This document shows positions 1 through 64,000 of a stretch of DNA of 64,000 nt, one piece after another. Made by a program: the position numbers and the translations under genes. The notes under the pieces are model-generated. The model saw only the letters and a list, made by a program, of their open reading frames with translations, was not told where the DNA came from and did no database searches. This DNA is from Gemmatimonadaceae bacterium (GTDB taxonomy: Bacteria; Gemmatimonadota; Gemmatimonadetes; Gemmatimonadales; Gemmatimonadaceae): positions 124,001-188,000 of the forward strand of contig DASXUN010000021.1 of the NCBI GenBank assembly GCA_036504815.1, written 5' to 3'. Within the stretch, counting starts at the first letter, position 1; each line of letters starts with the position of its first letter.

Positions 1-1
1 C

Positions 2-3000
2 CTGCTGACCGACGCGCTTGGACGCGCCCGCGCAATCGCTGCCGGCTTTCCAGTCGAGCGCATCCTCGACGTCGTCGACCTGTCGCATCAGCATCCGCAG
101 CCCACGGCGCCGCCGGCGCCGGCCTGGCTTACGCCCGCCTCGCTCGCCTACGTCATCTACACGTCAGGCACGACGGGACGCCCCAAGGGCGTGATGATCG
201 AGCACCGCTCGATCTGCAACCTGGTGCAGTCCGACATCGACGCGTTCGCGCTCACTCCGGACGATCGCGCGGTACAGGGCTCGTCGGCCGCCTACGATTC
301 CTCGGTGGAGGAACTGTGGCTGGCCTTTGCCGCCGGCGCCACCATCGTGGTCGCCGACGAGGACACCGCGCGCCTCGGCCCCGACCTTATCGGCTGGCTG
401 CGCGACGAACGCGTGACCGTCTTCTGCCCGCCGCCGACGTTGTTGCGCGCGACCGGATGCGAGAACCCCGCGCAGGAGCTCCCAGCGCTCCGCCTGCTGT
501 ACGTTGGCGGTGAGGCACTGCCGCAGGACGTGGCCGATCGATGGGCCCACGGCCGTTCGCTGGTGAACGGCTATGGCCCCACCGAGTGCTCGGTGACCTG
601 CTCGCGTGCGCATATCACCGTCGGCGCGCCGGTCACCATCGGCATCCCGATCCACAACGTGCAGGCGTGGATCGTTGACGAGTCGCTCGAGCCCGTCCCC
701 GATGGCGTGCCGGGAGAGCTGGTCTTTGGCGGCGCTTGCCTCGCACGCGGCTACTGGAATCAGCCGGACCTCACCGCACAGCGCTTTTCGCATCACCCGA
801 CGCTCGGCCGCATCTATCGCACCGGTGACAGTGCCCAGCGGGAAGCGGATGGCACGCTCATCTATCATGGACGGCTCGACGCGCAGGTGAAGTTGCGGGG
901 ATATCGCGTGGAGTTGGGCGCCATCGAGGCCGCGCTTGTCGCCTGCGACGGCGTGCGGGAGGCCGCCTGCACCGTACAGGAGAGTGATGGCCGCCAGACG
1001 CTGGTCGCCTTCATCGTTCCCGAGATGATGGTGCCGGTGCCCAGTGCCGCCGAGTTGCAGGACGCGCTGCGGACGGTGTTGCCCCCATATATGGTGCCGT
1101 CGCACATCGCGCCGGTGGCCGCGCTCCCCACATCGATTGGCGGCAAACTTGACCGGCGCGCCCTGCCGCGCCTCGATGGCACGCCCGCCGGTGGCGAAGG
1201 CGTCGCACCGGACGATCCGCTCGAGTTCGCCATCGCCGAGGCCGTTCGGCACGTGCTGCGCATGGCGCAGTATCCCGATGTGTCCGCCGACTATTTCACA
1301 GCACTCGGCGGCGACTCGCTCAGCGCCGCGGAATTGGTCACGCGCCTGCGCAATGACCCGCGCACCAACGTGCTCGATGTGCGCGATGTGTACGAGGGGC
1401 GCACGGTGACGGCGCTCGCCGATCGGGTACGCGCACGGGCACCCCGGCAGACGGATGCGCCCGTCAGCGAGACGACCTTGGCGCTCGACGCACCGGTCCT
1501 CGGCCTCACGGTACGACAGACGCTGGCCCTGATCCGTTCGCTGCTGGTCGGATCCGCGGCCCTCTGGCTGGTCGCCTTCAAACTGCTGCCAGCAGTCGTG
1601 CGCGCCATCGGCGTGGTACCCACGGTGATTCTCGCCCCACCGGCGGCGCTGATCGCCGTCTTGGCATGGGCACCCATCGCCGTGGCGCTTGCCGTCTCCA
1701 CCAAGCGCCGGCTTATCGGCACTTACACCCCTGGGCGCGTGCGCGTGTGGAGCGCGGCATTCTTGCCGCACTGGCTGGTGCAGCAGGCCGTGAAGTCGAT
1801 TCCGTGGTGGATTCTCGAAGGCACCGAGTTCCAGGTGATGGCCCTGCGGGCGCTCGGCGCGCGCATCGGCCGGCGCGTGCATATCCACCGCGGCGTCGTG
1901 CTCCTGCGCGGTGGGTGGGACCTGCTGGAGATCGGCGACGATGTCACCCTCTCGCAGGATGCGGCCGTCCGCATTGCCGAACTCGACGCCGGCCACCTTG
2001 TCTATTCGACTGTGCGCCTGGGCAATGACGTAACGCTGGGCGTGCATTCGGGCGTCGGCGCCGGCTGCGTGATGGAAGCAGGTTCCATGCTCGCCGACAA
2101 CGCTTCGCTGGACGATTGCACCACAGTCCCGGCGGGTGAACGGTGGGATGGCATCCCCGCACAGCGCGCTGGACGCGCGCCGGATGCGCCTCCAGTGGAT
2201 CGTGCGCGCGATCTCTCGTCGCTGACGTACGCCCTCCATCTCTATCATACTCGCATTGCGCTCGCCCTGATCTTCGCGCTCCCGCTTGGCCTGTTCTCGT
2301 GGATGGCCATGCGCCGGTGGTTCATGGGCGACGAGCAGGTGCTGGAGTGGCTGCTGAGCGGCGTGTTCAGCTTTCAAGTCGTTGTGGTCGTCGCTCTTCT
2401 CATCGCCGTCGCCATTCCGATGCGCCTCGTGCTCAGCGCGCTGGCCTGCCGGGCGCTGGGGCGCGCGCCGGATGTCCCCGTCTCCCGCTACAGCCCTACG
2501 TACGTGCGCCTCTGGCTCAAGCCGTTGCTCGTGGACAACGCGAGCAAGTGGCTCTACGGCACGCTCTTCTGGCCATTCTGGCTGCGACTGGCCGGTGCGC
2601 GAGTCGGCCGCGACTGCGAGATCAGTTCGCTCATCGATACCGTTCCCGAATCCATCACGATCGGTCAGAAGAACTTCTTCGCCGACGGCATCTATATCGG
2701 GTTCCCGCGCGTGCATCGCGGCACGGTCACGGTGGCACACACGACCTTCGGCAACTCCACGTTCTTCGGCAACGGCGTGATCGTGCGCGGTGGCCTTGCG
2801 ATGCCAGATGACGTGCTGCTCGGTATCTGCACGGTCGCCGAGCCGTCCACGATGCACGCCGGAACTGCGTGGTTCGGGCATCCCGCCTTTGCGCTGCCGC
2901 ATCGCGAAGTGGTCGAGTACGACGCCCAGTTCACGTTCGACCCCACGCCGTGGCGCTACGCCGTGCGCATCTTCTGGGAACTGGCGCGTTTCGTCGTGCC

Positions 3001-3637
3001 GACGCTGCTCGTCGTCGCGCTGCTCGCGTGGTATGCGCTGGTGAGCGCGTGGTCGGCAGTGCCGTGGCCGCTTTTCTTCCTGGCAGCGCTACCCGCCGCC
3101 ACGCTGTTTTGCGGGGCGGCCTTCACGGCGATGGTGGTGCTCGCCAAGTGGTCGTTGCTCGGAAAGGTCCAGCCGGCGATGCATCCGCTGTGGTCGAGTT
3201 GGGCGTCTCGCTGGGATTTGATGTGCCTCGCCTGGCACATCTGTGCCGGACCGCTGGTGTCGCAGCTCGATGGCACGCTCCTGCTCAATGCCCTGCTGCG
3301 GGTAACCGGCGTGAAAGTCGGCCGTCGCGTGGTGTTGGGCTCCGGTTTCGCCGAGGACCTGCCCGACCCCGACATGCTCACGTTCGAGGATGGGTGTACG
3401 GTGGACTGTCTGTTCCAGGCACACACCTTCGAGGATCGCGTGCTCAAGATGGACCGCATCGCGATTCGGCGGGGCGCGACGGTCGGCAATAACGCGGTGC
3501 TCCTCTACGGTGCCGACATCGGCGTTGGCGCGCGGGTCACGCCGCACAGCGTCGTGCTCAAGCACGAACACTTGCAGGCGGGCCTGCGATATGCAGGGTT
3601 CCCCACCCGTCCCGTGTTCTCCTCCAGTGCCGCCTGA
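2..3637 (+). CDS. Pls/PosA-type non-ribosomal peptide synthetase, 3' part (5' end outside window)
   Basis: The frame is open from base 2, so the gene begins upstream; 1211 residues are visible. Adenylation-domain motifs appear in order: A3 YTSGTTGRPKGV (bases 158-193), A5 NGYGPTECS (566-592), YRTGD, the A8 region GRLDAQVKLRGYRVE, and A10 GGKLDRRALP. A carrier domain follows with LGGDSLSA; its phosphopantetheine Ser is at 1316-1318. The C-terminal two thirds alternate three pairs of hydrophobic helices with three hexapeptide (left-handed beta-helix) acyltransferase-like domains. This A-T-(TM-domain)x3 plan is that of the poly-lysine synthetase (Pls)/PosA family terminal region. By family knowledge the enzyme activates an amino acid and makes a membrane-associated isopeptide polymer or conjugate. 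The substrate cannot be read because part of the A domain is missing. There is no classical condensation or thioesterase domain, as expected for this family. The next gene starts 2 bp after the stop. Confidence 0.88.
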   Translation: MLTDALGRARAIAAGFPVERILDVVDLSHQHPQPTAPPAPAWLTPASLAYVIYTSGTTGRPKGVMIEHRSICNLVQSDIDAFALTPDDRAVQGSSAAYDSSVEELWLAFAAGATIVVADEDTARLGPDLIGWLRDERVTVFCPPPTLLRATGCENPAQELPALRLLYVGGEALPQDVADRWAHGRSLVNGYGPTECSVTCSRAHITVGAPVTIGIPIHNVQAWIVDESLEPVPDGVPGELVFGGACLARGYWNQPDLTAQRFSHHPTLGRIYRTGDSAQREADGTLIYHGRLDAQVKLRGYRVELGAIEAALVACDGVREAACTVQESDGRQTLVAFIVPEMMVPVPSAAELQDALRTVLPPYMVPSHIAPVAALPTSIGGKLDRRALPRLDGTPAGGEGVAPDDPLEFAIAEAVRHVLRMAQYPDVSADYFTALGGDSLSAAELVTRLRNDPRTNVLDVRDVYEGRTVTALADRVRARAPRQTDAPVSETTLALDAPVLGLTVRQTLALIRSLLVGSAALWLVAFKLLPAVVRAIGVVPTVILAPPAALIAVLAWAPIAVALAVSTKRRLIGTYTPGRVRVWSAAFLPHWLVQQAVKSIPWWILEGTEFQVMALRALGARIGRRVHIHRGVVLLRGGWDLLEIGDDVTLSQDAAVRIAELDAGHLVYSTVRLGNDVTLGVHSGVGAGCVMEAGSMLADNASLDDCTTVPAGERWDGIPAQRAGRAPDAPPVDRARDLSSLTYALHLYHTRIALALIFALPLGLFSWMAMRRWFMGDEQVLEWLLSGVFSFQVVVVVALLIAVAIPMRLVLSALACRALGRAPDVPVSRYSPTYVRLWLKPLLVDNASKWLYGTLFWPFWLRLAGARVGRDCEISSLIDTVPESITIGQKNFFADGIYIGFPRVHRGTVTVAHTTFGNSTFFGNGVIVRGGLAMPDDVLLGICTVAEPSTMHAGTAWFGHPAFALPHREVVEYDAQFTFDPTPWRYAVRIFWELARFVVPTLLVVALLAWYALVSAWSAVPWPLFFLAALPAATLFCGAAFTAMVVLAKWSLLGKVQPAMHPLWSSWASRWDLMCLAWHICAGPLVSQLDGTLLLNALLRVTGVKVGRRVVLGSGFAEDLPDPDMLTFEDGCTVDCLFQAHTFEDRVLKMDRIAIRRGATVGNNAVLLYGADIGVGARVTPHSVVLKHEHLQAGLRYAGFPTRPVFSSSAA

Positions 3638-3638
3638 A

Positions 3639-5225
3639 ATGTCCGCGTCTCCGTCGGCCGTCAGACACGGCGCGCCGGACGCAGTTGCCGACTTCGCGCG
3701 CCCGGATCTCGCGGTTCGTCCACTCGCGGTCATCCTGGCACTGACGCTCGTCGTGCACCTGGTGGCGACGGCCATCACGCCGTACGAACTGCACCGTGAT
3801 GAGTTCCTGTACCTGGCGATGGGGCGCCACCTCCAGCTGTGGCGCATGGACTTCCCGCCCGGCATCGCGATTCTCGCCGAGTGTGTGCGGGCCCTGCTGG
3901 GTGACTCGCTCTTCGCGGTGCGGCTTACCCCAGCGCTCGCCGGGACGGCGCTGGTGGCGTTAGCCGCCGTCTTGGCGCGTGAACTCAACGGTGGGCGGCA
4001 GGCACAGGTCTTCGCGGCGGTGCTGACCCTCTGCAACGTGCTCTTCATGCGGGCGGCAAGCCTCTTCCAGCCCGTCGTGTTCGATCAACTCTGGTGGAGC
4101 GTGGCGTTTGTCGCGTTGGCACGCATTGCGCGCACGCCTTCGCCGCGCTGGTGGATGCTGCTCGGCGCCGCCGGCGGCTTCGGGTTGCTGAACAAATGGA
4201 GCATTCTCTTCATTGGCGCCGGCATGCTCTCCGGAATGCTGCTGACGCCGCAACGGCGCGCGCTGCTCACTCCGTGGCCGTATGCGGCGCTGCTGCTCGC
4301 ATTGGTGATTGGCGCGCCAAGTATCGCGGGGCAGATCGCGCTTGACTGGCCATTGCGCGCCCAGATGGCGGGGCTGCAGGAAGCGCAACTCGGCCGTATC
4401 GGCATCGCCGAATACGCCGGGGTCCAGCTGCTCTTCAGCCCGTTCGGCTTTATCGTCGCGACTATTGGTCTGGTGGCGCTGCTGCGGTCCGACGCGTTCC
4501 GCCCGTATCGCGTGATCGGTGTGGCCTGCGCGACAACCTGGTTGTTGTTGCTCGCGTTGCAGGGCAAGTCGTACTACGTCGGCCCCATTTTTCCGGTCTT
4601 GTTTGCGGCCGGAGCGGCATTCATAGAACGCGTCGAGCGTGCACCGTGGCACGTCGCGTTGCGACGCACGCTGGTCACTGGGTGCGTGCTCTGGGGCGTC
4701 GTGACCCTGCCGCTTGGCTTGCCGATTCTCCCACCGGCCCAGATGGCCGCATACGCCGCGCATCTCGGCACCCGCGCCGCCACGACCACCAATTCCGGCA
4801 CCATCCTGCAGTTGCCGCAGGACTACGCCGACATGCGCGGATGGGAAGCCAAGGTGCGTGAGGTCGCGCGCGTCTATCAAAGTCTCTCGCCTCAGGAGCA
4901 ACGAGACGTCGTGATTCTCGCAAGCAACTATGGCCGGGCCGGCGCCATCGATTTCTACGGTCCGCGTTATGGACTCCCCCGCGCCGTCTGTCCGTGCGGC
5001 ACCTACTGGCAGTTCGGTCCCGGTGACAAGTCAGGCAACGTCATCTTGGCAGTCGGCATCGATCCCCAGCGACTGCGCGAGGCCGCCGATTCGGTCGCCC
5101 TGGTTGCCACCGTTCGCGAGCCGTGGGGGGTGGAGGAGGAACGCGAAGTCCCCATCAGCGTCGTGCGCGGCACGCGCCGCTCGTTGCAGTCTGTCTGGCC
5201 CGAACTCGGCCCCGGATACCGATAG
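3639..5225 (+). CDS. GT39/ArnT-like polytopic membrane glycosyltransferase
   Basis: A 528-residue membrane protein with a short polar N-terminus, then about ten to eleven hydrophobic helices and a soluble C-terminal domain of about 130 residues. The first extracytoplasmic loop holds ELHRDEFLYLAMGRHL followed by DFPPG, the acidic DE-type motif of the PMT/ArnT (GT39/GT83) superfamily that uses polyprenyl-phosphate sugars. The ATG at 3639 was chosen because it follows the synthetase stop by one base, implying translational coupling; no clear Shine-Dalgarno is seen, and an upstream reading would overlap the previous gene. The sugar acceptor (lipid, protein or the NRPS product) cannot be told from sequence. 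Coupling to the synthetase suggests modification of a cell-envelope product (inference). Confidence 0.8.
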   Translation: MSASPSAVRHGAPDAVADFARPDLAVRPLAVILALTLVVHLVATAITPYELHRDEFLYLAMGRHLQLWRMDFPPGIAILAECVRALLGDSLFAVRLTPALAGTALVALAAVLARELNGGRQAQVFAAVLTLCNVLFMRAASLFQPVVFDQLWWSVAFVALARIARTPSPRWWMLLGAAGGFGLLNKWSILFIGAGMLSGMLLTPQRRALLTPWPYAALLLALVIGAPSIAGQIALDWPLRAQMAGLQEAQLGRIGIAEYAGVQLLFSPFGFIVATIGLVALLRSDAFRPYRVIGVACATTWLLLLALQGKSYYVGPIFPVLFAAGAAFIERVERAPWHVALRRTLVTGCVLWGVVTLPLGLPILPPAQMAAYAAHLGTRAATTTNSGTILQLPQDYADMRGWEAKVREVARVYQSLSPQEQRDVVILASNYGRAGAIDFYGPRYGLPRAVCPCGTYWQFGPGDKSGNVILAVGIDPQRLREAADSVALVATVREPWGVEEEREVPISVVRGTRRSLQSVWPELGPGYR

Positions 5226-5280
5226 CCCGCGCGTGCCGGAAGAAACGCAGAGCGCCCGGACGATCCCTGGTCCCGGCGCT

Positions 5281-5357
5281 CTGTTGTTTCTCTGTTGTTT
5301 CTCTGTTGTTTCTCTGTTGTTTCTCTGTTGTTTCTCTGTTGTTTCTCTGTTGTCTCT
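5281..5357. repeat. 11-bp tandem repeat array, locus 1 (7 units)
   Basis: Six perfect copies of CTGTTGTTTCT and one CTGTTGTCTCT (complement CAACAGAGAAA/CAACAGAGAGA) in strict 11-bp phase. On the minus strand the array begins 12 bases after the 3' end of tRNA-Cys. It has no dyad symmetry and cannot fold as a simple terminator. The same unit recurs at 38804-38858, 49394-49426 and 53556-53599. Confidence 0.95.
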
Positions 5358-5368
5358 CTGCAGTTAAG

Positions 5369-5440
5369 AGGCGCCGGTCGGAATCGAACCGACGAATGAG
5401 AGATTTGCAGTCTCCTGCCTTACCACTTGGCTACGGCGCC
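5369..5440 (-). tRNA. tRNA-Cys (anticodon GCA)
   Basis: On the minus strand the sequence folds as a cloverleaf. The 7-bp acceptor stem is GGCGCCG/CGGCGCC, the T arm contains GGTTCGATTCC, and the anticodon stem GGAGA/TCTCT closes the loop CTGCAAA with anticodon GCA. The discriminator base is U (5369), characteristic of tRNA-Cys. CCA is not encoded. The 11-bp repeat array lies just beyond the 3' end. Confidence 0.95.
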
Positions 5441-5488
5441 CTCTGAGAGGAAAGGTAGCCACCCGTGGCCCCTCAATTCAACCAATTG

Positions 5489-5587
5489 CCCCCCGCACCC
5501 CGCACCACACCCTGTCTCCCGCACCTTGCACCCCACCGTGCCCGTGCCCCTGCACCACCCCTTGTTCCCTGTCCCCTGCACCCCCAA
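5489..5587. repeat. GCACCCC/GTGCCC-rich degenerate simple repeat (family B, copy 1)
   Basis: A C-rich tract of irregular GCACC, GTGCCC and TGCACCCC words between tRNA-Cys and the propeller gene. A 22-nt core at 5528-5549 recurs exactly at 13295-13316 inside the GH2 gene. No gene is supported here: reading frames through it encode low-complexity Pro/His/Thr peptides. Together with array 1 and the tRNA it fills most of the 416-bp gap 5226-5641. Confidence 0.8.
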
Positions 5588-5641
5588 TCAAGCATCTTTG
5601 CCCGTTCAGCCGTATCTCCGCAGACCCACCCCGGAGCCCCT

Positions 5642-8600
5642 ATGCTGCGCCACCTCGCTCTCTTGGCCTTCCCCGTCGCCCTCTCGGCCCAGATCCCTGC
5701 CAAGCCACTGCCGATGGCTACGCCGGGCGACGCCTCCCTCTTCCAGCATCTGCGGTACCGGAACGTCGGTCCCGCTCGCGGCGGGCGCGTCACCACCGTC
5801 ACCGGCGTCCCGTCCCAGCCCCATACGTTCTATATGGGATCCACCGGCGGTGGCGTGTGGCGCACCACCGACGCGGGACAGAACTGGACCAACATCTCCG
5901 ACCGCTTCTTCGCGGTCGGTTCGATGGGCGCGGTCGAGGTCTCGCTCTCGAACCCCGACATCATCTACGTGGGCACGGGCTCCGATGGCCTTCGGTCGAA
6001 CGTCTCCATCGGCAACGGCGTCTACAAGTCCACCGATGCGGGAAAGACGTGGCAACACGTCGGTCTAACAGCCGTCGGCAACATCGGTGGCATTCGCGTC
6101 CATCCGACGAACCCCGACATCGCCTTCGTCGCCGCCATCGGCAATCCGTTCAAGCCGACCAACGAGCGCGGTGTCTATCGCACCACCGACGGCGGGAAGA
6201 CCTGGCAGCGCGTGCTCTACGTTTCCGACTCCACCGGCGCGGTGGATGTCGAGTTCCAGCCCGGCAACCCGAGTACGCTCTACGCCTCGATGTGGCGCGG
6301 CGAACGGAAACCGTGGACCATCATCTCTGGCGCGCGCGAGGGGGGCTTCTACAAGTCCACCGACGGCGGCACCACGTGGAAGAAGGTCACCACGGGCCTC
6401 CCCAACGGCCTCGTCGGGAAGTCCAACATCGCCGTCACCGCCGCCGACCCCAACGTCGTCTGGCTCCTGATGGAAGCCAAGCCCGGCGGCGGCCTTTATC
6501 GCTCCACCGACGCCGGCGAGTCGTTTACGCTCGCCAGCGACTACGGCCAGCTGATCACGCGCCCCTTCTACTACACCAACATCACGGCGAACTCCAAGGA
6601 CGCGAATACGGTCTGGGTCGGCACCGAGGGATTCTACCAGACCACCGATGCCGGCAAGACGTGGCGCACGCTCAACACGCCGCACGGCGACAATCACGAC
6701 CTGTGGGTCAATCCCAGCAACCCGCAGATCATGGTGCAAAGCAACGACGGCGGTGCCACCGTCTCGCTGAACGGCGGCCGTACCTGGTCGACGATCTATA
6801 ACCAGCCCACCGCCGAGATCTACCAGGTCTACGCGGACAACCGTTTCCCGTATCGCCTGTACGGCGCGCAGCAGGACAACAGCACGCTCATCGTCCCGTC
6901 GCTCCCGCTGTCGTCGGGGCGTCCGGATTCGCCGATGCAGGAATGGCGCACCGGCCCCGGTTGCGAAACGGGCCCGCTCTTCCCGCACCCCACCAACGCC
7001 GACACGGTCTACGGCTCCTGCAAGGGACAGTTCTCGCGCCTGCGTGTCAGCAGTGGCTCCGAAAAGCAGTACTGGGTCGGCGCCCAGTCGCTGTATGGCA
7101 ATGCCTCCAAGGATCTCATCTATCGTTTCCAGCGCGTTTCGCCGATGGAGTTCTCGCCCCACGATGCGCGGGTCCTCTACTACGGCTCGCAGTACCTGCA
7201 CCGCACTCGCGACGAAGGCGTGACGTGGGAGACCATCTCACCCGACCTCACCGCCAATCCGCCGGAACTTCGCGGCCACTACAGCGGCGAGCCGATCACC
7301 GTAGACGGCACCGGCGAGGAGATGTACTCCACCCTCTACGCAATCCGCGAGTCGGCGCTCGAGCGTGGCGTCATCTGGACCGGCGCCAATGACGGCCCGT
7401 TCTACATCACACGCGACGACGGCAAGACCTGGAAAAATATCACGCCCAAGGACCAGCCAAAGGGCTGCCGCGTCCAGAACATCGACCCGTCGCCGCATCG
7501 CCGTGGTTCCGCCTACTATGCGGTCTACTGCTACCTACTCGGCGATTTCCGCCCCTTCATCTGGCGCACCGACGACTACGGCGCGTCGTGGAAGCGGCTC
7601 ACCGATGGTGCCAATGGCATCGCCGCCAATGAACCCACGCGCGTCGTCCGCGAGGATCCGAAGCGTGAAGGTTTGCTCTACGCCGGAACCGAATTCGGGA
7701 TGTACGTCTCGTTCGACAACGGCGCTACGTGGAAGTCGTTTCAGCAGAACCTTCCGCACACGCCTATCACCGATATGAAGGTCCACCAGAACGACCTTGT
7801 CATCTCCACGCAGGGACGCGCGTTCTGGATCCTCGACAACCTCACGGCCCTGCACCAGCTCGCGGCCAACACCACGGCCGCGGTGAAGCTCTTCGCGCCG
7901 CGTGACGCCATCCGCGCACGCTACGCCGGCAGCTTCGGCGGCGTCGAGAGCACGCGCGATGCGAGCGCTGACCCGCAGTATCCGCCGGCGGGCGCCATGA
8001 TCGATTACTACCTCCCTGCTTCCTACACAGGGCCCGTCACGCTCGACTTCCTCGACGCCAAGGGCAACGTCGTCCGCACGTATACCGCCTCTGACGCCGC
8101 GCCGGCCCCCGCCGCGGGTGGTCGCTTCGGCGGCGGCGCGCCCCGCCTCACAAACAACGCCGGCATGAACCGCTTCATCTGGGATCTCACCACCAACGGC
8201 CCCTGGACGGCAGGTGGCGCCAGCGGCTTTGCACGCGGTGGCGGCGGACCGACGGTCGTCCCGGGCAAGTACGCGGTCCGGCTGACCGCCGGTATGGTCG
8301 TCACTCAGCCGCTGACGGTGAAGATCGACCCGCGCTCTGCCGCCGATGGTATCACCGTGGCCGACCTGCAGGTGCAGTACGATCACAATATCAAGGTGCG
8401 CGACCTCGTCAGCGAAGTGAACAAGCTCGTTGCCGCGCTCGACGAGACTACCAAACGCCTCGCCAATGCCAGCGGCGTGGCGGCCGACACGGCCAAGAGC
8501 GTCGCCGGCATCCGCTTCACGGTCGTGATGCCCGCCATTCGCTACAGCAAGCCCGAACTGCAGTCGCACATCCAGTACCTCTATGGCATGACCAATGGCG

Positions 8601-8728
8601 CTGACCAGAAGGTCGGCCGCGACGCATACACGCGCTACTCGACGCTCCGCAAGGAACTCGACGCCACGATGACGAAGGCGCGTGCTCTCCTCGGCCCGAA
8701 CTTCGCGCGCGACAAGGTCGTTCCGTGA
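5642..8728 (+). CDS. Secreted VPS10/sortilin-type Asp-box beta-propeller protein
   Basis: 1028 residues starting with a signal peptide (MLRHLALLAFPVALSAQ). At least eleven Asp-box (BNR) motifs of the S/T-x-D-x-G-x-T-W type follow, for example TTDAGQNW, STDAGKTW, TTDGGKTW, STDGGTTW, TRDEGVTW and DNGATW. They span roughly residues 50-730, consistent with one or two seven-bladed propellers. A C-terminal region of about 300 residues has a beta-rich module (FIWDLTTNGPW) and a helical tail. The ATG at 5642 was chosen because it starts the signal peptide; the frame continues upstream only through repeat DNA. Family members are exported and are often annotated glycosyl hydrolase or sortilin-like, but no catalytic residues are evident, so the substrate is unknown. 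The stop overlaps the next start by 4 bp (GTGA). Confidence 0.85.
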   Translation: MLRHLALLAFPVALSAQIPAKPLPMATPGDASLFQHLRYRNVGPARGGRVTTVTGVPSQPHTFYMGSTGGGVWRTTDAGQNWTNISDRFFAVGSMGAVEVSLSNPDIIYVGTGSDGLRSNVSIGNGVYKSTDAGKTWQHVGLTAVGNIGGIRVHPTNPDIAFVAAIGNPFKPTNERGVYRTTDGGKTWQRVLYVSDSTGAVDVEFQPGNPSTLYASMWRGERKPWTIISGAREGGFYKSTDGGTTWKKVTTGLPNGLVGKSNIAVTAADPNVVWLLMEAKPGGGLYRSTDAGESFTLASDYGQLITRPFYYTNITANSKDANTVWVGTEGFYQTTDAGKTWRTLNTPHGDNHDLWVNPSNPQIMVQSNDGGATVSLNGGRTWSTIYNQPTAEIYQVYADNRFPYRLYGAQQDNSTLIVPSLPLSSGRPDSPMQEWRTGPGCETGPLFPHPTNADTVYGSCKGQFSRLRVSSGSEKQYWVGAQSLYGNASKDLIYRFQRVSPMEFSPHDARVLYYGSQYLHRTRDEGVTWETISPDLTANPPELRGHYSGEPITVDGTGEEMYSTLYAIRESALERGVIWTGANDGPFYITRDDGKTWKNITPKDQPKGCRVQNIDPSPHRRGSAYYAVYCYLLGDFRPFIWRTDDYGASWKRLTDGANGIAANEPTRVVREDPKREGLLYAGTEFGMYVSFDNGATWKSFQQNLPHTPITDMKVHQNDLVISTQGRAFWILDNLTALHQLAANTTAAVKLFAPRDAIRARYAGSFGGVESTRDASADPQYPPAGAMIDYYLPASYTGPVTLDFLDAKGNVVRTYTASDAAPAPAAGGRFGGGAPRLTNNAGMNRFIWDLTTNGPWTAGGASGFARGGGGPTVVPGKYAVRLTAGMVVTQPLTVKIDPRSAADGITVADLQVQYDHNIKVRDLVSEVNKLVAALDETTKRLANASGVAADTAKSVAGIRFTVVMPAIRYSKPELQSHIQYLYGMTNGADQKVGRDAYTRYSTLRKELDATMTKARALLGPNFARDKVVP

Positions 8729-10128
8729 GCCATCGCGGCTTGCGATGGCTCGCCGTCCTCGGCACCGCCGCGGTGGTGATGGCGGTGCCGGTGCCCGACG
8801 GCATCACACCGCAATCCTGGCAGTTGCTCGCCATCTTTGCGGCGACGATCGTCGGCTCCATCGCGCGTCCATTGCCAGCCGGTGCCGTCGTCTTCCTCGG
8901 CGTCTGCGCCATCGCGCTCTTCCAGGTGATGCCGCCGAAGGCGGCGCTCGCAGGTTACGCCGATCCCATCGTCTGGCTTGTGCTCTGCGCCTTTTTCATG
9001 TCGCGGGGGCTCATCAAGACCGGACTGGGTCGGCGCATCGCCTTCCTATTCATCCGCGCCATCGGTCACTCGTCGCTCGGCCTGGCGTACGCGCTCGTCT
9101 CCACCGACACGCTGCTTGCGGCCTTCATTCCCAGCAGCAGCGCGCGCTCCGGCGGCGTCATCTACCCCGTGGCGCGATCGCTGGCCGAGGCGTACGACTC
9201 GCGACCTGGCGAGACGGCGAGCAAGCTCGGCGCCTTCCTGCTCTTCACCATTTATCAGGGCGATGTCCTGGCCAGCGCGATGTGGTTGACCGGCCAGGCC
9301 TCCAATGCGCTCATCGCCAAGTTCGCCTTTGATACGGCGCACGTGGAACTCAGCTATGGTCGGTGGATCCTTGGATCCATCGTGCCGGGACTCGTCCTGC
9401 TGATCCTCATCCCGCTCGTGCTTTACCGGCTCTATCCACCGACCATCAAGCACACCCCGCACGCCGCCCAGATTGCGCGCGAGGAGCTCGAGAAGATGGG
9501 GCCCATGTCGCGTGACGAACGCACCATGCTCCTGGTCTTTGGGCTCGTGGCGGGACTGTGGATGACGACGACCTTGCACCACATCAACTATGCGGTCGTC
9601 GGCCTGCTTGGCATCTCGGTGCTCGTCCTCGCCAACCTGCTCACGTGGGACGACGTCATTGGCGAGCGCCCGGCGTGGGACGTCTTTATATGGTATGGCG
9701 GCCTGGTGCGCATGGCCGAAGCGCTGGGCGAGACCGGGCTCACGCGGAAGTTTGCCGAATCATCCGCCGCGATGACCACCGGCTGGGCGTGGGGAGCCGC
9801 GCTGGCGGTGCTGCTCTTTGTCTACTTCTACGCGCACTACGGATTTGCGAGCATCACCGCGCACGTGACCGCGATGTTCACGCCATTCCTTGTCGTGGTG
9901 CTGGCCGCCGGCGCGCCGGCGCTGCTCGCCGTGCTGCTCCTCGCCTACCTTTCCAACCTCAGTGCATCGCTCACGCACTACGGCACCACGCCCGCACCGA
10001 TCTACTTCGGCTCTCGCTACATCAGCCAGCGCGATTGGTGGCTCTACGGACTCATCATCTCGTTCCTGTCGATCGGTGTCTTCGCAACCGTTGGCCTGGC
10101 GTGGTGGAAGCTGCTGGGGTGGTGGTAG
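8725..10128 (+). CDS. DASS (SLC13) family anion:sodium symporter
   Basis: 467 residues, nearly all hydrophobic, with about 11-12 helices. The internal repeat carries TDTLLAAFIPSSSARSGG in the first half and LSNLSASLTHYGTTPAPIYFG in the second. These Ser/Asn-Thr loops form the sodium and carboxylate site in the CitT/DASS family. Likely substrates are di- or tricarboxylates or sulfate; the exact one cannot be inferred. The GTG at 8725 overlaps the propeller stop by 4 bp, so the two genes are translationally coupled. The convergent sugar operon ends only 15 bp downstream, with no obvious terminator between. Confidence 0.85.
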   Translation: MSHRGLRWLAVLGTAAVVMAVPVPDGITPQSWQLLAIFAATIVGSIARPLPAGAVVFLGVCAIALFQVMPPKAALAGYADPIVWLVLCAFFMSRGLIKTGLGRRIAFLFIRAIGHSSLGLAYALVSTDTLLAAFIPSSSARSGGVIYPVARSLAEAYDSRPGETASKLGAFLLFTIYQGDVLASAMWLTGQASNALIAKFAFDTAHVELSYGRWILGSIVPGLVLLILIPLVLYRLYPPTIKHTPHAAQIAREELEKMGPMSRDERTMLLVFGLVAGLWMTTTLHHINYAVVGLLGISVLVLANLLTWDDVIGERPAWDVFIWYGGLVRMAEALGETGLTRKFAESSAAMTTGWAWGAALAVLLFVYFYAHYGFASITAHVTAMFTPFLVVVLAAGAPALLAVLLLAYLSNLSASLTHYGTTPAPIYFGSRYISQRDWWLYGLIISFLSIGVFATVGLAWWKLLGWW

Positions 10129-10143
10129 GCAGTAGCACCCACC

Positions 10144-11295
10144 CTACTCGACCCTGAACGTCCACACCGTCTTCGACCGGAACGTCTCTCCCGGCCGAAG
10201 AATCGTGCTCGGGAACGTCTTCTGGTTCGGTGAGTCCGGGAAGTGCTGTGTCTCAAGGCACATCCCCGTCCGGTGCTGGTACACGACGCCGCCTTTCCCC
10301 GTCAGTGTGCCGTCGAGAAAGTTGCCTGAGTAGAACTGCACGCCCGGTTCGGTCGTGCGCACCTCGAGCGTGCGACCGGTCGACGGCTCCTTGAGCACCG
10401 CGGCCAACGTCAGTCCCGTGTCCGATCGTGAGAGCACGAAGTTGTGATCGTATCCGCCACCGTATTTCAATTGCTGGTGGTCGGCGCCGATCCGTTCGCC
10501 GATCGCGTGTGGCGCCGTAAAGTCGAATGGCGTTCCCGCCACCGGTGCCAATTCTCCGGTTGGAATGAGCGTCGAATCCACCGGCGTGAAGCGATCGGCG
10601 TTCAGCGTCAGCACGTGGGCCAGGATATCGCCCTTCCCGGCCAGGTTGAAATACGAGTGCTGCGTCAGGTTCACTGGCGTGGCCTTGTCCGTCGTCGCCT
10701 CGTAGCCGATCTCAACTTCGTTGTTGTCGGTGAGCGTGTACGTGACGGTCGCGTCGAGGTTTCCTGGGTACCCCTCTTCGCCGTCCTTGCTCAGGTAGCG
10801 GAACTTGATGCCCACGCCGTGGGCAGACCGCACCGTGTCGGCGCTCCACACCACCTTGTCGAACCCCTTCAGGCCGCCGTGCAACGCGTTGGGTCCGTTG
10901 TTCACCGCCAGCGTGTATGTCTTGCCGTCGAGCGCGAACTTCCCCTTCGCAATTCGGTTGCCGTAGCGGCCGACGACCGCGCCAAAGTACGGCGATGACT
11001 TCACGTAGCCTGCCAGCGAATCGTAGCCGAGGACCACGTCGCCGAGCTGACCGGTGCGATCCGGCACCCTGAGCGACACGATGATCGCGCCGTACGTCAT
11101 CGCGCGCAGCTCCACGCCGTGCGCGTTCGTCAGCGTGATCAGGTCCACCGCCTCACCACCCGGTGCCGTTCCGAAGGGTGCTCGTGTCATCGCCGCGACA
11201 CCCGCGGCCTGTTCGCCGGCCCGTCCGCACGCGGCGAGCGCCAGCAGGAGTGGGACAAGAGCGCGGCGCATCCCGCGATGGGTGGCGTTGAGCAT
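10144..11295 (-). CDS. galM: Aldose 1-epimerase (galactose mutarotase), lipoprotein form
   Basis: 383 residues. The N-terminus ends in the lipobox-like LLALAACG, so the protein is probably exported and lipid-anchored. The body is a galactose-mutarotase-like beta-sandwich with GRYGNRIAKGKF (substrate-binding Arg), NNGPNALHGG (catalytic His region), LTQHSYFNLAGKG (second His) and TEPGVQFYSGNFLDG (catalytic Glu region). It interconverts alpha and beta anomers of aldoses. The ATG at 11295 was preferred over a frame extension to 11394, which would put 33 residues ahead of the signal. It is the last gene of the minus-strand operon, 19 bp after the GH2 stop, and fits release of free sugars by the upstream glycosidases. 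Confidence 0.88.
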   Translation of the reverse strand: MLNATHRGMRRALVPLLLALAACGRAGEQAAGVAAMTRAPFGTAPGGEAVDLITLTNAHGVELRAMTYGAIIVSLRVPDRTGQLGDVVLGYDSLAGYVKSSPYFGAVVGRYGNRIAKGKFALDGKTYTLAVNNGPNALHGGLKGFDKVVWSADTVRSAHGVGIKFRYLSKDGEEGYPGNLDATVTYTLTDNNEVEIGYEATTDKATPVNLTQHSYFNLAGKGDILAHVLTLNADRFTPVDSTLIPTGELAPVAGTPFDFTAPHAIGERIGADHQQLKYGGGYDHNFVLSRSDTGLTLAAVLKEPSTGRTLEVRTTEPGVQFYSGNFLDGTLTGKGGVVYQHRTGMCLETQHFPDSPNQKTFPSTILRPGETFRSKTVWTFRVE

Positions 11296-11314
11296 AGGTG
11301 GGTCCTCTGGACCG

Positions 11315-14146
11315 TCATGGGGCGTTGTCACGAAGCACAAAGAGCACGGTGGGATCAATGGGGTAGCGGCCGAAACGCGCGCCGTAGATGGCAAGTCCGC
11401 CCGGGAGTGCGTCGCTCACTTCCAGGCGAATGACAATCTCGCCCGTTCGTTCGGATGCCGCGATGGAAGCCGCCTTGAGCGGGACACGGAGCAGCTCCCC
11501 GTATGATCCCGCTTCGTGCAGTGTCCGGTCGTACGGCTGCGCATGCCAGCTGAGGATGCCGCGTGAATCGGCCGGATCGTCGGCGAGCTCGCGCTGCCCC
11601 GCAATCTCCCCGTTCACGCGCACGGTAACCGCGCTCGGGTACTTGTACGCGCTGGTCATCGGGTAGCTGTTCTTGTTCGCGCTGCGATCGTGGAAGCCGC
11701 CGCCGCGCATGTAGTCGCCGCCACCCGCAGCCGTGGTGTCACGATCCTTGCCGTTCAGCCGCTTGGCCGACGCCTCGACGAGGAACGTGGCGCTCGCCAC
11801 ATCGCTCGCCTTCAGTCCTGCCGGCCACGGCAGGCGATACTCCACATACCCGCTCCCGGTGCCGTTGTATTTCTTGTCGAGCACCGTCCACTGCTTGACC
11901 GACCATCGACCATCCGCCATCGCCGTAGCACCAATGCTCGCCGTGCGCACACGGCGGCCATCTGCCATCACCCCGCTTGCCGGTACTGCACCCGCCACGA
12001 TAAAGCTCGTGAAGTTGCGATGCAGCACCGTCCCCGCCGCATCCTCCAGTCGCACGGCCAGCACCGCAACGCTCGGCTCGCTTGGCATCGTCACCGTCAG
12101 TGGTGCCAGTGGCGTGGACATCCACGGGCGGTAGGGCACGCGCCTCGTGTATGTCCCGTACACTTTCCGCTCGCCGTAGGCGTTCCATCCATACAGTTCG
12201 GCCCGCAGCATCAGCGTGTCGCCGAACGCAGCGCTGCCGCTCAGGAACGATGCGTAGAGCGGCACGTCCACGTGCACGCCGGCAGCCACGTCGTGGCTCA
12301 GCAGCGAGTCCCCTACCGCGATGTAGAGCGACGCGTGCAGGTCGCGCAGTGACATCCCTGGCACCAGATCGCCCAGCCCCGTTTCCTTCCACGTGCGGTC
12401 GAAGCGCCAGTAGCCGTTCCATTCGTTGATGACGTCGTGGTGCTCGGTGTACAGCCAGCCGCTCACCTTCGGAAAGCGACGGAAGGCGTCAATGGCCCGG
12501 TGATAGTCCCAGCTCCAGTCCACGTCGCCCGTACTGCCGTTGTAGCCCCAGACGTTCCCGAACTCCGAGTTCAGCATCGGCTGCGTGCCTTGCGTGAACC
12601 CCGGCATGAAATGAAACGGCGATCCCGCGTACGTGCTGTCACTCAGCCGCTGCACGTACCTTGCCCAGCGCCACCCCGGCAGGTATTCGTGCCAGCTGTT
12701 CAGGTCGGTCTCGGTGTGCCCCATCCCGCAGCAGATCGAGTTGTCCTCGATGAGCCGCGTCGGGTCGAGCGATTTCGCCAAGCGATAGACGCTCGCCACC
12801 TTGCGTTGTGTTTCTGGCAGGTAGCGGTCGCGATCGCCAACCTTGGTGTGCAGGCCCCAGGTTTCGTTGAACATCACGTATGAGAAAACCGCGGGATGGT
12901 TGTAGTCGCGGTCGATCATCCCGCGCAGGGCGAACTCGTGCTCGCGGAAGGCCGCGGAATCCGGCGGGCCCCACCAGTTGGGAACGTCCGCCATGATCAG
13001 CACGCCCAGCTTGTCGGCCCAGTAGAGCTTGCGCGGCGCCTCGATCTTGATGTGCTCACGAAGGCCGTTGAGCCCGATTTGCCGCGCCATCAGGATTTCG
13101 TTGCGCAGCGCGCTGTCGGTCGGGAATGTGTAGAAGCCGTCGGGATGGTACGCCTGGTCGAGCGCCAGTTGCAGGTAGACCGGCTCGCCGTTCAGCGCCA
13201 CGTACGGAATGTCCGTCCCGGGGAGCTTCGTCACGCCAAGCGTCCGCATTCCGAAGTACGTCTCTACCCGATCTTCGTGAAACTCCGTTCCCGTGCACCC
13301 CACCGTGCCCGTGCCCGTGCACCCAACAGTCACTGTCACGCCATAAAGGAACGGGTCCTCGAGTGACCACCTTCGTGCACCCGACATCGCCACATCGACG
13401 TGCGCCGTTGTCGCTCCCTTTGCGATGCGCGTGGTCACCTCGGCTCGCTCCGGCCGGCTCGCGAACGCCAGCCGCAACGTAAGGTCGCGCGGCGCCGCTT
13501 CGTGCAATCGCACATCCATCCCGACGCCAGCCAGGTCCGCGCGCGGCGTAAAGTGCACCGCGTCAATCGGCGTGCTCCCGCGCGCCTCCAGATAGACCGT
13601 CTGCCACATTCCGCGCGCTTTGCCATACCCTTGCTTGCCTTCGAGCTTGAACGGATGGGGCGTGTCGTCCACTCGCACGGTGAGTCGCTGTACCGTACCT
13701 GGCTTCGCCTGCGCCGTCACCTCCACCGAGAACGGCGTGTATCCACCCTGATGCTCGCCGACTTGCTTGCCGTCCAGCCAGACTGTCGTGCGCCAGTCCG
13801 AGGCCCCGAACACCACGACCAGTCGGCGTCCCTTCCACGACGATGGAACCGTTATCGCGCGTGAGTACCACCCGATGTCCGCTGAGTCTGGCACGCCCGA
13901 CAGTGTCGATCCCCACGAGAACGGCACCACGATTTCGCGCGTTCCGGGAAGCGTCCCCGTCGCCCACCCGGCGCGCTCACCACCGTTGGACGCATCAAAG
14001 GCAAATCGCCATCGGCCGTTCAGGTTCACCCACTCGGCCCGCGCAAAATCCGGGCGCGGATGCTCCGGCAGCGGAATCGCCGCGCCAGGCCCCTGCCCCT
14101 CAAGCGCGGCGGCAGCAAGCGTGAGAAAGAGTGAAACCAGCTTCAT
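11315..14146 (-). CDS. Glycoside hydrolase family 2 (beta-galactosidase/glucuronidase-like), exported
   Basis: 943 residues with a signal peptide (MKLVSLFLTLAAAALEGQ). Domains: jelly-roll sugar-binding domain (about 30-190), immunoglobulin-like domain (about 195-300), TIM barrel (about 300-600) and C-terminal accessory domains. The acid/base Glu428 is in YVMFNETWG and the nucleophile Glu528 in MLNSEFGN. The ATG at 14146 has GGAG six bases upstream; longer frames run into repeat DNA. Residues 274-289 are a low-complexity VGCTGTGTVGCTGTEF segment encoded by repeat family B at the junction before EDRVETYFGMR. Residues about 725-749 (MADGRR...MADGRW) derive from another repeat (family C). These look like in-frame repeat expansions in loops. 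The substrate is unknown; neighbours (GH127, mutarotase) suggest plant-type arabinogalactan or similar glycans. Confidence 0.88.
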   Translation of the reverse strand: MKLVSLFLTLAAAALEGQGPGAAIPLPEHPRPDFARAEWVNLNGRWRFAFDASNGGERAGWATGTLPGTREIVVPFSWGSTLSGVPDSADIGWYSRAITVPSSWKGRRLVVVFGASDWRTTVWLDGKQVGEHQGGYTPFSVEVTAQAKPGTVQRLTVRVDDTPHPFKLEGKQGYGKARGMWQTVYLEARGSTPIDAVHFTPRADLAGVGMDVRLHEAAPRDLTLRLAFASRPERAEVTTRIAKGATTAHVDVAMSGARRWSLEDPFLYGVTVTVGCTGTGTVGCTGTEFHEDRVETYFGMRTLGVTKLPGTDIPYVALNGEPVYLQLALDQAYHPDGFYTFPTDSALRNEILMARQIGLNGLREHIKIEAPRKLYWADKLGVLIMADVPNWWGPPDSAAFREHEFALRGMIDRDYNHPAVFSYVMFNETWGLHTKVGDRDRYLPETQRKVASVYRLAKSLDPTRLIEDNSICCGMGHTETDLNSWHEYLPGWRWARYVQRLSDSTYAGSPFHFMPGFTQGTQPMLNSEFGNVWGYNGSTGDVDWSWDYHRAIDAFRRFPKVSGWLYTEHHDVINEWNGYWRFDRTWKETGLGDLVPGMSLRDLHASLYIAVGDSLLSHDVAAGVHVDVPLYASFLSGSAAFGDTLMLRAELYGWNAYGERKVYGTYTRRVPYRPWMSTPLAPLTVTMPSEPSVAVLAVRLEDAAGTVLHRNFTSFIVAGAVPASGVMADGRRVRTASIGATAMADGRWSVKQWTVLDKKYNGTGSGYVEYRLPWPAGLKASDVASATFLVEASAKRLNGKDRDTTAAGGGDYMRGGGFHDRSANKNSYPMTSAYKYPSAVTVRVNGEIAGQRELADDPADSRGILSWHAQPYDRTLHEAGSYGELLRVPLKAASIAASERTGEIVIRLEVSDALPGGLAIYGARFGRYPIDPTVLFVLRDNAP
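11902..11974. repeat. CCATC-type simple repeat inside the GH2 gene (family C)
   Basis: Two patches within the coding sequence, 11902-11924 and 11954-11974, are built from CCATCGA/CCATCCG/CCATCTG words. They encode the paired peptide MADGR-(about 13 residues)-MADGRW on the minus strand. Similar words occur at 14881-14910 inside the GH127 gene and, in diverged form, in the gap between the two genes. Confidence 0.6.
13287..13326. repeat. Family B repeat copy 2, in-frame inside the GH2 gene
   Basis: The 22-nt core at 13295-13316 is identical to 5528-5549 in the intergenic tract; with flanks the match is 28 of 29. On the minus strand it encodes a duplicated VGCTGTG / VGCTGTE segment, with length kept a multiple of three. 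Its Gly/Cys/Thr composition is unlike the surrounding domain. Confidence 0.8.
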
Positions 14147-14159
14147 GAAGTGCTCCATT

Positions 14160-14201
14160 GCAGTGCAACGTCTGCCGTCTTCCGTCCACCGTCTTCCGTC
14201 A
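14160..14201. repeat. CCGTCTTCCGTC-type simple repeat between GH127 and GH2 genes (family C-like)
   Basis: Irregular repeats of the word CCGTCTTCCGTC/CCACCGTCTTC fill most of the 52-bp gap between the GH127 stop and the GH2 start, ending inside the GH127 stop codon. No gene or terminator is seen in this gap. Confidence 0.65.
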
Positions 14202-16235
14202 CCCTCTGACTCTCGGGAATTCGGTGATGCGAATATTTGTGCATCCATACGGAATCAACTCCACCGTCTCGACCGGCTCCAGGCTCAGCCGCTTCGACGC
14301 GTCTGCCCATTCCGCATCGGTGGACGAGATCTCCGATGCCCACCCGCGTGAGATGCCCCAACTCGGAATGCGCCTCGCCGAGACGCGTGCCACGACACCC
14401 GCCCCCTCCGGCGAGAACGGAATGTCCCCGATCGGCTTCTCCGCAAACGTCAGCCCGACCGGTGTGCCCTTCTCGACCACGATGCCGTAGTTCCAGGGCG
14501 TCGCCGGCCGAACTTCCCAGTCGCCATGCGGCAGTTCGCGATGTGGCTTGTCCGCGTTGATGCGCGTCCACTCCTCGCCGACACGCAGCGAGTACACCAG
14601 CGGTCCGCGCTCGATCGCCACGTGGTCGTTGTAGCGCACCGCCATCGTGGGCCGCATCGGAAAGCGCAGGGTGATCGTGGTGCTCCCGCGCCACTCGCGC
14701 TCCACCCGATGGAAAGTTCCCGGCTTTGCGTTCGCCACCAGCGCCCCATCCACCTTGACCGTCGCCCCGTTGGCCCACCCCGGAATGCGCAGGAGCACCG
14801 GGAACCGCGCTGCCTTCTCCGTGGTGACGGTGATGGTGACCGTTTCGCGGAACGGATACTCCGTCTCACAGACGATCTCTGTCTTCTGCCCTCCGCCATC
14901 CGCCATCACTCTGCACGGCGCGTAGGCGACGGCAGCGAAGCCGCCTTCAGCGCAGCGCATCCACAGATGCGCCGCGAACTTCGGCCATCCCTGGTGCATG
15001 TTCGACGTGCAACAGCCGTAGTTGGGCTCGAGCCCATAGAGATTCGACGACGGCCCGTTCGACGACCACCCGTGATCGGGATTCACGGTGCACTGCACCT
15101 GGTTCACCTGCTGGTCGTACTGATGCGCCCACATGTCCGGCTTCATCGTCGCCGGCAGCGCGTTGAACGCCACGCGTTCCAGCCGGTCGGCGAAGTATGG
15201 ATCGCCGAAGACCGAGACGAGCGTCTCGAGCGAGTACATGAACTCCACCACCGAACACAACTCCGTTCCCTGCACCGGGTTCTTTCCCGAGAGCGTCTCG
15301 TCGCCCGAGAACATCCCGTTCGCCTGTCCGTGGTAGCGGTCGAGAAAGTCGATCATCTTCCGTGGCCACGCCCGATCATTGGCGCGTTGGTCAAGGCGCC
15401 AGCTGAGCGCCGCGGCCTTCGGCGACATCCCCGCGTTCACCACGTGCTTGGTCCACTTCCACAGGCCCCGGCGCGGCGTCGGCACCTTCATGTCGTCGGT
15501 CGCGTAGAGTGCCTCGAAGTCCACGCCCTGGGCGCGCAGCTTGCGCGCGAGGTCGAGGAGCCACGGCTCGTGTGTGCGCTCATAGACGTAGTACGTCGCA
15601 ATCACCCCCTCGAACCAGCGCGTGCGCCCCCAATCGAAGAGGGGCGTGCGGTCGAGGCCGGTGGAGAGCGCGCGCAGGCTGCGCGTCACCGCCTCGAGGA
15701 CGCGTGCGTCGCCGGTGGCCTCGTGGTACTGCACCAGCACCTTGTTGGCGAGCAGGATGGCCCACATGTCGTAGCGTTTGGCCACCGCATCTTCCGGGTA
15801 GACGTGGTACCAGCCGTCTGCGCGCTGATGCTCGACGATATACGAGACGTACTTCGTGATGCGCGCCTTCAGGGCGGCATCGTCGAGAAGCCACGCCAGC
15901 GGAATCGCGCCATCCAGCCAATAGGGCGCGCGCTCCCATCCCTCGGCGTTGCCGCCAAACCACTGGCTTTGTGCCACATCCGGCCAGAACTCGTCGAGGT
16001 GTCCGCTCAGGCCGTCGGCCTGGATGCGCAACTGGCGCGCAAGCCACCCACGGGGACGAATGGTGCCGAGTGGCAGTGGCGTATAGGCAAGTGCGGCCAG
16101 GGCCGGACGCGGGTCGGTGCGTTGCTTCGAGCCCTGCTGATCCGACCCGGCGGCATGCGCTAGCTCAAGCCCCGAGGCCGCGATGACGGTGGCGGCGACG
16201 CCAGATAGAAAGTCCCTTCGGTCAATCTCGCTCAC
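14199..16235 (-). CDS. Beta-L-arabinofuranosidase-like glycoside hydrolase, GH127 (DUF1680), Tat-exported
   Basis: 678 residues. The N-terminus SEIDRRDFLSGVAATVIAASG is a twin-arginine (Tat) signal. The catalytic (alpha/alpha)6 barrel has TELCSVVEF (Glu/Cys zinc ligands, about residues 325-327) and PNYGCCTSN. The adjacent cysteines 408-409 match the nucleophile and zinc-ligand Cys pair of the characterised GH127 enzyme HypBA1. The GTG start at 16235 was chosen because it begins the Tat motif and has AGGAGAGG upstream. Residues about 442-452 (MADGGGQKTE) are encoded by a family C repeat patch. First gene of the GH127-GH2-galM operon; expected to act in the periplasm or outside the cell on arabinofuranosyl side chains, though the exact linkage is not determinable. 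Confidence 0.88.
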   Translation of the reverse strand: MSEIDRRDFLSGVAATVIAASGLELAHAAGSDQQGSKQRTDPRPALAALAYTPLPLGTIRPRGWLARQLRIQADGLSGHLDEFWPDVAQSQWFGGNAEGWERAPYWLDGAIPLAWLLDDAALKARITKYVSYIVEHQRADGWYHVYPEDAVAKRYDMWAILLANKVLVQYHEATGDARVLEAVTRSLRALSTGLDRTPLFDWGRTRWFEGVIATYYVYERTHEPWLLDLARKLRAQGVDFEALYATDDMKVPTPRRGLWKWTKHVVNAGMSPKAAALSWRLDQRANDRAWPRKMIDFLDRYHGQANGMFSGDETLSGKNPVQGTELCSVVEFMYSLETLVSVFGDPYFADRLERVAFNALPATMKPDMWAHQYDQQVNQVQCTVNPDHGWSSNGPSSNLYGLEPNYGCCTSNMHQGWPKFAAHLWMRCAEGGFAAVAYAPCRVMADGGGQKTEIVCETEYPFRETVTITVTTEKAARFPVLLRIPGWANGATVKVDGALVANAKPGTFHRVEREWRGSTTITLRFPMRPTMAVRYNDHVAIERGPLVYSLRVGEEWTRINADKPHRELPHGDWEVRPATPWNYGIVVEKGTPVGLTFAEKPIGDIPFSPEGAGVVARVSARRIPSWGISRGWASEISSTDAEWADASKRLSLEPVETVELIPYGCTNIRITEFPRVRG
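14881..14912. repeat. CCGCCATC repeat patch inside the GH127 gene (family C)
   Basis: The tract CTCCGCCATCCGCCATCAC lies inside the coding sequence and encodes VMADGGGQKTE on the minus strand, resembling the MADGR patches in the neighbouring GH2 gene. Confidence 0.55.
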
Positions 16236-16360
16236 CCTGCCTCTCCTGTTCTTGCGTGTTCGAACAGTGGCTGCCGACAACGTCCGGTCATTCGACGGAC
16301 ATGTGACCCCGGAAACTTGGTGCACAACGGGCGCAACCTGAAGCGGCATCGAAACCGTCT

Positions 16361-16436
16361 GCGTCCTTCGGGTGCAGAAACGCGCGACGGATTCGCGATG
16401 CGTCCGCTTCCGAAATTTTGCGTCCCACAACCGGAC
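16361..16436. promoter_or_regulatory. Candidate upstream activator sites (GCGTCC motifs)
   Basis: GCGTCC occurs at 16361, 16398 and 16418, and the last forms an inverted repeat with GGACGC at 16431 (7-bp spacer). The pair lies about 85 bp upstream of the candidate -24 element at 16513, a normal enhancer distance for NtrC-type activators. The operon encodes such an activator. The assignment is inference. Confidence 0.35.
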
Positions 16437-16512
16437 GCTGATCGCTTTGAGCAGGCGGTGGCACCAAATGCTAAGGCGTTGAACATGCACCACTTAACAA
16501 GTTCGCACGCTC

Positions 16513-16528
16513 TGGTACGCTTCGTGCC
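16513..16528 (+). promoter_or_regulatory. Candidate sigma-54 promoter of the efflux/two-component operon
   Basis: TGGTACG-CTTC-GTGCC fits the -24/-12 consensus TGGCACG-N4-TTGCW, with GG (16514-16515) and GC (16526-16527) correctly 12 bp apart. It lies 37 bp before the GTG of the adaptor gene. The operon ends with a sigma-54-dependent response regulator, which supports the reading. A weak sigma-70 alternative overlaps it (TTAACA 16494, TACGCT 16516, 16-bp spacer). The divergent 329-bp gap 16236-16564 otherwise holds no gene. Confidence 0.45.
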
Positions 16529-16564
16529 TTTCTCACGGATGACTCACCGAATGAGGAGTAACCC

Positions 16565-17809
16565 GTGGACATCGCCCGACCTGCCAGAAATTCCAAGAAG
16601 CGCCGCGTGGCGATCGCGGTTGGCGTTGTTGCGCTGGTGGTCGTCACCGCCGTGCTCTCACGAATCGGTCCAGCCGCTCCAGCGGTGGAGAGCTCCGCCC
16701 TGATGATCGATACGGTCCGACTCGGACCGATGCTGCGCGCCGTCCACGGAACGGGATCGCTGCAGCCCGAACGCATCCGCTACGTCTCGGCCGTGACCGC
16801 TGGGCGGGTGGAGCGCGTCAACTATCGCGGCGGCGCGGCAGTCTCCGCGCGCGCCGTCCTCCTGGAACTCACCAATCCGGACGTTCAACTCCAAGCGCTC
16901 GAGGCCCAGCGCGCGCTGGCCGCCGCCGAAGCTGAGTTGCTCCAGCTCCGCACCACGCTCGAGTCCAGCCGGTTGAATCAGGGCGCGACCGTCGCGACCA
17001 TTCGGGCACAGCAGCAGCAGGCCGAGCGCGAGTCGGTCGCCACCGAGGCGCTCGCCGGCCGGAACCTGGTGTCGCCACACGAACTGGCACGCAGTCGTGA
17101 CAACGCCACCCAGTTCACCGCTCGGCTCGAGGCGGAACAGGCCCGCCTGCGTCTGATGTCGCAGGCGGTCGATTCGCAGGTGGCGCTGCAACGCACGCAG
17201 GTGGAGCGCATGCGCGCGATCGCCCAGTTCCAGCAGGAGCGCGTGCGCTCCATGGTCGTCACGGCCGTGGTGGATGGCGTCGTGCAGGACCTCGACTTGC
17301 AGCCGGGGCAGTGGGTCATCTCCGGCCAGCAGCTGGCACGCATCGTCGAACCCGGACGGCTGAAGGCGGTCATCCGCATCCCCGAGACGCAGGCGCGCGA
17401 TGTCGTCATCGGTCAGTCGGCCAGCGTTGACACGCGCAATGGCGTCGTCGCGGGCCGGGTGGCGCGCGTTGACCCCGCGTCACAGGGCGGTACGGTTTCC
17501 GTCGACATTGCCTTCGACGGCGCCCTCCCGCGCGGCGCCCGCCCCGATCTCTCGGTCGAGGGAACCGTCGAACTCGAACGCCTCTCCAAGGTGCTGTACG
17601 TCGGTCGCCCCGCGTATGGCCAATCCGATGCCTCCGTCAGCCTCTTTCGCCTGATGCCGGACGGCAAGACCGCGGAGCGCGTTCCCGTTCGACTCGGGCG
17701 CGCCTCGGTCAACGCCATTGAAATCCTCCGCGGACTTCAGCCCGGCGATCGCGTCATCGTCTCCGACATGTCGCAGTGGGACAACGTCCCGCGCGTCCGC
17801 ATTCGCTAA
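16565..17809 (+). CDS. MacA/HlyD-type periplasmic adaptor of an ABC efflux system
   Basis: 414 residues with one N-terminal transmembrane helix (about 13-32). A biotinyl-lipoyl-like half is followed by a long alpha-hairpin rich in Gln, Arg and Ala (about 100-220), the second lipoyl half (VVDGVVQDLDLQPGQWVISGQQL) and a beta-barrel/membrane-proximal region. It would link an inner-membrane ABC permease to an outer-membrane channel. The GTG at 16565 has GAGGAG six bases upstream. The ATPase gene begins 14 bp after its stop and the permease follows, so the three form one exporter. Confidence 0.85.
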   Translation: MDIARPARNSKKRRVAIAVGVVALVVVTAVLSRIGPAAPAVESSALMIDTVRLGPMLRAVHGTGSLQPERIRYVSAVTAGRVERVNYRGGAAVSARAVLLELTNPDVQLQALEAQRALAAAEAELLQLRTTLESSRLNQGATVATIRAQQQQAERESVATEALAGRNLVSPHELARSRDNATQFTARLEAEQARLRLMSQAVDSQVALQRTQVERMRAIAQFQQERVRSMVVTAVVDGVVQDLDLQPGQWVISGQQLARIVEPGRLKAVIRIPETQARDVVIGQSASVDTRNGVVAGRVARVDPASQGGTVSVDIAFDGALPRGARPDLSVEGTVELERLSKVLYVGRPAYGQSDASVSLFRLMPDGKTAERVPVRLGRASVNAIEILRGLQPGDRVIVSDMSQWDNVPRVRIR

Positions 17810-17823
17810 CTCACGCCTCGAGC

Positions 17824-18533
<710 letters not shown>

Positions 18534-18546
<13 letters not shown>

Positions 18547-20969
18547 TCCAGGATGTCCGCTACGCGTGGCGTGCGCTCCGCCGTGCCCCCGGCCTGGCCG
18601 TGCTGGCGGCGCTCTGCATGGCGCTCGGCATCGGCTCCGTGACGACCGTGTACGGCACGGCGAGCGCCTTCACCTTCCGCCCGCTGCCGCAGGTGCGCGG
18701 CGCGGATCGTCTGCTTCATGTCTGGGAGTCGCCCATCAAGGCCCCGCAGCGTTACGAAGGCGTTTCTCCCGCCGCCTTCCGCGACCTCGCCACCGTGCGA
18801 TCCTTTTCCGCGGTGGCGGCGGCGCGCTATTGGCAGCCAAACATCGAGGGCGCGGACCTGTCGGAGCGCGTGACGGCGGCGCAGGTCTCCGCCAATATGC
18901 TGCGCGCGCTGGGCCGCAAGCCGATCCTCGGCCGCGACTTTACCGCGGCGGACGATCAGGCGGGCGTCGAGCGCGTCATCCTGCTCGGCTACGGGCTGTG
19001 GCTGCGCCGCTTCGGCGGCGACTCGACCATCGTCGGGCACAGTGTGCGAATCAACGGCGACCCATACACCGTGGTCGGCATCTTGCCGCAGGACTTCATG
19101 TTCCCGGCCGGCGCCCAGCTGCTGACGCCGCTCGCCTACACCACGGCGGAGGCGGCCGAGCGTCGGGCGCGTTCTGCCCTGGTGCTGGCGCGTCTTCGCG
19201 ATGGCGTGACGGAGGAGCAGGCCGCGGCCGAAGTATCAATGCTGGGGGCCCGGCTCGCGACCACGTACCCGGAAGCCAGTGCCGACTGGAGCTTTCGCGT
19301 GGAGGACGCGGAGTCCTTCTTCGGCAGCGGACCGCGTCCGTTCATGATCGTCCTCCTCGCCTCGGCGGCGTTCGTCCTGCTCATCGCCTGCGCCAATGCC
19401 GCAAATCTCTTGCTCGTGCGTGCAACCGGACGTCGCCGGGAGATCGCGGTGCGGCTCGCCCTCGGCGCATCGCCGCTGCGCATCGTGCGAGAAACCCTCG
19501 CCGAGAGTCTCATCATCTCGGCTCTGGGTGGCGCACTCGGATGCGTGATGGCGGTTTGGGGACTCGGCGCGCTCGGCGGCTCTGTTCCCGTCGAAGTGCA
19601 GGCGTACATCCCGGGCTTCGGTCAACTGCAGCTTGACTGGCGTGCGCTCGTCCTGACCTCCGTGGTCGCGATGGCATCGGGCCTGCTGTTCGGTATGGCA
19701 CCGGCGTTCACTGCGGCGCGCGCCGATGTGCAAAGCGCCCTGCGCGATGGCGGCCGTGGCGAAACTGGCACCGGCTCCACGCGACACCTGCGCAATGCCC
19801 TCGTCGTGGTCGAGGTCGCACTGGCCTTGCAGCTCATCGTGGGCGCCACGCTGATGGTGGACACGTTCCGCCGCATAGCGCTCTCCGATCCGGGATTCCG
19901 CACCACCGGTGTGCTGACGCTCGGCGTGACGCTCCCCGAGAAGGATTATCCGTCCGACAGCGTCGTCGTCACCTACTTCGACAATCTCGAGAAGCGCGTG
20001 GCTGCCCTGCCCGGCGTCGAGGCGGCCGGCGTCACGACCGTGCTCCCCATGACGTGGACCGATCAGCGCACCGCGGTGGAAGTCGAAGGACAGCCTCTCC
20101 TGCGCAAGGAAGACGCCGTCAGCATCGGCCTGCGCCAGGTCTCCGCGTCGTATGCGGAGGCGCTGCGCATTCCGCTGGTGCGCGGCCGCGTGCTGAGCGC
20201 GTTCGATCGCGAGGATGCAACGCCGGTTGCGCTGCTCAGTGAGTCGGCCGCCAAGCGACTGTGGCCGGGACAGAGCGCAGTTGGCAAGCGCCTCCGCACC
20301 CGAGCGCTTGACGGCGACGCCGGTAGGTGGATTGAAGTCGTCGGCGTGGTGGCCGACGTTCGCGGAAATCCGCTGGCCACGCGTGACCCCGGCCCGGTCC
20401 TGTACGTTCCCGCACGCCAGTGGCCGGCGCGGTCGATGACGCTTGTCGTGCGCGCCGGCGGCGATCCGGAGGCATTGATGCCGGGCATCCGGCGCGAAAT
20501 TGCCGCGCTTGACTCGCGGCTCGCCGCCGGTGAAGTCGCGACGATGCCTCGCGTGGTCGCGAGCGCGACGTCCCCGCAAAGCGCCACGGCCGGCATGCTT
20601 GCCGTCGCCGCAATCGTTGCCCTGTTGATGTCCGCAGCCGGCACTTATGGCGTGGTGGCGTACGGCGTCGCACAGCGGACGCGCGAGTTCGGGGTACGCA
20701 TCGCCCTCGGTGCCGCCCCGGCCGACATCGTCAGGCTGGTGCTGCGGCAGTCGGCGACCCTTGCCGTCGCGGGCGTCGTGCTTGGTGTTGGCGGTGCCCT
20801 CCTGCTCTCGCGTGGCATGCAGGAGATCCTGTACGAGACCGATCCCCGGAACCCCGCCGTGATTGGCGCCGTCGCGCTTGCGCTCGGCCTCATCACGCTG
20901 ATGGCGGCGTGGATTCCCGCGCGTCGCGTGGTGCGCATCTCACCCCTGGAGGCGCTCCGTGCCGATTGA
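18534..20969 (+). CDS. ADOP-type duplicated MacB/FtsX ABC permease
   Basis: 811 residues made of two MacB-like halves. Each has a periplasmic (PCD) domain and an FtsX domain, giving about eight helices rather than the four of a normal MacB. The N-terminus DVRYAWRALRRAPGLAVLAAL is typical of the acidobacterial duplicated orphan permease (ADOP) family. Conserved FtsX features LIACANAANLLLVRATGRRREIAVRLALGA and REFGVRIALGAAP occur in the two halves. Unlike many ADOPs it is not an orphan: a dedicated adaptor and ATPase precede it. The next gene begins 11 bp before its stop. Confidence 0.88.
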
Positions 20970-21678
20970 CGTGCACAGGAACCGCCATTCCTTCGTCACC
21001 ACGATGTGCGTGGCCGCATTGGCGCTGGCCGTTCCGCAGCCCGGCATCGGTCAGGGGCCCGCCACCAAATCCGATTCCATCGTTCCGGCCCCAGCCACCA
21101 CCACGGACGACGGGTGGTATCCCGAAGGGTTCGTGCGGATTCGCGGGAAGCGGTATTCGCTGCTGGTCGGCGTCACCTATACGTGGTTCATGGATGGAGC
21201 CGCTCGCGTCCGGTTCGGCCAGGGCACTTGGTCGCCATCGTTTGAACTCTACCGGCCGCAACGGCGCGGGTATGCACCGATTTTCGAATTGAACGACTCG
21301 CGCATCGCGTCCGCGGATTCGACGGCGCGCATCTTCGCCGTCAGCGCCGGCGTCCGGTATCGCCCGGTGGATGCCGAGCGGTCGCGCGCCCTCGTGCTGT
21401 ACGTCGGTGTCGCCGCAGGTCCGCGGGTGGTCCGCCTCTCCGGGTTCGAGCGAACCACGGTGCCCGGCGCGAGCGTGCAGCTGGGCGTGGAAGTCCTGCG
21501 CACGGCGCGCCTCACCGTCAGGTATGAAGCACTCCCGACCGTGCACCGATCGCGCCTGTCCGCGCTGACGATTGGAACCGCGTTGCGGCTGCCGCCGTAT
21601 GGCAGGCGTGGCTCGCGCACCGCGTCGCGCGACCAGCCGCACGCGGCGACTTGCGCGGCTGTCGGGTGCGCGAGATGA
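20959..21678 (+). CDS. Secreted hypothetical protein of the efflux operon
   Basis: 239 residues, family not recognised. A probable signal peptide (TTMCVAALALAVPQPGIGQG) is followed by alternating polar and aromatic segments that look like beta-strands (YSLLVGVTYTWFMD, ALVLYVGVAAGPRVVRL, LTVRYEALPTVHRSRLSAL), suggesting a small outer-membrane or periplasmic beta-barrel. The C-terminal 30 residues are basic and low-complexity. The GTG at 20959 has GGAGG six bases upstream and overlaps the permease stop by 11 bp, supporting this start. Its position between exporter and two-component genes suggests an accessory or sensing role (inference). Confidence 0.6.
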   Translation: MPIDVHRNRHSFVTTMCVAALALAVPQPGIGQGPATKSDSIVPAPATTTDDGWYPEGFVRIRGKRYSLLVGVTYTWFMDGAARVRFGQGTWSPSFELYRPQRRGYAPIFELNDSRIASADSTARIFAVSAGVRYRPVDAERSRALVLYVGVAAGPRVVRLSGFERTTVPGASVQLGVEVLRTARLTVRYEALPTVHRSRLSALTIGTALRLPPYGRRGSRTASRDQPHAATCAAVGCAR

Positions 21679-21727
21679 TCACTGAACTGCGACTCCGCCC
21701 CTGCCTGCCGCTGGAGTGCCTGATGCC

Positions 21728-23095
21728 ATGACTGCGTCGCCCGCACCGCGCATCCTCGTTGCCGACGATCAGGGCGATGTCATCGAGGCGCTCCGCATCC
21801 TGCTCAGGGGCGCCGGATATGACGTTGAGGCCGTCGCATCGCCGCGTGCGGTGCTGGCCGCGCTTGATGCGCGCGACTTCGACGCGCTGTTGCTCGACAT
21901 GAACTACACGCGCGACACGACCGGCGGGCAGGAAGGACTCGACCTCATTGCCCGCGTCCGTGCCGCCGATTCCACCGTCCCCATCGTCGTGATGACTGCG
22001 TGGGGAAGCGTCGGTGGCGCGGTGGAAGCCATCCGTCGCGGCGCGCGCGACTACGTGGAAAAGCCGTGGGATAACACGCGCCTGCTCGCCATCGTCGCGT
22101 CGCAGGTGGAGTTGGGGCGCGCGCTGCGGCAGACGCAGCGGCTTGAAGGGGAGAATCGCGCGCTGCGCCGCGACGGACTTCCCTTGCTCATCGCCGAATC
22201 GGCGGCAATGCAACCCGTGCTCCGGCTGATGGAGCGCGTCGCCCCATCCGATGCCAACGCCCTCATCCTCGGCGAGCACGGCACCGGCAAGGAGCTCGTG
22301 GCACAATGGATTCATGCGGCGTCGCCGCGCAGCGCCCGTGGGCTTATCGCCGTCAACGTGGGCGGGCTGCCCGACGGTGTGTTCGAGGCCGAGCTCTTCG
22401 GGCATGTGAAGGGCGCGTTCACGGACGCGAAGACCGACCGTATGGGACGATTCGAACTGGCCGATGGCGGCACCATCCTGCTCGACGAGATCGCCAACAC
22501 CTCACCCCAGCAGCAGGCCAAGCTGCTGCGCGTGCTGGAAACGCGGTCGTTCGAGCGCATCGGCTCGTCCCGGACGCGCCAGCTTGATGTGCGGGTGCTC
22601 GCCGCGACGAACGCCGACGTGGCGCAGGAGGTGGCCGCCGGCCGGTTTCGTGAAGACCTGCTCTTCCGCCTCAATACCATAGAGATACGCTTGCCGCCGC
22701 TGCGCGAGCGCGTCGAGGACATTCCCCTCCTAGCGGCCCACTTCCTCGCGCGACACGCACAGCGATATCAGGCCACCGTGCGCCGGTTTGATGGCAGCGC
22801 GATGGATGCGCTCCTCGCCCATCGGTGGCCGGGGAATGTCCGGGAACTCGACCACGCCGTCGAGCGCGCCGTGCTGCTGGCCGATGGCGACGCGGTCTGC
22901 GCCGCCGACCTGGGCCTGCACGCCAATGCGGGCGACGCGGAAGCGCCGCTCGAGGATCTCACGCTGCAGGAAGTCGAACGTGCGCTCATCGAGAAGGCGC
23001 TCGCGCGCAATGCCGGCAACGTGGCGGGCGCCGCGCGTCTCCTCGGCCTCAGTCGCTCGGCGATGTATCGGCGCATGGAGCGATATGGCCTCTGA
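21728..23095 (+). CDS. NtrC-family sigma-54-dependent response regulator
   Basis: 455 residues. The receiver domain has the acidic pair DD (residues 13-14), phospho-acceptor Asp57 (LLLDMNY) and the Lys in YVEKPW. The AAA+ domain has Walker A GEHGTGKE (182-189) and Walker B GGTILLDEI. The sigma-54 contact loop reads GAFTDA (229-234) instead of GAFTGA. The Fis-type helix-turn-helix is at the C-terminus (NVAGAARLLGLSRSAMYRRM). ATG 21728 was chosen; an in-frame GTG at 21716 directly abuts the GGAG and is less likely. The kinase gene overlaps its stop by 11 bp. It probably activates this operon from the sigma-54-like promoter at 16513 (inference). Confidence 0.9.
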   Translation: MTASPAPRILVADDQGDVIEALRILLRGAGYDVEAVASPRAVLAALDARDFDALLLDMNYTRDTTGGQEGLDLIARVRAADSTVPIVVMTAWGSVGGAVEAIRRGARDYVEKPWDNTRLLAIVASQVELGRALRQTQRLEGENRALRRDGLPLLIAESAAMQPVLRLMERVAPSDANALILGEHGTGKELVAQWIHAASPRSARGLIAVNVGGLPDGVFEAELFGHVKGAFTDAKTDRMGRFELADGGTILLDEIANTSPQQQAKLLRVLETRSFERIGSSRTRQLDVRVLAATNADVAQEVAAGRFREDLLFRLNTIEIRLPPLRERVEDIPLLAAHFLARHAQRYQATVRRFDGSAMDALLAHRWPGNVRELDHAVERAVLLADGDAVCAADLGLHANAGDAEAPLEDLTLQEVERALIEKALARNAGNVAGAARLLGLSRSAMYRRMERYGL

Positions 23096-24422
23096 GGCGC
23101 GCGCGGCGCGGCCCTGGCGGTACGAATCGCGCCTGTTGGCCTACGCACTGCTCGCGGGCTTGCCAGCCGTGCTGGCCACGTTGCTCCTGCTGTTCACCGG
23201 TGACCACGCGGTGCGTACGGTCTGGACCGTCGCCGGCGCCGTGGTCCTCTGGTGGCTGCTGGTGAGCATCGCGTTGCGCGACGCGTCCATTCATCCCGTC
23301 AACACCGTGGCCAACCTGCTCGCCGCACTGCGCGAGGGCGATTTCTCGGTGCGTGGGCGTGGCGCGAACCCCGACGATGCCCTCGGACTCGCGCTGTATG
23401 AGGTGAATGCGCTGCGTGACACGTTGCGCGAACAGCGGCTCGGCGCCATCGAGGCCAGTGCGCTGCTGCGTTGCGCGATGGAGGAGATTGACGTCGCCCT
23501 CTTCGCCTTCGACGACGAAGAAGTTCTCGTGCTCGCCAACCGCGCGGGCGAACAACTGCTGCGCGCGCCCAGCGAACGGCTGATCGGTCAGGGAGCGGGC
23601 GAGCTCGGCCTTGCAGATTTCCTGCGTGAAGACCTCGGCCCGGGAATGGGCATGGGCATCCCTGGGGTGGAGGGGCGATGGGTGGCGCGGCGGAGCACCT
23701 TCCGTCAGCGCGGGCATCCCATGCAGTTGCTCGTGCTGACCGAGGTCGGTCGGGTGCTGCGCGAGGAGGAGCGCCAGGCGTGGCAACGCATCGTGCGCGT
23801 GATCGGGCACGAGATCAACAACTCGCTGGCTCCCATCAGCTCCATCGCCGCCAGCCTTGCCGAGTTGTCGCGTCGCGACGAGCGCCCCGTTGACTGGGAC
23901 CAGGACTTGCGTCGCGGTCTCGACGTGATCGCCGGACGGAGTGAGGCGCTCACACGCTTCATGGCCGCATATGCAAGGCTTGCCCGATTGCCGGCGCCCC
24001 GGCGGACGAACGTCGACGTGCCCGAGTTGGTGCGTCGCGTGGCGGCCCTGGAGACGCGCGCGTCAGTGAAGGTCGTCGGCCGCGACGGCGTGCACGCGCT
24101 GCTCGACGTCGATCAGATCGAGCAGGCGCTCATCAACCTGGTGGCGAATGCAGTGGATGCGACGCGCGAAATGGGTGGCGACGTGGCCGTGTGCTGGGAG
24201 GAAGGGTTGAGCCGGATCACCATACGCGTGGTGGATGACGGCTCCGGTGTGCCGCAGTCGGCCAACCTCTTCGTGCCGTTCTTCACGACCAAGCCAAGTG
24301 GCTCAGGTATCGGGTTGGCACTCTGCCGGCAGATCGCCGAAGGGCACGGCGGATCATTGGTGCTACGCAACCGCGTCGGGACGCGAGGTGCGGAGGCGGT
24401 GCTGGTATTGCCGAAAGGGTAG
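23085..24422 (+). CDS. NtrY-like sensor histidine kinase
   Basis: 445 residues. Two transmembrane helices (about 17-38 and 46-64) with almost no periplasmic loop, a HAMP-like region, a PAS-like domain (about 125-215), phospho-acceptor His242 in GHEINNSLAP, and an HATPase with LINLVANAVDA, VVDDGSGV and GSGIGLALC. The short loop suggests sensing in or at the membrane rather than a bound periplasmic ligand. ATG 23085 has GGAG four bases upstream and overlaps the regulator gene, so the pair is cognate. Confidence 0.88.
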   Translation: MASEARAARPWRYESRLLAYALLAGLPAVLATLLLLFTGDHAVRTVWTVAGAVVLWWLLVSIALRDASIHPVNTVANLLAALREGDFSVRGRGANPDDALGLALYEVNALRDTLREQRLGAIEASALLRCAMEEIDVALFAFDDEEVLVLANRAGEQLLRAPSERLIGQGAGELGLADFLREDLGPGMGMGIPGVEGRWVARRSTFRQRGHPMQLLVLTEVGRVLREEERQAWQRIVRVIGHEINNSLAPISSIAASLAELSRRDERPVDWDQDLRRGLDVIAGRSEALTRFMAAYARLARLPAPRRTNVDVPELVRRVAALETRASVKVVGRDGVHALLDVDQIEQALINLVANAVDATREMGGDVAVCWEEGLSRITIRVVDDGSGVPQSANLFVPFFTTKPSGSGIGLALCRQIAEGHGGSLVLRNRVGTRGAEAVLVLPKG

Positions 24423-24453
24423 CGGCGCAGAAATGGGCTTATGATGTAACGTG

Positions 24454-24482
24454 TTGATAATTCACGGCTTATATGGTATAGA
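24454..24482 (+). promoter_or_regulatory. Sigma-70 promoter of the GntR-hypE-hypD operon
   Basis: The -35 TTGATA (24454-24459) and -10 TATAGA (24477-24482) are separated by exactly 17 bp. Transcription would begin near 24489, directly in front of the palindrome at 24491. The region is markedly AT-richer than its surroundings. Confidence 0.6.
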
Positions 24483-24490
24483 CGGCACGA

Positions 24491-24516
24491 ATATCAACTG
24501 ATATATTAGTTGATAT
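24491..24516 (+). promoter_or_regulatory. Perfect inverted-repeat operator/RNA hairpin abutting the GntR start codon
   Basis: Arms ATATCAACT (24491-24499) and AGTTGATAT (24508-24516) form a perfect 9-bp palindrome with the 8-bp spacer GATATATT. The right arm ends at the base before the ATG at 24517. This leaves no room for a Shine-Dalgarno, and in RNA the hairpin would cover the entire roughly 28-nt leader. A half-site-like GTTGATAA occurs within the -35 region. It is likely the autoregulatory site of the adjacent GntR protein (inference). Confidence 0.65.
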
Positions 24517-25314
24517 ATGGCGCGTCCCAAGAAACCCGCGCGCCGGAAGACCATCCGTAGAACCCAGCCCCCCCGGCTGACCGAACCGGCGCCCCCGCAC
24601 CTCGAACTCGTCCCCCGCTCGCTCAGAGAGCTGGTCTACGACGTCCTGCGCGCCGAAATGGCGAGCGGCGGCCTTCAACCCGGCGCCTTTCTCGATCTCA
24701 ACGCCCTCGCGCGTCGGCTCGGCGTCAGTCGCACGCCGCTCCGCGAAGCCCTGCTCAACCTCGAAAGCCAGGGCTTCGTCACCGTCCTCCCCCGCCGCGG
24801 CTTTCGCCTCAACGATCTCACGCTCGACGATATCCGTCATTTCTATGAGATCATCGGCGCCCTCGAGGCTGCGGCCCTTCGCGCGGTCGGCTTCGCACTC
24901 GGCCCGGCCGACTTTGCGCGCATGCGCGTGCTCGACGCCGAGATGGCCACCGCCGTCGCCGCGCGCGACTTCGATCGTTACTACGGCGCCAACCTCGCCT
25001 TCCACGACGTCTACCTCAGCCGCAGCGACAACGCTCGTCTCGTCGCGCAGGTGCACCTCCTCAAACGCCGCCTCTACGATTGGCCGCGGCGCCAGACGAT
25101 GATGCAGGCGTGGGAGGAGCACTCCGTCGTCGAGCACGAGGAGTTCCTCGCGCTCCTCGAGCGCGGCCATGTCGAGGCCGCCGCCGATCATCTGCAGCAC
25201 GTGCACTGGTCGTTCACCGTGCAGGAGAAGTACATCCACGCGTACTACTTCGCCGCGCGCACCGGCCACGCGACGGCACCGGACGATGCGGGCGCGGGTG
25301 ACGGCGCCGAATGA
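24517..25314 (+). CDS. GntR family (FCD/FadR subfamily) transcriptional regulator
   Basis: 265 residues. A basic N-terminal tail, a winged helix (about 38-105, with LNALARRLGVSRTPLREALLNLESQGFVTVLPRRGF) and an all-helical FCD ligand-binding domain. The metal-binding pattern shows in NLAFHDVYL, EEHSVVEHEEFLALLERG and DHLQHVHWSF. FCD proteins usually respond to carboxylic acids or amino acid derivatives; hydroxyproline or pyrroline carboxylate is plausible given the downstream enzyme. It ends with an ATGA overlap to the activase gene. The ATG follows the palindrome directly. Confidence 0.88.
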   Translation: MARPKKPARRKTIRRTQPPRLTEPAPPHLELVPRSLRELVYDVLRAEMASGGLQPGAFLDLNALARRLGVSRTPLREALLNLESQGFVTVLPRRGFRLNDLTLDDIRHFYEIIGALEAAALRAVGFALGPADFARMRVLDAEMATAVAARDFDRYYGANLAFHDVYLSRSDNARLVAQVHLLKRRLYDWPRRQTMMQAWEEHSVVEHEEFLALLERGHVEAAADHLQHVHWSFTVQEKYIHAYYFAARTGHATAPDDAGAGDGAE

Positions 25315-26192
25315 CCGCCACCGGCCTCGTCTTCAACATCCAGCGCTTCTCGGTCCATGATGGTCCGGGCGTGCGCACCACGGTGTTCATGAAGGGATGC
25401 CCGCTTTCCTGTTCGTGGTGCCATAACCCGGAAAGTCAGGAAGTCTCGCCGAGCTTCGTGCGGCTCCGGCACCGCTGCATGCAATGCGGCCGATGCACCG
25501 ACGAGGAACTTGCCAACCCCGTCGTCGTCGGAAAGGAGATCTGCGACGTCGAGGCCTGCCCCACTGGAGCGCTGCAGCACGTCGGCGAACGCACGGATGC
25601 CGCGACACTCGTGGGCACCCTGCTGCGCGACCGCATCTTCTTCGATGAGTCCGGCGGCGGCGTGACCATCTCCGGCGGGGAGCCCCTCGTGCAGGCCCCG
25701 TTCGTCACGGACGTCTTGCGCCGCCTGCGCGCCGAGGGCGTGCACACCGCGCTCGATACGTGCGGCTTCGGTCCGTGGGAACATCTGCGCGATGCCGCGG
25801 CACACGCCGACCTCGTGCTGTACGACCTCAAGCTGATGGACGCGGCGCGTCACGAAGCCGCCACCGGCGTCTCGAATGTGCGCATTCTCGACAATCTCCG
25901 GACGCTCGCCGCAATGCGTGCGAACATCTGGATCCGCATACCCATCATTCCCGCCGTCAACGATGATGACGCGAACCTCGGCGACACGGCGGACTTCCTG
26001 CGGGCGATCCCGGGCATTCGCAACATCAGCCTGCTTCCCTACCACCCGACAGGCGAAGCGAAGTTCGCCCGCCTTGGCAAGCACTACGCCCTGCACGGCA
26101 CGGCCACGCCGGCGCCGGATCAGCTCGCCGCCATCGTCGCCCGCTTCGAGCAGCGCGGCCTGATGGCGACCATCGGAGGACAAGCCGCATGA
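25311..26192 (+). CDS. hypE: Glycyl radical enzyme activase (radical SAM), partner of HypD
   Basis: 293 residues. The radical-SAM cluster Cys30, Cys34 and Cys37 lies in GCPLSCSWCHNP (C-x3-C-x2-C). A ferredoxin-like insert has Cys56, 59, 62, 78 and 83. GGGVTISGGEPLVQ is the SAM-binding GGE motif. The protein would cleave S-adenosylmethionine and abstract hydrogen from the Gly of the downstream enzyme. Both ends overlap neighbours by 4 bp (ATGA), so all three genes are translationally coupled. The symbol follows the hydroxyproline system and is unrelated to hydrogenase maturation HypE. Assignment to HypD rests on adjacency. Confidence 0.88.
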   Translation: MTATGLVFNIQRFSVHDGPGVRTTVFMKGCPLSCSWCHNPESQEVSPSFVRLRHRCMQCGRCTDEELANPVVVGKEICDVEACPTGALQHVGERTDAATLVGTLLRDRIFFDESGGGVTISGGEPLVQAPFVTDVLRRLRAEGVHTALDTCGFGPWEHLRDAAAHADLVLYDLKLMDAARHEAATGVSNVRILDNLRTLAAMRANIWIRIPIIPAVNDDDANLGDTADFLRAIPGIRNISLLPYHPTGEAKFARLGKHYALHGTATPAPDQLAAIVARFEQRGLMATIGGQAA

Positions 26193-28576
26193 CCGCCCAC
26201 AGCCTCAGCACCGCCACGTCCGCGCGCACCGAGCGCCTGCGCCGCGAGAGCCTCGACGCCGTTCCGTCGCTCAGTGGCGAACGCGCCGCCCTCATCACCG
26301 CGTTCTACAAGGCCAACCTTGGTCGCTTCTCCGTGCCCGTGCTTCGGGCACGCAGTTTCTACGAGCTCTGCGACAAGAAGACCCTCTGGATGGGCGACGG
26401 GGAACTCATCGTCGGCGAACGTGGACCGGAGCCCAAGGCGGTCCCCACCTATCCGGAGCTGACCTGCCACAGCGCGGATGACCTGCGCATCCTCGATTCG
26501 CGCCCCAAGACCTCGTACAAGGTGGACGCGTCGGTCGTCGAGCTGTACGAGCGCGAGATCATCCCCTACTGGCACGGCCGTTCAGTGCGTGATGAGATGT
26601 TCGCGCAGTTGCCGCCGGAATGGCACGACGCCTACGCGGCCGGCTGCTTCACGGAGTTCATGGAGCAGCGCGCTCCCGGTCATACCGTTGCCGACGGGAA
26701 GCTCTATCGGAAGGGGATGCTCGACTTCAAGGTCGAGATCGCGCAGGCCATTGACGCACTCAATTTCGAACGCGACCCCGAGGCGCTCGACAGGCGCGAG
26801 CAGCTCCGCGCGATGTCCATCGCCTGCGATGCCGTCATGCGGTTTGCCGAGCGTCACGCCGATCTCGCCGCCGTCGAGGCGCTCACCACATCGGATGACG
26901 CGCGCCGCCTGGAGCTGCTCAAGATCGCCCAGGCCTGCCGGCACGTCCCGGCGCATGCCCCGCGCGATTTCCACGAGGCGCTCCAGTACTACTGGTTCTG
27001 CCACCTTGCCGTCATCACCGAGCTTAACGGCTGGGATGCCTTCTCCCCCGGGCATCTCGACCAGCATCTCGGCCCGTTCTACGAGGCGGGACTCGCCGAC
27101 GGCTTGCTCACGCCCGAATCGGCGCGCGAGCTGCTCGAGTGCTTCTTCATCAAGTTCAATAACCATACCGCGCCGCCCAAGGTGGGCGTGACGGCCGCCG
27201 AGAGCGGCACATACACCGACTTCGCGAACATCAATCTCGCCGGCCTCACGCGCGATGGAGCCGATGGGGCCAACGCGGTGACCCACCTCCTGCTCGACGT
27301 CATCGACGATTTCCACCTGCTGCAGCCCAGCAGCAACATGCAGGTCTCGCGCAAGACGCCTGATGCCGTGCTCAAGCACGCCCTGCGCGTCATCCGCAAC
27401 GGCTATGGCTTTCCCTCGCTCTTCAATGCCGACGCGGTGGTGGAAGAGCAGCTCCGGCAGGGCAAGACGCTCGAGGATGCGCGCGAGGGCGGCTGCTCGG
27501 GGTGCGTCGAAGTCGGCGCCTTCGGCAAGGAAGCGTACATCCTCACCGGCTACTTCAACCTGATGAAGATGCTGGAGCTCGCCCTGCACGACGGCTTCGA
27601 CGTGCGGACAGGCAAGTACGTCGGCGCGCGCACCGGCGATCCCGCATCGTTCGCGACCTGCGATGAACTGTTTGCCGCCTTCGAGGCACAGGTGCGGCAC
27701 GTGCTCGACATCAAGATCCGCGGCAACCAGCTCATCGAGCGGCTCTACGCCACGCGGATGCCGCACACTTTCCTGTCGGTCATCACCGACGATTGCATCG
27801 CGAGGGGCAAGGATTACAACGCGGGTGGCGCCCGCTACAACAACACCTTCATCCAGGCGGTCGGCATCGGCAGCATCACCGACTCGCTCGCGGCGCTCAA
27901 GGAGCTCGTCTACGACCGCGGTGACCTCCCGCTCGCGCGCTTCGTCGGCATTCTCGATGCCGACTTCGACGGCGAGGCCGTGCTGCGCCAGCGCCTGCTC
28001 AACAAGACCCACAAGTACGGCAACGACGACGAATACGCCGACGCCCTGATGACGCGTACCTTCCAGATGCTCTTCGGGGCCATCGACGGCCGCCCCAACA
28101 CCAAGGGCGGCGCCTATCGCCTGGAGATGCTTCCCACCACCTGCCATGTCTATTTCGGCGAGGTCTGCCTGGCGTCACCAGACGGCCGCCTGAAGGGACT
28201 GCCGGTCTCCGAGGGCATCTCTCCAGTGCAGGGTGCAGACAGGACGGGCCCGACCGCCGTGCTGAAGTCGGCGGCGAAGATGGATCACGTGAAGACCGGC
28301 GGCACGCTGCTCAACATGAAGTTCGCGCCGTCCCTCCTCGCGGGCGACAACGGCATCGACAACCTGCACAGCCTGGTCCGTTCGTACTTCAAGCTCGACG
28401 GGCATCACCTGCAGTTCAACGTCGTCACGGCCGACCTGCTGCGCGAAGCCAAGGCCAACCCCGCGGCGCATCGCGATCTCATCGTCCGCGTGGCGGGCTA
28501 CAGCGATTACTTCTGCGACCTTTCCGAAGCGCTGCAGGACGAGATCATCCGGCGTACCGAGCACACGGACTTCTAG
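26189..28576 (+). CDS. hypD: Trans-4-hydroxy-L-proline dehydratase (glycyl radical enzyme)
   Basis: 795 residues, a full-length pyruvate-formate-lyase-type glycyl radical enzyme. The thiyl Cys439 and general base Glu441 are in GCSGCVEVG, and the glycyl radical is Gly770 in RVAGYSDYF. Residues I recall as active-site in characterised HypD (His160, Asp278, Ser334, Asp339-Phe340, Cys434, Glu436, Tyr450, Thr645) are all present at a constant +5 offset: His165, Asp283, Ser339, Asp344-Phe345, Cys439, Glu441, Tyr455, Thr650. This supports HypD over glycerol, choline or propanediol eliminases. Reaction: trans-4-hydroxy-L-proline to pyrroline-5-carboxylate plus water, under anoxic conditions. No proC is visible nearby. 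A strong hairpin follows the stop. Confidence 0.88.
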   Translation: MTAHSLSTATSARTERLRRESLDAVPSLSGERAALITAFYKANLGRFSVPVLRARSFYELCDKKTLWMGDGELIVGERGPEPKAVPTYPELTCHSADDLRILDSRPKTSYKVDASVVELYEREIIPYWHGRSVRDEMFAQLPPEWHDAYAAGCFTEFMEQRAPGHTVADGKLYRKGMLDFKVEIAQAIDALNFERDPEALDRREQLRAMSIACDAVMRFAERHADLAAVEALTTSDDARRLELLKIAQACRHVPAHAPRDFHEALQYYWFCHLAVITELNGWDAFSPGHLDQHLGPFYEAGLADGLLTPESARELLECFFIKFNNHTAPPKVGVTAAESGTYTDFANINLAGLTRDGADGANAVTHLLLDVIDDFHLLQPSSNMQVSRKTPDAVLKHALRVIRNGYGFPSLFNADAVVEEQLRQGKTLEDAREGGCSGCVEVGAFGKEAYILTGYFNLMKMLELALHDGFDVRTGKYVGARTGDPASFATCDELFAAFEAQVRHVLDIKIRGNQLIERLYATRMPHTFLSVITDDCIARGKDYNAGGARYNNTFIQAVGIGSITDSLAALKELVYDRGDLPLARFVGILDADFDGEAVLRQRLLNKTHKYGNDDEYADALMTRTFQMLFGAIDGRPNTKGGAYRLEMLPTTCHVYFGEVCLASPDGRLKGLPVSEGISPVQGADRTGPTAVLKSAAKMDHVKTGGTLLNMKFAPSLLAGDNGIDNLHSLVRSYFKLDGHHLQFNVVTADLLREAKANPAAHRDLIVRVAGYSDYFCDLSEALQDEIIRRTEHTDF

Positions 28577-28581
28577 TCCGT

Positions 28582-28625
28582 GAGCGACGAAGGCCCCGGT
28601 GAAGCCACCGGGGCCTTCGTCGCTC
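28582..28625. terminator. Bidirectional terminator between hypD and the convergent hydrolase gene
   Basis: A perfect 20-bp stem (28582-28601 with 28606-28625) closes the four-base loop AAGC. It lies between two convergent stop codons and is G+C-rich through its centre. There is no strong T tract, so it probably acts as a large bidirectional hairpin. Confidence 0.85.
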
Positions 28626-28637
28626 CATGGAGCCCAG

Positions 28638-30731
28638 CTACCGCGGAATCACCGGCAGCCGCACCAGTGACGGATGCGCGGCGTCGTGGACGATCGTCTG
28701 GCGCGCGCTGACGAAAGTGCGCTCGCGCTCGTTATCGCCGCCGGTATTGAGGTTCCGGTCGTACTTCGGAAACGCCGCCGAGGCCACGGCCACGCGCAGT
28801 CGGTGGCCGGCGGGAATCACGATCCCGGTGTACCAGAGGTCGATGTCGTAGCGGTACACGGTCCCGGGCACGGGCAGCTTCGGCCGGTCGAACCCTTCGC
28901 GGAATCGCGCGCGCGCCACGCCATCCTGAATGCGCATCACCCGCCCATCCGGATGGACGTCAAGGAGCATCACGTTCCAGTCGGTGTCCTTGGCATCCGT
29001 CGCCGCGTACAGCGTGGCCGTCATCGGCCCCGTGATCTCCACCGCCTTCGCCAGCGGCGCCGTCGTGAACGTCAGCAGGTCCCGCCGCTCCGCATGGATG
29101 CGCGCGTAGTCTTCGTTCAGGCTGAGCTCGAGTTCGCGCGCATCGATGAGGTACGGCGTCGGCCGGCCCGGATCGTAGGTGAACGTATCCACCGGTTCGG
29201 CCCTGGGCGCGATCGTGTCGAGCGTGCCATCGCCGCCCCCGCCGTTGGCCTTGCCGCCGGAGTGCAGGTAGAAGTTCGTCCACGCGGTCCGGGCCAGCGG
29301 GAACTCCGCTTCCTTGCGCCAGCCGTTGTCTCCCATGATGAAGAGGTCCACCGGCGGCTCGCGGTCCACGCCGTTGTCGCGTCCCTTGAGATAATGGTCG
29401 AACCACCGGAGCTGCAGCATGCGCGAGTCGATGCGCGCCTGCGGGCCGAAGCTCCCGTTGACGTAATCGATCCCCTTGTGCGCGCCGGCGTCCATGAAGA
29501 GCCGCTGGAACGGTTTCCGCGACAGGGAATCCATGCCGAGCCAGTTGCGGATCGGGCCGCGTGAATCGTCCCACCACCCGCCGATGTGCAGCACCGGCAC
29601 GCGCACGCGATTTAGTCGCGCTTCGATACTTAATCGGCGCCAGTAGCGGTCCAGTTGCTGGTGGTCGAACCAGTCGTTCCAGTACGGCGGACGCCCGCAC
29701 CCCGCCTTGGGCGCGCTTTCGATCACCGGAAGCGTCCGAAACGCGCCCTCGACATCGAGGTTGCTCATGTCCGAGTTCGTCTCGCGCACCTGCGTCAGGC
29801 AGAGCCACGGGATGATCGTGGGCGAGAACACCATGTCGATGTACGGCACGATGCGCAGCGGATCGGCCGTGGACACCGCCGGCGCGATGGCCGTGAGATG
29901 CGGCGGCTGGGCGATGGCGGCATACCAGGCGTAGAGTCCCGGATTCGACCGTCCAATCATTCCCACCTGGCCGTTCGCCTTGGGCAGCCGGGCCGCCCAC
30001 TCCACGGCGTCGTAGCCGTCCTGTTCCTGCCGGTCGTTGGGATCGAGCACCCCTGCCGAACCGCCCCGGCCGCGCACGTCCTGCTTTACATAGATGTAGC
30101 CGCGCGAGGCCCAGAACACCGCCGCCGCACTGTCGATGCGCAGGTACGGTGTGCGCTCCATGACGACCCCGAACGGTCCGTTCCCGACCGGCAGTCCGAC
30201 AAAGTTCATCAGCACGGTGCCATCGCGCGCCTTCATTGGCATGGCCGGATCGATGCGCACGGCGAAAGTCGAGTCCGAGACATCGCCCGGCCAGAGCCGG
30301 TAGAACGGCTCGAACTCCGGCGGCGACGAGCGTCGCACGAACCAGATGCGCTGCGTCGCATCTTTTCCGCGATAGTACTGCCCGGCAATGGTGTCCCCGC
30401 CGATGCGGGCACGAATCGACGTCCCCGGCGCGAGGTCAATGAGGACGGAATCGCCCTGTACGACGATGCCGTGGATGCCCTCCATCGGCTGCCCGCTGCG
30501 CCGCTTGAGCCAGGCCCCGGCCGTGTCCGCCCCTTCAAAGTGCGCGAATCCCATCCGCCGCAGGGCATCAAACCCGCCGCTCGGCTTGGCGCCCAGCATC
30601 CGGTAGTAGTCCCAGTCTCCACGCAGGCCCGCGGCGCGATCCCCGCATCCCGCGAGCATCACCAGGAACATCGTCGCGCCGATCATCGCGGCGTGAGGAA
30701 CGTGTCGCAGCCTCGGGGGCATTGGTCGCAT
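28638..30731 (-). CDS. CocE/NonD (S15 Xaa-Pro dipeptidyl-peptidase-like) hydrolase, lipoprotein
   Basis: 697 residues with a lipobox-type N-terminus (MFLVMLAGCGD). After an extra N-terminal region of about 150 residues comes the alpha/beta-hydrolase: ERTPYLR, oxyanion region RGYIYVKQDVRGRGGS, nucleophile Ser in GMIGRSNPG, Asp in GGWWDDSRG and His in DAGAHKG. The C-terminal X-Pro dipeptidyl-peptidase jelly roll ends near LRVAVASAAFPKYDRNLNTGG. Family activities range from cocaine and amino-acid esters to Xaa-Pro dipeptides. ATG 30731 was chosen for its GGAGG six bases upstream. It is convergent to hypD; an Xaa-Pro role would suit hydroxyproline-rich peptides but is not proven. Confidence 0.85.
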   Translation of the reverse strand: MRPMPPRLRHVPHAAMIGATMFLVMLAGCGDRAAGLRGDWDYYRMLGAKPSGGFDALRRMGFAHFEGADTAGAWLKRRSGQPMEGIHGIVVQGDSVLIDLAPGTSIRARIGGDTIAGQYYRGKDATQRIWFVRRSSPPEFEPFYRLWPGDVSDSTFAVRIDPAMPMKARDGTVLMNFVGLPVGNGPFGVVMERTPYLRIDSAAAVFWASRGYIYVKQDVRGRGGSAGVLDPNDRQEQDGYDAVEWAARLPKANGQVGMIGRSNPGLYAWYAAIAQPPHLTAIAPAVSTADPLRIVPYIDMVFSPTIIPWLCLTQVRETNSDMSNLDVEGAFRTLPVIESAPKAGCGRPPYWNDWFDHQQLDRYWRRLSIEARLNRVRVPVLHIGGWWDDSRGPIRNWLGMDSLSRKPFQRLFMDAGAHKGIDYVNGSFGPQARIDSRMLQLRWFDHYLKGRDNGVDREPPVDLFIMGDNGWRKEAEFPLARTAWTNFYLHSGGKANGGGGDGTLDTIAPRAEPVDTFTYDPGRPTPYLIDARELELSLNEDYARIHAERRDLLTFTTAPLAKAVEITGPMTATLYAATDAKDTDWNVMLLDVHPDGRVMRIQDGVARARFREGFDRPKLPVPGTVYRYDIDLWYTGIVIPAGHRLRVAVASAAFPKYDRNLNTGGDNERERTFVSARQTIVHDAAHPSLVRLPVIPR

Positions 30732-30876
30732 GGAATCCTCCGTTCGGGAGAGTCTGCATGCGGAGCGCATCCGCGGCAACTCGTCACGCCGCGCCGCGTG
30801 CACGTGGCGTCATGCGTAGCCCACGCGCATACTATCTCGCACCACGCTTCTTCTTCCCCCGCGAACGGATGGCCTC

Positions 30877-31587
30877 GTGCGCATCAGCGACATGAACTGG
30901 ATGCAGGTGGAGGAGTACCTGACGCGCGATGACCGCGCCGTCCTTCCCCTCGGATCCACGGAACAGCATTCATACCTGCGGCTCACGGTGGACGCCATTC
31001 TTCCGGAGCGCGTTGCCGCCGAGGCCGCCGAACCGCTTGGCATTCCGGTCTTCCCGGCCCTCCCCTACGGCGTCACGCCGTACTTTCGGGAATTCCCGGG
31101 CACCATCTCGCTGCGGGTCGAGACGCACCTGCGCGTCGTGGGCGACATTCTCGATTCGATGGCGCACAGCGGGTTCCGGCGCATCCTCATCGTCAACGGT
31201 CACGGTGGCAACGGCGCCGTGCAGCAGTTCGCGCAGGAATGGGCAGCCGGTCATCCGGGATGCCGGGTGATCTTCCACAATTGGTGGAATGCACCGGCTA
31301 CCTGGGCCAAGGTGCAGGCCATTGATCCCGTTGCCTCGCACGGTTCGTGGATGGAGAACTTTCCGTGGACGCGCATTCCTGCCGTCACGATGCCAACCAC
31401 GCAGCGACTGATGGTGGACATGGCACGCCTTCGTCTCCTCGATCCGCTCGCCTTGCGTCAGTACCTCGGCGATGGCAACTACGGCGGCTTCTACCAGCGC
31501 TCCGACGACGAACTGCTCGCCCTCTGGCAGGTGGCCGTTGAGGAAACACGTGCCCTCCTCACCGGCGCGTGGGGCGAACCCTCCTAG
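30877..31587 (+). CDS. Creatininase-family amidohydrolase
   Basis: 236 residues with the metal-site motifs of the family: PLGSTEQHSYLRLTVDA (Glu, His, Asp ligands) and LIVNGHGGNGAVQQF (His ligand). Members open cyclic amides (creatinine) or act on formamide-type and small cyclic substrates, so the substrate here is open. The GTG at 30877 is used; ATG 30892 is an alternative. It is first in a run of five same-strand genes with gaps of no more than 11 bp, transcribed divergently from the lipoprotein hydrolase across 145 bp. Confidence 0.82.
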   Translation: MRISDMNWMQVEEYLTRDDRAVLPLGSTEQHSYLRLTVDAILPERVAAEAAEPLGIPVFPALPYGVTPYFREFPGTISLRVETHLRVVGDILDSMAHSGFRRILIVNGHGGNGAVQQFAQEWAAGHPGCRVIFHNWWNAPATWAKVQAIDPVASHGSWMENFPWTRIPAVTMPTTQRLMVDMARLRLLDPLALRQYLGDGNYGGFYQRSDDELLALWQVAVEETRALLTGAWGEPS

Positions 31588-31598
31588 GGAACTTCGAT

Positions 31599-32615
31599 AT
31601 GCGATGCCTGATCTGGGGCGCGGGGGCCATCGGCGGCACCCTTGGCGCCTTCCTCGCCCGGAAAGGGCACGACGTCACGTTGGTGGACGCGGTCGCCGAG
31701 CACGTGCATGCCATCAACGCGCACGGATTGCGCATCACCGGGCCGATTGACGCATTCACCCAGGCGGTCCCGGCCTTCACGCCGGACACGGTGCAGGGTG
31801 AGTGGGAGACCATCATTCTCGCCACCAAGGCGCATCATACGGAGGGCGCCGCAACAGCGCTGCGGCCGCACCTTGGCGAAAACGGATGCGTGGTCTCCGC
31901 GCAAAATGGACTCAACGAACTCACCATTGCCGGGATCGTCGGTGCGCCGCGTACGGTGGGCGCGTTCGTGAACTTTGGTGCGGATTACCTGGAACCCGGC
32001 GTCGTGCACTACGGCGGCCGGGCCGCGAACGTGCTTGGCGAAATCGACGGCCGCATCACCCCGCGCATCCATGCCATTCACCAGGCGTGGCTCGATTTCG
32101 AGGAGCGCGCGATCGTCACGACGAACATCTTCGGCTACTTGTGGGGCAAGCAGGCGTACGGCGCCATGCTCTTCGCCACTGCGCTGACGAACGAGTCAAT
32201 CGCCGATGCCCTCGCACTCCCGGCGTACCGTCCGCTCTACATCGCGCTGGCACGCGAGATCCTGGCCGTCGCCGCCGCGCGGAGCGTGACGCCTGAGGGC
32301 TTCGATGGCTTCTCCCCCGCGGCGTACCTTCCCGCTGCGCCGCCGGGCGCCGCCGCGCAATCGCTCGATGGATTGGTCGCCCACAATCGCACCTCGGCAA
32401 AGACGCACAGCGGCATCTGGCGCGACCTTGCGGTGCGCAAGCGCCGCACCGAGGTGGATGCCCAGTTGGGCATCGTGGTCACCCTCGGCGCGGAAGCCGG
32501 CGTGCCGACGCCCATCACCGCACGCCTGGTATCGCTCATTCACGACATCGAGAATGGCGTCCGCGAGCAGTCGCTCGACACGCTCGACGCGCTCAACGAC
32601 GCCGAACCGAACTGA
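31599..32615 (+). CDS. PanE/ApbA-family 2-dehydropantoate 2-reductase-like protein
   Basis: 338 residues. The N-terminal Rossmann fold begins CLIWGAGAIGGTLGAFLARKGHDV (NADP-binding GxGxxG), followed by IILATKAHHTEGA and SAQNGLNE, which match the ketopantoate reductase core. The C-terminal helical domain begins after TTNIFGYLWGKQAYGAMLFATAL. The ATG at 31599 follows the creatininase stop by 11 bp with AGGGA upstream. Because it sits in a catabolic operon and not with panB or panC, it more likely reduces another 2-oxo acid (inference). Confidence 0.82.
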   Translation: MRCLIWGAGAIGGTLGAFLARKGHDVTLVDAVAEHVHAINAHGLRITGPIDAFTQAVPAFTPDTVQGEWETIILATKAHHTEGAATALRPHLGENGCVVSAQNGLNELTIAGIVGAPRTVGAFVNFGADYLEPGVVHYGGRAANVLGEIDGRITPRIHAIHQAWLDFEERAIVTTNIFGYLWGKQAYGAMLFATALTNESIADALALPAYRPLYIALAREILAVAAARSVTPEGFDGFSPAAYLPAAPPGAAAQSLDGLVAHNRTSAKTHSGIWRDLAVRKRRTEVDAQLGIVVTLGAEAGVPTPITARLVSLIHDIENGVREQSLDTLDALNDAEPN

Positions 32616-32622
32616 GGCAACA

Positions 32623-33390
32623 ATGCATCCTGATTTCAGCGGCAAGACCGCCATCGTCACCGGCGCCGCGCACGGTTTCGGGCGAGCCATCAGCCTCGCC
32701 CTCGCCGCTCGCGGCGCTCACGTCTGGGGGTGTGACCTGCTCGCCGATGAGTTGCGCGAGACACAGCGCCTCTGCGTCGCGGCCGGTGGAGCCTGCGACG
32801 TGCGCCCGCTGGACGTGCGCGACAAGCCCGCGGTCGATGCATTCGTCGCCGAGGCGGCCCGAACGTCTGGCGCCGTGCACATCCTCGTCAACAACGCGGG
32901 CGGAGTTATCGGGCAGGTGGGACGGCCGCTCGAAGAAATCACGCCCGGAGAGTGGAGCGTCATCTTCGACGTCAACGTCACGGCGGCGTTCTACTTCGCG
33001 CAGGCGGTGGCTCCCGGCATGAAAGCGGCGCGCCGCGGCCGCATCATCAACATCTCGAGCGGCGCGGGCCTCGGCATCAGCCTGACCGGCATCCAGGCCT
33101 ACGCGTCCGCGAAGGCGGCGCAGATCGGCCTGACACGCCAGTTGGCGCACGAACTAGGTCCGTGGGGCATCACGGTCAACAACGTTGCGCCCGGATTCGT
33201 GCGCTGCAATCCGTCGACGGAACGGCAGTGGGAGTCATACGGCCCCGAAGGCCAGCGCGCGATCATCGAGCGCATCGCGCTCAAGCGGCTCGGCACTCCC
33301 GAGGACATCGCCTACGGGGTGCTCTGCTTCGCCGCCGATGAGGCGGGTTGGATCACGGGTCAGGTGCTGTCGGTGGACGGAGGCCGGTAA
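32623..33390 (+). CDS. Short-chain dehydrogenase/reductase (SDR, FabG-like)
   Basis: 255 residues of a classical SDR: cofactor loop TGAAHGFGRAI, NNAGG, catalytic Ser in NISSGAGLG, YASAK (Tyr-x3-Lys), APGFVRCNPSTERQW and the C-terminal ITGQVLSVDGG. The ATG at 32623 has GAGG six bases upstream. The stop overlaps the M20 peptidase start by one base. The substrate is an alcohol or ketone that cannot be specified. Confidence 0.88.
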   Translation: MHPDFSGKTAIVTGAAHGFGRAISLALAARGAHVWGCDLLADELRETQRLCVAAGGACDVRPLDVRDKPAVDAFVAEAARTSGAVHILVNNAGGVIGQVGRPLEEITPGEWSVIFDVNVTAAFYFAQAVAPGMKAARRGRIINISSGAGLGISLTGIQAYASAKAAQIGLTRQLAHELGPWGITVNNVAPGFVRCNPSTERQWESYGPEGQRAIIERIALKRLGTPEDIAYGVLCFAADEAGWITGQVLSVDGGR

Positions 33391-34766
33391 TGTCCATGGA
33401 GAAGGTTCTCGCGCACCTGCAGGCGAATCACCAGCGCATCTTTGACGAACTGGTGGCATTTGCCTCGATTCCGAGTGTCAGCACCGACCCGGCACATGCG
33501 GCCGATATGACCGCTGCTGCGGAGTGGGTCAAACGGACGCTGTCCGCCGCCGGACCAATCACCGTGCGCGTCATGCCGACGCCGCGGAATCCGGTCATCT
33601 ATGGCGAATGGCTCGGCGCGCCCGGCAAGCCGACCGTGCTCGTCTATGGCCACTACGACGTCCAGCCTCCCGACCCGCTTGAGAAATGGACGACGCCGCC
33701 GTTCACGCCGACGTTGCGCGATGGCAAGCTCTTTGCACGCGGAGTCTCCGATGACAAGGGGCCGATGCTGATCCCCATCAAGGTTGCGGAGGCGTTCTTC
33801 GCGGCGGGAGCGCCGCCCCTCAACCTGAAGTTCCTCTTCGAGGGGGAAGAAGAGATCGGCAGTCCCAGTCTTGAGCCGTTCATCGCCGCGAACCTCGGCC
33901 TGCTGAAGGCCGATCTTGTCCTCTCGGCCGACGGCGCCATGTGGCGTCCCACGGAGCCTTCGCTCACCGTGGCCAGCCGCGGGCTCGCCGGGCTCAACTT
34001 CACGCTCACCGCGGCAACTAAGGATCTGCACTCCGGACGGCACGGCGGAAGCGTCGCCAATCCGCTGCACGCCATGGCTCAGCTCGTCGCATCGCTGCAT
34101 CACCCCGACGGCCGCATTGCCGTGGACGGCTTCTATGATGCGGTGCGTGCGTTGAGCGCCGCCGAACGCGCCGCCATCGCGGCCATTCCGTTTGATGACG
34201 CCGAGTATCTCGCGCAGGTCGGTGCGCCGCTGGGGTATGGCGAACCGGGATACACGCTCCTTGAGCGGCAGTGGACGCGGCCAACCCTGGAAGTGAACGG
34301 CATGTGGGGCGGCTACGAGGGTCCCGGCCAGAAGACGGTCATTCCCTGCGAGGCGCACGCCAAGATCACCTGCCGGCTGGTGCCAGATCAGGACCCTGAT
34401 GCGATTGTGGCGTGCTTGATTCGCCACCTTCAGTCGCGCGTGCCGCCCGGTACGCGGCTCCTCGTGACGCCCGGCGATCACGGCACGCCCGCTGCACACA
34501 TTGCGACGGACCATCCTGCGCTGAAGGCCGCGGCCTCTGCGCTGCACGCCGTCTACGGTTCGACGCCGCTGATCGTGCGCATGGGTGCCACGGTGCCGAT
34601 CATGGAGCTGTTCAAGCGGCTCATGGGCATCGATACCGTGTACTTCTCGTTCTCGACGTCCGACGAGGACTATCACGCCCCCAACGAATTCTTCCGCGTG
34701 CGCCGGCTGCACGAGGGGCTCGAGGCGTGGGCACGATGCTGGGACCTTCTCGCCCGGGAGACCTGA
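33390..34766 (+). CDS. M20-family metallopeptidase (dipeptidase/ArgE-like)
   Basis: 458 residues with metal ligands in VYGHYDVQPPD, the catalytic Glu pair in EGEEEIGSPS, LSADGAMW, and the terminal His in DEDYHAPNEFF. The lid/dimerisation domain is interrupted by DLHSGRHGGSVANP. It most resembles the M20 dipeptidase/CNDP-like group that cleaves dipeptides or N-acyl amino acids in the cytoplasm. The ATG at 33390 overlaps the SDR stop by one base and has GGAGG upstream. Its stop overlaps the permease ATG (TGATG). Confidence 0.87.
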   Translation: MSMEKVLAHLQANHQRIFDELVAFASIPSVSTDPAHAADMTAAAEWVKRTLSAAGPITVRVMPTPRNPVIYGEWLGAPGKPTVLVYGHYDVQPPDPLEKWTTPPFTPTLRDGKLFARGVSDDKGPMLIPIKVAEAFFAAGAPPLNLKFLFEGEEEIGSPSLEPFIAANLGLLKADLVLSADGAMWRPTEPSLTVASRGLAGLNFTLTAATKDLHSGRHGGSVANPLHAMAQLVASLHHPDGRIAVDGFYDAVRALSAAERAAIAAIPFDDAEYLAQVGAPLGYGEPGYTLLERQWTRPTLEVNGMWGGYEGPGQKTVIPCEAHAKITCRLVPDQDPDAIVACLIRHLQSRVPPGTRLLVTPGDHGTPAAHIATDHPALKAAASALHAVYGSTPLIVRMGATVPIMELFKRLMGIDTVYFSFSTSDEDYHAPNEFFRVRRLHEGLEAWARCWDLLARET

Positions 34767-36211
34767 TGACGCAGCACGACCACGACGGGCACCACCCGGC
34801 CTCGGCGGCGGAGCTGGCCGTCGCCGAGGCGCGTGTCGAGGAAAAGAGCGCGACGCTGAAAAAGGAACTGGGCGTCGTGGACCTCGCGCTCACGCAGATC
34901 CTTTTCGTGGTCGGCCTCACCTGGATCGGGGTCGCTGGCAAGCTCGGGTCTTCCCACCTCGTCTTCTGGGTCCTCGCGCTGGCGTTCTTCTATCTGCCGT
35001 CAGCGGCCGTGGTGCTCTACTTGAACCGCCTGATGCCGCTCGAGGGTGGGCTGTATCAGTGGGCCAAGCTCGGGTTCAGCCAGACGGTCGGCTTCATGCT
35101 CGCGTGGAACCTCTGGCTCTACGTGATCGTGTTCACGTCGGAAGTCGGCCTGCAGGTCGCCACCTATCTGTCGTATGCCCTCGGGCCCAGGGCCGCGTGG
35201 ATGACCGAGAACGGCTGGTTCGTGGCGGGAGCATCCTTCGTGATCCTCACCTTGATGGTCATTGCCTCCACCATCGGCCTGTCGTTCAGCAAGTGGGTGC
35301 ACAACGTGGGCGGCGTGATGATGCTGGTCATCTTTGGTGCGCTCTTCATCCTGCCGTGGCTGGGCCTGGCGAGCGGTCACCTGAAGGAGTACCACCCGCT
35401 GCGCACCGCGGCGCCGGCACTGACGCTGCTCAACCTGAACATCCTGGCCAAGATGGGATTTGGCGCCTTCAGCGGCTTTGAGTACATGGCGATTCTAGCT
35501 GGTGAGACCCGGTCGCCGGCGCGTTCCGTCACCCGATCGGTGATCATCGCCGCCCCGATCATCGCCCTGATGTTTGTGCTTGGCACCGGCACGGTCGTGG
35601 CCTTCATCCCCGCCGATCAGATCGATCTCATCGGACCGCTGCCGCAGATCCTGCGCGTTGGCTTCGGACCGTTTGGTATTGCGGGACCGCTGGTCACCGT
35701 CGCCATCCTGATGTCGCTCGGCATGCGCATCGCGCAGGCCAGCGTGAGCTTCACCGCGGTCACGCGGTTGCCGATGGTGGCGGGGTGGGACCGCCTGCTC
35801 CCACCGTGGTTCAGCAAGCTGCACGACCGATATCGCACCCCCGTCAACTCCATCATCGTCGTCGGGGCCAGTTCCTTCGGCATCGCCCTGCTGAGCCTGA
35901 TCGGCGTGGGGCAGGCCGAGGCGTTCCAGTTGCTGTTCAATGCCAGCGGCATGTTCTACGCGCTGGCGTACGTCGTGATGTTCGCCATTCCGCTCTTCGG
36001 CCTGCGAGGCATCACGCCCGCCGCGCCGTGGTGGCTGAAGCTGGCGGCGTGGTCCGGCCTCATCATGACGCTGGCTTACGTCTTCTTCGCGATGTTCCCG
36101 ATCATTCAGGTGGAGAGTCCGCTCATCTTCGGCTTGAAGATCGCCGCGGTGGTGGCACTCATGAATCTCGTGGGATACGCCATCCTGCGCTCGGCGCGCG
36201 GGGCGCGCTGA
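34766..36211 (+). CDS. APC-family amino acid permease
   Basis: 481 residues, about 12 transmembrane helices after a cytoplasmic His/Ala/Glu-rich N-terminus of about 35 residues. Helix 1 (LTQILFVVGLTWIGVAG) and the helix 6 region (ILAKMGFGAFSGFEYMAILAGETRSPARSV) match the APC superfamily core, with a Glu typical of amino acid antiporters and permeases. Last gene of the creatininase-PanE-SDR-M20-APC operon; the ATG overlaps the peptidase stop and has GGGAG five bases upstream. It probably imports the peptide or cyclic amide used by the operon (inference). Confidence 0.87.
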   Translation: MTQHDHDGHHPASAAELAVAEARVEEKSATLKKELGVVDLALTQILFVVGLTWIGVAGKLGSSHLVFWVLALAFFYLPSAAVVLYLNRLMPLEGGLYQWAKLGFSQTVGFMLAWNLWLYVIVFTSEVGLQVATYLSYALGPRAAWMTENGWFVAGASFVILTLMVIASTIGLSFSKWVHNVGGVMMLVIFGALFILPWLGLASGHLKEYHPLRTAAPALTLLNLNILAKMGFGAFSGFEYMAILAGETRSPARSVTRSVIIAAPIIALMFVLGTGTVVAFIPADQIDLIGPLPQILRVGFGPFGIAGPLVTVAILMSLGMRIAQASVSFTAVTRLPMVAGWDRLLPPWFSKLHDRYRTPVNSIIVVGASSFGIALLSLIGVGQAEAFQLLFNASGMFYALAYVVMFAIPLFGLRGITPAAPWWLKLAAWSGLIMTLAYVFFAMFPIIQVESPLIFGLKIAAVVALMNLVGYAILRSARGAR

Positions 36212-36370
36212 GCCCTCGTCAGGTAAATCGACCGGTTTCGTCGGGTGAAGCGCGGTTGCCGACCCCTTCGATTCACCCCAGAATTGACAGGTCCGAATCG
36301 CGGGCTGATTCACTGTTCCTCCGTCGCACGTCCACCGTCGCCGGTTCACGCAACGGCATCGGAGAATGTC

Positions 36371-36613
36371 ATGGATCGCACCGAACTCCAGCAGCGCGTC
36401 ACCAGGGTCGTCGCGCGCGTTCTCGGCATCGACGCTGGCGAAGTGCTCCCCACGTCGAACTTTGTGTTCGACCTCGGGGCTGATTCCTTGAAGAGCGTCG
36501 AGCTCGTCGCCGGCTTCGAGGAGGAGTTCAGCATCGAGATGGATGAGGACAAGGCCCGCGAGGTCCAGACCGTTGACGGGGCCGTGGACTTCATCGCGCA
36601 GTATGTGACCTGA
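36371..36613 (+). CDS. Acyl carrier protein
   Basis: 80 residues with the phosphopantetheine motif FDLGADSLKSVELVAGFEEEF and the acidic helices of a type II acyl carrier protein. ATG 36371 has GGAG six bases upstream. A perfect -35 TTGACA sits at 36284-36289 but its -10 (GATTCA at a 17-bp spacing) is weak. No fab genes are adjacent; instead the NDP-forming acyl-CoA synthetase gene begins 30 bp downstream, so it may serve a specialised acyl transfer and not bulk fatty acid synthesis (inference). Confidence 0.9.
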   Translation: MDRTELQQRVTRVVARVLGIDAGEVLPTSNFVFDLGADSLKSVELVAGFEEEFSIEMDEDKAREVQTVDGAVDFIAQYVT

Positions 36614-36643
36614 ACAGCACGCGGCAGCCCTCTTGGAGGCGCC

Positions 36644-38785
36644 ATGCCTGCATCTTCCGGCCCGGGCACCGACCGGCTCGGGCCGATCTTTTCTCCACGG
36701 TCCGTGGCAGTCGTCGGCGCGACACGCGTGCCCGGTACGGTGCCGTTCGACATCTTCAGCAACATCCTGAAGGACGACTTCCAGGGGACCATCTACCCGG
36801 TCAGCCCGAGTGCCAGGTCCATTGCGGGCGTCAAGGCGTACAAGTACGTCCTCGACATTCCGGACCCCGTCGATCTCGCGGTCATCGTTTTCCCCAGCAG
36901 CGTCGTGAAGCTGGCCCTCGAACAGTGCGGCCAGAAGGGCGTGAAGGGCCTCATCATCATCAGCGCCGGCTTCCGCGAGGTGGGCGGCGCCGGGGTCCAG
37001 CGGGAAGAGGAGATCGTGCAGATCGCCCGCAGGTACGGGATGCCTTTCATCGGCCCGAATTGCCTCGGCGTCATCAACACCGATCCCGACGTCCACCTCA
37101 ATGCGTCGTTTGCGCGTCGCATGCCCGCCGAAGGGTCCATTGGCTTCCTCTCCCAGAGCGGCGCGCTGTGCACCGCGGTGCTCGATTACGCGCACGCGAA
37201 GAACATCGGCTTCTCCAAGTTCATTTCGTTTGGCAACAAGGCCGATATCAGCGACATCGACCTGATGCTGGCCCTCAAGGATGACCCGAAGACCAGGGTC
37301 ATCCTGATGTACCTCGAGGAGATGACGCACGGCGCGGCGTTCGTCGACGCGGCGCGGCGCATCATCCACGAGGCCGGCAAGCCCGTGCTGGTCCTGAAGT
37401 CCGGCCGCACGCGGCAAGGCGCCTCGGCCGCCGCGTCGCACACCGGCTCCCTTGCCGCGAGCGACGAGATCGTGGACGCCGCGCTGAAGCAGGCCGGGGT
37501 CATCCGCTGCCAGACGATCGAGGAGATGTTCAACAACGCGATCGCGCTCACGTACCAGCCGCTCCCCAGGGGACGCCGCGTCGCCATCATCACGAATGCC
37601 GGCGGTCCCGGCGTGCTGACCACGGATGCGGCGGTGCACGAGGGGCTCGAACTCGCGACGTTCTCCGACCAGACCCGCGACATCTTCAAGCGCTCGCTCC
37701 CGGTCACGGCCAATATCAAGAATCCGGTCGATGTCATCGGCGACGCGCGCGCCGATCGCTATCGCGTCGCGATGGGAAGCGCTCTCGAGGATGACAACGT
37801 CGACGGCGCGCTGGTGATACTCACCCCGCAGTCGATGACGGACATTGACACCATCGCCGAGGAGGTGTGCAACGTCGCGTCCGCGCACGACAAGCCGACG
37901 TACACGTCATTCATGGGCGAGACGGATGTCGCATCCGGCATCGGCATTCTCCAACGGCGCAACATTCCGCATTACATCCTCCCCGAATCGATGTGCCGCG
38001 CCTTTGCGCGCGCGCATGACTTCAGCGTCGAGCAGCATCGCACGATTACCCCCGCCCGGCAGTTCACCGACATCGACCGCGATGCCGCGCACGCCGTGCT
38101 GGATGCTTACGTCACGTCGGGCCGTTCCTATCTGACGCCTGCCGATGCCATGCGGGTGCTCGAGGCATATCGGCTGCCGGTCCTGCGCAGCGGGATCGCC
38201 ACGACCGCTGAGGACGCCGCACGCGTCGCGGCGCAGGTGGGGTTTCCGGTGGCGATGAAGGTGGAGTCGGCAGATGTCATTCATAAGTTCGATATCGGCG
38301 CGGTCGTGCTGGGCCTCGACAGTCCCGGCGCCGCGGCGTCGGCCCACGACGTCATCCTGGCCAAGGTCCGGGCGCATCAGCCGGACGCGCGCATCGACGG
38401 CGTCTTCATCCAGCAGATGGCGGGACCGGGCGAGGAAGTGATCCTCGGCGTCAAGCGCGACCCGGCCTTCGGCGCCGTCGTGATGTTCGGCCTGGGCGGC
38501 ATCTTCGTCGAGATCTTCCGCGACGTCGCGTTCCGGATCGCGCCGATTCCCGTCGAGCACATTCGCGCCATGATGCACGAAGTGAAGGCCTTCCCAATGC
38601 TCGCCGGCGCTCGCGGACGTCCGCATCGCGACATCGCCGCACTCGAGGAATGCCTGCAGCGCCTGTCGCAGCTCGCCGTGGACTGCCCGCAGATTCAGGA
38701 ACTCGACATCAACCCCCTCATCGTCCGCGATCAGGGCAGCGGCTGCGCCGTCGCCGACGCAAGGATTCTGGTCTCCCTCCCCTAA
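36644..38785 (+). CDS. NDP-forming acetate/acyl-CoA ligase (fused alpha-beta)
   Basis: 713 residues. CoA-binding domain (SPRSVAVVGATRVPGTVPFDIF), ligase-CoA domains with GPNCLGVIN and the phospho-His loop AASHTGSLAASDE, then the ATP-grasp subunit (TPADAMRVLEAYRLPVLRSG, VAMKVESADVIHKFDIGAVVLG, VEIFRDVAFRIAPI). The order is that of fused ACD enzymes, which convert acyl-CoA, ADP and phosphate to acid, CoA and ATP or the reverse. This would yield ATP from acyl-CoA during fermentation, in keeping with the anaerobic genes nearby. ATG 36644 has GGAGG six bases upstream. Acyl chain specificity is unknown. Confidence 0.88.
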   Translation: MPASSGPGTDRLGPIFSPRSVAVVGATRVPGTVPFDIFSNILKDDFQGTIYPVSPSARSIAGVKAYKYVLDIPDPVDLAVIVFPSSVVKLALEQCGQKGVKGLIIISAGFREVGGAGVQREEEIVQIARRYGMPFIGPNCLGVINTDPDVHLNASFARRMPAEGSIGFLSQSGALCTAVLDYAHAKNIGFSKFISFGNKADISDIDLMLALKDDPKTRVILMYLEEMTHGAAFVDAARRIIHEAGKPVLVLKSGRTRQGASAAASHTGSLAASDEIVDAALKQAGVIRCQTIEEMFNNAIALTYQPLPRGRRVAIITNAGGPGVLTTDAAVHEGLELATFSDQTRDIFKRSLPVTANIKNPVDVIGDARADRYRVAMGSALEDDNVDGALVILTPQSMTDIDTIAEEVCNVASAHDKPTYTSFMGETDVASGIGILQRRNIPHYILPESMCRAFARAHDFSVEQHRTITPARQFTDIDRDAAHAVLDAYVTSGRSYLTPADAMRVLEAYRLPVLRSGIATTAEDAARVAAQVGFPVAMKVESADVIHKFDIGAVVLGLDSPGAAASAHDVILAKVRAHQPDARIDGVFIQQMAGPGEEVILGVKRDPAFGAVVMFGLGGIFVEIFRDVAFRIAPIPVEHIRAMMHEVKAFPMLAGARGRPHRDIAALEECLQRLSQLAVDCPQIQELDINPLIVRDQGSGCAVADARILVSLP

Positions 38786-38803
38786 CCCCGTCCCCATTGT
38801 AGT

Positions 38804-38858
38804 CTGTTGTCTTTCTGTTGTCTCTCTGTTGTCTCTCTGTTGTCTCTCTGTTTTCTCT
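38804..38858. repeat. 11-bp tandem repeat array, locus 2 (5 units), upstream of nagB
   Basis: Units CTGTTGTCTTT, three times CTGTTGTCTCT, and CTGTTTTCTCT in 11-bp phase, ending 11 bp before the nagB ATG. Unlike the other loci, here the CTGTTG strand is the coding strand of both neighbouring genes and the array occupies the leader of the downstream gene. Confidence 0.95.
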
Positions 38859-38869
38859 CTGCTTTTACT

Positions 38870-39676
38870 ATGCGCATCATCATTCACGACACTTACGAGG
38901 CGATGAGCAAGTGGACCGCTCACACCATCGCCACCAAGATCAACGCCTTCAATCCGGCCAAGGACCGTCCGTTCGTCCTCGGCCTGCCGACCGGCTCCTC
39001 ACCCATCGGGACCTACCAGCACCTGGTCAGCCTGCACCGGCAGGGCAAGGTCTCGTTCAAGCACGTCGTCACGTTCAACATGGACGAATACGTCGGGCTG
39101 CCTGAGACGCACCCGGAGAGCTACCATCACTTCATGTGGCACCATCTCTTCAGCCACGTGGACATCCCCCAGGAGAATGTCAACATCCTGAACGGCAACG
39201 CCCGCGATCTGGAGGAAGAGTGCGACGACTACGAGGAGCGCATCCGGAAGATCGGCGGCATCCAGCTCTTTCTCGGCGGCATCGGGGCCGACGGCCACAT
39301 CGCGTTCAATGAACCGGGTTCGTCGCTCTCCTCGCGCACGCGCATCAAGACGCTGACGCATGACACGCGCGTGGCCAATGCCCGATTCTTCGGCAACGAT
39401 CCGAACAAGGTGCCCAAGACGGCGTTGACCGTGGGCGTCGGCACCGTGATGGACGCGCACGAGGTGATGATCCTGGTCAGCGGTCATGGCAAGGCGCGCG
39501 CGCTGCAGAAGGTGGTCGAGGAGGGCGTCAATCACATGTGGACCGTCTCCCAGTTGCAGCTGCATCGCCACGGCATGATCATCTGCGACGAGGAGTCCAC
39601 CTATGAGCTGAAGGTGGGAACGGTGAAGTACTTCAAGGACATCGAAGGCGAAAACCTCAAGCTGCCGGTACTCTGA
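38870..39676 (+). CDS. nagB: Glucosamine-6-phosphate deaminase
   Basis: 268 residues, the usual NagB length. [18 protein letters not shown] (phosphate loop), FNMDEYVGL (catalytic Asp), [24 protein letters not shown] (catalytic His/Glu lid and phosphate-binding Ser/Arg) and the C-terminal allosteric region are all present. It converts glucosamine-6-phosphate to fructose-6-phosphate and ammonia. ATG 38870 was chosen because upstream frames run into the 11-bp array; there is no Shine-Dalgarno in front of it. The gene for a DUF4954 protein follows 15 bp downstream. Confidence 0.95.
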
Positions 39677-39691
39677 CCTTCCGAATCACCC

Positions 39692-41668
39692 ATGCCCTCC
39701 CCGACGCAGGCGCAGATCGAGCAACTGAAGACGCAGGGATGCAGTGCCACGGATTGGTCGAAGCTGTCGATCGACGCCGGCGCCGACCTGACGCGGATTC
39801 GCAACGCGCACTTTCACGGCGTCGTGGTGGTCGGCGTCAACCGGGGACATGCGACGGTGGACGGCGTTGAGCTGCCGTGCGGCATCTTCGACGCGACCGT
39901 GGCCGACTGCACCATCGGGGCCAACGTCCGCATCGCGCGCGTTGGCTCGGTCGTGGCCCGCTGCCAGATCGACGACGGCGCCGTCATCCAGGATGTGGCG
40001 TCACTCACGACGGACGCGAATTGCACCTTCGGCGCCGGCATGGGGATCGAGGCGGTCAACGAAGGAGGCGGACGAACGGTACGCCTCGTGCCGGGACTCA
40101 CGGCGCAGTTCGCCTACCTGCAGGCATTCCGACTGCATTCGGAGGAATTGCGCCGCGCCCTGGGGCGGCTGGTCGACGCGGAGGTGGCGGCCGCGCGGAG
40201 TGATCGAGGGCTCGTTGGCGCCAACGCCCGCGTCTTGCACTGCGGACTGATCAGAAACGTCGCCATCGGCCCGCATGCGATGGTTCGCGGGGCGGCGTTG
40301 CTCGAGGACGGCACCATCTTGAGCTGCTCCGAGCATCCCACCGTGGTCGGCGAAGCCGTCCAGGCTCGGCACTTCGTCATTGCCGAGGGCGCCAGCGTCA
40401 CCGGCGGCGCGTTGCTGGAAAAGGTCTTCGTCGGGCAGGCATGCCGGGTTGGCAAGCAGTTCTCGGCGGAGCACGCCCTGTTCTTCGCCAACTGTGAGCT
40501 CTTTCACGGCGAAGCGGTGTCGGTATTCGGTGGCCCGTATACTGTCACGCATCACAAGGGGACCCTGCTGATCGCCGCCGGGTTCTCGTTCTACAACGCA
40601 GGATCCGGAACCAACCAGAGCAACCATATGTACAAGCTCGGCCCCGTCCACCAGGGCGTGTTCGAGCGCGGCACCAAGACGGGCTCATTCGCCTATGTGC
40701 TGCACGAGACCCACATTGGCGCATTCAGCGTGGTCATCGGCAAGCACTATGCGAACATCAACACGCCCGACCTGCCATTCACGTATATCCATGAGGTGAA
40801 CGGCCAGTCGGAGATGATTCCCGGCATGAACCTCGCCTCGGTCGGCACGGTGCGCGACGGCGAGAAGTGGCCCAAGCGGGATGGGCGCAAGGGGAAGGTC
40901 CGGCGTGACCTCATTTCGTTCGGGGTGTTCACGCCGTTCACCGTGGAGAAGATGCGTGCCGGGCGTTCCCTGCTCCGGCGGCTGCACGAGACCACGCCCA
41001 AGGAAAAGCTTTCGGTGCAGTACGGCGGCGTGGCGATCAAGCGCCTGCTGCTGCGGAAGGGGGCCAAGTACTATGCCCACGGTGTGACGCGATACCTGAA
41101 CGGCCGCGTGCTCGATCGCATCGAACGGGCCGGGGCGAAGACGTGGCTGGAAGTGCAGCACGCCCTGCGGCATGTGTCCGCGCTGCGCCAGCCTCTCGCG
41201 TGGACCGACGTCGGGGGGCTGCTGATGCCCGTCGAGCGACTGCAGGCACTGGAGCAGGAAATCGTGTCGGGTGCGCTTGCGTCGCTGGATGCGGTGCAGC
41301 GGCGGTTCGCTGAGATCGCCGCGCTATCGGACGCCGACGAGTGGGAGTACGTCTGCGCCGCGTTCGCCGAGGATCAGGGATGCGCCCCGGAGGCGCTGAC
41401 GCGAGAACAGGCGGAAACGATCCTCGCCGCCCACGATGAAGCGGCTGCGGCCCTGCACGCGATGGTGCTCGATGACTCCCGCAAGGAGTTCGGTGCCTTC
41501 GCCCGCATTGGCTTCGGGCTCGGGATGTCGGAGGAGGACCGAATGGCCGACTTCACCGCCGTTCGCGGCAGCGCCGACACCAACGCGGTCGTGCAGAAGC
41601 TGGTCAGCGAGCAGGCTGCCATGACCGAGCGCTCCGGGCGACTAAGCGCACTGCTGGCGACGTTCTGA
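39692..41668 (+). CDS. DUF4954 family protein with left-handed beta-helix
   Basis: 658 residues. The N-terminus (AQIEQLKTQGCSATDWSKL) and GAGMGIEAVNEGGGRTVRLVPGLTAQFAYLQA match the DUF4954 family as I know it from Bacteroidota. Hexapeptide-type repeats (IGANVRIARVGSVVARCQIDDGAVI; GPHAMVRGAALLEDGTILSC) indicate a beta-helix over about residues 60-330. A helical C-terminal domain follows. No acyltransferase active site can be named, and its biochemical role is not known to me. It is coupled to nagB with a 15-bp gap, suggesting an amino-sugar or nucleotide-sugar related role. Confidence 0.8.
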   Translation: MPSPTQAQIEQLKTQGCSATDWSKLSIDAGADLTRIRNAHFHGVVVVGVNRGHATVDGVELPCGIFDATVADCTIGANVRIARVGSVVARCQIDDGAVIQDVASLTTDANCTFGAGMGIEAVNEGGGRTVRLVPGLTAQFAYLQAFRLHSEELRRALGRLVDAEVAAARSDRGLVGANARVLHCGLIRNVAIGPHAMVRGAALLEDGTILSCSEHPTVVGEAVQARHFVIAEGASVTGGALLEKVFVGQACRVGKQFSAEHALFFANCELFHGEAVSVFGGPYTVTHHKGTLLIAAGFSFYNAGSGTNQSNHMYKLGPVHQGVFERGTKTGSFAYVLHETHIGAFSVVIGKHYANINTPDLPFTYIHEVNGQSEMIPGMNLASVGTVRDGEKWPKRDGRKGKVRRDLISFGVFTPFTVEKMRAGRSLLRRLHETTPKEKLSVQYGGVAIKRLLLRKGAKYYAHGVTRYLNGRVLDRIERAGAKTWLEVQHALRHVSALRQPLAWTDVGGLLMPVERLQALEQEIVSGALASLDAVQRRFAEIAALSDADEWEYVCAAFAEDQGCAPEALTREQAETILAAHDEAAAALHAMVLDDSRKEFGAFARIGFGLGMSEEDRMADFTAVRGSADTNAVVQKLVSEQAAMTERSGRLSALLATF

Positions 41669-41706
41669 ATATCCGACGGGCGCCGGCTACCGCTGGCGCC
41701 CGTCGC

Positions 41707-42123
41707 TCATCCCTGCTCGCCCGCGTACGCCGGCGAATCGTCCCCCTCTGGACTCGGCGGCAGGAATCCCAGGTCCACGCACATGCCCTCCATTGCATCG
41801 GGAAGGAGGGCGGGAAAGAACAGGAACCCCTGCAGGAGGATCAGCGGACGTGCGCGGCGTCCCGTGCCGGCATAGCGGTACCGCGCCCAGAGTTCGTAGG
41901 CAAACACCACGAGTCCGCAGGCCGCCGCGATGACGCACCATGTCGTGGCGGCAATCCGCCACGGCAGGACGATGGCCATCCAGAGTCCGATGGCATACGA
42001 CGTCGCCAGGCCAAGCGTCCGCATACCGCGCATCGCCCGATTCGAGACGATGAAGCACCCCAGGAACAGGGTGATGCCGAACAGCATCATGGCCCACATG
42101 ATGTCGACGTACCAGATCGTCAC
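41707..42123 (-). CDS. Small four-helix membrane protein, function unknown
   Basis: 138 residues. Four hydrophobic segments (MWAMMLFGITLFLGCFIVS, LGLATSYAIGLWMAIVLPW, TTWCVIAAACGLVVFAYELWA, PLILLQGFLFFPALLP) with short polar connectors and a Pro/Glu/Asp-rich tail. The GTG at 42123 has GGAG five bases upstream and is preferred to a longer frame lacking hydrophobic sequence. No family is recognised. It lies 82 bp after the epimerase stop on the same strand. Confidence 0.55.
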   Translation of the reverse strand: MTIWYVDIMWAMMLFGITLFLGCFIVSNRAMRGMRTLGLATSYAIGLWMAIVLPWRIAATTWCVIAAACGLVVFAYELWARYRYAGTGRRARPLILLQGFLFFPALLPDAMEGMCVDLGFLPPSPEGDDSPAYAGEQG

Positions 42124-42205
42124 GAGCGCTCCGGAGTGGGGTGCGAACAGCGGAGGGGGACAGCGCGCCCACAAGATGCGGTTCGACCGCCACCCGCGCC
42201 AGCGT

Positions 42206-43153
42206 TCAGGGCTGCAGTCGGCCGGGGTACATCGTGGCGACTGCCTCGCGTGCCGCCTCGAGCGCGCTGTAGCGCGGCGCGAAACCGAGCCGTCGGCACG
42301 CCTTCTCGATGCTCGCGTGCGGTGCGTGCAGGATGTGGTCCCGCGTGATCGCGGCGCTGCGAGCACTCACGGTCTCCTGCCAGGCCTCCCACGGCAAGAA
42401 GTCCAGCCGCGCGGTTTGCCCAAACCACCCCGCGGCCGCTTCCGCATAGGCGCGCATCGTCACCGGCTGCGCCGCCGCCACGTGAAAGGCCTCGCCAACG
42501 GCGGCGTCTGGCTGCGCCACAGCGCAGGCAAACGCCTGGGCCACGTCGTCCGCGTGCACGTGCTGCAGGGTCGCCAGGCCATCGTCGGGCAGCGTGACCA
42601 TTTCCCCCGCCGCCAGCGCCGCGAAGACGCTTTCGTCGAGATGACCCGCCGGATTGATGGGCCACCAGCCGGGACCCGTGATGTGACCGGGGTGCAGGAT
42701 CGTGGCCGGAAATCCACTCGCGGCGGCCTCGAGCAGCAGGCGCTCGATTGCCGCTTTCTGGATGCCATACTCGCCGAAGGGCTCGCGCAGCGCCGTCTCG
42801 TCATACGGTCGCGTGCGCGGATTGCCGTGCACCCACAGCGTCCCGCAATGCACGAAGAGTCCGACGCGGCCCCGCAGTGCGTCGATCAGCCGTGTGGCGG
42901 ACGACGGGGTGAAGCAAAGCAGATCAACCACGACATCACCCCGTAGTGTGGCAATCGCCGTGCCGAACGATCCTTCACGCTCGGCGACGGTACGATCGAG
43001 GCGGCAATGCGCCACCGCCTGCCACTCCCCGGCGGGCTGATACGGCAGGCGCTCGCCGCGGGACACGGCCACGACGTCGTGTCCCGCGCAGACCAGTCGT
43101 GGCACGAGCCACGTCCCGATGTGTCCGGTCGCTCCGATGACGACAATGCGCAC
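42206..43153 (-). CDS. NAD-dependent epimerase/dehydratase family protein
   Basis: 315 residues. An extended SDR starting RIVVIGATGHIGTWLVPRL (GxxGxxG). The usual Tyr-x3-Lys position reads YGIQKAAIERLL, which fits YxxxK. PGHITGPGWWP and the C-terminal substrate domain are typical. The GTG at 43153 was chosen, since a start at 43210 would place the mtrB terminator inside the gene. The substrate, probably a nucleotide sugar or isoflavone-type molecule, is unknown. Confidence 0.78.
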   Translation of the reverse strand: MRIVVIGATGHIGTWLVPRLVCAGHDVVAVSRGERLPYQPAGEWQAVAHCRLDRTVAEREGSFGTAIATLRGDVVVDLLCFTPSSATRLIDALRGRVGLFVHCGTLWVHGNPRTRPYDETALREPFGEYGIQKAAIERLLLEAAASGFPATILHPGHITGPGWWPINPAGHLDESVFAALAAGEMVTLPDDGLATLQHVHADDVAQAFACAVAQPDAAVGEAFHVAAAQPVTMRAYAEAAAGWFGQTARLDFLPWEAWQETVSARSAAITRDHILHAPHASIEKACRRLGFAPRYSALEAAREAVATMYPGRLQP

Positions 43154-43191
43154 GCGGTGCTCGTTGATGGCTGACCACACAACAATACGAA

Positions 43192-43219
43192 GTCCCCCGG
43201 GTGTTGCCACCCGGGGGAC
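43192..43219 (-). terminator. Rho-independent-like terminator downstream of mtrB
   Basis: A 12-bp stem (43192-43203 with 43208-43219, GTCCCCCGGGTG type) with loop TTGC. On the minus strand it is followed by the T-rich TTCGTATTGTTGTG. It lies 76 bp beyond the mtrB stop and before the epimerase start. Confidence 0.8.
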
Positions 43220-43294
43220 CTCGTCGCTTCTCCCTCACCGCTCGCGAATCCCTGCTGTCAGGAGCATCAGGCGATTCGCCGCGGTCCAGCCGGC

Positions 43295-45619
43295 CTAGAA
43301 CTTGAACGTCAGCTTGGCGTACACGAGGTTCGCCGTGTACTTGCCGTCATCGGGCTTCATCTTGAAGATGAGCGTCGTCGGCATCAGGCTGCTGTTCCAG
43401 TTGTACGGATCCTTGTAGTCGTACTTCTCGAACATGTACCCGGCCGAGATCGCCCAGTCCTTCGTCACCACGTAGTTGTACGAAGCGTTCAGCGTCGTGA
43501 TTTCGGTGTCGTCCCAGTCGGTGAGGTCACCGGCGCCGCCCTGGCCGGCCGGAATCAGCGTCGTACGGCCCGGGTTGTAGAACGTGCCCGTTTCCAGCGC
43601 CGTGACGTCCATCAGGCCGTCCACTCTCTGGCTGGTCGCGGCGAACGAGAACGTCTGCCTCTCGGGCACGACCTGGAAGGTGAAGTTCGCACCGTAGGTA
43701 TTGGTCTCGTCGGTGCCGGCGTAGTTCAGCAGGTTGTTGATCTTCAGCGGGTTGACCGGCGCCGTCGCCGAGTTGGTCGTCGACCACTGGTTCGTGCGTG
43801 CGTCCTTCTCGAACGTGTAGAACCCGCCGATCGTCAGGCGCGCATTGGCGACGTAGTTGAACTCACCCGTGTAACTGTCGTACTTGGTATCGAGCAGGCC
43901 GCTCGGCGTGTTCGGCGTGGCAACGGCACCGGCGATCGGCACGCCCGCTGACACCGCGATGCGGTTCGGGCGGTCGACGAAATCGACGTTGCGACGGAAA
44001 TACGCGAAGCTCAGGTCGAACCCGTCCGCCGGCGTGAGTTCGATCTCGACGCCCGTCTTCGTGTTCTCGAAGGCGGCTTCGTCAAGCTGGAAGCCGTAGA
44101 CGGTCTCGCCTTCGGCGGTACGCTTGCTGAAATCGTACGTGCCGCGGAAGCCCAGCCAGTCATTGTAGTGATACAGGGCCGTCACGCCCATGCCACTCTC
44201 CGTCCCCTTCTCGGCTTCGCGATGCGTCCGTTCCAGCTGGCCGCCGCGCACTTGCCCTTCAATCGTGAACGCCTGGTAGTCGTACGTCGCCGACGCCGAA
44301 TAGCGCGAGCTCTTCGTGTCGTAGATGTTCGCCGTCGCATGGCCGAACGGATCGGCGGCCGTCGCGGTCACGGCCGTCCAGGCGCCGTTGCCCTGCGACG
44401 CATCACCCGTGATCACGTACTTGTCCGACTTGTCCTTCAGGTCGTTCACCCGATACTGCGCGCGCAGGGTCAGCCCTTCTGCCGGCCGGCTCGAAAACGC
44501 GAAGTTGTACATGGTCGTGTTGACCTTGCCGCCGTACGACGGCTGCTGCAGCGCCGCGCGGCTGGCCAGGTTCAGTCCGCTTGGGCTGCTGTTCATCGCC
44601 GCGGCCGTGTACGGGAAGAATGGCGCGTCCTGTGTAAGCATCGAGAGCGCGAGGCCGGCGCTGATGCGCGTCTGCTTCGCGAACTTGAACGTCACGCCGG
44701 CGCGGGCCGTGCTCGCCTCGTTGTCCGGCGCCATGACGACGCGGTCGCGGGACGGACCGCCCATCGCCGGAACCGTTGAACCCACCGCCGCCGTCTGAAC
44801 CTGGTCGACCCCCTGCACGAGGTTGTCGATCAGCATCGATTGCGCGCGGTTGTCGTAGATGCTCAGGTTGTAGCCGGCATACGCGCTGCCGTGCTTGAAC
44901 GTGTACGACGTCTTGATGCCGATGTCGTGCGTCATCTCATCCAGCGGCGTCGCTGCTTCCATCGCCGGTCCGAGTGCGCCGCGAATGTTCATGCTGGTCA
45001 GGCCACGATAGCCTTCCTTCAGCGTGTTCGTGTACGACAGCGTCACCGGCAGCGGCAGGTGGCTGCCCAGGTCGAGCTCGACGTTGCCCGTCTTGCGGAC
45101 GCCCGTGATGTCCACGAGGCCGGCGGCCTGGAACGTCGGGGTGAAGAGCCCCTGATACCACGGAATCGTGCGGGTCGACGTCGGCATCATCGCGTTGATC
45201 GCGTTCGCCAGCGCCGTGCGTAGCGTCGACGGAGCCGTCCACACCCCGGGCGCCGACTCGGCGAGCGTCGCGTGGGCGTCAAAGCCCATGTTGTGCGGCA
45301 CCTGGTTGTAGTCGAACTTGACGCCAAGGCCCATCGCCTTCAGCGAGCCGAAGTAGCGCTGGTTCTTCAGCGACACGTTCTGGCCCGTCAGGTTGAAGTC
45401 GACCTGCTTCGTGGTCGAGAAGAGGTTGAAGTTCGAGATCGAGGCGCCGTTCGGAATGTCCTTGTATTCCGTGAACTTGGACGACGTCACGTCTTCGACA
45501 CCGGTCGTCTTGATCGTGATCGAGCCGCCGCTGGTGGGCGCATTCTGCGCCGACGCGGCCGATGCCACCATGAGAAGCCCCATGGCGACGAACGCTGGAA
45601 TCTTCATTGCGCGTGTCAT
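43295..45619 (-). CDS. mtrB: MtrB/PioB-type decaheme-associated outer-membrane beta-barrel
   Basis: 774 residues with a signal peptide (PAFVAMGLLMVASAASAQ) and a long series of amphipathic beta-strands ending in the outer-membrane-protein C-terminal Phe (AKLTFKF). Strands such as VTLSYTNTLKEGYRGLTSMN, LRAQYRVNDLKDKSDKYV and GFRGTYDFSKRTAEGETVYGF fit the MtrB/PioB porin that sheathes a decaheme cytochrome across the outer membrane. The N-terminal CxxC found in Shewanella MtrB is absent. The ATG at 45619 follows the cytochrome stop by 7 bp; ATG 45607 is an alternative. It lies second in a two-gene operon with the decaheme protein and is followed by a terminator, with no outer-surface cytochrome after it. 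Confidence 0.88.
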   Translation of the reverse strand: MTRAMKIPAFVAMGLLMVASAASAQNAPTSGGSITIKTTGVEDVTSSKFTEYKDIPNGASISNFNLFSTTKQVDFNLTGQNVSLKNQRYFGSLKAMGLGVKFDYNQVPHNMGFDAHATLAESAPGVWTAPSTLRTALANAINAMMPTSTRTIPWYQGLFTPTFQAAGLVDITGVRKTGNVELDLGSHLPLPVTLSYTNTLKEGYRGLTSMNIRGALGPAMEAATPLDEMTHDIGIKTSYTFKHGSAYAGYNLSIYDNRAQSMLIDNLVQGVDQVQTAAVGSTVPAMGGPSRDRVVMAPDNEASTARAGVTFKFAKQTRISAGLALSMLTQDAPFFPYTAAAMNSSPSGLNLASRAALQQPSYGGKVNTTMYNFAFSSRPAEGLTLRAQYRVNDLKDKSDKYVITGDASQGNGAWTAVTATAADPFGHATANIYDTKSSRYSASATYDYQAFTIEGQVRGGQLERTHREAEKGTESGMGVTALYHYNDWLGFRGTYDFSKRTAEGETVYGFQLDEAAFENTKTGVEIELTPADGFDLSFAYFRRNVDFVDRPNRIAVSAGVPIAGAVATPNTPSGLLDTKYDSYTGEFNYVANARLTIGGFYTFEKDARTNQWSTTNSATAPVNPLKINNLLNYAGTDETNTYGANFTFQVVPERQTFSFAATSQRVDGLMDVTALETGTFYNPGRTTLIPAGQGGAGDLTDWDDTEITTLNASYNYVVTKDWAISAGYMFEKYDYKDPYNWNSSLMPTTLIFKMKPDDGKYTANLVYAKLTFKF

Positions 45620-45626
45620 GGGTGGG

Positions 45627-46556
45627 TTACCGGATGAAGTAGGCGCCCGAGGGCGAGTTGGAACCATGGATGTTCAGGTGGCAGTTCGCGCAGGAACGTC
45701 CGACAAAGCGCGAGTTCACCGTCGGATAGCCGGACGGCGCGCCAGTCGGGGCGATCGTCACGCCCTGTTCCGTGGCGTACTTGTCAAGCGAGCCAAAGTG
45801 GCCTGAACCCGTGAGGTGACAGCCCCAGCAGAGGTTGGGCATCTTCTGGTTGAGCATCCGCATGTGGTTCGAGCCGTGCGGATTGTGGCAGGTCGCGCAG
45901 TCTTCGCGGACCGGCGCATGCTCGAAGAGGAACGGACCGCGCTTTTCCGTGTGGCAGGAGTAGCACAGCTCCGTCGCCGTCTCCGCCTTCACCATCTTCG
46001 GGGTGTTCCCCTCGTGCGGGTTGTGGCAGCTTGAGCAGCCCATCTTTCCTTCGCGCACCGGGTGGTGCGACGTCCGGTTCATCTGGGCGCGCTGTGTCTT
46101 GTGGCACGCGTAGCAGGTCTCGGCGTCCGACTTCGTCTTCAGCTGCGCCGTCGCCGACTTGGGGCTGTGCACACTGTGGCACGAGGCGCAGGAGACGTTC
46201 CGGCGCGCATGCATGCCGCTCACGTAGCTCTCCTGGTTGCCCTTTTCATGGCAGCTCAGGCAGTTCGCGTTCAGGTCGGCGGCCTTCATCTTCTTCAGCG
46301 ACGGCACGGGGCCGTCCTTGCCTTCCGACTGTGCCTTGAAGTGCGCGTCGACGTCGTTGTGGCACTTCGCGCACGCCTGCTCGACCTTGGCGTGGGCCGA
46401 CTTGTTGTACGCCGGCGTGAGAGCCTTGTCGTGACAAGACTCGCAATCCGACGCCTTCCACGACGCCGCCTGTGCTCCCGCTTGCGCGAAGGCTCCTGAG
46501 CCTACGAGCAAGGCGAGTGCCCCTGCCAGCATCGTGGTGAACCTGAAATGACGCAT
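45627..46556 (-). CDS. mtrA: MtrA/DmsE-type periplasmic decaheme cytochrome c
   Basis: 309 residues. A Sec signal peptide ending near FAQAGAQA, then exactly ten CxxCH haem motifs: CESCH, CAKCH, CLSCH, CASCH, CYACH, CSSCH, CYSCH, CATCH, CWGCH, CANCH. Size and haem count match the MtrA/DmsE family, which carries electrons through the periplasm and into the MtrB barrel. ATG 46556 has GGAGGAG six bases upstream. First gene of the mtrA-mtrB operon, with a long AT-rich divergent region behind it. Direction of electron flow (metal or dimethyl-sulfoxide reduction versus iron oxidation) cannot be decided from sequence. Confidence 0.93.
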   Translation of the reverse strand: MRHFRFTTMLAGALALLVGSGAFAQAGAQAASWKASDCESCHDKALTPAYNKSAHAKVEQACAKCHNDVDAHFKAQSEGKDGPVPSLKKMKAADLNANCLSCHEKGNQESYVSGMHARRNVSCASCHSVHSPKSATAQLKTKSDAETCYACHKTQRAQMNRTSHHPVREGKMGCSSCHNPHEGNTPKMVKAETATELCYSCHTEKRGPFLFEHAPVREDCATCHNPHGSNHMRMLNQKMPNLCWGCHLTGSGHFGSLDKYATEQGVTIAPTGAPSGYPTVNSRFVGRSCANCHLNIHGSNSPSGAYFIR

Positions 46557-47098
46557 CGTGGCTCCTCCACCGCTTGGTCTCCGGGGTCATCCCGGAGAGT
46601 CTGGACAGCAAAAAAACCCCAACTTCGAGCCCTGCCCGCGCGGCAGAATGCGCAGCGCTAGTTGCAGTCTCATTGGGGGGCGGTGGCTTCAGACCAACTG
46701 AGCAATCAGGCCCAAAACGCCATGGAAGGATTGTGTCCGAACGCGGTACCGGAATCAATCGGAGGATTGGGAGTTCTACGTAGTCACTTTCCTTACGCAT
46801 TTTCGGATCACGATAACTCTAGTTGGCAGTTGATTTTAGGCCAATCCTTACGTGAAACAGCGGGAACGCTCTGGAACCGAAGTAAATCCGTTCCAGGCTG
46901 TCGATCGGATGGGGTCATTCTTCATCTCGCTTGACGCTTCGGCAGAGCTTGCGTTGTTGGAGTGAGTTTCCCGTATTGATCGGTGTAACTATCTGCAATG
47001 ACTGCGGTTAATAGACGCCACGACGATCGATTCACCATATGTTGTGATTTCTTTGCAGAAATTGCAGTCAGGTGTGTACTCTATTTGCTTGATGGCAG
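46557..47098. other. AT-rich divergent intergenic region between mtrA and glnN
   Basis: About 540 bp without a supported gene, clearly lower in G+C than the flanks. No convincing minus-strand promoter for mtrA was found; TTGGCC-17-TAGAGT is a weak candidate on that strand around 46820. CTGCA/TGCAG words recur at 46993, 47054 and 47063, and again near the glnN start site, suggesting binding sites. A short reading frame at 46574-46783 has no coding features. Confidence 0.5.
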
Positions 47099-47150
47099 TT
47101 GATTTCGAGTTGTTGTACTCGTATAATTGTATATTCTGCACTTTCTGCAG
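47099..47150 (+). promoter_or_regulatory. Sigma-70 promoter and start-site palindrome of glnN
   Basis: TTGATT (47099-47104) and a perfect -10 TATAAT (47122-47127) are spaced by 17 bp, placing the start of transcription near 47134. A short palindrome, CTGCA-CTTTC-TGCAG (47136-47150), covers the start site and could be an operator. The leader to the ATG at 47186 is about 52 nt. Confidence 0.75.
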
Positions 47151-47185
47151 AGCACCCGCCCATTCTCTATCCCGGTAGAGCCCAC

Positions 47186-49393
47186 ATGAACCCTCGCGTT
47201 GCCGCTATCAGGGCCATTGCCTCGCGCGTGGTCACACCGCCCGACATCCCTTCCACCAAGGAAGGTGGAGAGCCGATCTCGCACTACTTCGGATCGCTCA
47301 CCTTCGGCGCGCGCCAGATGCGCGACAAGCTCCCCAAGGAAGTCTTCGCCAAGCTCAACTCGGCCATCCGACTCGGCAAGAAACTCGACGTCGACATCGC
47401 CCCCACCGTCGCCCAGGTCATCAAGGAATGGGCGATGTCGAACGGCGTCACCCACTTCTGCCACTGGTTCCAGCCGCAGACGGGACTCACCGCCGAGAAG
47501 CACGACGCCTTCTTCTCGTTCGATGAGAACAAGCTCCCCATGGAGTCGTTCACCGGCGAGCAGCTCATCCAGAGCGAGCCTGATGCGTCGTCGTTCCCGT
47601 CCGGCGGCCTCCGCGCCACGTGGGAAGCGCGCGGCTACACCGCGTGGAACCCGGCGTCGCCCGTCTTCATCATGGATTCGGCCGGCACCAAGACGCTGTG
47701 CATCCCCTCGGTCTTCATCGGCTACAACGGCGAGGCGCTCGACGAAGTCACCCCGCTCCTCCGCTCGTCCGACGTGCTCTCGCACAAGGCCATGGAGGTG
47801 CTGGAGCTACTCGGCGATAAAGGCGCGATGCGCGTCTACACGACGATGGGCGCCGAGCAGGAGTACTTCCTCATTGACCGCGGCCACTTCTCGCTGCGCC
47901 CCGATCTCGTGATGGGCGGCCGCACGCTCATCGGCGCCCCGCCGCCGCGCGGACAGCAGCTCGAAGACCACTACTTCGGCGGCATCCCCGAACGCGTGCA
48001 GGCCTGCATCGCCGAAGTGGAGTACGAGCTCTATCGCCTGGGCGTGCCCATCGTCACGCGCCATAACGAAGTCGCGCCCTGCCAGTTCGAGATGGCCCCC
48101 GTCTTCGAGGAGACGGACATCGCCACCGACCACAACCAGCTCGTGATGGCGATCCTCCGCAAGGTGGCCATGCGGCACGGACTCGTCGCGCTACTGCACG
48201 AGAAGCCGTTCGCCGGCATCAACGGCTCCGGCAAGCACTGCAACTGGTCGATGTCCGTCGCCTCCGACAACGAGCTCGATGGCGTCAACCTGCTCAAGCC
48301 CGGCAAGACACCGCACCAGAACCTGCGCTTCCTGCTGTTCCTCGCCGCGGTCCTCAAGGCCGTCTTCAAGCATCAGGGCCTCCTGCGCGCCGGCATCGCC
48401 ACCTCCGGCAACGAGCACCGACTCGGCGCCAACGAAGCGCCCCCGGCCATCATCTCGGTGTTCCTCGGCGCGATGCTCACCAATATGATCGAGGACATCG
48501 TCGCCGGCCGTACAGGCACGTCAGCCGATGCCGCCATGATCAAGCTCGGCGTCGCCAAGCTCCCCGAGATTGCGCAGGACAACACCGACCGCAACCGCAC
48601 GTCGCCGCTCGCGTTCACCGGCGCCAAGTTCGAGTTCCGCGCCGTCGGCTCGTCGCAGTCCATCGCCTTCCCGGTGATGGTGCTCAATACGGTGGTCGCC
48701 GAGGCCATTGGCGAGCTCACCGCCGACCTGAAGGACGAACTCAAGAAGACCAAGAGCATTGACGACGCGGTGCTCAAGGTCGTGCGCATCGCCTTCAAGG
48801 AGACGGCGTCGATCCGCTTCGAGGGGAACAACTACTCCGAGGAATGGGTGAAGGAGGCCAAGACGCGCGGCTTGCTCAACCTGCGTCGCACGCCCGAAGC
48901 GCTCGACTATCTCAAGGTCCCGACCACGCGGAAGCTCTTCACGGCACTCGGCATTCTGTCCGAGGCCGAACTCGAGAGCCGGTATCACGTGCGCATCGAG
49001 CGCTATACGAAGGACATGCTCATCGAGATGCACACCATGCGCGAGATGGCGGACACGATGGTCATCCCCGCGGCGTTCAAGTACCTCGGCGTCGTCGCCG
49101 ATGCCGCGCAGAAGTCCAAGGCCGCCGGCATCAAGACCAACCCCGCGGCCGCCGCGGCAACGACGCTCGCCAGGCAGATCACCGATCTCCAGAAGCGCAC
49201 CGCCGCGCTCCGCGCGGCCGCCGAGAAGGGCGACTCGATGCACGAGACGCCCGGCAAGTGCGCGCAGTTCCTCACGAGCACCGGAGCGGATTGCATGGCC
49301 AAGGTGCGAGAGGTTTGCGATAGCTTGGAACTCACTATTGGTGACGAGTTCTGGCCCCTACCGAGATATCGTGAGATGGTGTTTCCGGTTTAG
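47186..49393 (+). CDS. glnN: Glutamine synthetase type III (GSIII)
   Basis: 735 residues, the length of GSIII, much longer than GSI. Motifs: the N-terminal FGSLTFGARQMRDKLPKEVF and THFCHWFQPQTGLTAEKHDAF block, GAEQEYFLID (metal Glu), TRHNEVAPCQFEMAPVFEE, DHNQLVMAILRKVAMRHGL, INGSGKHCNWSMS (substrate loop) and LGANEAPPAIISVFLG. It makes glutamine from glutamate, ammonia and ATP in the cytoplasm. ATG 47186 is preceded only by weak GAG. A strong sigma-70 promoter lies upstream, and an 11-bp repeat array begins at the base after the stop codon, merging with a terminator hairpin. A second glutamine synthetase (glnA) lies 5 kb downstream. Confidence 0.95.
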   Translation: MNPRVAAIRAIASRVVTPPDIPSTKEGGEPISHYFGSLTFGARQMRDKLPKEVFAKLNSAIRLGKKLDVDIAPTVAQVIKEWAMSNGVTHFCHWFQPQTGLTAEKHDAFFSFDENKLPMESFTGEQLIQSEPDASSFPSGGLRATWEARGYTAWNPASPVFIMDSAGTKTLCIPSVFIGYNGEALDEVTPLLRSSDVLSHKAMEVLELLGDKGAMRVYTTMGAEQEYFLIDRGHFSLRPDLVMGGRTLIGAPPPRGQQLEDHYFGGIPERVQACIAEVEYELYRLGVPIVTRHNEVAPCQFEMAPVFEETDIATDHNQLVMAILRKVAMRHGLVALLHEKPFAGINGSGKHCNWSMSVASDNELDGVNLLKPGKTPHQNLRFLLFLAAVLKAVFKHQGLLRAGIATSGNEHRLGANEAPPAIISVFLGAMLTNMIEDIVAGRTGTSADAAMIKLGVAKLPEIAQDNTDRNRTSPLAFTGAKFEFRAVGSSQSIAFPVMVLNTVVAEAIGELTADLKDELKKTKSIDDAVLKVVRIAFKETASIRFEGNNYSEEWVKEAKTRGLLNLRRTPEALDYLKVPTTRKLFTALGILSEAELESRYHVRIERYTKDMLIEMHTMREMADTMVIPAAFKYLGVVADAAQKSKAAGIKTNPAAAAATTLARQITDLQKRTAALRAAAEKGDSMHETPGKCAQFLTSTGADCMAKVREVCDSLELTIGDEFWPLPRYREMVFPV

Positions 49394-49426
49394 AGAAACA
49401 ACAGAGAGCCAACAGAGAGACAACAG
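49394..49426. repeat. 11-bp tandem repeat array, locus 3 (3 units), directly after the glnN stop
   Basis: AGAAACAACAG, AGAGCCAACAG and AGAGACAACAG follow the TAG stop codon with no gap. The last unit supplies the foot of the terminator stem that follows. The orientation is CAACAGAG on the coding strand. Confidence 0.92.
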
Positions 49427-49459
49427 AGGCCCGCCATCTCCACTTGGGCGGGCCTCTGT
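49423..49459 (+). terminator. Terminator hairpin downstream of glnN
   Basis: A 13-bp stem (49423-49435 with 49447-49459; ACAGAGGCCCGCC type) with an 11-base loop. It starts inside the last unit of the 11-bp array. No T tract follows, so efficiency is uncertain. Confidence 0.7.
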
Positions 49460-49463
49460 GCAT

Positions 49464-49507
49464 CACCTTCGCGCCCCTTCGCGCCCTTCAATCTTCGTGG
49501 TGGCAGT
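49464..49507. repeat. TTCGCGCCC/CTTCGTGGTGGCAGT repeat, copy 1 (family D)
   Basis: A 24-nt block of CTTCGCGCCC words (49466-49489), three variable bases, then CTTCGTGGTGGCAGT (49493-49507). The same 24 + 3 + 15 arrangement recurs in the same orientation at 50900-50941, on the other side of the gene at 49520-50788. No gene is seen in 49460-49519. Confidence 0.85.
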
Positions 49508-49519
49508 TCGCCCAGCAGC

Positions 49520-50788
49520 CTATCTGATTCTCGCCCGCTCCAGTCGCGCGCCCTTGTCGTCGAGCACTCCGAGGTACACGACGCCAGGGCCGAATCCGGA
49601 GACCACGCGGCCGAACGGCAGGCGCACACGGTCCACGAGCGTTCCGCTTGCATCCACCACGTCGTACACCGGGCCGGTGTCGGACAGGGCCGTCGTGCGA
49701 ATCCAGAGCCGCCCCTGCGTGTCGACGCTCATCGCTCCTGTGCGGAAGGCCGGGCGGTAGTCCGCAAGTTCCTTCGCATCAACCGGCTGGTAATTCGGCA
49801 CCTGAAAACGCACGGGCGGCGCCCGCATCGCGGCGCCGCCGACCGGCACACCTTCGCCCTCGCCCCCGTTCACCTGCTTGTTCAAACGCTCTCGCTCGGC
49901 TTGCCATGCCACGTTCGCCGAGTCGATGAGTCTCACCTTGTCATCGTCGCTCATGCGCTGCCAGCCGAATGGCACCTTGGGCGTTGACGAGCGCGCTCCG
50001 TCAGGCGCGAACCAGTCCACGTGATAGTCGCGACCGCGCAGTGCGGCGATGCGTCCATCAGCAAGCAACACCCAATCGTCCACCACGGGCATCGGGTTGG
50101 TGCGTACGGTCGTAGCGAAACCCTTGTCCGTCTGCCGCACCTCAAACCGCTCGGTCGGCTTCTTCACCCACGTGATGGTGTCAATGGACTTTTCGCGCAG
50201 ATCCACGCGCACAATCGGCGCCGAGTCCGGCGGTTGCGGCATAATGAACGGCTTCCCCGGCTCCGGTGGACCGGTACTCGCACCGCGACGATCAGCGGGC
50301 GCGAATCCGCGATAGACGATGCGGCCGAGTGGATCCACGCCGGGCGTGCCGAACGGCCCGCCGATCATGAAATCGGCATCCCGTGGCCGAGGAATCGCCA
50401 TCACGCGAACCGTTTCGCCGGCAGCGTCAATCACCGTCATCGTGAGCGCCTCGGGATCGATGAACAGCGACGAATCGCCCCGGTACGGAATGAGGCCGGC
50501 GATGCGGCTGTTGTATCCCGCGCCGCTCGCCGCGGACGTGTCGAGGACGGTGCGTCGCAGGAGAAGCAGCGAATCCAGCAACACCACCTGCCGTCCCGTG
50601 AGGTCATGCACGAGCACTGCCCCATTCGGCAGCGACCGCACAAGCGACACGGAGCGCAACAGGCCTTCGGGCGAGACGCTGACCACCGGGCCGAGTGGCC
50701 GCACGGGCGGCACGCGTTGAGCGCCGAGGGAAACGGCGGGAGCACAGACTGTCAGGAGAAGAGCGGCACTGCTCGCGTGTATTCGCAT
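49520..50788 (-). CDS. Secreted six-bladed propeller-like protein, function unknown
   Basis: 422 residues with a signal peptide (SSAALLLTVCAPAVSLGAQ). Repeated strand patterns with short V-D/x-L motifs (VSLVRSLPNGAVLVHDLTGRQVVLLD, VDDWVLLADGRIAALRGRDYHVDW, MSVDTQGRLWIRTTALSDTGPVYDVVDASG) resemble NHL/SMP-30-type propeller blades. No catalytic site is evident. The gene is flanked by direct copies of repeat family D, and it is transcribed against glnN and away from the gene at 51005. Confidence 0.65.
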   Translation of the reverse strand: MRIHASSAALLLTVCAPAVSLGAQRVPPVRPLGPVVSVSPEGLLRSVSLVRSLPNGAVLVHDLTGRQVVLLDSLLLLRRTVLDTSAASGAGYNSRIAGLIPYRGDSSLFIDPEALTMTVIDAAGETVRVMAIPRPRDADFMIGGPFGTPGVDPLGRIVYRGFAPADRRGASTGPPEPGKPFIMPQPPDSAPIVRVDLREKSIDTITWVKKPTERFEVRQTDKGFATTVRTNPMPVVDDWVLLADGRIAALRGRDYHVDWFAPDGARSSTPKVPFGWQRMSDDDKVRLIDSANVAWQAERERLNKQVNGGEGEGVPVGGAAMRAPPVRFQVPNYQPVDAKELADYRPAFRTGAMSVDTQGRLWIRTTALSDTGPVYDVVDASGTLVDRVRLPFGRVVSGFGPGVVYLGVLDDKGARLERARIR

Positions 50789-50868
50789 AGTGGTCCTAAC
50801 TTACCAATGTCACGCCTTGTCACGCAACGAGATCTTGCTCTCACTCGATTCGGCAGCGCCTACATTTC

Positions 50869-50941
50869 ACCTTCGCGCCTCTTCACGCCCGCTCGTGCGC
50901 CTTCGCGCCCCTTCGCGCCCTTCGCCCTTCGTGGTGGCAGT
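50869..50941. repeat. TTCGCGCCC/CTTCGTGGTGGCAGT repeat, copy 2 (family D)
   Basis: The core 50900-50941 matches 49466-49507 in 39 of 42 positions, with all three differences in the central triplet. An additional degenerate CTTCGCGCC tract extends to 50869. It lies in the 216-bp divergent gap before the gene at 51005. Confidence 0.85.
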
Positions 50942-51004
50942 ACAGTTGATCCCGCCCCGTCACCACACCACCTTTGCACGGGTCCGCCCCACCAAGAGGC
51001 CCCT

Positions 51005-51892
51005 ATGTCTCTCCGCCCGATTGCGCTTGTTCTCCTGCTCGCCCTCGTCGCCGCCCCCGCCAATGCCCAACTCGGCGGCCTCGCCAAGAAGATGAAGGAC
51101 AAGGCCATGCAGGCCGCCGCCGAGAAGGCGGGGCTGGACACCAAGAACGCGCCGACCCCGCCGACGTACGACGACGTGATTCTCGAACTCACCGCGCCGC
51201 GCGTGGATGCGCTGCTCAAGGGACTCGGCGCGGCGCAGGCCGTGCTCACCGCCAACGGGGGCATTCCCGCGATCCTCAAGGAGCGGGAGGCGCTCGAGGG
51301 GCAGATCTCGACGCTCAACGACCGCGCCAATGCAGTGAGCTCGGGCTACGAGAATGCGCGGAACCGCTGGTCGAGCTGCGAGAACGATGCCCAAGACGCG
51401 CTGAGCAAGAAGCACGAGGACGAGGTGCGCAAGGCAACCGCCGCCATGATCGCCAATCCTGCTGCGGCCGCCGAGCGCACGCGGAACGCCTCGGTCTACC
51501 AGCAGGAGCTGGCCAAGGCCGTGGCCGACAACGACAGCGTTGCGCTGAAGAAGGCGACCAATAACTACTACAAGATCTGGGGCGTCGACCTCACCAAGGA
51601 CGATGCGTTCATCACGGCCAAGTGCGGGGCCATGCCCGCCAAGCCGCAGGCCATGATCGAGCTCGACCGCGCCAACGATCGCAAGGACTCGCTCGACATA
51701 AAGGCGCGCGCCATCGAGACGCGCGCCGTGCTCGAGGGGAGCAAGGCGTCGGGACTCACCGAGCAGCAGTTCGCGATGGCACGCGAGCGCGCCCAGATGG
51801 CCGTGACCGGCACGCGCACGCGTTTCTCCAAGGGGGAACTCGCGGCGATCGACGCCCGCAAGGCGGAGCTGCTCGCCTATCTCAAGCCGTGA
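51005..51892 (+). CDS. Secreted helical protein, function unknown
   Basis: 295 residues: signal peptide (IALVLLLALVAAPANAQ), then a basic stretch (LGGLAKKMKDKAMQAAAEKAG) and Ala/Lys/Glu/Asp-rich helices with probable coiled-coil character through residue 295. Two Cys (SSCENDAQ, TAKCGAMP) could form a disulfide. ATG 51005 has AGAGG upstream, and longer frames cross repeat D. No family is recognised. The next gene overlaps by 4 bp, so they are coupled. Confidence 0.65.
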   Translation: MSLRPIALVLLLALVAAPANAQLGGLAKKMKDKAMQAAAEKAGLDTKNAPTPPTYDDVILELTAPRVDALLKGLGAAQAVLTANGGIPAILKEREALEGQISTLNDRANAVSSGYENARNRWSSCENDAQDALSKKHEDEVRKATAAMIANPAAAAERTRNASVYQQELAKAVADNDSVALKKATNNYYKIWGVDLTKDDAFITAKCGAMPAKPQAMIELDRANDRKDSLDIKARAIETRAVLEGSKASGLTEQQFAMARERAQMAVTGTRTRFSKGELAAIDARKAELLAYLKP

Positions 51893-52791
51893 TTCGTACC
51901 GCGGCGCTCGTGCTCGCCGCGGCGTTCGTCGCCGCGGGCGAGCCGGCGACGCTCTCGGTGCGCGGCGCCAACGGCCGCACCGCGTGGTGGCGGGAGGACC
52001 GTGCCCCGGTGCGATGGGAGCACGCGCATCCGGTCGTCACTCACGCCATCGTGTGGCATCGCGGCGCGCCCGGTGTCGAGTGGGGCGAACTCTCGCTCGA
52101 GGCCGGCGGCGAGGCGTGGCGCACGCGCGTCATCATCGCGCGGCTCGATCCGCGCCGAGTGCGCTTTGACGTGCAGTGGGGTGTCGACAGCGCGGCGCAG
52201 CCCGCCTGGTCCATCTCCAGCGCGCCAACGAATGTGCGATTCGCCGTCAACGCCGGACAGTTCACGGCCACGTTGCCCTGGGGATGGGTGGTGGCCGGCG
52301 GACAGGAACGGCTTGGGCCGGGACGTGGCCCGCTCTCCAGCGCCTTCATCATCGACCGAGAGGGCGCGGTGCGCATCGTGGACGGCGATACCCTCGCCGC
52401 CCTGCGACGGAGCGGCGACATCGCCGCCGCGTTTCAGTCGTATCCGTCGCTCCTCACTGGCGATGGCGATGTGCCAGTCGCATTGCGCGCGCCCTGCGCC
52501 ATCAACTGTACCCACCGCGATGCGCGACTCGCCATCGGACTCGACCGAAACGGATTTGTTTTGGTGGCGCTCACCCGCTTCGACGCCGGCGGCGAAGCAC
52601 TCGGCTTCATCCCGCTGGGCCTCACCGTTCCCGAAATGACCGCCCTCATGGGCGCACTCGGCGCGCGCCAAGCGATGCTCTTGGACGGCGGCATCTCCGC
52701 GCAAATGCTCGTGCGCGATGCGCGCGGATCCGCCCACACCTGGCGCGGCGTCCGCCGCGTCCCGCTCGGCCTTGTCGCAATTCCGCGATAG
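51889..52791 (+). CDS. NAGPA-type phosphodiester glycosidase domain protein, exported
   Basis: 300 residues with an N-terminal signal (LVLAAAFVAAGEPA). The domain resembles the phosphodiester glycosidase (NAGPA/DUF2233) fold: FAVNAGQFTATLPWG, SSAFIIDREGAVRIV, CTHRDARLAIGLDRNGFVLVAL and the final MLLDGGISAQMLV, which corresponds to the ALNLDGGGS motif. Such enzymes cleave sugar-1-phosphodiesters, for example in cell-wall polymers or capped mannose. The GTG at 51889 overlaps the previous stop (GTGA). The substrate is unknown. Confidence 0.75.
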   Translation: MIRTAALVLAAAFVAAGEPATLSVRGANGRTAWWREDRAPVRWEHAHPVVTHAIVWHRGAPGVEWGELSLEAGGEAWRTRVIIARLDPRRVRFDVQWGVDSAAQPAWSISSAPTNVRFAVNAGQFTATLPWGWVVAGGQERLGPGRGPLSSAFIIDREGAVRIVDGDTLAALRRSGDIAAAFQSYPSLLTGDGDVPVALRAPCAINCTHRDARLAIGLDRNGFVLVALTRFDAGGEALGFIPLGLTVPEMTALMGALGARQAMLLDGGISAQMLVRDARGSAHTWRGVRRVPLGLVAIPR

Positions 52792-52835
52792 GCGGGACCC
52801 TTACTGCAACTGCATACCACATCGCGGAGACTCGA

Positions 52836-53516
52836 CTACCGCAACTCAGCGACGATCGTCAGGTACTCGTTCACGAAACCTTTGGTGACCGTCAGCTGCA
52901 CGCGCTTGGCGAACACGCGCGGATGCCGGACGTACCACCGCAGCAGGCCGCGTCGCCGGTCGTGGGAACGCACGCCGTGCCCGTGACCGAAGATATCGCC
53001 CAGTGAAATCCGCTGAGACTGCTCCAGCGCGCGAATCTCCTTGAACCCGTGCGCCGAGAGCAGTTGCCGGAACGAGGCCCGCGTGAAGTCGTGCAGGTGG
53101 TGCCGGTTGCTGTCGGTGCAAACGGTCACGGGCACCGAGGCGATGAACCGCCCGCCCTTCGGGAGCACCTTCGCCACGTGCGCCACGTAGGCAGTCGGAT
53201 TGGGCAGATGCTCCACCGTTTCCATGCTTACCCACACGGAAGGCTGCGGTGTGGGCGCAAAGCGCAGCGCGTCGGCCTCGAAGTACGTGATGCCGTCATG
53301 CGCATGGCGCGAACGCGCATACTCCAGCGCGCCACGGTCCAGGTCCACCCCCTGCACCGACCGCGCCCCCGCTTGCAGCAACACCTCGCTGCCGAATCCC
53401 GTGCCGCACGCGCAGTCCACCACGTCGGCATCGCGCACGTATTCGGCAGCCAGCGTGTAGCGCTCCTGGTGCAGCGCCAGCAATGCCCTGTCAAATGCCG
53501 CGTCAGCAGGCAGCAA
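52836..53516 (-). CDS. Class I SAM-dependent methyltransferase, 5' end unclear
   Basis: 226 residues from the first usable start codon, TTG at 53516. SAM motif I DCACGTGFGSEVLL, motif II GVDLDRGALEYA, then ETVEHLPNPTAYVAHVAKVLPKGGRFIASVP, typical of Methyltransf_11/25 proteins. The frame continues upstream as ILPYTSERLDPLLLPADAAF. That looks like the conserved start of such enzymes (compare FTGERFVP), but no start codon exists before the 11-bp array at 53556. Either TTG or a rare ATT start is used, or the array has replaced the native start. It lies downstream of glnA on the same strand. Target unknown. Confidence 0.75.
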   Translation of the reverse strand: MLPADAAFDRALLALHQERYTLAAEYVRDADVVDCACGTGFGSEVLLQAGARSVQGVDLDRGALEYARSRHAHDGITYFEADALRFAPTPQPSVWVSMETVEHLPNPTAYVAHVAKVLPKGGRFIASVPVTVCTDSNRHHLHDFTRASFRQLLSAHGFKEIRALEQSQRISLGDIFGHGHGVRSHDRRRGLLRWYVRHPRVFAKRVQLTVTKGFVNEYLTIVAELR

Positions 53517-53555
53517 GAGCGGATCAAGCCGCTCGGAAGTGTAAGGAAGAATCTT

Positions 53556-53599
53556 CTGTTGTCTCTCTGTTGTTTCTCTGTTTTCTCTCTGTTGTTTTT
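53556..53599. repeat. 11-bp tandem repeat array, locus 4 (4 units), directly after the glnA stop
   Basis: CTGTTGTCTCT, CTGTTGTTTCT, CTGTTTTCTCT and CTGTTGTTTTT on the plus strand. On the glnA strand this reads TGA followed at once by AAAACAACAG and further CAACAGAG units. Same orientation relative to the upstream gene as at glnN. Confidence 0.95.
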
Positions 53600-54960
53600 C
53601 AGTACTTCGCCAAGTACTGCGCCAGCTCCCACTCCGACACCTGTGTCACGTACTCTCTCCACTCCTGTCTCTTGGCATCTAGGAAGTGTCGAGTGACATG
53701 CTCGCCGAGCGCCGCGCACATCTCCTTGTCCTTCTCGAGTTCGTCGCACGCCTCGTTGAGGTCGTGCGGCAGGTCGTCGATGCGCAGGCGCCGCTTCTCG
53801 CGGAAGCTCATCTCCCAGATGTTCTCGTCCACCGGCTCGCGGCTCGAGGCCTCGGTCTCGAGCCCATCCAGTCCGGCCGCGAGCATGACCGCGAGCGCCA
53901 GGTACGGGTTGGCGCTGGGATCGGGCGACCGCAACTCCACGCGCGTTCCCGTGCCGCGGCGCGCCGGCACGCGAATCAGCGGCGACCGATTGCGCATCGA
54001 CCACGCGACGTTCACCGGCGCCTCGAATCCGGGCACGAGCCGCTTGTACGAGTTCACCAGCGGATTGGTGATCGCGCTCATCCCCCGGGCGTGCCGCAAC
54101 AGGCCGCCAATGTAGTGGTGTGCCACCGATGAGAGCTCAAACTCGCCCTTCGGATCGAAGAAGGCGTTCTGCCCGTCCTTGAACAGCGACTGGTGCGTGT
54201 GCATGCCGCTGCCGTTCTGTCCATAGATCGGCTTGGGCATGAACGAGGCGTGCATGCCGAACTGTTGCGCCACGTTGCGCACCACGAACCGGAAGGTGGC
54301 AAGCGCATCGGCCGTGGTGAGCGCGTCGGCGTACCGGAAATCGATCTCGTGCTGTCCGTGCGCCACTTCGTGATGCGCCGCCTCGATCTCGAATCCCATC
54401 TGCTCCAGCGCATCCACGATCGCGCGCCGCGCATCTTCGCCGAGGTCCACCGGGCCGAGATCGAAGTACGACCCCACATCATGCGTCGTCGTGCTTGGCG
54501 CGCCGTCGGGCCCGAGCCGGAACAGGAAGAACTCCGCCTCCATCCCGGCGAACATCGTGTACCCCAGTCGTGCGGCGCGCGCGACCTGTCGCTTCAGGAC
54601 GCCGCGAGGATCGCCGGCAAAGGGCTCGCCTTCCGGCGTCGTGATGTCGCAGATGAGCCGCGCCACCCGCGCCTGCGGGTCGCTCCACGGGAAGATCCGG
54701 AAGGTCTCCAGGTCCGGCCGCAGCAGCATGTCGCTCTCCTCCACCCGCACGAAGCCTTCGATGGAGGAGCCGTCGAACAGGATGTCACCCTCGAGCGCCT
54801 TCTTCAGTTGCGACGTCGGAACTTCGACGTTCTTGTTGACGCCGAGAATGTCGGTGAACTGCAGCCGGACGAAGCGCACTTGATGCTGCGCCACAATCGC
54901 CATCAGGTCTTTGGCGGTCACGCCACGCAGGTCGCTCAGCAGGGCTCGAGAGGTGGTCAC
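53599..54960 (-). CDS. glnA: Glutamine synthetase type I (GSI-alpha-like)
   Basis: 453 residues. FTDILGVNKNVEVP, FDGSSIEGFVRVEESDMLLRPD, GMEAEFFLFR (metal site), HHEVAHGQHEIDFRY, MPKPIYGQNGSGMHTHQSLFKDG and ANPYLALAVMLAAGLDG are classic GSI motifs. Its length and the lack of the GSI-beta adenylylation segment point to the alpha type, regulated by feedback rather than by adenylylation (family knowledge). The GTG at 54960 is the only plausible start near the conserved N-terminus; no strong Shine-Dalgarno is seen. It is the second glutamine synthetase in the window and, like glnN, is followed immediately by an 11-bp array. Confidence 0.95.
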   Translation of the reverse strand: MTTSRALLSDLRGVTAKDLMAIVAQHQVRFVRLQFTDILGVNKNVEVPTSQLKKALEGDILFDGSSIEGFVRVEESDMLLRPDLETFRIFPWSDPQARVARLICDITTPEGEPFAGDPRGVLKRQVARAARLGYTMFAGMEAEFFLFRLGPDGAPSTTTHDVGSYFDLGPVDLGEDARRAIVDALEQMGFEIEAAHHEVAHGQHEIDFRYADALTTADALATFRFVVRNVAQQFGMHASFMPKPIYGQNGSGMHTHQSLFKDGQNAFFDPKGEFELSSVAHHYIGGLLRHARGMSAITNPLVNSYKRLVPGFEAPVNVAWSMRNRSPLIRVPARRGTGTRVELRSPDPSANPYLALAVMLAAGLDGLETEASSREPVDENIWEMSFREKRRLRIDDLPHDLNEACDELEKDKEMCAALGEHVTRHFLDAKRQEWREYVTQVSEWELAQYLAKY

Positions 54961-55136
54961 GGCAGGGTAGGACGAGGGTCAGGGCCCGTCTCGTCGGGAT
55001 GCGGGCCGGGTGGTGGAGTCTGCGCGTCTGGACGCCTGATTGCAATGCGCACTGCGTCCAATTTGGGGCGGCCGACGTTAGTTTTCCGCTGATCGGCGGC
55101 CCCGTCGCACCGCTTACCATCTTCCGACTCCCAACC

Positions 55137-55898
55137 GTGTCTACGACCTGTCCTCGCTGCCACGAGCCCGCATCCGGCAAGTTCTGCGCAAACTGCGGCT
55201 CCGCCCTCCAGGGGGCCCAGTGCCCTGACTGCGGCGGTGCGCTCACCCTCGGCGCGCAGTTCTGCCATCACTGCGGCACCGCCATGAAAGGCGTGGCGTC
55301 CGCGGCTCCAAGTCGAGTGCCGTGGATCGTCACCGGTGTCGCCCTCGTGGCCGTCATTGCGCTCGTCCTCTTTCAGGCCTCGCGGTCGGCGACTGACGAG
55401 GGCCCGGCAAGCGCGGGCCAGACCGCGCCGATGATGGGCGGCGGAAGCGGCGGCGGTGGTGTGCCGGACATCGCCTCGATGTCGCCGCAGGAACAGGCCG
55501 ACCGGTTGTTCAACCGCGTCATGTCGTATGCCTCGGAGGGCAAGGCCGATAGTGCGGCCATTTTCGCTCCGATGGCGCTGCAGGTCTTCGACATGCTCGC
55601 GCCGCTCAACGTGCACCAGCGGTACGATGTCGGCCTCGTGGCGCTCGTCTCGGGACAACTCGGCCGGGCGAAGGTCGAGTCGGATACGATCCTCATCAAG
55701 AATCCCAGGGATCTCCTCGGCCTGACGCTGGCCATGCGCGTGGCCGAGGCGTCGAAGAACAGTGCGGCAGCGGGCGACTTCGGCAGGCGGTTGCTTGCGG
55801 CCGAGCCGGCGGAGCGAAAGACCAAGCGTGAGGAGTACGAGTTCCACGGCAATGACATCGATGCAGCCATCAAGGATGCTCGTGCCAGAAAGCCGTGA
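55137..55898 (+). CDS. Double zinc-ribbon membrane protein with C-terminal helical domain
   Basis: 253 residues. Two zinc ribbons: CPRCHEPASGKFCANCG and CPDCGGALTLGAQFCHHCG (residues about 5-50). One transmembrane helix follows (WIVTGVALVAVIALVLF, about 65-82), then a Gly-rich linker and a helical repeat-like domain (about 110-250, TPR-like spacing). The topology suggests cytoplasmic zinc ribbons and an extracytoplasmic domain. The GTG at 55137 directly precedes the first ribbon; no Shine-Dalgarno is present. It is divergent from glnA across 176 bp. Function unknown. Confidence 0.7.
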   Translation: MSTTCPRCHEPASGKFCANCGSALQGAQCPDCGGALTLGAQFCHHCGTAMKGVASAAPSRVPWIVTGVALVAVIALVLFQASRSATDEGPASAGQTAPMMGGGSGGGGVPDIASMSPQEQADRLFNRVMSYASEGKADSAAIFAPMALQVFDMLAPLNVHQRYDVGLVALVSGQLGRAKVESDTILIKNPRDLLGLTLAMRVAEASKNSAAAGDFGRRLLAAEPAERKTKREEYEFHGNDIDAAIKDARARKP

Positions 55899-56154
55899 GG
55901 ACGCGCGCGATCTCCGCTATATATAGTGCGGTTGTGGCAATTTTCGCGACATAACAAAGCCAGTATAGCGATTTAATAGCGTCACTATGGCAGGGTGGTG
56001 TCGCCAGTGGGTTGGGTTCGTTCGAACTACGGAGACGCATCGTCCGCTGTCAGGGAGCCATTCGTACGTCGCCTTTGGAACTCGCTTTCCTTCGGAAGGC
56101 GCTAGCTGCTTGATGAACGCACGTTGCGTTCGACCCGACGGACATGAGGCCGGA
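55899..56154. other. AT-rich gap with palindromes upstream of a broken regulator gene
   Basis: 256 bp with no supported gene. It contains the palindrome CTATATATAG (55917-55926) inside imperfect CGC/GTG flanks and a -10-like TATAGC at 55964. This may be the relic promoter/operator of the decayed gene that follows. Confidence 0.4.
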
Positions 56155-56723
56155 ATGACCGAGCACGCGGTGAACTCGACCGTCCAGCGCATCTCGCAGC
56201 TGTTGCGCGGCACGCCGGAGCCGGCTGCGTATCGCGTGCTCATTGTGGATGACGAAGACGCCCTGCGCACCGGCCTCGTGCAGTTCCTCCGGCCGTGCGG
56301 CTACGAGACCGTTGGCGCACGCAACGGCGACGAGGCGCTCGACGCCGTGCGCGACGGCAAGTTCGAACTGATGCTGGAGCGACACGCCGTGCAGTCGAGG
56401 TCCTCACGCCGCTCAGGCGCCTCGCCCGCGTCGTTCCGTCCGGCCAGGACCATCAGGAGCACTGGAACGGCCGTGGCTATCCGCGCGCGCTGTCCGGCCA
56501 GGACATCTCCCTCGGCGGACGCATCCTGCACGTCGCGGATGTCTACGACGCCATGACCTCGCCCCGTGCATTCCGCGAAGCCAGGACGCCGCAGGAGGCC
56601 ATGGCCATTCTTTCCGCGGAGGCGGGCGCCCAGTTTGACCCGGCCGTCTTTGACGCCTTCCGGAAGGTCGTTCAGCACCGCAAGTCGTTAGTCTTCCTCA
56701 ACGTCGACGATTCCGGCAGCTGA
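56155..56723 (+). pseudogene. Broken receiver/HD-GYP regulator (internal deletion and frameshift)
   Basis: The first frame (ATG 56155) encodes the start of a CheY-like receiver, YRVLIVDDEDALRTGLVQFL through DAVRDGKFELML. It then becomes nonsense at about 56370, before the phospho-acceptor Asp. From about 56390 the +2-shifted frame encodes the end of an HD-GYP domain: HWNGRGYPRALSGQDISLGGRILHVADVYDAMTSPRAFREA, to a stop at 56723. The HD catalytic half, several hundred bases, is missing, and the expected HHE motif reads HQE. This is what remains of a response regulator/cyclic-di-GMP phosphodiesterase. Neither fragment should be functional. Sequencing error cannot explain the lost domain. Confidence 0.78.
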
Positions 56724-56759
56724 TCAGACTGCACGGCGCGCTCCTGCGTACCGACCAAC

Positions 56760-56785
56760 GCGCGCCGGGAGCGGCGCGTTTTCCT
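56760..56785 (+). terminator. Short hairpin with T tract just before the TolC-like gene
   Basis: CGCGCC-GGGAGC-GGCGCG (56761-56778) is followed by TTTTCCTT. It could end transcription from the broken regulator, but lies only 16 bp before the next ATG, so it may instead act as an attenuator of the efflux operon. Confidence 0.5.
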
Positions 56786-56793
56786 TATTACAG

Positions 56794-58248
56794 ATGCGAA
56801 CGCCCTTCTTGATACTCGCCGCCGCAACGATTGCGGCTTGCCCGGCGCCGACTTTTGCCCAGCGCGCCGATACGCTCCGTCTTTCCATCGAAGACGCCGT
56901 CACCCGTATGCTGCGGACCAGCGACGAAGCCCGCGCCGCCTGGCAGCTGGTGCAGTCCACGGACGCGCAGGTCACGGCGGCCCGCGCGGCCGGGCTGCCG
57001 CAAATGCGCCTCACCAGCAGCTACCAGCAGGTGCTCAAGAACGCGCGCGCCGAGATGGTCAGCCAGATCTTCGGCCAGAAGTACACGTACAACACGACGC
57101 TGAACACGCAGCAGGCCCTGTTCCAGGGTGGCCGCATTGTCTCGGCCGCGCAGGCGGCCAGCAGCGTGCGCGGCGCGGCGCGCATGGATCACGCCGAGAC
57201 GCGCGCGCGGCTCGCCGTCGATGTCCAGCGCGCCTATCTCAACGCCTCGTATCTCGCGAAGCTCGCCCAGCTGCAGGCGGAGAACCTCGCGTTGGCCAGC
57301 GGGCGGGTCACCCAGACCGAGCAGCTCTTCAGTGCCGGACGCGCCGCCCGGTTCGATGTGCTGCGGGCCCGGGTGGAGCGCGCCAACCTCGAGCCGCTTG
57401 CATTGCAGGCCGTTTCAGACCGGGACGTAGCGCTCCTCGAGGTCCGGCGACTTCTCGACATCCCCGTGGATCAGCCGCTGGAACTCACCACGGTCCTCGA
57501 CCCGGCCGCGGTGAAGTCCTTCGCCGACCGGGTGACCGCCGACGCCGCCCCGGATGCCCCGCGCGCGTCGGTGCGTTCGGCCGAGTTCACCGCGCGGGCG
57601 CGGCGGGCCAGCGTGCGCGTCGCACGGGCTGACCTGCTCCCGCAACTAAACTTCGCGTTCAACCTCGGGTATCTCGCACTGCCGACGCTGAACGGGTTCC
57701 CGATGCGCATGGGCAGCGTCACCGCGGCGGCGTGCCCGCCCGGCTCCGCCGCCGGAAAGGCCTGCCAGAACAACGGCTGGTTCCCCGACCGGAACTTCAC
57801 CTTCTCGTTCTCGTGGAACGTGTTCGACGGCTTGCGCGCCAAGGGCAACCTGGATTTGGCGCAAGCGCAGGCAAAGATCGCCGAGATTACGCTGCGTCAG
57901 GTGCGCGAGGCGGCCATTCTCGAGGTCTCCCGGGCCCGCAATGAACTCGCGCGCGCAACCGCAGCTTTTAGTGCCCGGCAGGAGAACTCGGCGCAGGCTG
58001 ATGAAGCCTACCAGCTCGCCGCGATGCGATATCAGCGCGGACTCAGCACCCAGCTCGAAGTGTCCGACGCTCAGTACCAACTGCTCACCGCACGGTCCAC
58101 GGAGGCGAAGGCAACGTTCGACCTCTACCTGGCCGTGGCCGATCTGGCCCGCGTCCGCGGCCGTGACATTCCGCTTCCAAACGGGACCACAATCCCCGTG
58201 CGCACCGATGCCCGCAATGCACTCTCTGGTCCCCTTCCGATTCGTTAG
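56794..58248 (+). CDS. TolC-family outer-membrane efflux channel
   Basis: 484 residues with a signal peptide (FLILAAATIAACPAPTFAQ). Two repeated outer-membrane-efflux (OEP) segments have the long coiled helices typical of TolC: LAVDVQRAYLNASYLAKLAQLQAENL and ILEVSRARNELARATAAFSARQENSAQADEAYQLAAMRYQRGLSTQLEVSDAQ. Strand regions such as NFTFSFSWNVFDGLRAKGNLDLA fit the barrel. No Shine-Dalgarno is evident before ATG 56794. It begins a TolC-MFP-RND operon; the adaptor gene overlaps its end. Confidence 0.88.
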   Translation: MRTPFLILAAATIAACPAPTFAQRADTLRLSIEDAVTRMLRTSDEARAAWQLVQSTDAQVTAARAAGLPQMRLTSSYQQVLKNARAEMVSQIFGQKYTYNTTLNTQQALFQGGRIVSAAQAASSVRGAARMDHAETRARLAVDVQRAYLNASYLAKLAQLQAENLALASGRVTQTEQLFSAGRAARFDVLRARVERANLEPLALQAVSDRDVALLEVRRLLDIPVDQPLELTTVLDPAAVKSFADRVTADAAPDAPRASVRSAEFTARARRASVRVARADLLPQLNFAFNLGYLALPTLNGFPMRMGSVTAAACPPGSAAGKACQNNGWFPDRNFTFSFSWNVFDGLRAKGNLDLAQAQAKIAEITLRQVREAAILEVSRARNELARATAAFSARQENSAQADEAYQLAAMRYQRGLSTQLEVSDAQYQLLTARSTEAKATFDLYLAVADLARVRGRDIPLPNGTTIPVRTDARNALSGPLPIR

Positions 58249-59575
58249 CGCGGTCGCTGTTGCCGCGCTGTGCACCTCCGCCTGCGGCGGCAAGCCCAAG
58301 GATGCCGCGGCGGGGCCGCCCGCGAGCGGCGCCGCGCCAGGCGGTCCGGCGGCGTCCGGCGGTGCGCGGGGCAGCGGTGCGGGTGGCGCTGCCGGCGGCG
58401 GTCCGCGTCGCACCGCCGCCGTGGTGCTTGGCGTGAATGACGTGGCCAAGGTTGCGCGCGGCAACATCGAGGCGGGCATTCCGATTGCGGGTGATCTTCG
58501 CCCGATCGAGATCCTGAGCCTCAAGTCACGGCTCGAGGGCAACGTCGAGCAGGTCTATGTCCGCGAAGGCGACCGCGTGCGCGCCGGTGCGCCGCTCGCC
58601 CGCTTCGAGGCCGTGGATTTTGAGAGCGCGCTGCGCTCGGCCGAGGCCGATGTCGTGTCGGCCCGCACCGCGGCGACAACCGCGCAGTGGAACTACGACC
58701 AGTCGCGCGACCTGTTCAAGGCGGGCGCGATCGCCGAGCGCGACCTGCGCGCCACGGAACAGGCGGCCGTCGCCGCCAAGGCGCAGCTGGCCGCCTCCGA
58801 GTCGCGCCTGCGCGCCGCCCAGTCGCAGATGCGCGACACGCGCATAGTCGCGCCGGTGAACGGCACCATTCAATTCCGCCGCGTCCAGGGCGGCGAGCAC
58901 ATCCTGCGGGGCGCCGAGTTGTTCACGCTGGTCCGCAGCGAGGTGCTGGAACTGACGGCTGCCCTGCCGGCCCGTCGCGCAAATGAAGTGAAGCCCGGCC
59001 AGATGGCGCGATTCCTCGCGGACGGCAAGACCTTCACGGGACGCGTGGCTCGCGTCAGTCCGACCATCGATCCGGCATCGCGTTCGATCACGGCCTACGT
59101 GCAGATCCCGAATGCCAATGGCGAGCTCAAGGGCAATACGTTCTCGAGCGGCCAGATCATCGCGCAAACGTTGTCCAACGTGCTCGTGGTGCCGCAGCCG
59201 GCGGTGCGTTTCGGCCAGGACGGCAAGCCGTTCGTATACCGCATCACGGGCGGCGAGCTCGAGCAGGCCTCGGTAACCGTGGGGGTGATCGACGAGGCCC
59301 GCAGTCTCATCGAGGTCAAGGATGGGCTGCAGGTCGGCGACCAGGTGGTCGTCGGCAACGTCGGAACGCTGGGTCGCGGCATGAAAGCGCAGATCATCGG
59401 CAATGAACGCGGCGCCGGCCCCGGTGGGGCGCGCGGCGGTGAGACCCGCGAAGGCAGCAGTGCCGCTCCGGGCGGCGGAGCGCGCCGGTCGCGTGGTGAC
59501 AGCATGGGCATTCCGGGCACCAAGGCGGCGCCCGACAGCTCGCTGAAGGGCAAGAGCGGGCGGAAGCCGCAATGA
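58217..59575 (+). CDS. RND efflux periplasmic adaptor (MFP)
   Basis: 452 residues. A signal or lipoprotein-like N-terminus (VSAVAVAALCTSACGG), an Ala/Gly/Pro-rich linker (about 25-60), a lipoyl half with SLKSRLEGNVEQVYVREGDRVRAGAPLARF, an alpha-hairpin (about 130-200), the second lipoyl half RIVAPVNGTIQFRRVQGGEHI, a beta-barrel domain and a Gly/Arg/Ser-rich tail. ATG 58217 was chosen to start the signal sequence; ATG 58208 is also possible. Both overlap the TolC gene. It bridges the pump and the outer channel. The stop overlaps the pump start by 4 bp (ATGA). Confidence 0.88.
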   Translation: MHSLVPFRFVSAVAVAALCTSACGGKPKDAAAGPPASGAAPGGPAASGGARGSGAGGAAGGGPRRTAAVVLGVNDVAKVARGNIEAGIPIAGDLRPIEILSLKSRLEGNVEQVYVREGDRVRAGAPLARFEAVDFESALRSAEADVVSARTAATTAQWNYDQSRDLFKAGAIAERDLRATEQAAVAAKAQLAASESRLRAAQSQMRDTRIVAPVNGTIQFRRVQGGEHILRGAELFTLVRSEVLELTAALPARRANEVKPGQMARFLADGKTFTGRVARVSPTIDPASRSITAYVQIPNANGELKGNTFSSGQIIAQTLSNVLVVPQPAVRFGQDGKPFVYRITGGELEQASVTVGVIDEARSLIEVKDGLQVGDQVVVGNVGTLGRGMKAQIIGNERGAGPGGARGGETREGSSAAPGGGARRSRGDSMGIPGTKAAPDSSLKGKSGRKPQ

Positions 59576-62500
59576 TCCTCTCCGACGTCTCCATCAAGCG
59601 TCCCGTTTTCGCGACGATGATGATGCTGGCGCTCGTCACGCTCGGCATGGTGTCGTACAAGCGGCTGGCCGTCGACGAATACCCGGACGTCACCTACCCG
59701 ATCATCAGCGTGCAGGTGTCGTATCCCGGCGCTTCGCCCGAAGTGGTGGAGCGCGACGTCATTCGTCCCATCGAGACCGCGCTCAACACGGTCGAGGGAC
59801 TGTATGAGCTGACGTCCACGTCGTCCGAAGGCGGCGGCAACGTGCGCCTGCAGTTCAAGCTGGGTGTCGACCCCACCAAGATGCAGCCGGAAGTTTCCGC
59901 GAAGGTCGGGCGCATCCGCCGCCAGCTGCCGCGCGACATCACCGAGCCGATCGTCACGCGCTTCGACCCCAACGACCAGCCCATTCTGGCCGTCGCGGTC
60001 TCCAGCAAGGAACGCTCGCTGCGCGAACTCACCGACCTCGGCGACCAGGTCATCCGCCCGCGGTTCGAAGCGGTCGAAGGGGTCGGTGGTGTGCAGCTCA
60101 GCGGTGCCGCCAGCCGTGAAATTCACGTCGAGATCGATCCGCTGGCCCTGCGCAGTTTCGGCCTGACGCCCGACATGGTGTCGGCCGCGCTGGCCCGCGA
60201 GAACCAGGAAGTGCCGGCCGGCCGCATTCGGAAGGGCGACACCGAGCGCAGCGTGCGCGTGACGGGACGCATCACCGACCCGCGCGCCTTCGCCGATCTC
60301 ATCGTGTCCGTGCGCAACGGGGCCCCCATTCGCGTGCGCGACGTGGGACGCGTCATCGACACCATCGCCGAGCGCCGCACCGCGTCGCTGCTGGGCGAAC
60401 TCCCCACGCTGACCATCGACGTGCTGAAGATCTCCGGCGCGAACACCGTGGCCGTGGCCGATGGCGTCAAGGAGATCATCAGCGAGGTGGAGCGCACGCT
60501 CCCGCAGGACGTCACGTTGCGCCTCACCCGCGACGATTCGCGGCGCATTCGGCAGGCGCTGGACGATGTGCAGCTCACCATCGTGCTGGGCGCGATGCTC
60601 ACGGTGATGATCATCTACCTGTTCCTGAACTCGTGGCGGTCCACGGTCATCACCGGCCTGACGCTTCCGGTGTCGATCATCTCGTCGTTCTTCGCGATGT
60701 GGGCGCTCGATTTCACGCTCAACACGATGACGCTGCTGGCGCTCTCGCTGGCCATCGGCCTGCTGATTGACGATGCCATCGTGGTGCGAGAGAACATCAT
60801 CCGGCACGTCGGTCTCGGCAAAGACCATCACCGGGCGGCCAAGGATGGCACCGACGAGATCGGTCTCGCGGTCTTTGCCACGTCATTGGCCGTGGTCGCC
60901 GTCTTCATTCCCGTCGCCTTCATGGGCGGGATGATCGGCAAGATCTTCTATCAGTTTGGCATGACGGTGGCCTTCGCCGTCAGCGTGTCGCTGTTCGTCT
61001 CGTTCACGCTCGACCCGATGCTCTCGAGCGTCTGGCGTGACCCGGATGCCGAGGAGCACGGCCCGGAGGCATGGAAGCACGCCGGACCGATCCGGCGCAT
61101 CGCACTGCGATTCGATGCGTGGTTCGAGAGCATTGCCGATCGCTATCCGGGATGGCTGCGCATTGCGCTGGCCAATCGGTGGAAGGTGCTTGGCGGCGCG
61201 GTTGCCTCGATCGTGGTGGCGCTTGCCATCGTCCCGGTGCTCGGCTTCACCTGGATGCCGGACGCGGACACCGGCGAGTTCTCCATCAACTACCGCGTGC
61301 CGCCGGGCTCGAGCCTGGCGTACACGCTGAGCCGCGCCCAGCCCATCGACCGCTATGTGCGGACGCTGCCGGAGGTCGACTTCACGTCGTTCTCCGTCGG
61401 GGGTCGCGGCGGGGCGACCGGGGGCGGCATCAACGTCCGGCTGGTCCCCAAGTCCGAGCGGTCTCGAAGCCAGTTCGAGATCCAGGAAGCCATCCGCAAG
61501 GAACTTCCCAGGTTCCCCGGCCTGACGGCAAACATCAGCGCCGGTGGATCGATCTTCGGCGGCCGTGGCTCGCCCATCTCCATCAACGTGCAGGGACCCG
61601 AAGTCACGCGGCTCAAGCTCATCGCGTCGCAGGTCAACGACGTGGTGAAGAACCTGCCTGGCGTCGCCAGCACCCGATCGAGTGACGAAGGCAACGTGCC
61701 GCAGCTCGATGTGCGCGTGGACCGCCAGCAGGCGTGGGCCGCCGGGCTCGGCATCAACAACATCGCGCAGACCTTGCAGCCGCTCTTCACCGGCCAGCGG
61801 GCCACGACGTGGCAGGATCCGCAGGGCTACTCGCATGACGTCGTGGTGATCTACCCCGATTCGCTCCGCGCCAGCGCCGCGAATGTGGCGGAGATTGCCG
61901 TCAATGGCTCCGGCACGGACGCACGCACGGGCCTGCCGGCGTCGGTCCTGTTGTCGCAGGTCGCCGAGGTGCGACCGGGTGTCGGGCCGCAGCAGATCGA
62001 GCGCCGCGCGCTCGAGCGCCAGGTCAAGATCGACGTGCAGGTCATTCCCGGCACGCCGCTGGGACGGGTCGCCGACGCCGCGCGTGCCGCACTGGACTCC
62101 ATCGTCCTCCCGCCGGGCTATCGCACCGTCTTCACGGGCGACGTGCAGAACATGGAAGAAACCAAGGGGTATGTCGCCGAGGCGATTATCCTGGCGGTCA
62201 TCTTCATCTACATCATTCTGGCGTCACTCTTCGGCTCGTTCATCCAGCCGCTCGCCATCATGCTGGCGCTTCCCTTGAGCTTCCTCGGCGTCGCCATTGC
62301 CCTGCTGGTGACCAGAGGGACGCTCAACGTGATGTCGATGATCGGCATCATCATGCTGATGGGCCTCGTGACCAAGAACGGCATTCTCCTGATCGACTTC
62401 GTGAACCAGCGGCGCGATGCGGGTGAATCGCGGCTCGATGCCATCCTCGAGTCGGGCCGGATCCGCCTGCGTCCGATCATCATGACCACGGTGGCCATGA

Positions 62501-62733
62501 TCTTCGGCATGTTCCCGCTGGCGTTCGCGCTCGGCGAGGGCGCCGAACAGCGCGCGCCGATGGCGCGCGCCGTGATTGGCGGCCTGATCACGTCCACGCT
62601 TCTGACCTTGTTCGTCGTGCCAGCCATGTACACGGTCCTGGACGACGCCGCGGAGCGTTTCCGCGCACGCGGACGCGCACGGGCCGTGCATCGCCCGGTG
62701 GCGGCCGAACCGGATACTGGGACCCCCGCTTGA
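59572..62733 (+). CDS. RND (HAE1/AcrB-type) multidrug efflux pump
   Basis: 1053 residues with 12 predicted helices: one N-terminal (PVFATMMMLALVTLGMV), a cluster near 335-550, one at about 540, and a C-terminal cluster, flanking two large periplasmic loops. The proton-relay Asp pair is present in LALSLAIGLLIDDAIVVRENI. FLNSWRSTVITGLTLPVSI and GIIMLMGLVTKNGILLIDFVNQ are family signatures. It exports hydrophobic compounds or drugs using proton-motive force. Third gene of the TolC-MFP-RND operon; the substrate is unknown. Confidence 0.93.
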   Translation: MILSDVSIKRPVFATMMMLALVTLGMVSYKRLAVDEYPDVTYPIISVQVSYPGASPEVVERDVIRPIETALNTVEGLYELTSTSSEGGGNVRLQFKLGVDPTKMQPEVSAKVGRIRRQLPRDITEPIVTRFDPNDQPILAVAVSSKERSLRELTDLGDQVIRPRFEAVEGVGGVQLSGAASREIHVEIDPLALRSFGLTPDMVSAALARENQEVPAGRIRKGDTERSVRVTGRITDPRAFADLIVSVRNGAPIRVRDVGRVIDTIAERRTASLLGELPTLTIDVLKISGANTVAVADGVKEIISEVERTLPQDVTLRLTRDDSRRIRQALDDVQLTIVLGAMLTVMIIYLFLNSWRSTVITGLTLPVSIISSFFAMWALDFTLNTMTLLALSLAIGLLIDDAIVVRENIIRHVGLGKDHHRAAKDGTDEIGLAVFATSLAVVAVFIPVAFMGGMIGKIFYQFGMTVAFAVSVSLFVSFTLDPMLSSVWRDPDAEEHGPEAWKHAGPIRRIALRFDAWFESIADRYPGWLRIALANRWKVLGGAVASIVVALAIVPVLGFTWMPDADTGEFSINYRVPPGSSLAYTLSRAQPIDRYVRTLPEVDFTSFSVGGRGGATGGGINVRLVPKSERSRSQFEIQEAIRKELPRFPGLTANISAGGSIFGGRGSPISINVQGPEVTRLKLIASQVNDVVKNLPGVASTRSSDEGNVPQLDVRVDRQQAWAAGLGINNIAQTLQPLFTGQRATTWQDPQGYSHDVVVIYPDSLRASAANVAEIAVNGSGTDARTGLPASVLLSQVAEVRPGVGPQQIERRALERQVKIDVQVIPGTPLGRVADAARAALDSIVLPPGYRTVFTGDVQNMEETKGYVAEAIILAVIFIYIILASLFGSFIQPLAIMLALPLSFLGVAIALLVTRGTLNVMSMIGIIMLMGLVTKNGILLIDFVNQRRDAGESRLDAILESGRIRLRPIIMTTVAMIFGMFPLAFALGEGAEQRAPMARAVIGGLITSTLLTLFVVPAMYTVLDDAAERFRARGRARAVHRPVAAEPDTGTPA

Positions 62734-62812
62734 CGAGGATGCTCGCGGAGTGTATTCAGCGGTTGAGCGACGAACGCTTTTCTTTGACTGACTGAGCCAT
62801 AGGGAGGCAGGC

Positions 62813-63538
62813 ATGCTGAGCGGCGATCTCAACGACAAGCACATGGCGGCGGACCGGGACGACGAGCCGGAGGATTCCGGCTACGGCGGCGGCATGAGCT
62901 ATGACGACGAGGACGACGAGGACGGTGGCTGGGCGATCAACAAGGACCATTCCGATTCGCTCTGGGATAGCGCGGAGGAATCGGACGACGAGGACGAGGA
63001 GGAGCCGGGTGTGCTCCTTGACGCGGGAGAGGAAGAGGATGACGCCGACCTGTTCGGCGCCGGCCTTGGTGAACCCCGTCGGGCGTCCAAGCCGAAGCCG
63101 GCACCAAAGCCGGTGGCCCCGCCGGTCGTGGTTCCGGTGCCCGTACCGGTCGCGGCGGCCCCGGTTAAGCCCGTGGCCAAGCCCGTGGCCAAGCCCGTGG
63201 CCAAGCCCGCCGCCAAACCCGCAGCCAAGCCCGCGGCCAAGCCCGCGGCCAAGCCCGTGACCAAGCCCGCGGCGAAGAAGGCATCCAAGAAGGCCGCCAA
63301 GAAGGCCGCCCCGAAGAAGGCGGCCAAGAAGGTTGCCAAGAAGCCGGCCAAGAAGGCCGCGAAGGCCGCCCCGAAGAAGGCCGTGAAGAAGGTGGCCAAG
63401 AAACCGGCCAGGAAGCTGGCCAAGAAGACCGCGGCAAAGAAGCCGCTCAAGAAGGCAGCCCCCAAGAAGGCCGCCAAGAAACCGGTCAAGAAGGCCGCGC
63501 CGAAGAAGGCCGTCAAGAAGGCGAAGCAGAAGAAGTAG
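62813..63538 (+). CDS. Acidic-headed, Lys/Ala/Pro-rich histone-H1-like protein
   Basis: 241 residues in three parts. An acidic N-terminus (about 1-88, many Asp/Glu, e.g. SYDDEDDEDGGW, EESDDEDEEEPG), a Pro/Val hinge (about 95-120), and a basic tail of KPVAKP/KPAAKP repeats followed by KKAAPKKA-type repeats. The tail resembles eukaryotic histone H1 and bacterial H1-like nucleoid proteins (Hc1, AlgP, BpH3). The acidic head is unusual and could mask the tail or bind partners. ATG 62813 has GGAGG six bases upstream. It probably binds DNA or polyanions; not proven. Confidence 0.75.
   Translation: MLSGDLNDKHMAADRDDEPEDSGYGGGMSYDDEDDEDGGWAINKDHSDSLWDSAEESDDEDEEEPGVLLDAGEEEDDADLFGAGLGEPRRASKPKPAPKPVAPPVVVPVPVPVAAAPVKPVAKPVAKPVAKPAAKPAAKPAAKPAAKPVTKPAAKKASKKAAKKAAPKKAAKKVAKKPAKKAAKAAPKKAVKKVAKKPARKLAKKTAAKKPLKKAAPKKAAKKPVKKAAPKKAVKKAKQKK
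63163..63260. repeat. 12-bp coding tandem repeat (AAGCCCGTGGCC type)
   Basis: About eight consecutive 12-bp units such as AAGCCCGTGGCC and AAGCCCGCGGCC encode the KPVA/KPAA repeats of the H1-like protein. The first three units are nearly identical in DNA, so length variation by slippage is likely. Confidence 0.85.
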
Positions 63539-63560
63539 CCGGCGTGTCCGGCCGTCGCTC

Positions 63561-63608
63561 ACGGCGGACGGTGGGTATCGCACATCCGTGCGTCCCACCG
63601 TCCGCCGT
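63561..63608 (+). terminator. Strong hairpin after the H1-like gene
   Basis: A perfect 15-bp stem (63561-63575 with 63594-63608) has an 18-base loop that contains a further short stem (GCAC/GTGC). It lies 22 bp after the stop codon at 63538. Confidence 0.8.
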
Positions 63609-63679
63609 TCGTCGTTGGCGCCTTGCTGGCGCGACACTGGCTCGCCGGCGGACGTCGCGCGCGTTATTCTCTTGTCACG

Positions 63680-64000
63680 ATGGCTGACAACACAGTGGCA
63701 CTGCTGCGTGCGCATTCCCGGCACGCACCGTGGAATGCTCGAGGCCTCGCGGCGCATGCCACGGCGCTCGTCGATGCGGCCGGCATGCGCCCGACGAACG
63801 CGTCGGCGCGAGCCACGCCGAGCGCTCGTGCCGTGCGGTTCTACGTGGCCCACGGACTGTTGGATCACCCGATGGGTCGAGGCACCGCCGCCACCTATCA
63901 CTATCGCCATCTGTTGCAACTGCTGGCGATCAAGATTCGTCAGCGCGAAGGACAGACGCTCGACGCCATCAAGGCGGAACTGGCAGGCGCCACCGGTGAT
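63680..64000 (+). CDS. MerR-type winged-helix protein, 5' part (runs off the window)
   Basis: The frame from ATG 63680 is open to the window end (107 codons). After a leader of about 50 residues it reads RAVRFYVAHGLLDHPMGRGTAATYHYRHLLQLLAIKI, the wing and second helix pattern of MerR regulators (R.IRFY...GLL....R......Y...H...L..I). REGQTLDAIKAEL then begins the typical third helix. Effector domain and function are outside the window. Confidence 0.75.
   Translation, partial: MADNTVALLRAHSRHAPWNARGLAAHATALVDAAGMRPTNASARATPSARAVRFYVAHGLLDHPMGRGTAATYHYRHLLQLLAIKIRQREGQTLDAIKAELAGATGD

Follow-up and report, generated by a model that had tools for sequence, protein, structure and literature searches.

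A dispersed 11-bp tandem repeat family at gene edges in one Gemmatimonadota genus, with a preference for four units and an outward purine strand

Repeat arrays in the window

The window, by which is meant the whole stretch of 64,000 nucleotides analysed here, carries four arrays of an 11-bp tandem unit. Tandem Repeats Finder (TRF) reports period 11 at 5279-5360, 38803-38861, 49392-49428 and 53555-53597, with match percentages of 98, 95, 88 and 86 %, respectively. A mismatch search agrees with this: with one mismatch allowed, CAACAGAGARA is matched 15 times, where 0.9 are expected and no more than 4 occur in 100 dinucleotide shuffles. The original prediction, made by reading the letters, had named these four arrays, and both searches confirm them. 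Their placement beside stop codons, tRNA-Cys and a start codon was also given correctly, within 1-2 bases.

The array of seven units (5281..5357) has its pyrimidine strand on the plus strand, and on the minus strand it is a purine array behind tRNA-Cys (5368..5440, minus), whose 3' end points toward it. Directly upstream of this array lies a plus-strand hairpin (5247..5284; dG -28.1, z -5.3), which stands behind a gene with a Pfam PMT_2 domain (3639-5225). The second array (38804..38858, plus) has its pyrimidine strand as the sense strand and ends 11 nt before the start of a nagB-like gene of the glucosamine-6-phosphate isomerase family (38870..39676, plus; PF01182); it is a 5'-edge case and has no hairpin. 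The third array, of three units (49394..49426, minus), is on the plus strand a purine array immediately 3' of a stop codon, that of a type III glutamine synthetase gene (47228-49393) which ends at 49393. Directly behind it is a hairpin on the plus strand (49423..49459; dG -28.7, z -4.6) that is common to two convergent genes. The fourth array, of four units (53556..53598), has its pyrimidine strand on the plus strand, and on the minus strand it forms a purine array right after the stop, at 53599, of a GlnA-type glutamine synthetase gene (53599-54960, minus). Hence, two of the four arrays directly adjoin a strong hairpin with a dG of about -28. The arrays folded alone give a dG of 0, in keeping with the lack of dyad symmetry noted in the original prediction, and gathering-score matches to Rfam 15 within the window are tRNA only, with none for the arrays.

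Two other repeats of the window may be mentioned. The 10-bp CCTTCGCGCC repeats near gene edges at 49466-49486 and 50870-50925 have a similar polarity and represent another dispersed family. At 62813-63538 there is a lysine/alanine-rich open reading frame with 12-bp coding repeats (AAGAAGGCCGCC), which has a histone-H1-like look and no Pfam match.

Extent in the genome and taxonomic spread

The genome that holds the window (G000; 3.5 Mb, 99.4 % complete) has 259 matches to a two-unit pattern with at most two mismatches, and the family is therefore dispersed, as the original prediction had supposed when it proposed a genome-wide scan. For counting and placement, 1.24 Mb of this genome (about 35 %) was picked regardless of arrays, with the window included. 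This unbiased sample contains 38 arrays, 35 of them intergenic, and Markov-simulated sequence contains 0. Genes were called with a purpose-written codon-usage caller together with ARAGORN; stops are exact, and starts are those of a simple caller.

All genomes compared are metagenome-assembled genomes (MAGs). About 100 near-identical array loci are found in the bacterium and its closest relatives within Gemmatimonadota. Of the 11 genomes of the genus, 9 have at least one array match, and the 137 other genomes searched in the family have none; likewise, the two-unit pattern has no match in 49 genomes of the family and order. Within the genus, the number of two-unit matches per genome ranges from 0 to 205, and the consensus varies by species, for example CTCTGTTTTCT in G001. 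Five perfect units occur at 31 loci in a collection of genome contigs, all of them in Gemmatimonadota MAGs. The array family is restricted to one Gemmatimonadota genus, and no published description of it was found in the papers searched. Short phage-like IMG/VR contigs (L062-L069; GC 0.38-0.47) carry 11-bp arrays that mix CTCTCTGTTGT and CTCTCTATCGT, which is probably an independent occurrence of the motif.

Placement and polarity at gene edges

Of the 35 intergenic arrays of the unbiased 1.24 Mb, 29 have a gene edge no more than 12 nt from the 3' end of their pyrimidine strand, and only 1 has an edge at its opposite end. If the arrays were spread uniformly over these intergenic regions, 8.1 contacts would be expected, and 1000 simulations gave 16 at most; the random placement that the original prediction had weighed against its own claim can thus be set aside. 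Since the pyrimidine end meets the edge and the other end almost never does, the purine strand reads outward from the gene. The strand asymmetry noticed in the unit is borne out by this polarity.

Most of the contacts (22 of 29) are with the 3' ends of coding sequences or tRNAs; there, the sense strand has the order stop-(AGAGAMACAAC)n. The remaining 7 are with 5' ends; here, pyrimidines dominate the sense strand as far as the start, and the purine strand is antisense. Arrays mark both kinds of gene edge, 3' and 5'; the proposal that they sit at 3' ends holds as a concentration there and fails as an exclusive rule. In a TRF test, the purine strand was sense behind stops in 39 of 39 cases and antisense ahead of starts in 8 of 8. 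Five sister MAGs, at loci chosen for long arrays, show contact of the pyrimidine end in 35 arrays (32 at 3' ends) and of the other end in 3. Convergent intergenic regions are enriched 2.4-fold in arrays (p 0.03), and the phase of the unit relative to the stop codon is fixed only in part.

At 5' edges, the array occupies the Shine-Dalgarno position, and a Shine-Dalgarno sequence is found in only about 30 % of the genes of this genome. For example, a divergent intergenic region (G000:C21 344285-344464) has one array reaching each of its two start codons, and the two predicted leaders consist of pyrimidine-rich repeats and lack a Shine-Dalgarno sequence. The orthologous region of G003 has GAGGAG ahead of one start.

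The four-unit block

Units were counted in the unbiased sequence as successive cores ACAACAGA separated by linkers of 3 nt. Exactly four units are present in 28 of 37 arrays, beside two arrays of three units, four of five, two of six and one of seven, and a second-order Markov control gives none. The preference persists with two mismatches allowed (four units in 24 of 41). The bases preceding the four cores read AGAG in 13 of 41 arrays against 6.9 expected under independence (p 0.0005), and units 1 and 3 are unlike units 2 and 4 (p 0.0017). On the simplest reading, the array is apparently an element of about 45 bp made of two copies of a 22-bp dimer and copied as a block. Variation is also uneven within the unit, as TCT varies in about 1 % of units and the base preceding it in about 18 %.

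The 11-bp unit AGAGAMACAAC has no G run, and a G-quadruplex is rejected for want of G-tracts.

Paired arrays and hairpins

Where two arrays share one spacer, their order is purine-core-pyrimidine in 24 of 24 pairs and the reverse in 0; 11 of these pairs come from the unbiased set, 6 from other stretches of the same genome and 7 from G005. The sequences of the cores are unrelated, and they often form a GC hairpin beginning close to where the array stops. For the 56 nt counted from the array end, the mean folding energy is -21.4, against -16.2 after shuffling. At convergent array ends that have a hairpin, it starts 42-51 nt past the stop (26-76 in controls) and is followed by 4.2 T in 8 positions against 2.4 of 8 in controls.

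The original prediction had described the arrays as unlike terminators, a view that is not supported because many of them directly adjoin a terminator-like hairpin. A GC hairpin followed by a T-rich tract is present at many convergent sites and absent at many tandem ones, with no enrichment over array-free ends. Array ends show no excess of strong hairpins over 3' ends without an array (0.72 against 0.62, and 0.40 against 0.43). Since their frequency equals that of the array-free controls, the idea that arrays are specific marks of terminators was rejected. Terminators coexist with arrays, and it does not follow from the data that termination is what the arrays are for.

Other repeats with the same polarity

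When 1.5 Mb of the genome was scanned with TRF, without a given motif, for repeats of 7-14 bp at most 30 nt away from a gene edge, those other than the 11-mer proved to be purine-outward as well, in 50 of 57 cases at 3' ends and in 25 of 28 at 5' ends. The commonest of these families in the genome is a heptamer, GATGGCN on its purine strand. It has three units in 7 arrays, four in 37 and five in 11, with none above two in a Markov control, and its polarity is outward in 35 and inward in 6. Heptamer arrays at gene edges, such as L187 1630-1734, sometimes reach up to 15 units and are independent of the 11-mer. Array-free spacers show a weak skew of the same sign. The purine-outward rule is not tied to the sequence of the 11-mer.

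A 10-mer sister family, ACGACAGAGT (CTCTGTCGTN), is likewise purine-outward, for example at G000:C3 143177-143259 and C21 192956-193040, among others. Among 298 genomes of the phylum, G000 and G002 alone have the 10-mer CTCTGTCGTN. It has no clear four-unit mode, the counts of arrays with three and four units being 10 and 2 with one mismatch and 7 and 7 with two.

The period of the 11-mer had been noted as close to one helical turn, an explanation that is weakened because the 7-bp and 10-bp families of the same genome obey the same placement rule. A requirement for a fixed length or helical turn was rejected, as the unit count is the same in blocks of 28 bp (7-bp unit) and of 44 bp (11-bp unit). 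The observation behind the original prediction is confirmed and its interpretation is partly supported; the four-unit rule, the purine-outward rule and the purine-core-pyrimidine pairing are features that go beyond it.

Turnover at orthologous sites

The position of the array is kept at several orthologous sites while the unit and the copy number turn over. Behind the type III glutamine synthetase gene, the 11-mer is present in G000 and G006, a related variant in G001, and other repeats of about 10 bp in G005 and G010, with no clear array in G002 and G003; a GC hairpin is found there in most of the genomes compared. Ahead of nagB, the unit is of 11 bp in G000, G005 and G001 and of 10 bp in G010, and G003 lacks one. 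One shared site has four units per side in G000 and about eight and twelve in G005. At the site of another 11-mer pair of G000, G003 has the unrelated 9-10-bp repeats ACGGATTGA / ATCCGTGTC in the same inverted layout. The ACGGATTGA / ATCCGTGTC repeats flank a GC hairpin at L197 12088-12206 (G003:C10).

Seven comparisons of sites with and without an array give a median spacer difference of 19 nt and a median array-length difference of 67 bp; the sample is small, some sites are used more than once, and in one comparison the other species carries a 10-bp array. Because spacer length shifts far less than array length, the comparisons suggest that spacer is replaced rather than added to, and simple insertion was rejected on the same ground, with n small. 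Neither target duplications nor clean empty sites were seen, and array-free relatives differ throughout the spacer.

Origin of the arrays

The account proposed here starts from the observed placement, polarity, copy number, block pattern, pairing, distribution and turnover of the arrays, and adds to them a copying process, overwriting, tolerance and effects on RNA, which we infer. The element is most likely tolerated and dispersing, lodged in terminator spacers. In full, a non-coding element of about 45 bp, 5'-AGAGARACAACAGAGAGACAACAGAGARACAACAGAGAGACAACAG-3' with four 11-bp units, would have spread within one Gemmatimonadota genus by a copying or conversion process that writes the block over existing spacer. 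Overwriting is proposed because, against array-free relatives, intergenic length changes much less than array length. Gene edges would be the places where the block is tolerated. At 3' ends, it may serve as a spacer, poor in U and without structure, that separates the stop codon or tRNA from the terminator hairpin, where one is present; between convergent genes, the array complement could provide a pyrimidine-rich tail behind the shared hairpin for opposing transcripts, giving a two-way terminator. The longer arrays, as in G005, may have grown by slippage out of the four-unit block. The main driver would be spread by copying together with tolerance, any benefit being secondary. To this whole chain, from a dispersing block that overwrites gene-edge spacer to its partial use as a terminator spacer or tail, we give about half of our credence. 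Neither an enzyme nor a process that would copy the block was found. Tolerance alone leaves unexplained the constant purine-outward direction, and also the four-unit count of the 7-bp family.

Mobilisation by a RAYT transposase, as in REPINs, was rejected. The RAYT domain (Y1_Tnp, PF01797) is present in 2 of the 11 genomes of the genus and has no match in G000, and it is absent from the array-rich G000, G004 and G008.

Selection could account for the pattern instead. The array would then be a cis-element with four sites for an RNA- or DNA-binding protein, at mRNA 3' ends and in leaders before starts, and the count would be a binding requirement. The uneven constraint within the unit (TCT about 1 %, the preceding base 18 %), the position held across species despite sequence drift, the four-unit mode and the occupation of the Shine-Dalgarno position at 5' edges all fit such a role. 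However, the arrays are absent or nearly so at the same genes of sister species, the same sites have differing units that a single binding protein should not accept, the count recurs in the 7-bp family, and no candidate protein was found; we regard this as a serious but rather improbable explanation. It is unlikely, and somewhat more doubtful still, that the arrays are a dedicated termination module. In such a module, a hairpin and either an extended pyrimidine-rich tail or a tract that loads Rho would halt transcripts of either direction ahead of a neighbouring gene. The order of the pairs, without exception in 24, suits a two-way terminator, and so do the enrichment of convergent spacers and the hairpin, with its start close to the array end and its greater number of T behind it, but the hairpin is as frequent at array-free ends, and hairpin-free arrays lie in operons and directly ahead of start codons and tRNAs, where termination would be harmful. 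Least probable of all is the slippage-prone repeat that the original prediction had also offered, an ordinary microsatellite family whose positions are tolerated insertions only: it accords with the varying copy number at shared sites (4+4 against about 8+12) and with the longer arrays of G005, but one unit at about a hundred loci requires spreading, a single strand orientation meets the gene edge, and the sharp mode at four, which is not geometric, and the block-like variant pattern weaken it further.

Comparison with known repeats

Small, dispersed and extragenic, and often in inverted pairs, the arrays resemble REP/REPIN elements. Their unit differs from those in being non-palindromic, and REP/REPIN is excluded for G000 because RAYT is absent from it, which agrees with the original prediction that the arrays are unlike REP. 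Bidirectional intrinsic terminators share with the convergent sites a purine spacer, a GC hairpin and a pyrimidine tail in both directions; in the arrays, by contrast, a tandem repeat some 44-55 nt long forms the tail, hairpins are missing from many tandem sites, and some arrays stand directly before starts. The TAACTGA heptamer repeats of Beggiatoaceae touch start codons and have no assigned function (MacGregor, 2015; PMC4679880). They are, like the 11-mer, short direct repeats in one orientation that touch starts at the Shine-Dalgarno position, whereas they occur in two to six copies and mostly before starts, and the 11-mer has a different unit and lies mostly behind stops.

The closest parallel is found in the heptamer repeats GGGAATC of Xanthomonas and GGGGAYT of Nostoc (Rehm et al., 2015; PMC4692102). 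The GGGAATC repeats have a clear four-unit preference, inverted pairs and shared sites that vary in length and sequence between sister species, and their purine strand is sense within 50 bp past stops and antisense within 50 bp ahead of starts (PMC4692102). Four units are the minimum for a G-quadruplex, as noted in that study, which did not find a function for the repeats (Rehm et al., 2015). The 11-mer arrays likewise prefer exactly four units (28 of 37), have a purine strand that is sense behind stops and antisense ahead of starts, form inverted pairs, and vary between species at shared sites. They differ in that the unit is 11 bp and not 7, without G-tracts and hence without a G-quadruplex, in their narrower contact with the gene edge, and in their confinement to one Gemmatimonadota genus.

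The 7-bp GATGGCN, the 11-mer and the GGGAATC of Xanthomonas share the mode and the polarity, and G-quadruplexes are therefore unnecessary for this layout. As the 11-mer has no G-tracts, its count and layout need another cause, which may be a copying process or selection at gene ends. One possible, though tentative, extension is that several phyla share a sequence-independent process that builds tandem blocks, mostly of exactly four units and purine outward, over edge spacer, with CAACAGAGAGA, GATGGCN and GGGAATC as its different outputs. Two unrelated families of one genome and the Xanthomonas heptamers have in common the four-unit count and the purine-outward edge rule, which offers a simple way to seek such elements in other genomes, and the contrast between sister species (0 to 205 two-unit matches) makes the copying and selection ideas testable. 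The layout of the 11-mer arrays matches the repeat class of Xanthomonas, minus the G-quadruplex potential proposed for it.

Follow-up and report, generated by a model that had tools for sequence, protein, structure and literature searches.

Gemmatimonadota are a common phylum of soil and freshwater, usually taken as heterotrophic. Conduits of the MtrAB type are able to run both ways, and in known metal-breathing bacteria inner-membrane enzymes of the ImcH/CbcL type feed electrons outward. Shewanella MtrB carries an N-terminal CXXC. MtoAB and PioAB are known examples of MtrAB lacking an extracellular cytochrome, as described in the accessible part of PMC5566968. According to the accessible text of PMC6295460, ImcH is known only from Fe(III) reducers, CbcL relatives occur in both directions of electron flow (CbcL/MtoC relatives being found in Fe(II) oxidisers), and the data of Zhong and Shi (2018) hold no mtrAB adjoining imcH. 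The published description that comes nearest to the relatives in our set concerns the group-2 porin-cytochrome complexes of karst MAGs (PMC13264449, 2026). As given in the accessible text of that work, a small decahaem cytochrome lies there beside a porin of 25-36 strands, six of eight clusters carry ImcH/NapC-like cytochromes, some have petBC, and electron export is suggested; this text contains neither an MtrA tree nor a phylum-level count. In the accessible part of the MtrCAB survey by Baker et al., one Gemmatimonas has MtrCAB (PMC8805035). A literature search, mostly without full texts, found no publication devoted to Gemmatimonadota MtrAB.

We analysed a stretch of 64,000 nucleotides, hereafter the window, from contig C21 of a Gemmatimonadota MAG (3.5 Mb in 31 contigs, 99.4% complete). 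It contains a two-gene unit:

45627..46556, minus strand: mtrA, ten-haem periplasmic c-type cytochrome of 309 aa with an N-terminal signal-like segment
43295..45619, minus strand: mtrB, outer-membrane beta-barrel of 774 aa with no cysteine
43187..43224, minus strand: Rho-independent-type terminator hairpin 3' of mtrB, with a 17-pair stem and a T-rich tail

The two genes are separated by 7 bp, and the hairpin has a folding energy of -44 kcal/mol (z -5.2). Counted from 45667, the mtrB frame is 790 aa long; because its homologues begin at MTRA(M/T)K, the start at 45619 (774 aa, 7 bp past the mtrA stop) is the likely one. MtrA has exactly ten CXXCH motifs and no cysteine besides. It passes the DmsE/MtrA model TIGR03508 (226.8 bits, cut-off 192.2) and matches S. 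baltica MtrA (6r2q_A) with a phmmer E of 6e-48.

The barrel is, by sequence, a distant member of the MtrB/PioB family: it passes PF11854 (145.7 bits, cut-off 23) and fails the subfamily model TIGR03509 (104.5 bits, cut-off 240.05). As it lies well under this stricter cut-off, we tested its fold; a fold search was also needed because no PDB chain matched it meaningfully by sequence. The AlphaFold model was built from 23 aligned barrels (pLDDT 78, pTM 0.72). Foldseek ranks Shewanella MtrB (6r2q_B) best with an E of 2.5e-31, the runner-up being an unrelated barrel at 1.4e-11. VIA-align superposes the model on 6r2q_B with Z 23.3 and 2.9 Å over 626 of 649 residues, followed by unrelated barrels at Z ≤ 16.6; the TM scores are 0.70/0.82. 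The modelled MtrB fold spans the whole barrel length, with 6r2q_B best by a wide margin. The initial annotation had described an operon of a ten-haem cytochrome and an MtrB/PioB barrel closed by a terminator, and coordinates, TIGR03508, PF11854 and the hairpin all agree with it; a phylogenetic position of the barrel outside MtrB/PioB had been named beforehand as refuting, and by its fold the barrel belongs with MtrB.

The unit thus shares with Shewanella MtrCAB (6r2q) a ten-haem cytochrome and an MtrB-fold barrel. The two barrels are however only about 14-16% identical, and the one in the window, having no cysteine, lacks the N-terminal CXXC of its Shewanella counterpart. The two-gene trans-outer-membrane wire is real, and its identity as an MtrA-in-MtrB conduit is supported.

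The flanking open reading frames code for an epimerase, a DUF4954 protein, glutamine synthetase III and others. The window is partly syntenic with the MAG of Gemmatimonas sp. isolate PR.004 and with Gemmatimonadetes nzgw228, where the ligase, DUF4954 and other genes lie near mtrAB. Genome-wide pattern and family searches find no multihaem gene in the window other than mtrA, MtrC/OmcA included, and list mtrA alone on the whole of contig C21, in line with the earlier remark that an MtrC/OmcA-like partner is missing there. An anaerobic lifestyle had been proposed as well, from a glycyl radical enzyme and an NDP-forming acyl-CoA ligase. Both genes are real (26189-28576 and 36644-38785, respectively), but strict anaerobiosis is only a possibility: the genome carries alternative complex III genes, and neither enzyme is part of the operon, the ligase gene being about 4.5 kb and the glycyl radical enzyme gene about 15 kb distant from it.

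The two-gene unit and the scanned window neighbours contain no molybdoenzyme gene, and no DmsAB-type Mo/Fe-S genes accompany the window conduit. This speaks against a DmsEF-like conduit serving one extracellular reductase, for DMSO, iodate or the like. NCBIfam does label the cytochrome a 'DmsE family' decahaem, but the model name spans MtrA and DmsE alike; in one related locus (L034) a Mo/Fe-S/NrfD/cytochrome c set lies between two mtrAB pairs. We hold such a function of the window pair to be very unlikely.

The genome has three mtrAB pairs: the one in the window, a second on C18 followed by genes of an OmpR-type regulator and a histidine kinase, and a third on C6, whose barrel is truncated at the contig end and which adjoins 2-oxoacid:ferredoxin oxidoreductase genes. 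C18 also codes for a ccmABCEF operon, the cytochrome c maturation genes whose absence, combined with expression only under fully aerobic conditions, had been named beforehand as refuting, and for alternative complex III. Further cytochrome loci are NrfHA on C29, a 13-haem/Fe-S/NrfD set on C20 and, on C8, an ExtM-like 11-haem gene adjoining a Mo-enzyme gene. Candidate quinol oxidases are found on C10:

C10:10622-12178: ImcH homologue, three N-terminal TM helices, CX3CH after the third, six CXXCH
C10:7602-9767: CbcL-type cytochrome, 13 CXXCH, C-terminal b-type membrane domain (PF01292, 54.4 bits)
C10:4778-7570: CbcL-type cytochrome, 19 CXXCH, C-terminal b-type membrane domain (PF01292, 30.0 bits against a cut-off of 30.1)

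The first has the three TM helices, CX3CH and CXXCH array of Geobacter ImcH, and agrees with the definition that we took from the accessible text of PMC6295460: three N-terminal TM helices, CX3CH after the third and about six CX2CH. The other two show the CbcL layout known from Geobacter, a multihaem N-terminus joined to a HydC/FdnI-like b-type membrane domain. The ImcH gene is divergent from those of the 13-haem and 19-haem proteins and of a 4-haem protein. The recognised outer-membrane conduits of this genome are MtrAB, unlike in Geobacter.

No OmcA/MtrC exceeds the family cut-off in the genome, the best TIGR03507 score being 18.4 bits against 209.3; this single weak match overlaps a five-haem frame of the alternative complex III operon. 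The genome search proposed in the initial annotation, for a surface multihaem cytochrome or a quinol oxidase, thus yielded the ImcH and CbcL-type enzymes and no OmcA/MtrC over cut-off. Searches with TIGR03507, PF09699, PF13435, PF14522 and a haem-spacing pattern gave no surface-cytochrome candidate among the loci examined. The pattern, which misses irregularly spaced cytochromes, matched 35 times against 2 in a reversed-pattern control, and every match falls in the cytochrome loci examined, including sets on C3 and C12; a plain CXXCH scan covered contigs up to C10 and was noisy (280 matches against 180 in the control). The absence of MtrC is established solely as nothing over the family cut-off, and a surface partner of diverged sequence could have escaped.

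Electrons might leave through a partner of another kind than MtrC/OmcA, either a cytochrome that escaped recognition or a surface reductase whose gene lies elsewhere. In Desulfobacterota, mtrC can sit in another operon than mtrAB, as stated in the accessible part of PMC12133095, and distant forms may escape TIGR03507. The 11-haem ExtM-like protein coded beside the Mo-enzyme on C8 would be a candidate, but its lone N-terminal hydrophobic segment is as compatible with anchoring in the inner membrane as with export. Moreover, the spacing-pattern clusters occur only in the loci examined, where none matches the MtrC/OmcA model over cut-off. On balance, an outward conduit completed by such a partner seems rather improbable.

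Across a phylum sample of 395 Gemmatimonadota genomes, 32 have an MtrB over cut-off, 23 have ImcH at E ≤ 1e-20 and 13 have both. None has an OmcA/MtrC over cut-off, with the best two candidates per genome scored, so that a miss is possible. ImcH follows the type of MtrA. All 11 genomes whose MtrA is of the window type or the C6 type have it, nine of them belonging to one genus; among the 15 genomes with the other Gemmatimonadota type, two do (p 2e-5). This comparison omits six of the 32 MtrB genomes, none of which has ImcH: G123 has the C18 type only, and G286, G291, G300, G310 and G312 lack a typed MtrA. The type of G376 was assigned from its epimerase neighbour and from a fragment of its barrel, which shares 73% identity with the window barrel. 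With the dominant genus removed, the co-occurrence of MtrB and ImcH is 4/22 against 10/363 (p 0.0055).

To place the window pair we used the best 80 of 528 relatives from a scan of genome contigs (the named loci). Among these, 13 loci are of the window type, at 59-74% identity, and belong to Gemmatimonadota or Acidobacteriota (including Vicinamibacteria). mtrA and mtrB are paired in 13 of these 13, some cut by contig ends. No third operon gene is conserved across them: shared neighbours are housekeeping genes or common to two loci only. Within 9 kb of window-type pairs, some of them on short contigs, no gene with at least four haems was found besides mtrA, except in L034.

Such conservation makes it hardly credible that the pair is a relic or has a non-respiratory role: it is found in two phyla, it is intact in the window, and all ten haem sites of the window MtrA are kept. 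The three pairs of this genome could nonetheless be redundant, and in one genome of the phylum sample (G222, two pairs, both C6-type by MtrA) the barrel next to a C6-type mtrA is spread over two reading frames.

In a careful MtrA tree of 87 rows, from which the long branches L057, L080 and L081 and most genomes outside the named set were left out, window-type sequences form a 14-row clade of Gemmatimonadota and Acidobacteriota with 100/100 support. L037 and L038 are the next branch (99/85), and a wider clade, holding the window together with ImcH-linked rows, has 88/88. AU tests reject both a tree that unites the window clade with the MtoA-type rows (Sideroxydans and similar) and one that unites it with the proteobacterial Mtr rows (p-AU 0.0007 each); the groups were named after the tree was seen, and the set includes neither an MtoA nor a PioA of proven function. 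Membership of the window MtrA in either clade is rejected on this basis. The comparison with MtrAB and PioAB suggested earlier thus places the window MtrA apart from the MtoA type as well as from the separate clade of Shewanella MtrCAB, from which its genome also differs in having no MtrC over cut-off.

The pair nevertheless shares with MtoAB/PioAB the layout of an MtrAB without extracellular multihaem partner (PMC5566968, accessible part). An inward conduit would take electrons from Fe(II) or another external donor through MtrA to the quinone pool, perhaps via a CbcL-type protein or alternative complex III. The CbcL/MtoC relatives of Fe(II) oxidisers fit this scheme (PMC6295460, accessible text), as do the Rieske/cytochrome b/c genes that adjoin a window-type pair in L036. 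Against it stand the rejected union with the MtoA-type set and the ImcH, reported in the accessible text of PMC6295460 from reducers only, which is present here and tracks the MtrA type of the window. The reaction centre PF00124 is absent from all ten genomes of the genus, our own included, which weakens the case for PioAB and led us to reject a PioAB-type phototrophic iron oxidation. We consider inward flow improbable.

An ImcH homologue adjoins mtrAB in ten named loci (among the best 80 of 528 relatives), unlike in the data of Zhong and Shi. All ten have CX3CH and three TM helices, L043 being cut by its contig end; one more, partial case comes from the phylum sample (G016/L132). The gene order is mtrA-mtrB-ImcH-CbcL on one strand in L037, ImcH-mtrA-mtrB in L048, L050 and L082, and 11-haem/cyt b-ImcH-mtrA-mtrB in L057 and L084. 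Ten of the 11 ImcH-linked rows fall in the 42-row clade holding the window, against one among the other 71 (Fisher p 0.0002, uncorrected for relatedness, with only about 1.5 kb of flank for many of the loci outside the named set). The exception, L057, lies outside the wider clade of the window in a quick tree. In the flanking DNA examined, ImcH adjoins mtrAB in no row of the window type (14 rows): the window pair is tied to ImcH by genome and clade only, not by operon. In this it differs from the karst group-2 complexes, the ImcH of the window genome being on another contig.

The initial annotation had left the direction open between reduction of metals or organic oxides and oxidation of iron. 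Both the phylogeny and the linkage to ImcH speak for outward flow and against a PioAB/MtoAB role. We propose, with a probability of roughly 55%, that the pair is an MtrC-less outward conduit: electrons from menaquinol would pass ImcH/CbcL, then MtrA within MtrB, and from there reach an external acceptor. At the inner membrane, ImcH or the CbcL-type cytochromes, or both, all coded on the other contig, would take the electrons from menaquinol. Electrons would then cross the periplasm to MtrA, by a periplasmic step or direct contact, and pass through the MtrB barrel over the ten haems of MtrA. They would exit at the outer surface to a metal oxide, a humic or shuttle, or a partner cell, and do so without an MtrC-type terminal cytochrome, the outermost haem of MtrA itself contacting the acceptor. 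We infer the direction, the acceptor and this last contact.

Some observations count against the outward reading. Beside mtrAB, L036 has bc-type genes and L034 Mo/Fe-S/NrfD genes instead of ImcH; the ImcH genomes are dominated by one genus, and the wider clade is not strongly supported (88/88).

More tentatively, the pairs of Gemmatimonadota and Vicinamibacteria may form a third MtrAB lineage, neither proteobacterial Mtr nor MtoA type. It would have evolved as a complete MtrC-less outward chain via ImcH/CbcL, with the outermost haem of MtrA as terminal reductase and as many as three specialised copies in a genome. We regard this extended version as possible, though doubtful as a whole.

Since earlier publications already describe both MtrAB without MtrC and decahaem-porin clusters linked to ImcH, the system described here is best seen as a lineage-specific variant. 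What appears to be new, as not seen in print, is the distinct MtrC-less clade, the presence of three mtrAB copies in one genome and the type-specific association with ImcH. The linkage to ImcH provides a hint about direction at the sequence level, where MtrAB taken alone gives none. If the proposed conduit is true, outward extracellular electron transfer would extend to Gemmatimonadota, and these bacteria would allow a test in nature of whether extracellular reduction requires MtrC at all.

Several relatives carry respiratory genes beside mtrAB. In an Acidobacteria MAG (L034:3-13294), a set encoding a molybdenum enzyme, an Fe-S protein, NrfD and a cytochrome c with four CXXCH motifs lies between two mtrAB pairs that differ in type; the whole stretch is possibly a single respiratory island. 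Genes for Rieske, cytochrome b and cytochrome c proteins stand immediately upstream of a mtrAB pair of the window's type at L036:431-6636, a layout resembling the petBC-containing clusters described from karst MAGs (PMC13264449). In the Gemmatimonadota genome G238 (L153:222-15608), a b-type cytochrome and several ORFs with 9 to 17 CXXCH motifs, in provisional reading frames, are again placed between two mtrAB pairs.

Pairs of the C6 type, named after another contig of the window's own genome, also occur in tandem: in G222 (L150:5506-8896), a C6-type mtrA with a barrel broken across two frames adjoins an intact C6-type pair, and G174 has the same tandem unbroken. In two Vicinamibacteria loci, mtrAB is followed by an S46 peptidase, its identity checked in the first (L032:4044-6233), and by its homologue in the second (L033:12961-15150).

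The order ImcH-mtrA-mtrB, starting with an inner-membrane quinol oxidase homologue, was found at L048:8265-12781 on a contig labelled Acidimicrobiia (Actinomycetota). That an outer-membrane barrel is encoded there suggests mis-binning of the contig. Its MtrA is nested within Acidobacteriota MtrA.

For the solved MtrA (6r2q, chain A), the sequence table of the PDB gives 'Cystathionine beta-synthase' as the name of the molecule; the entry appears to be mislabelled.

Beside the window's conduit, type III and classical glutamine synthetases (47099-49393 and 53599-54960) are separated by about 4 kb, a paired arrangement shared with Gemmatimonadetes nzgw228.
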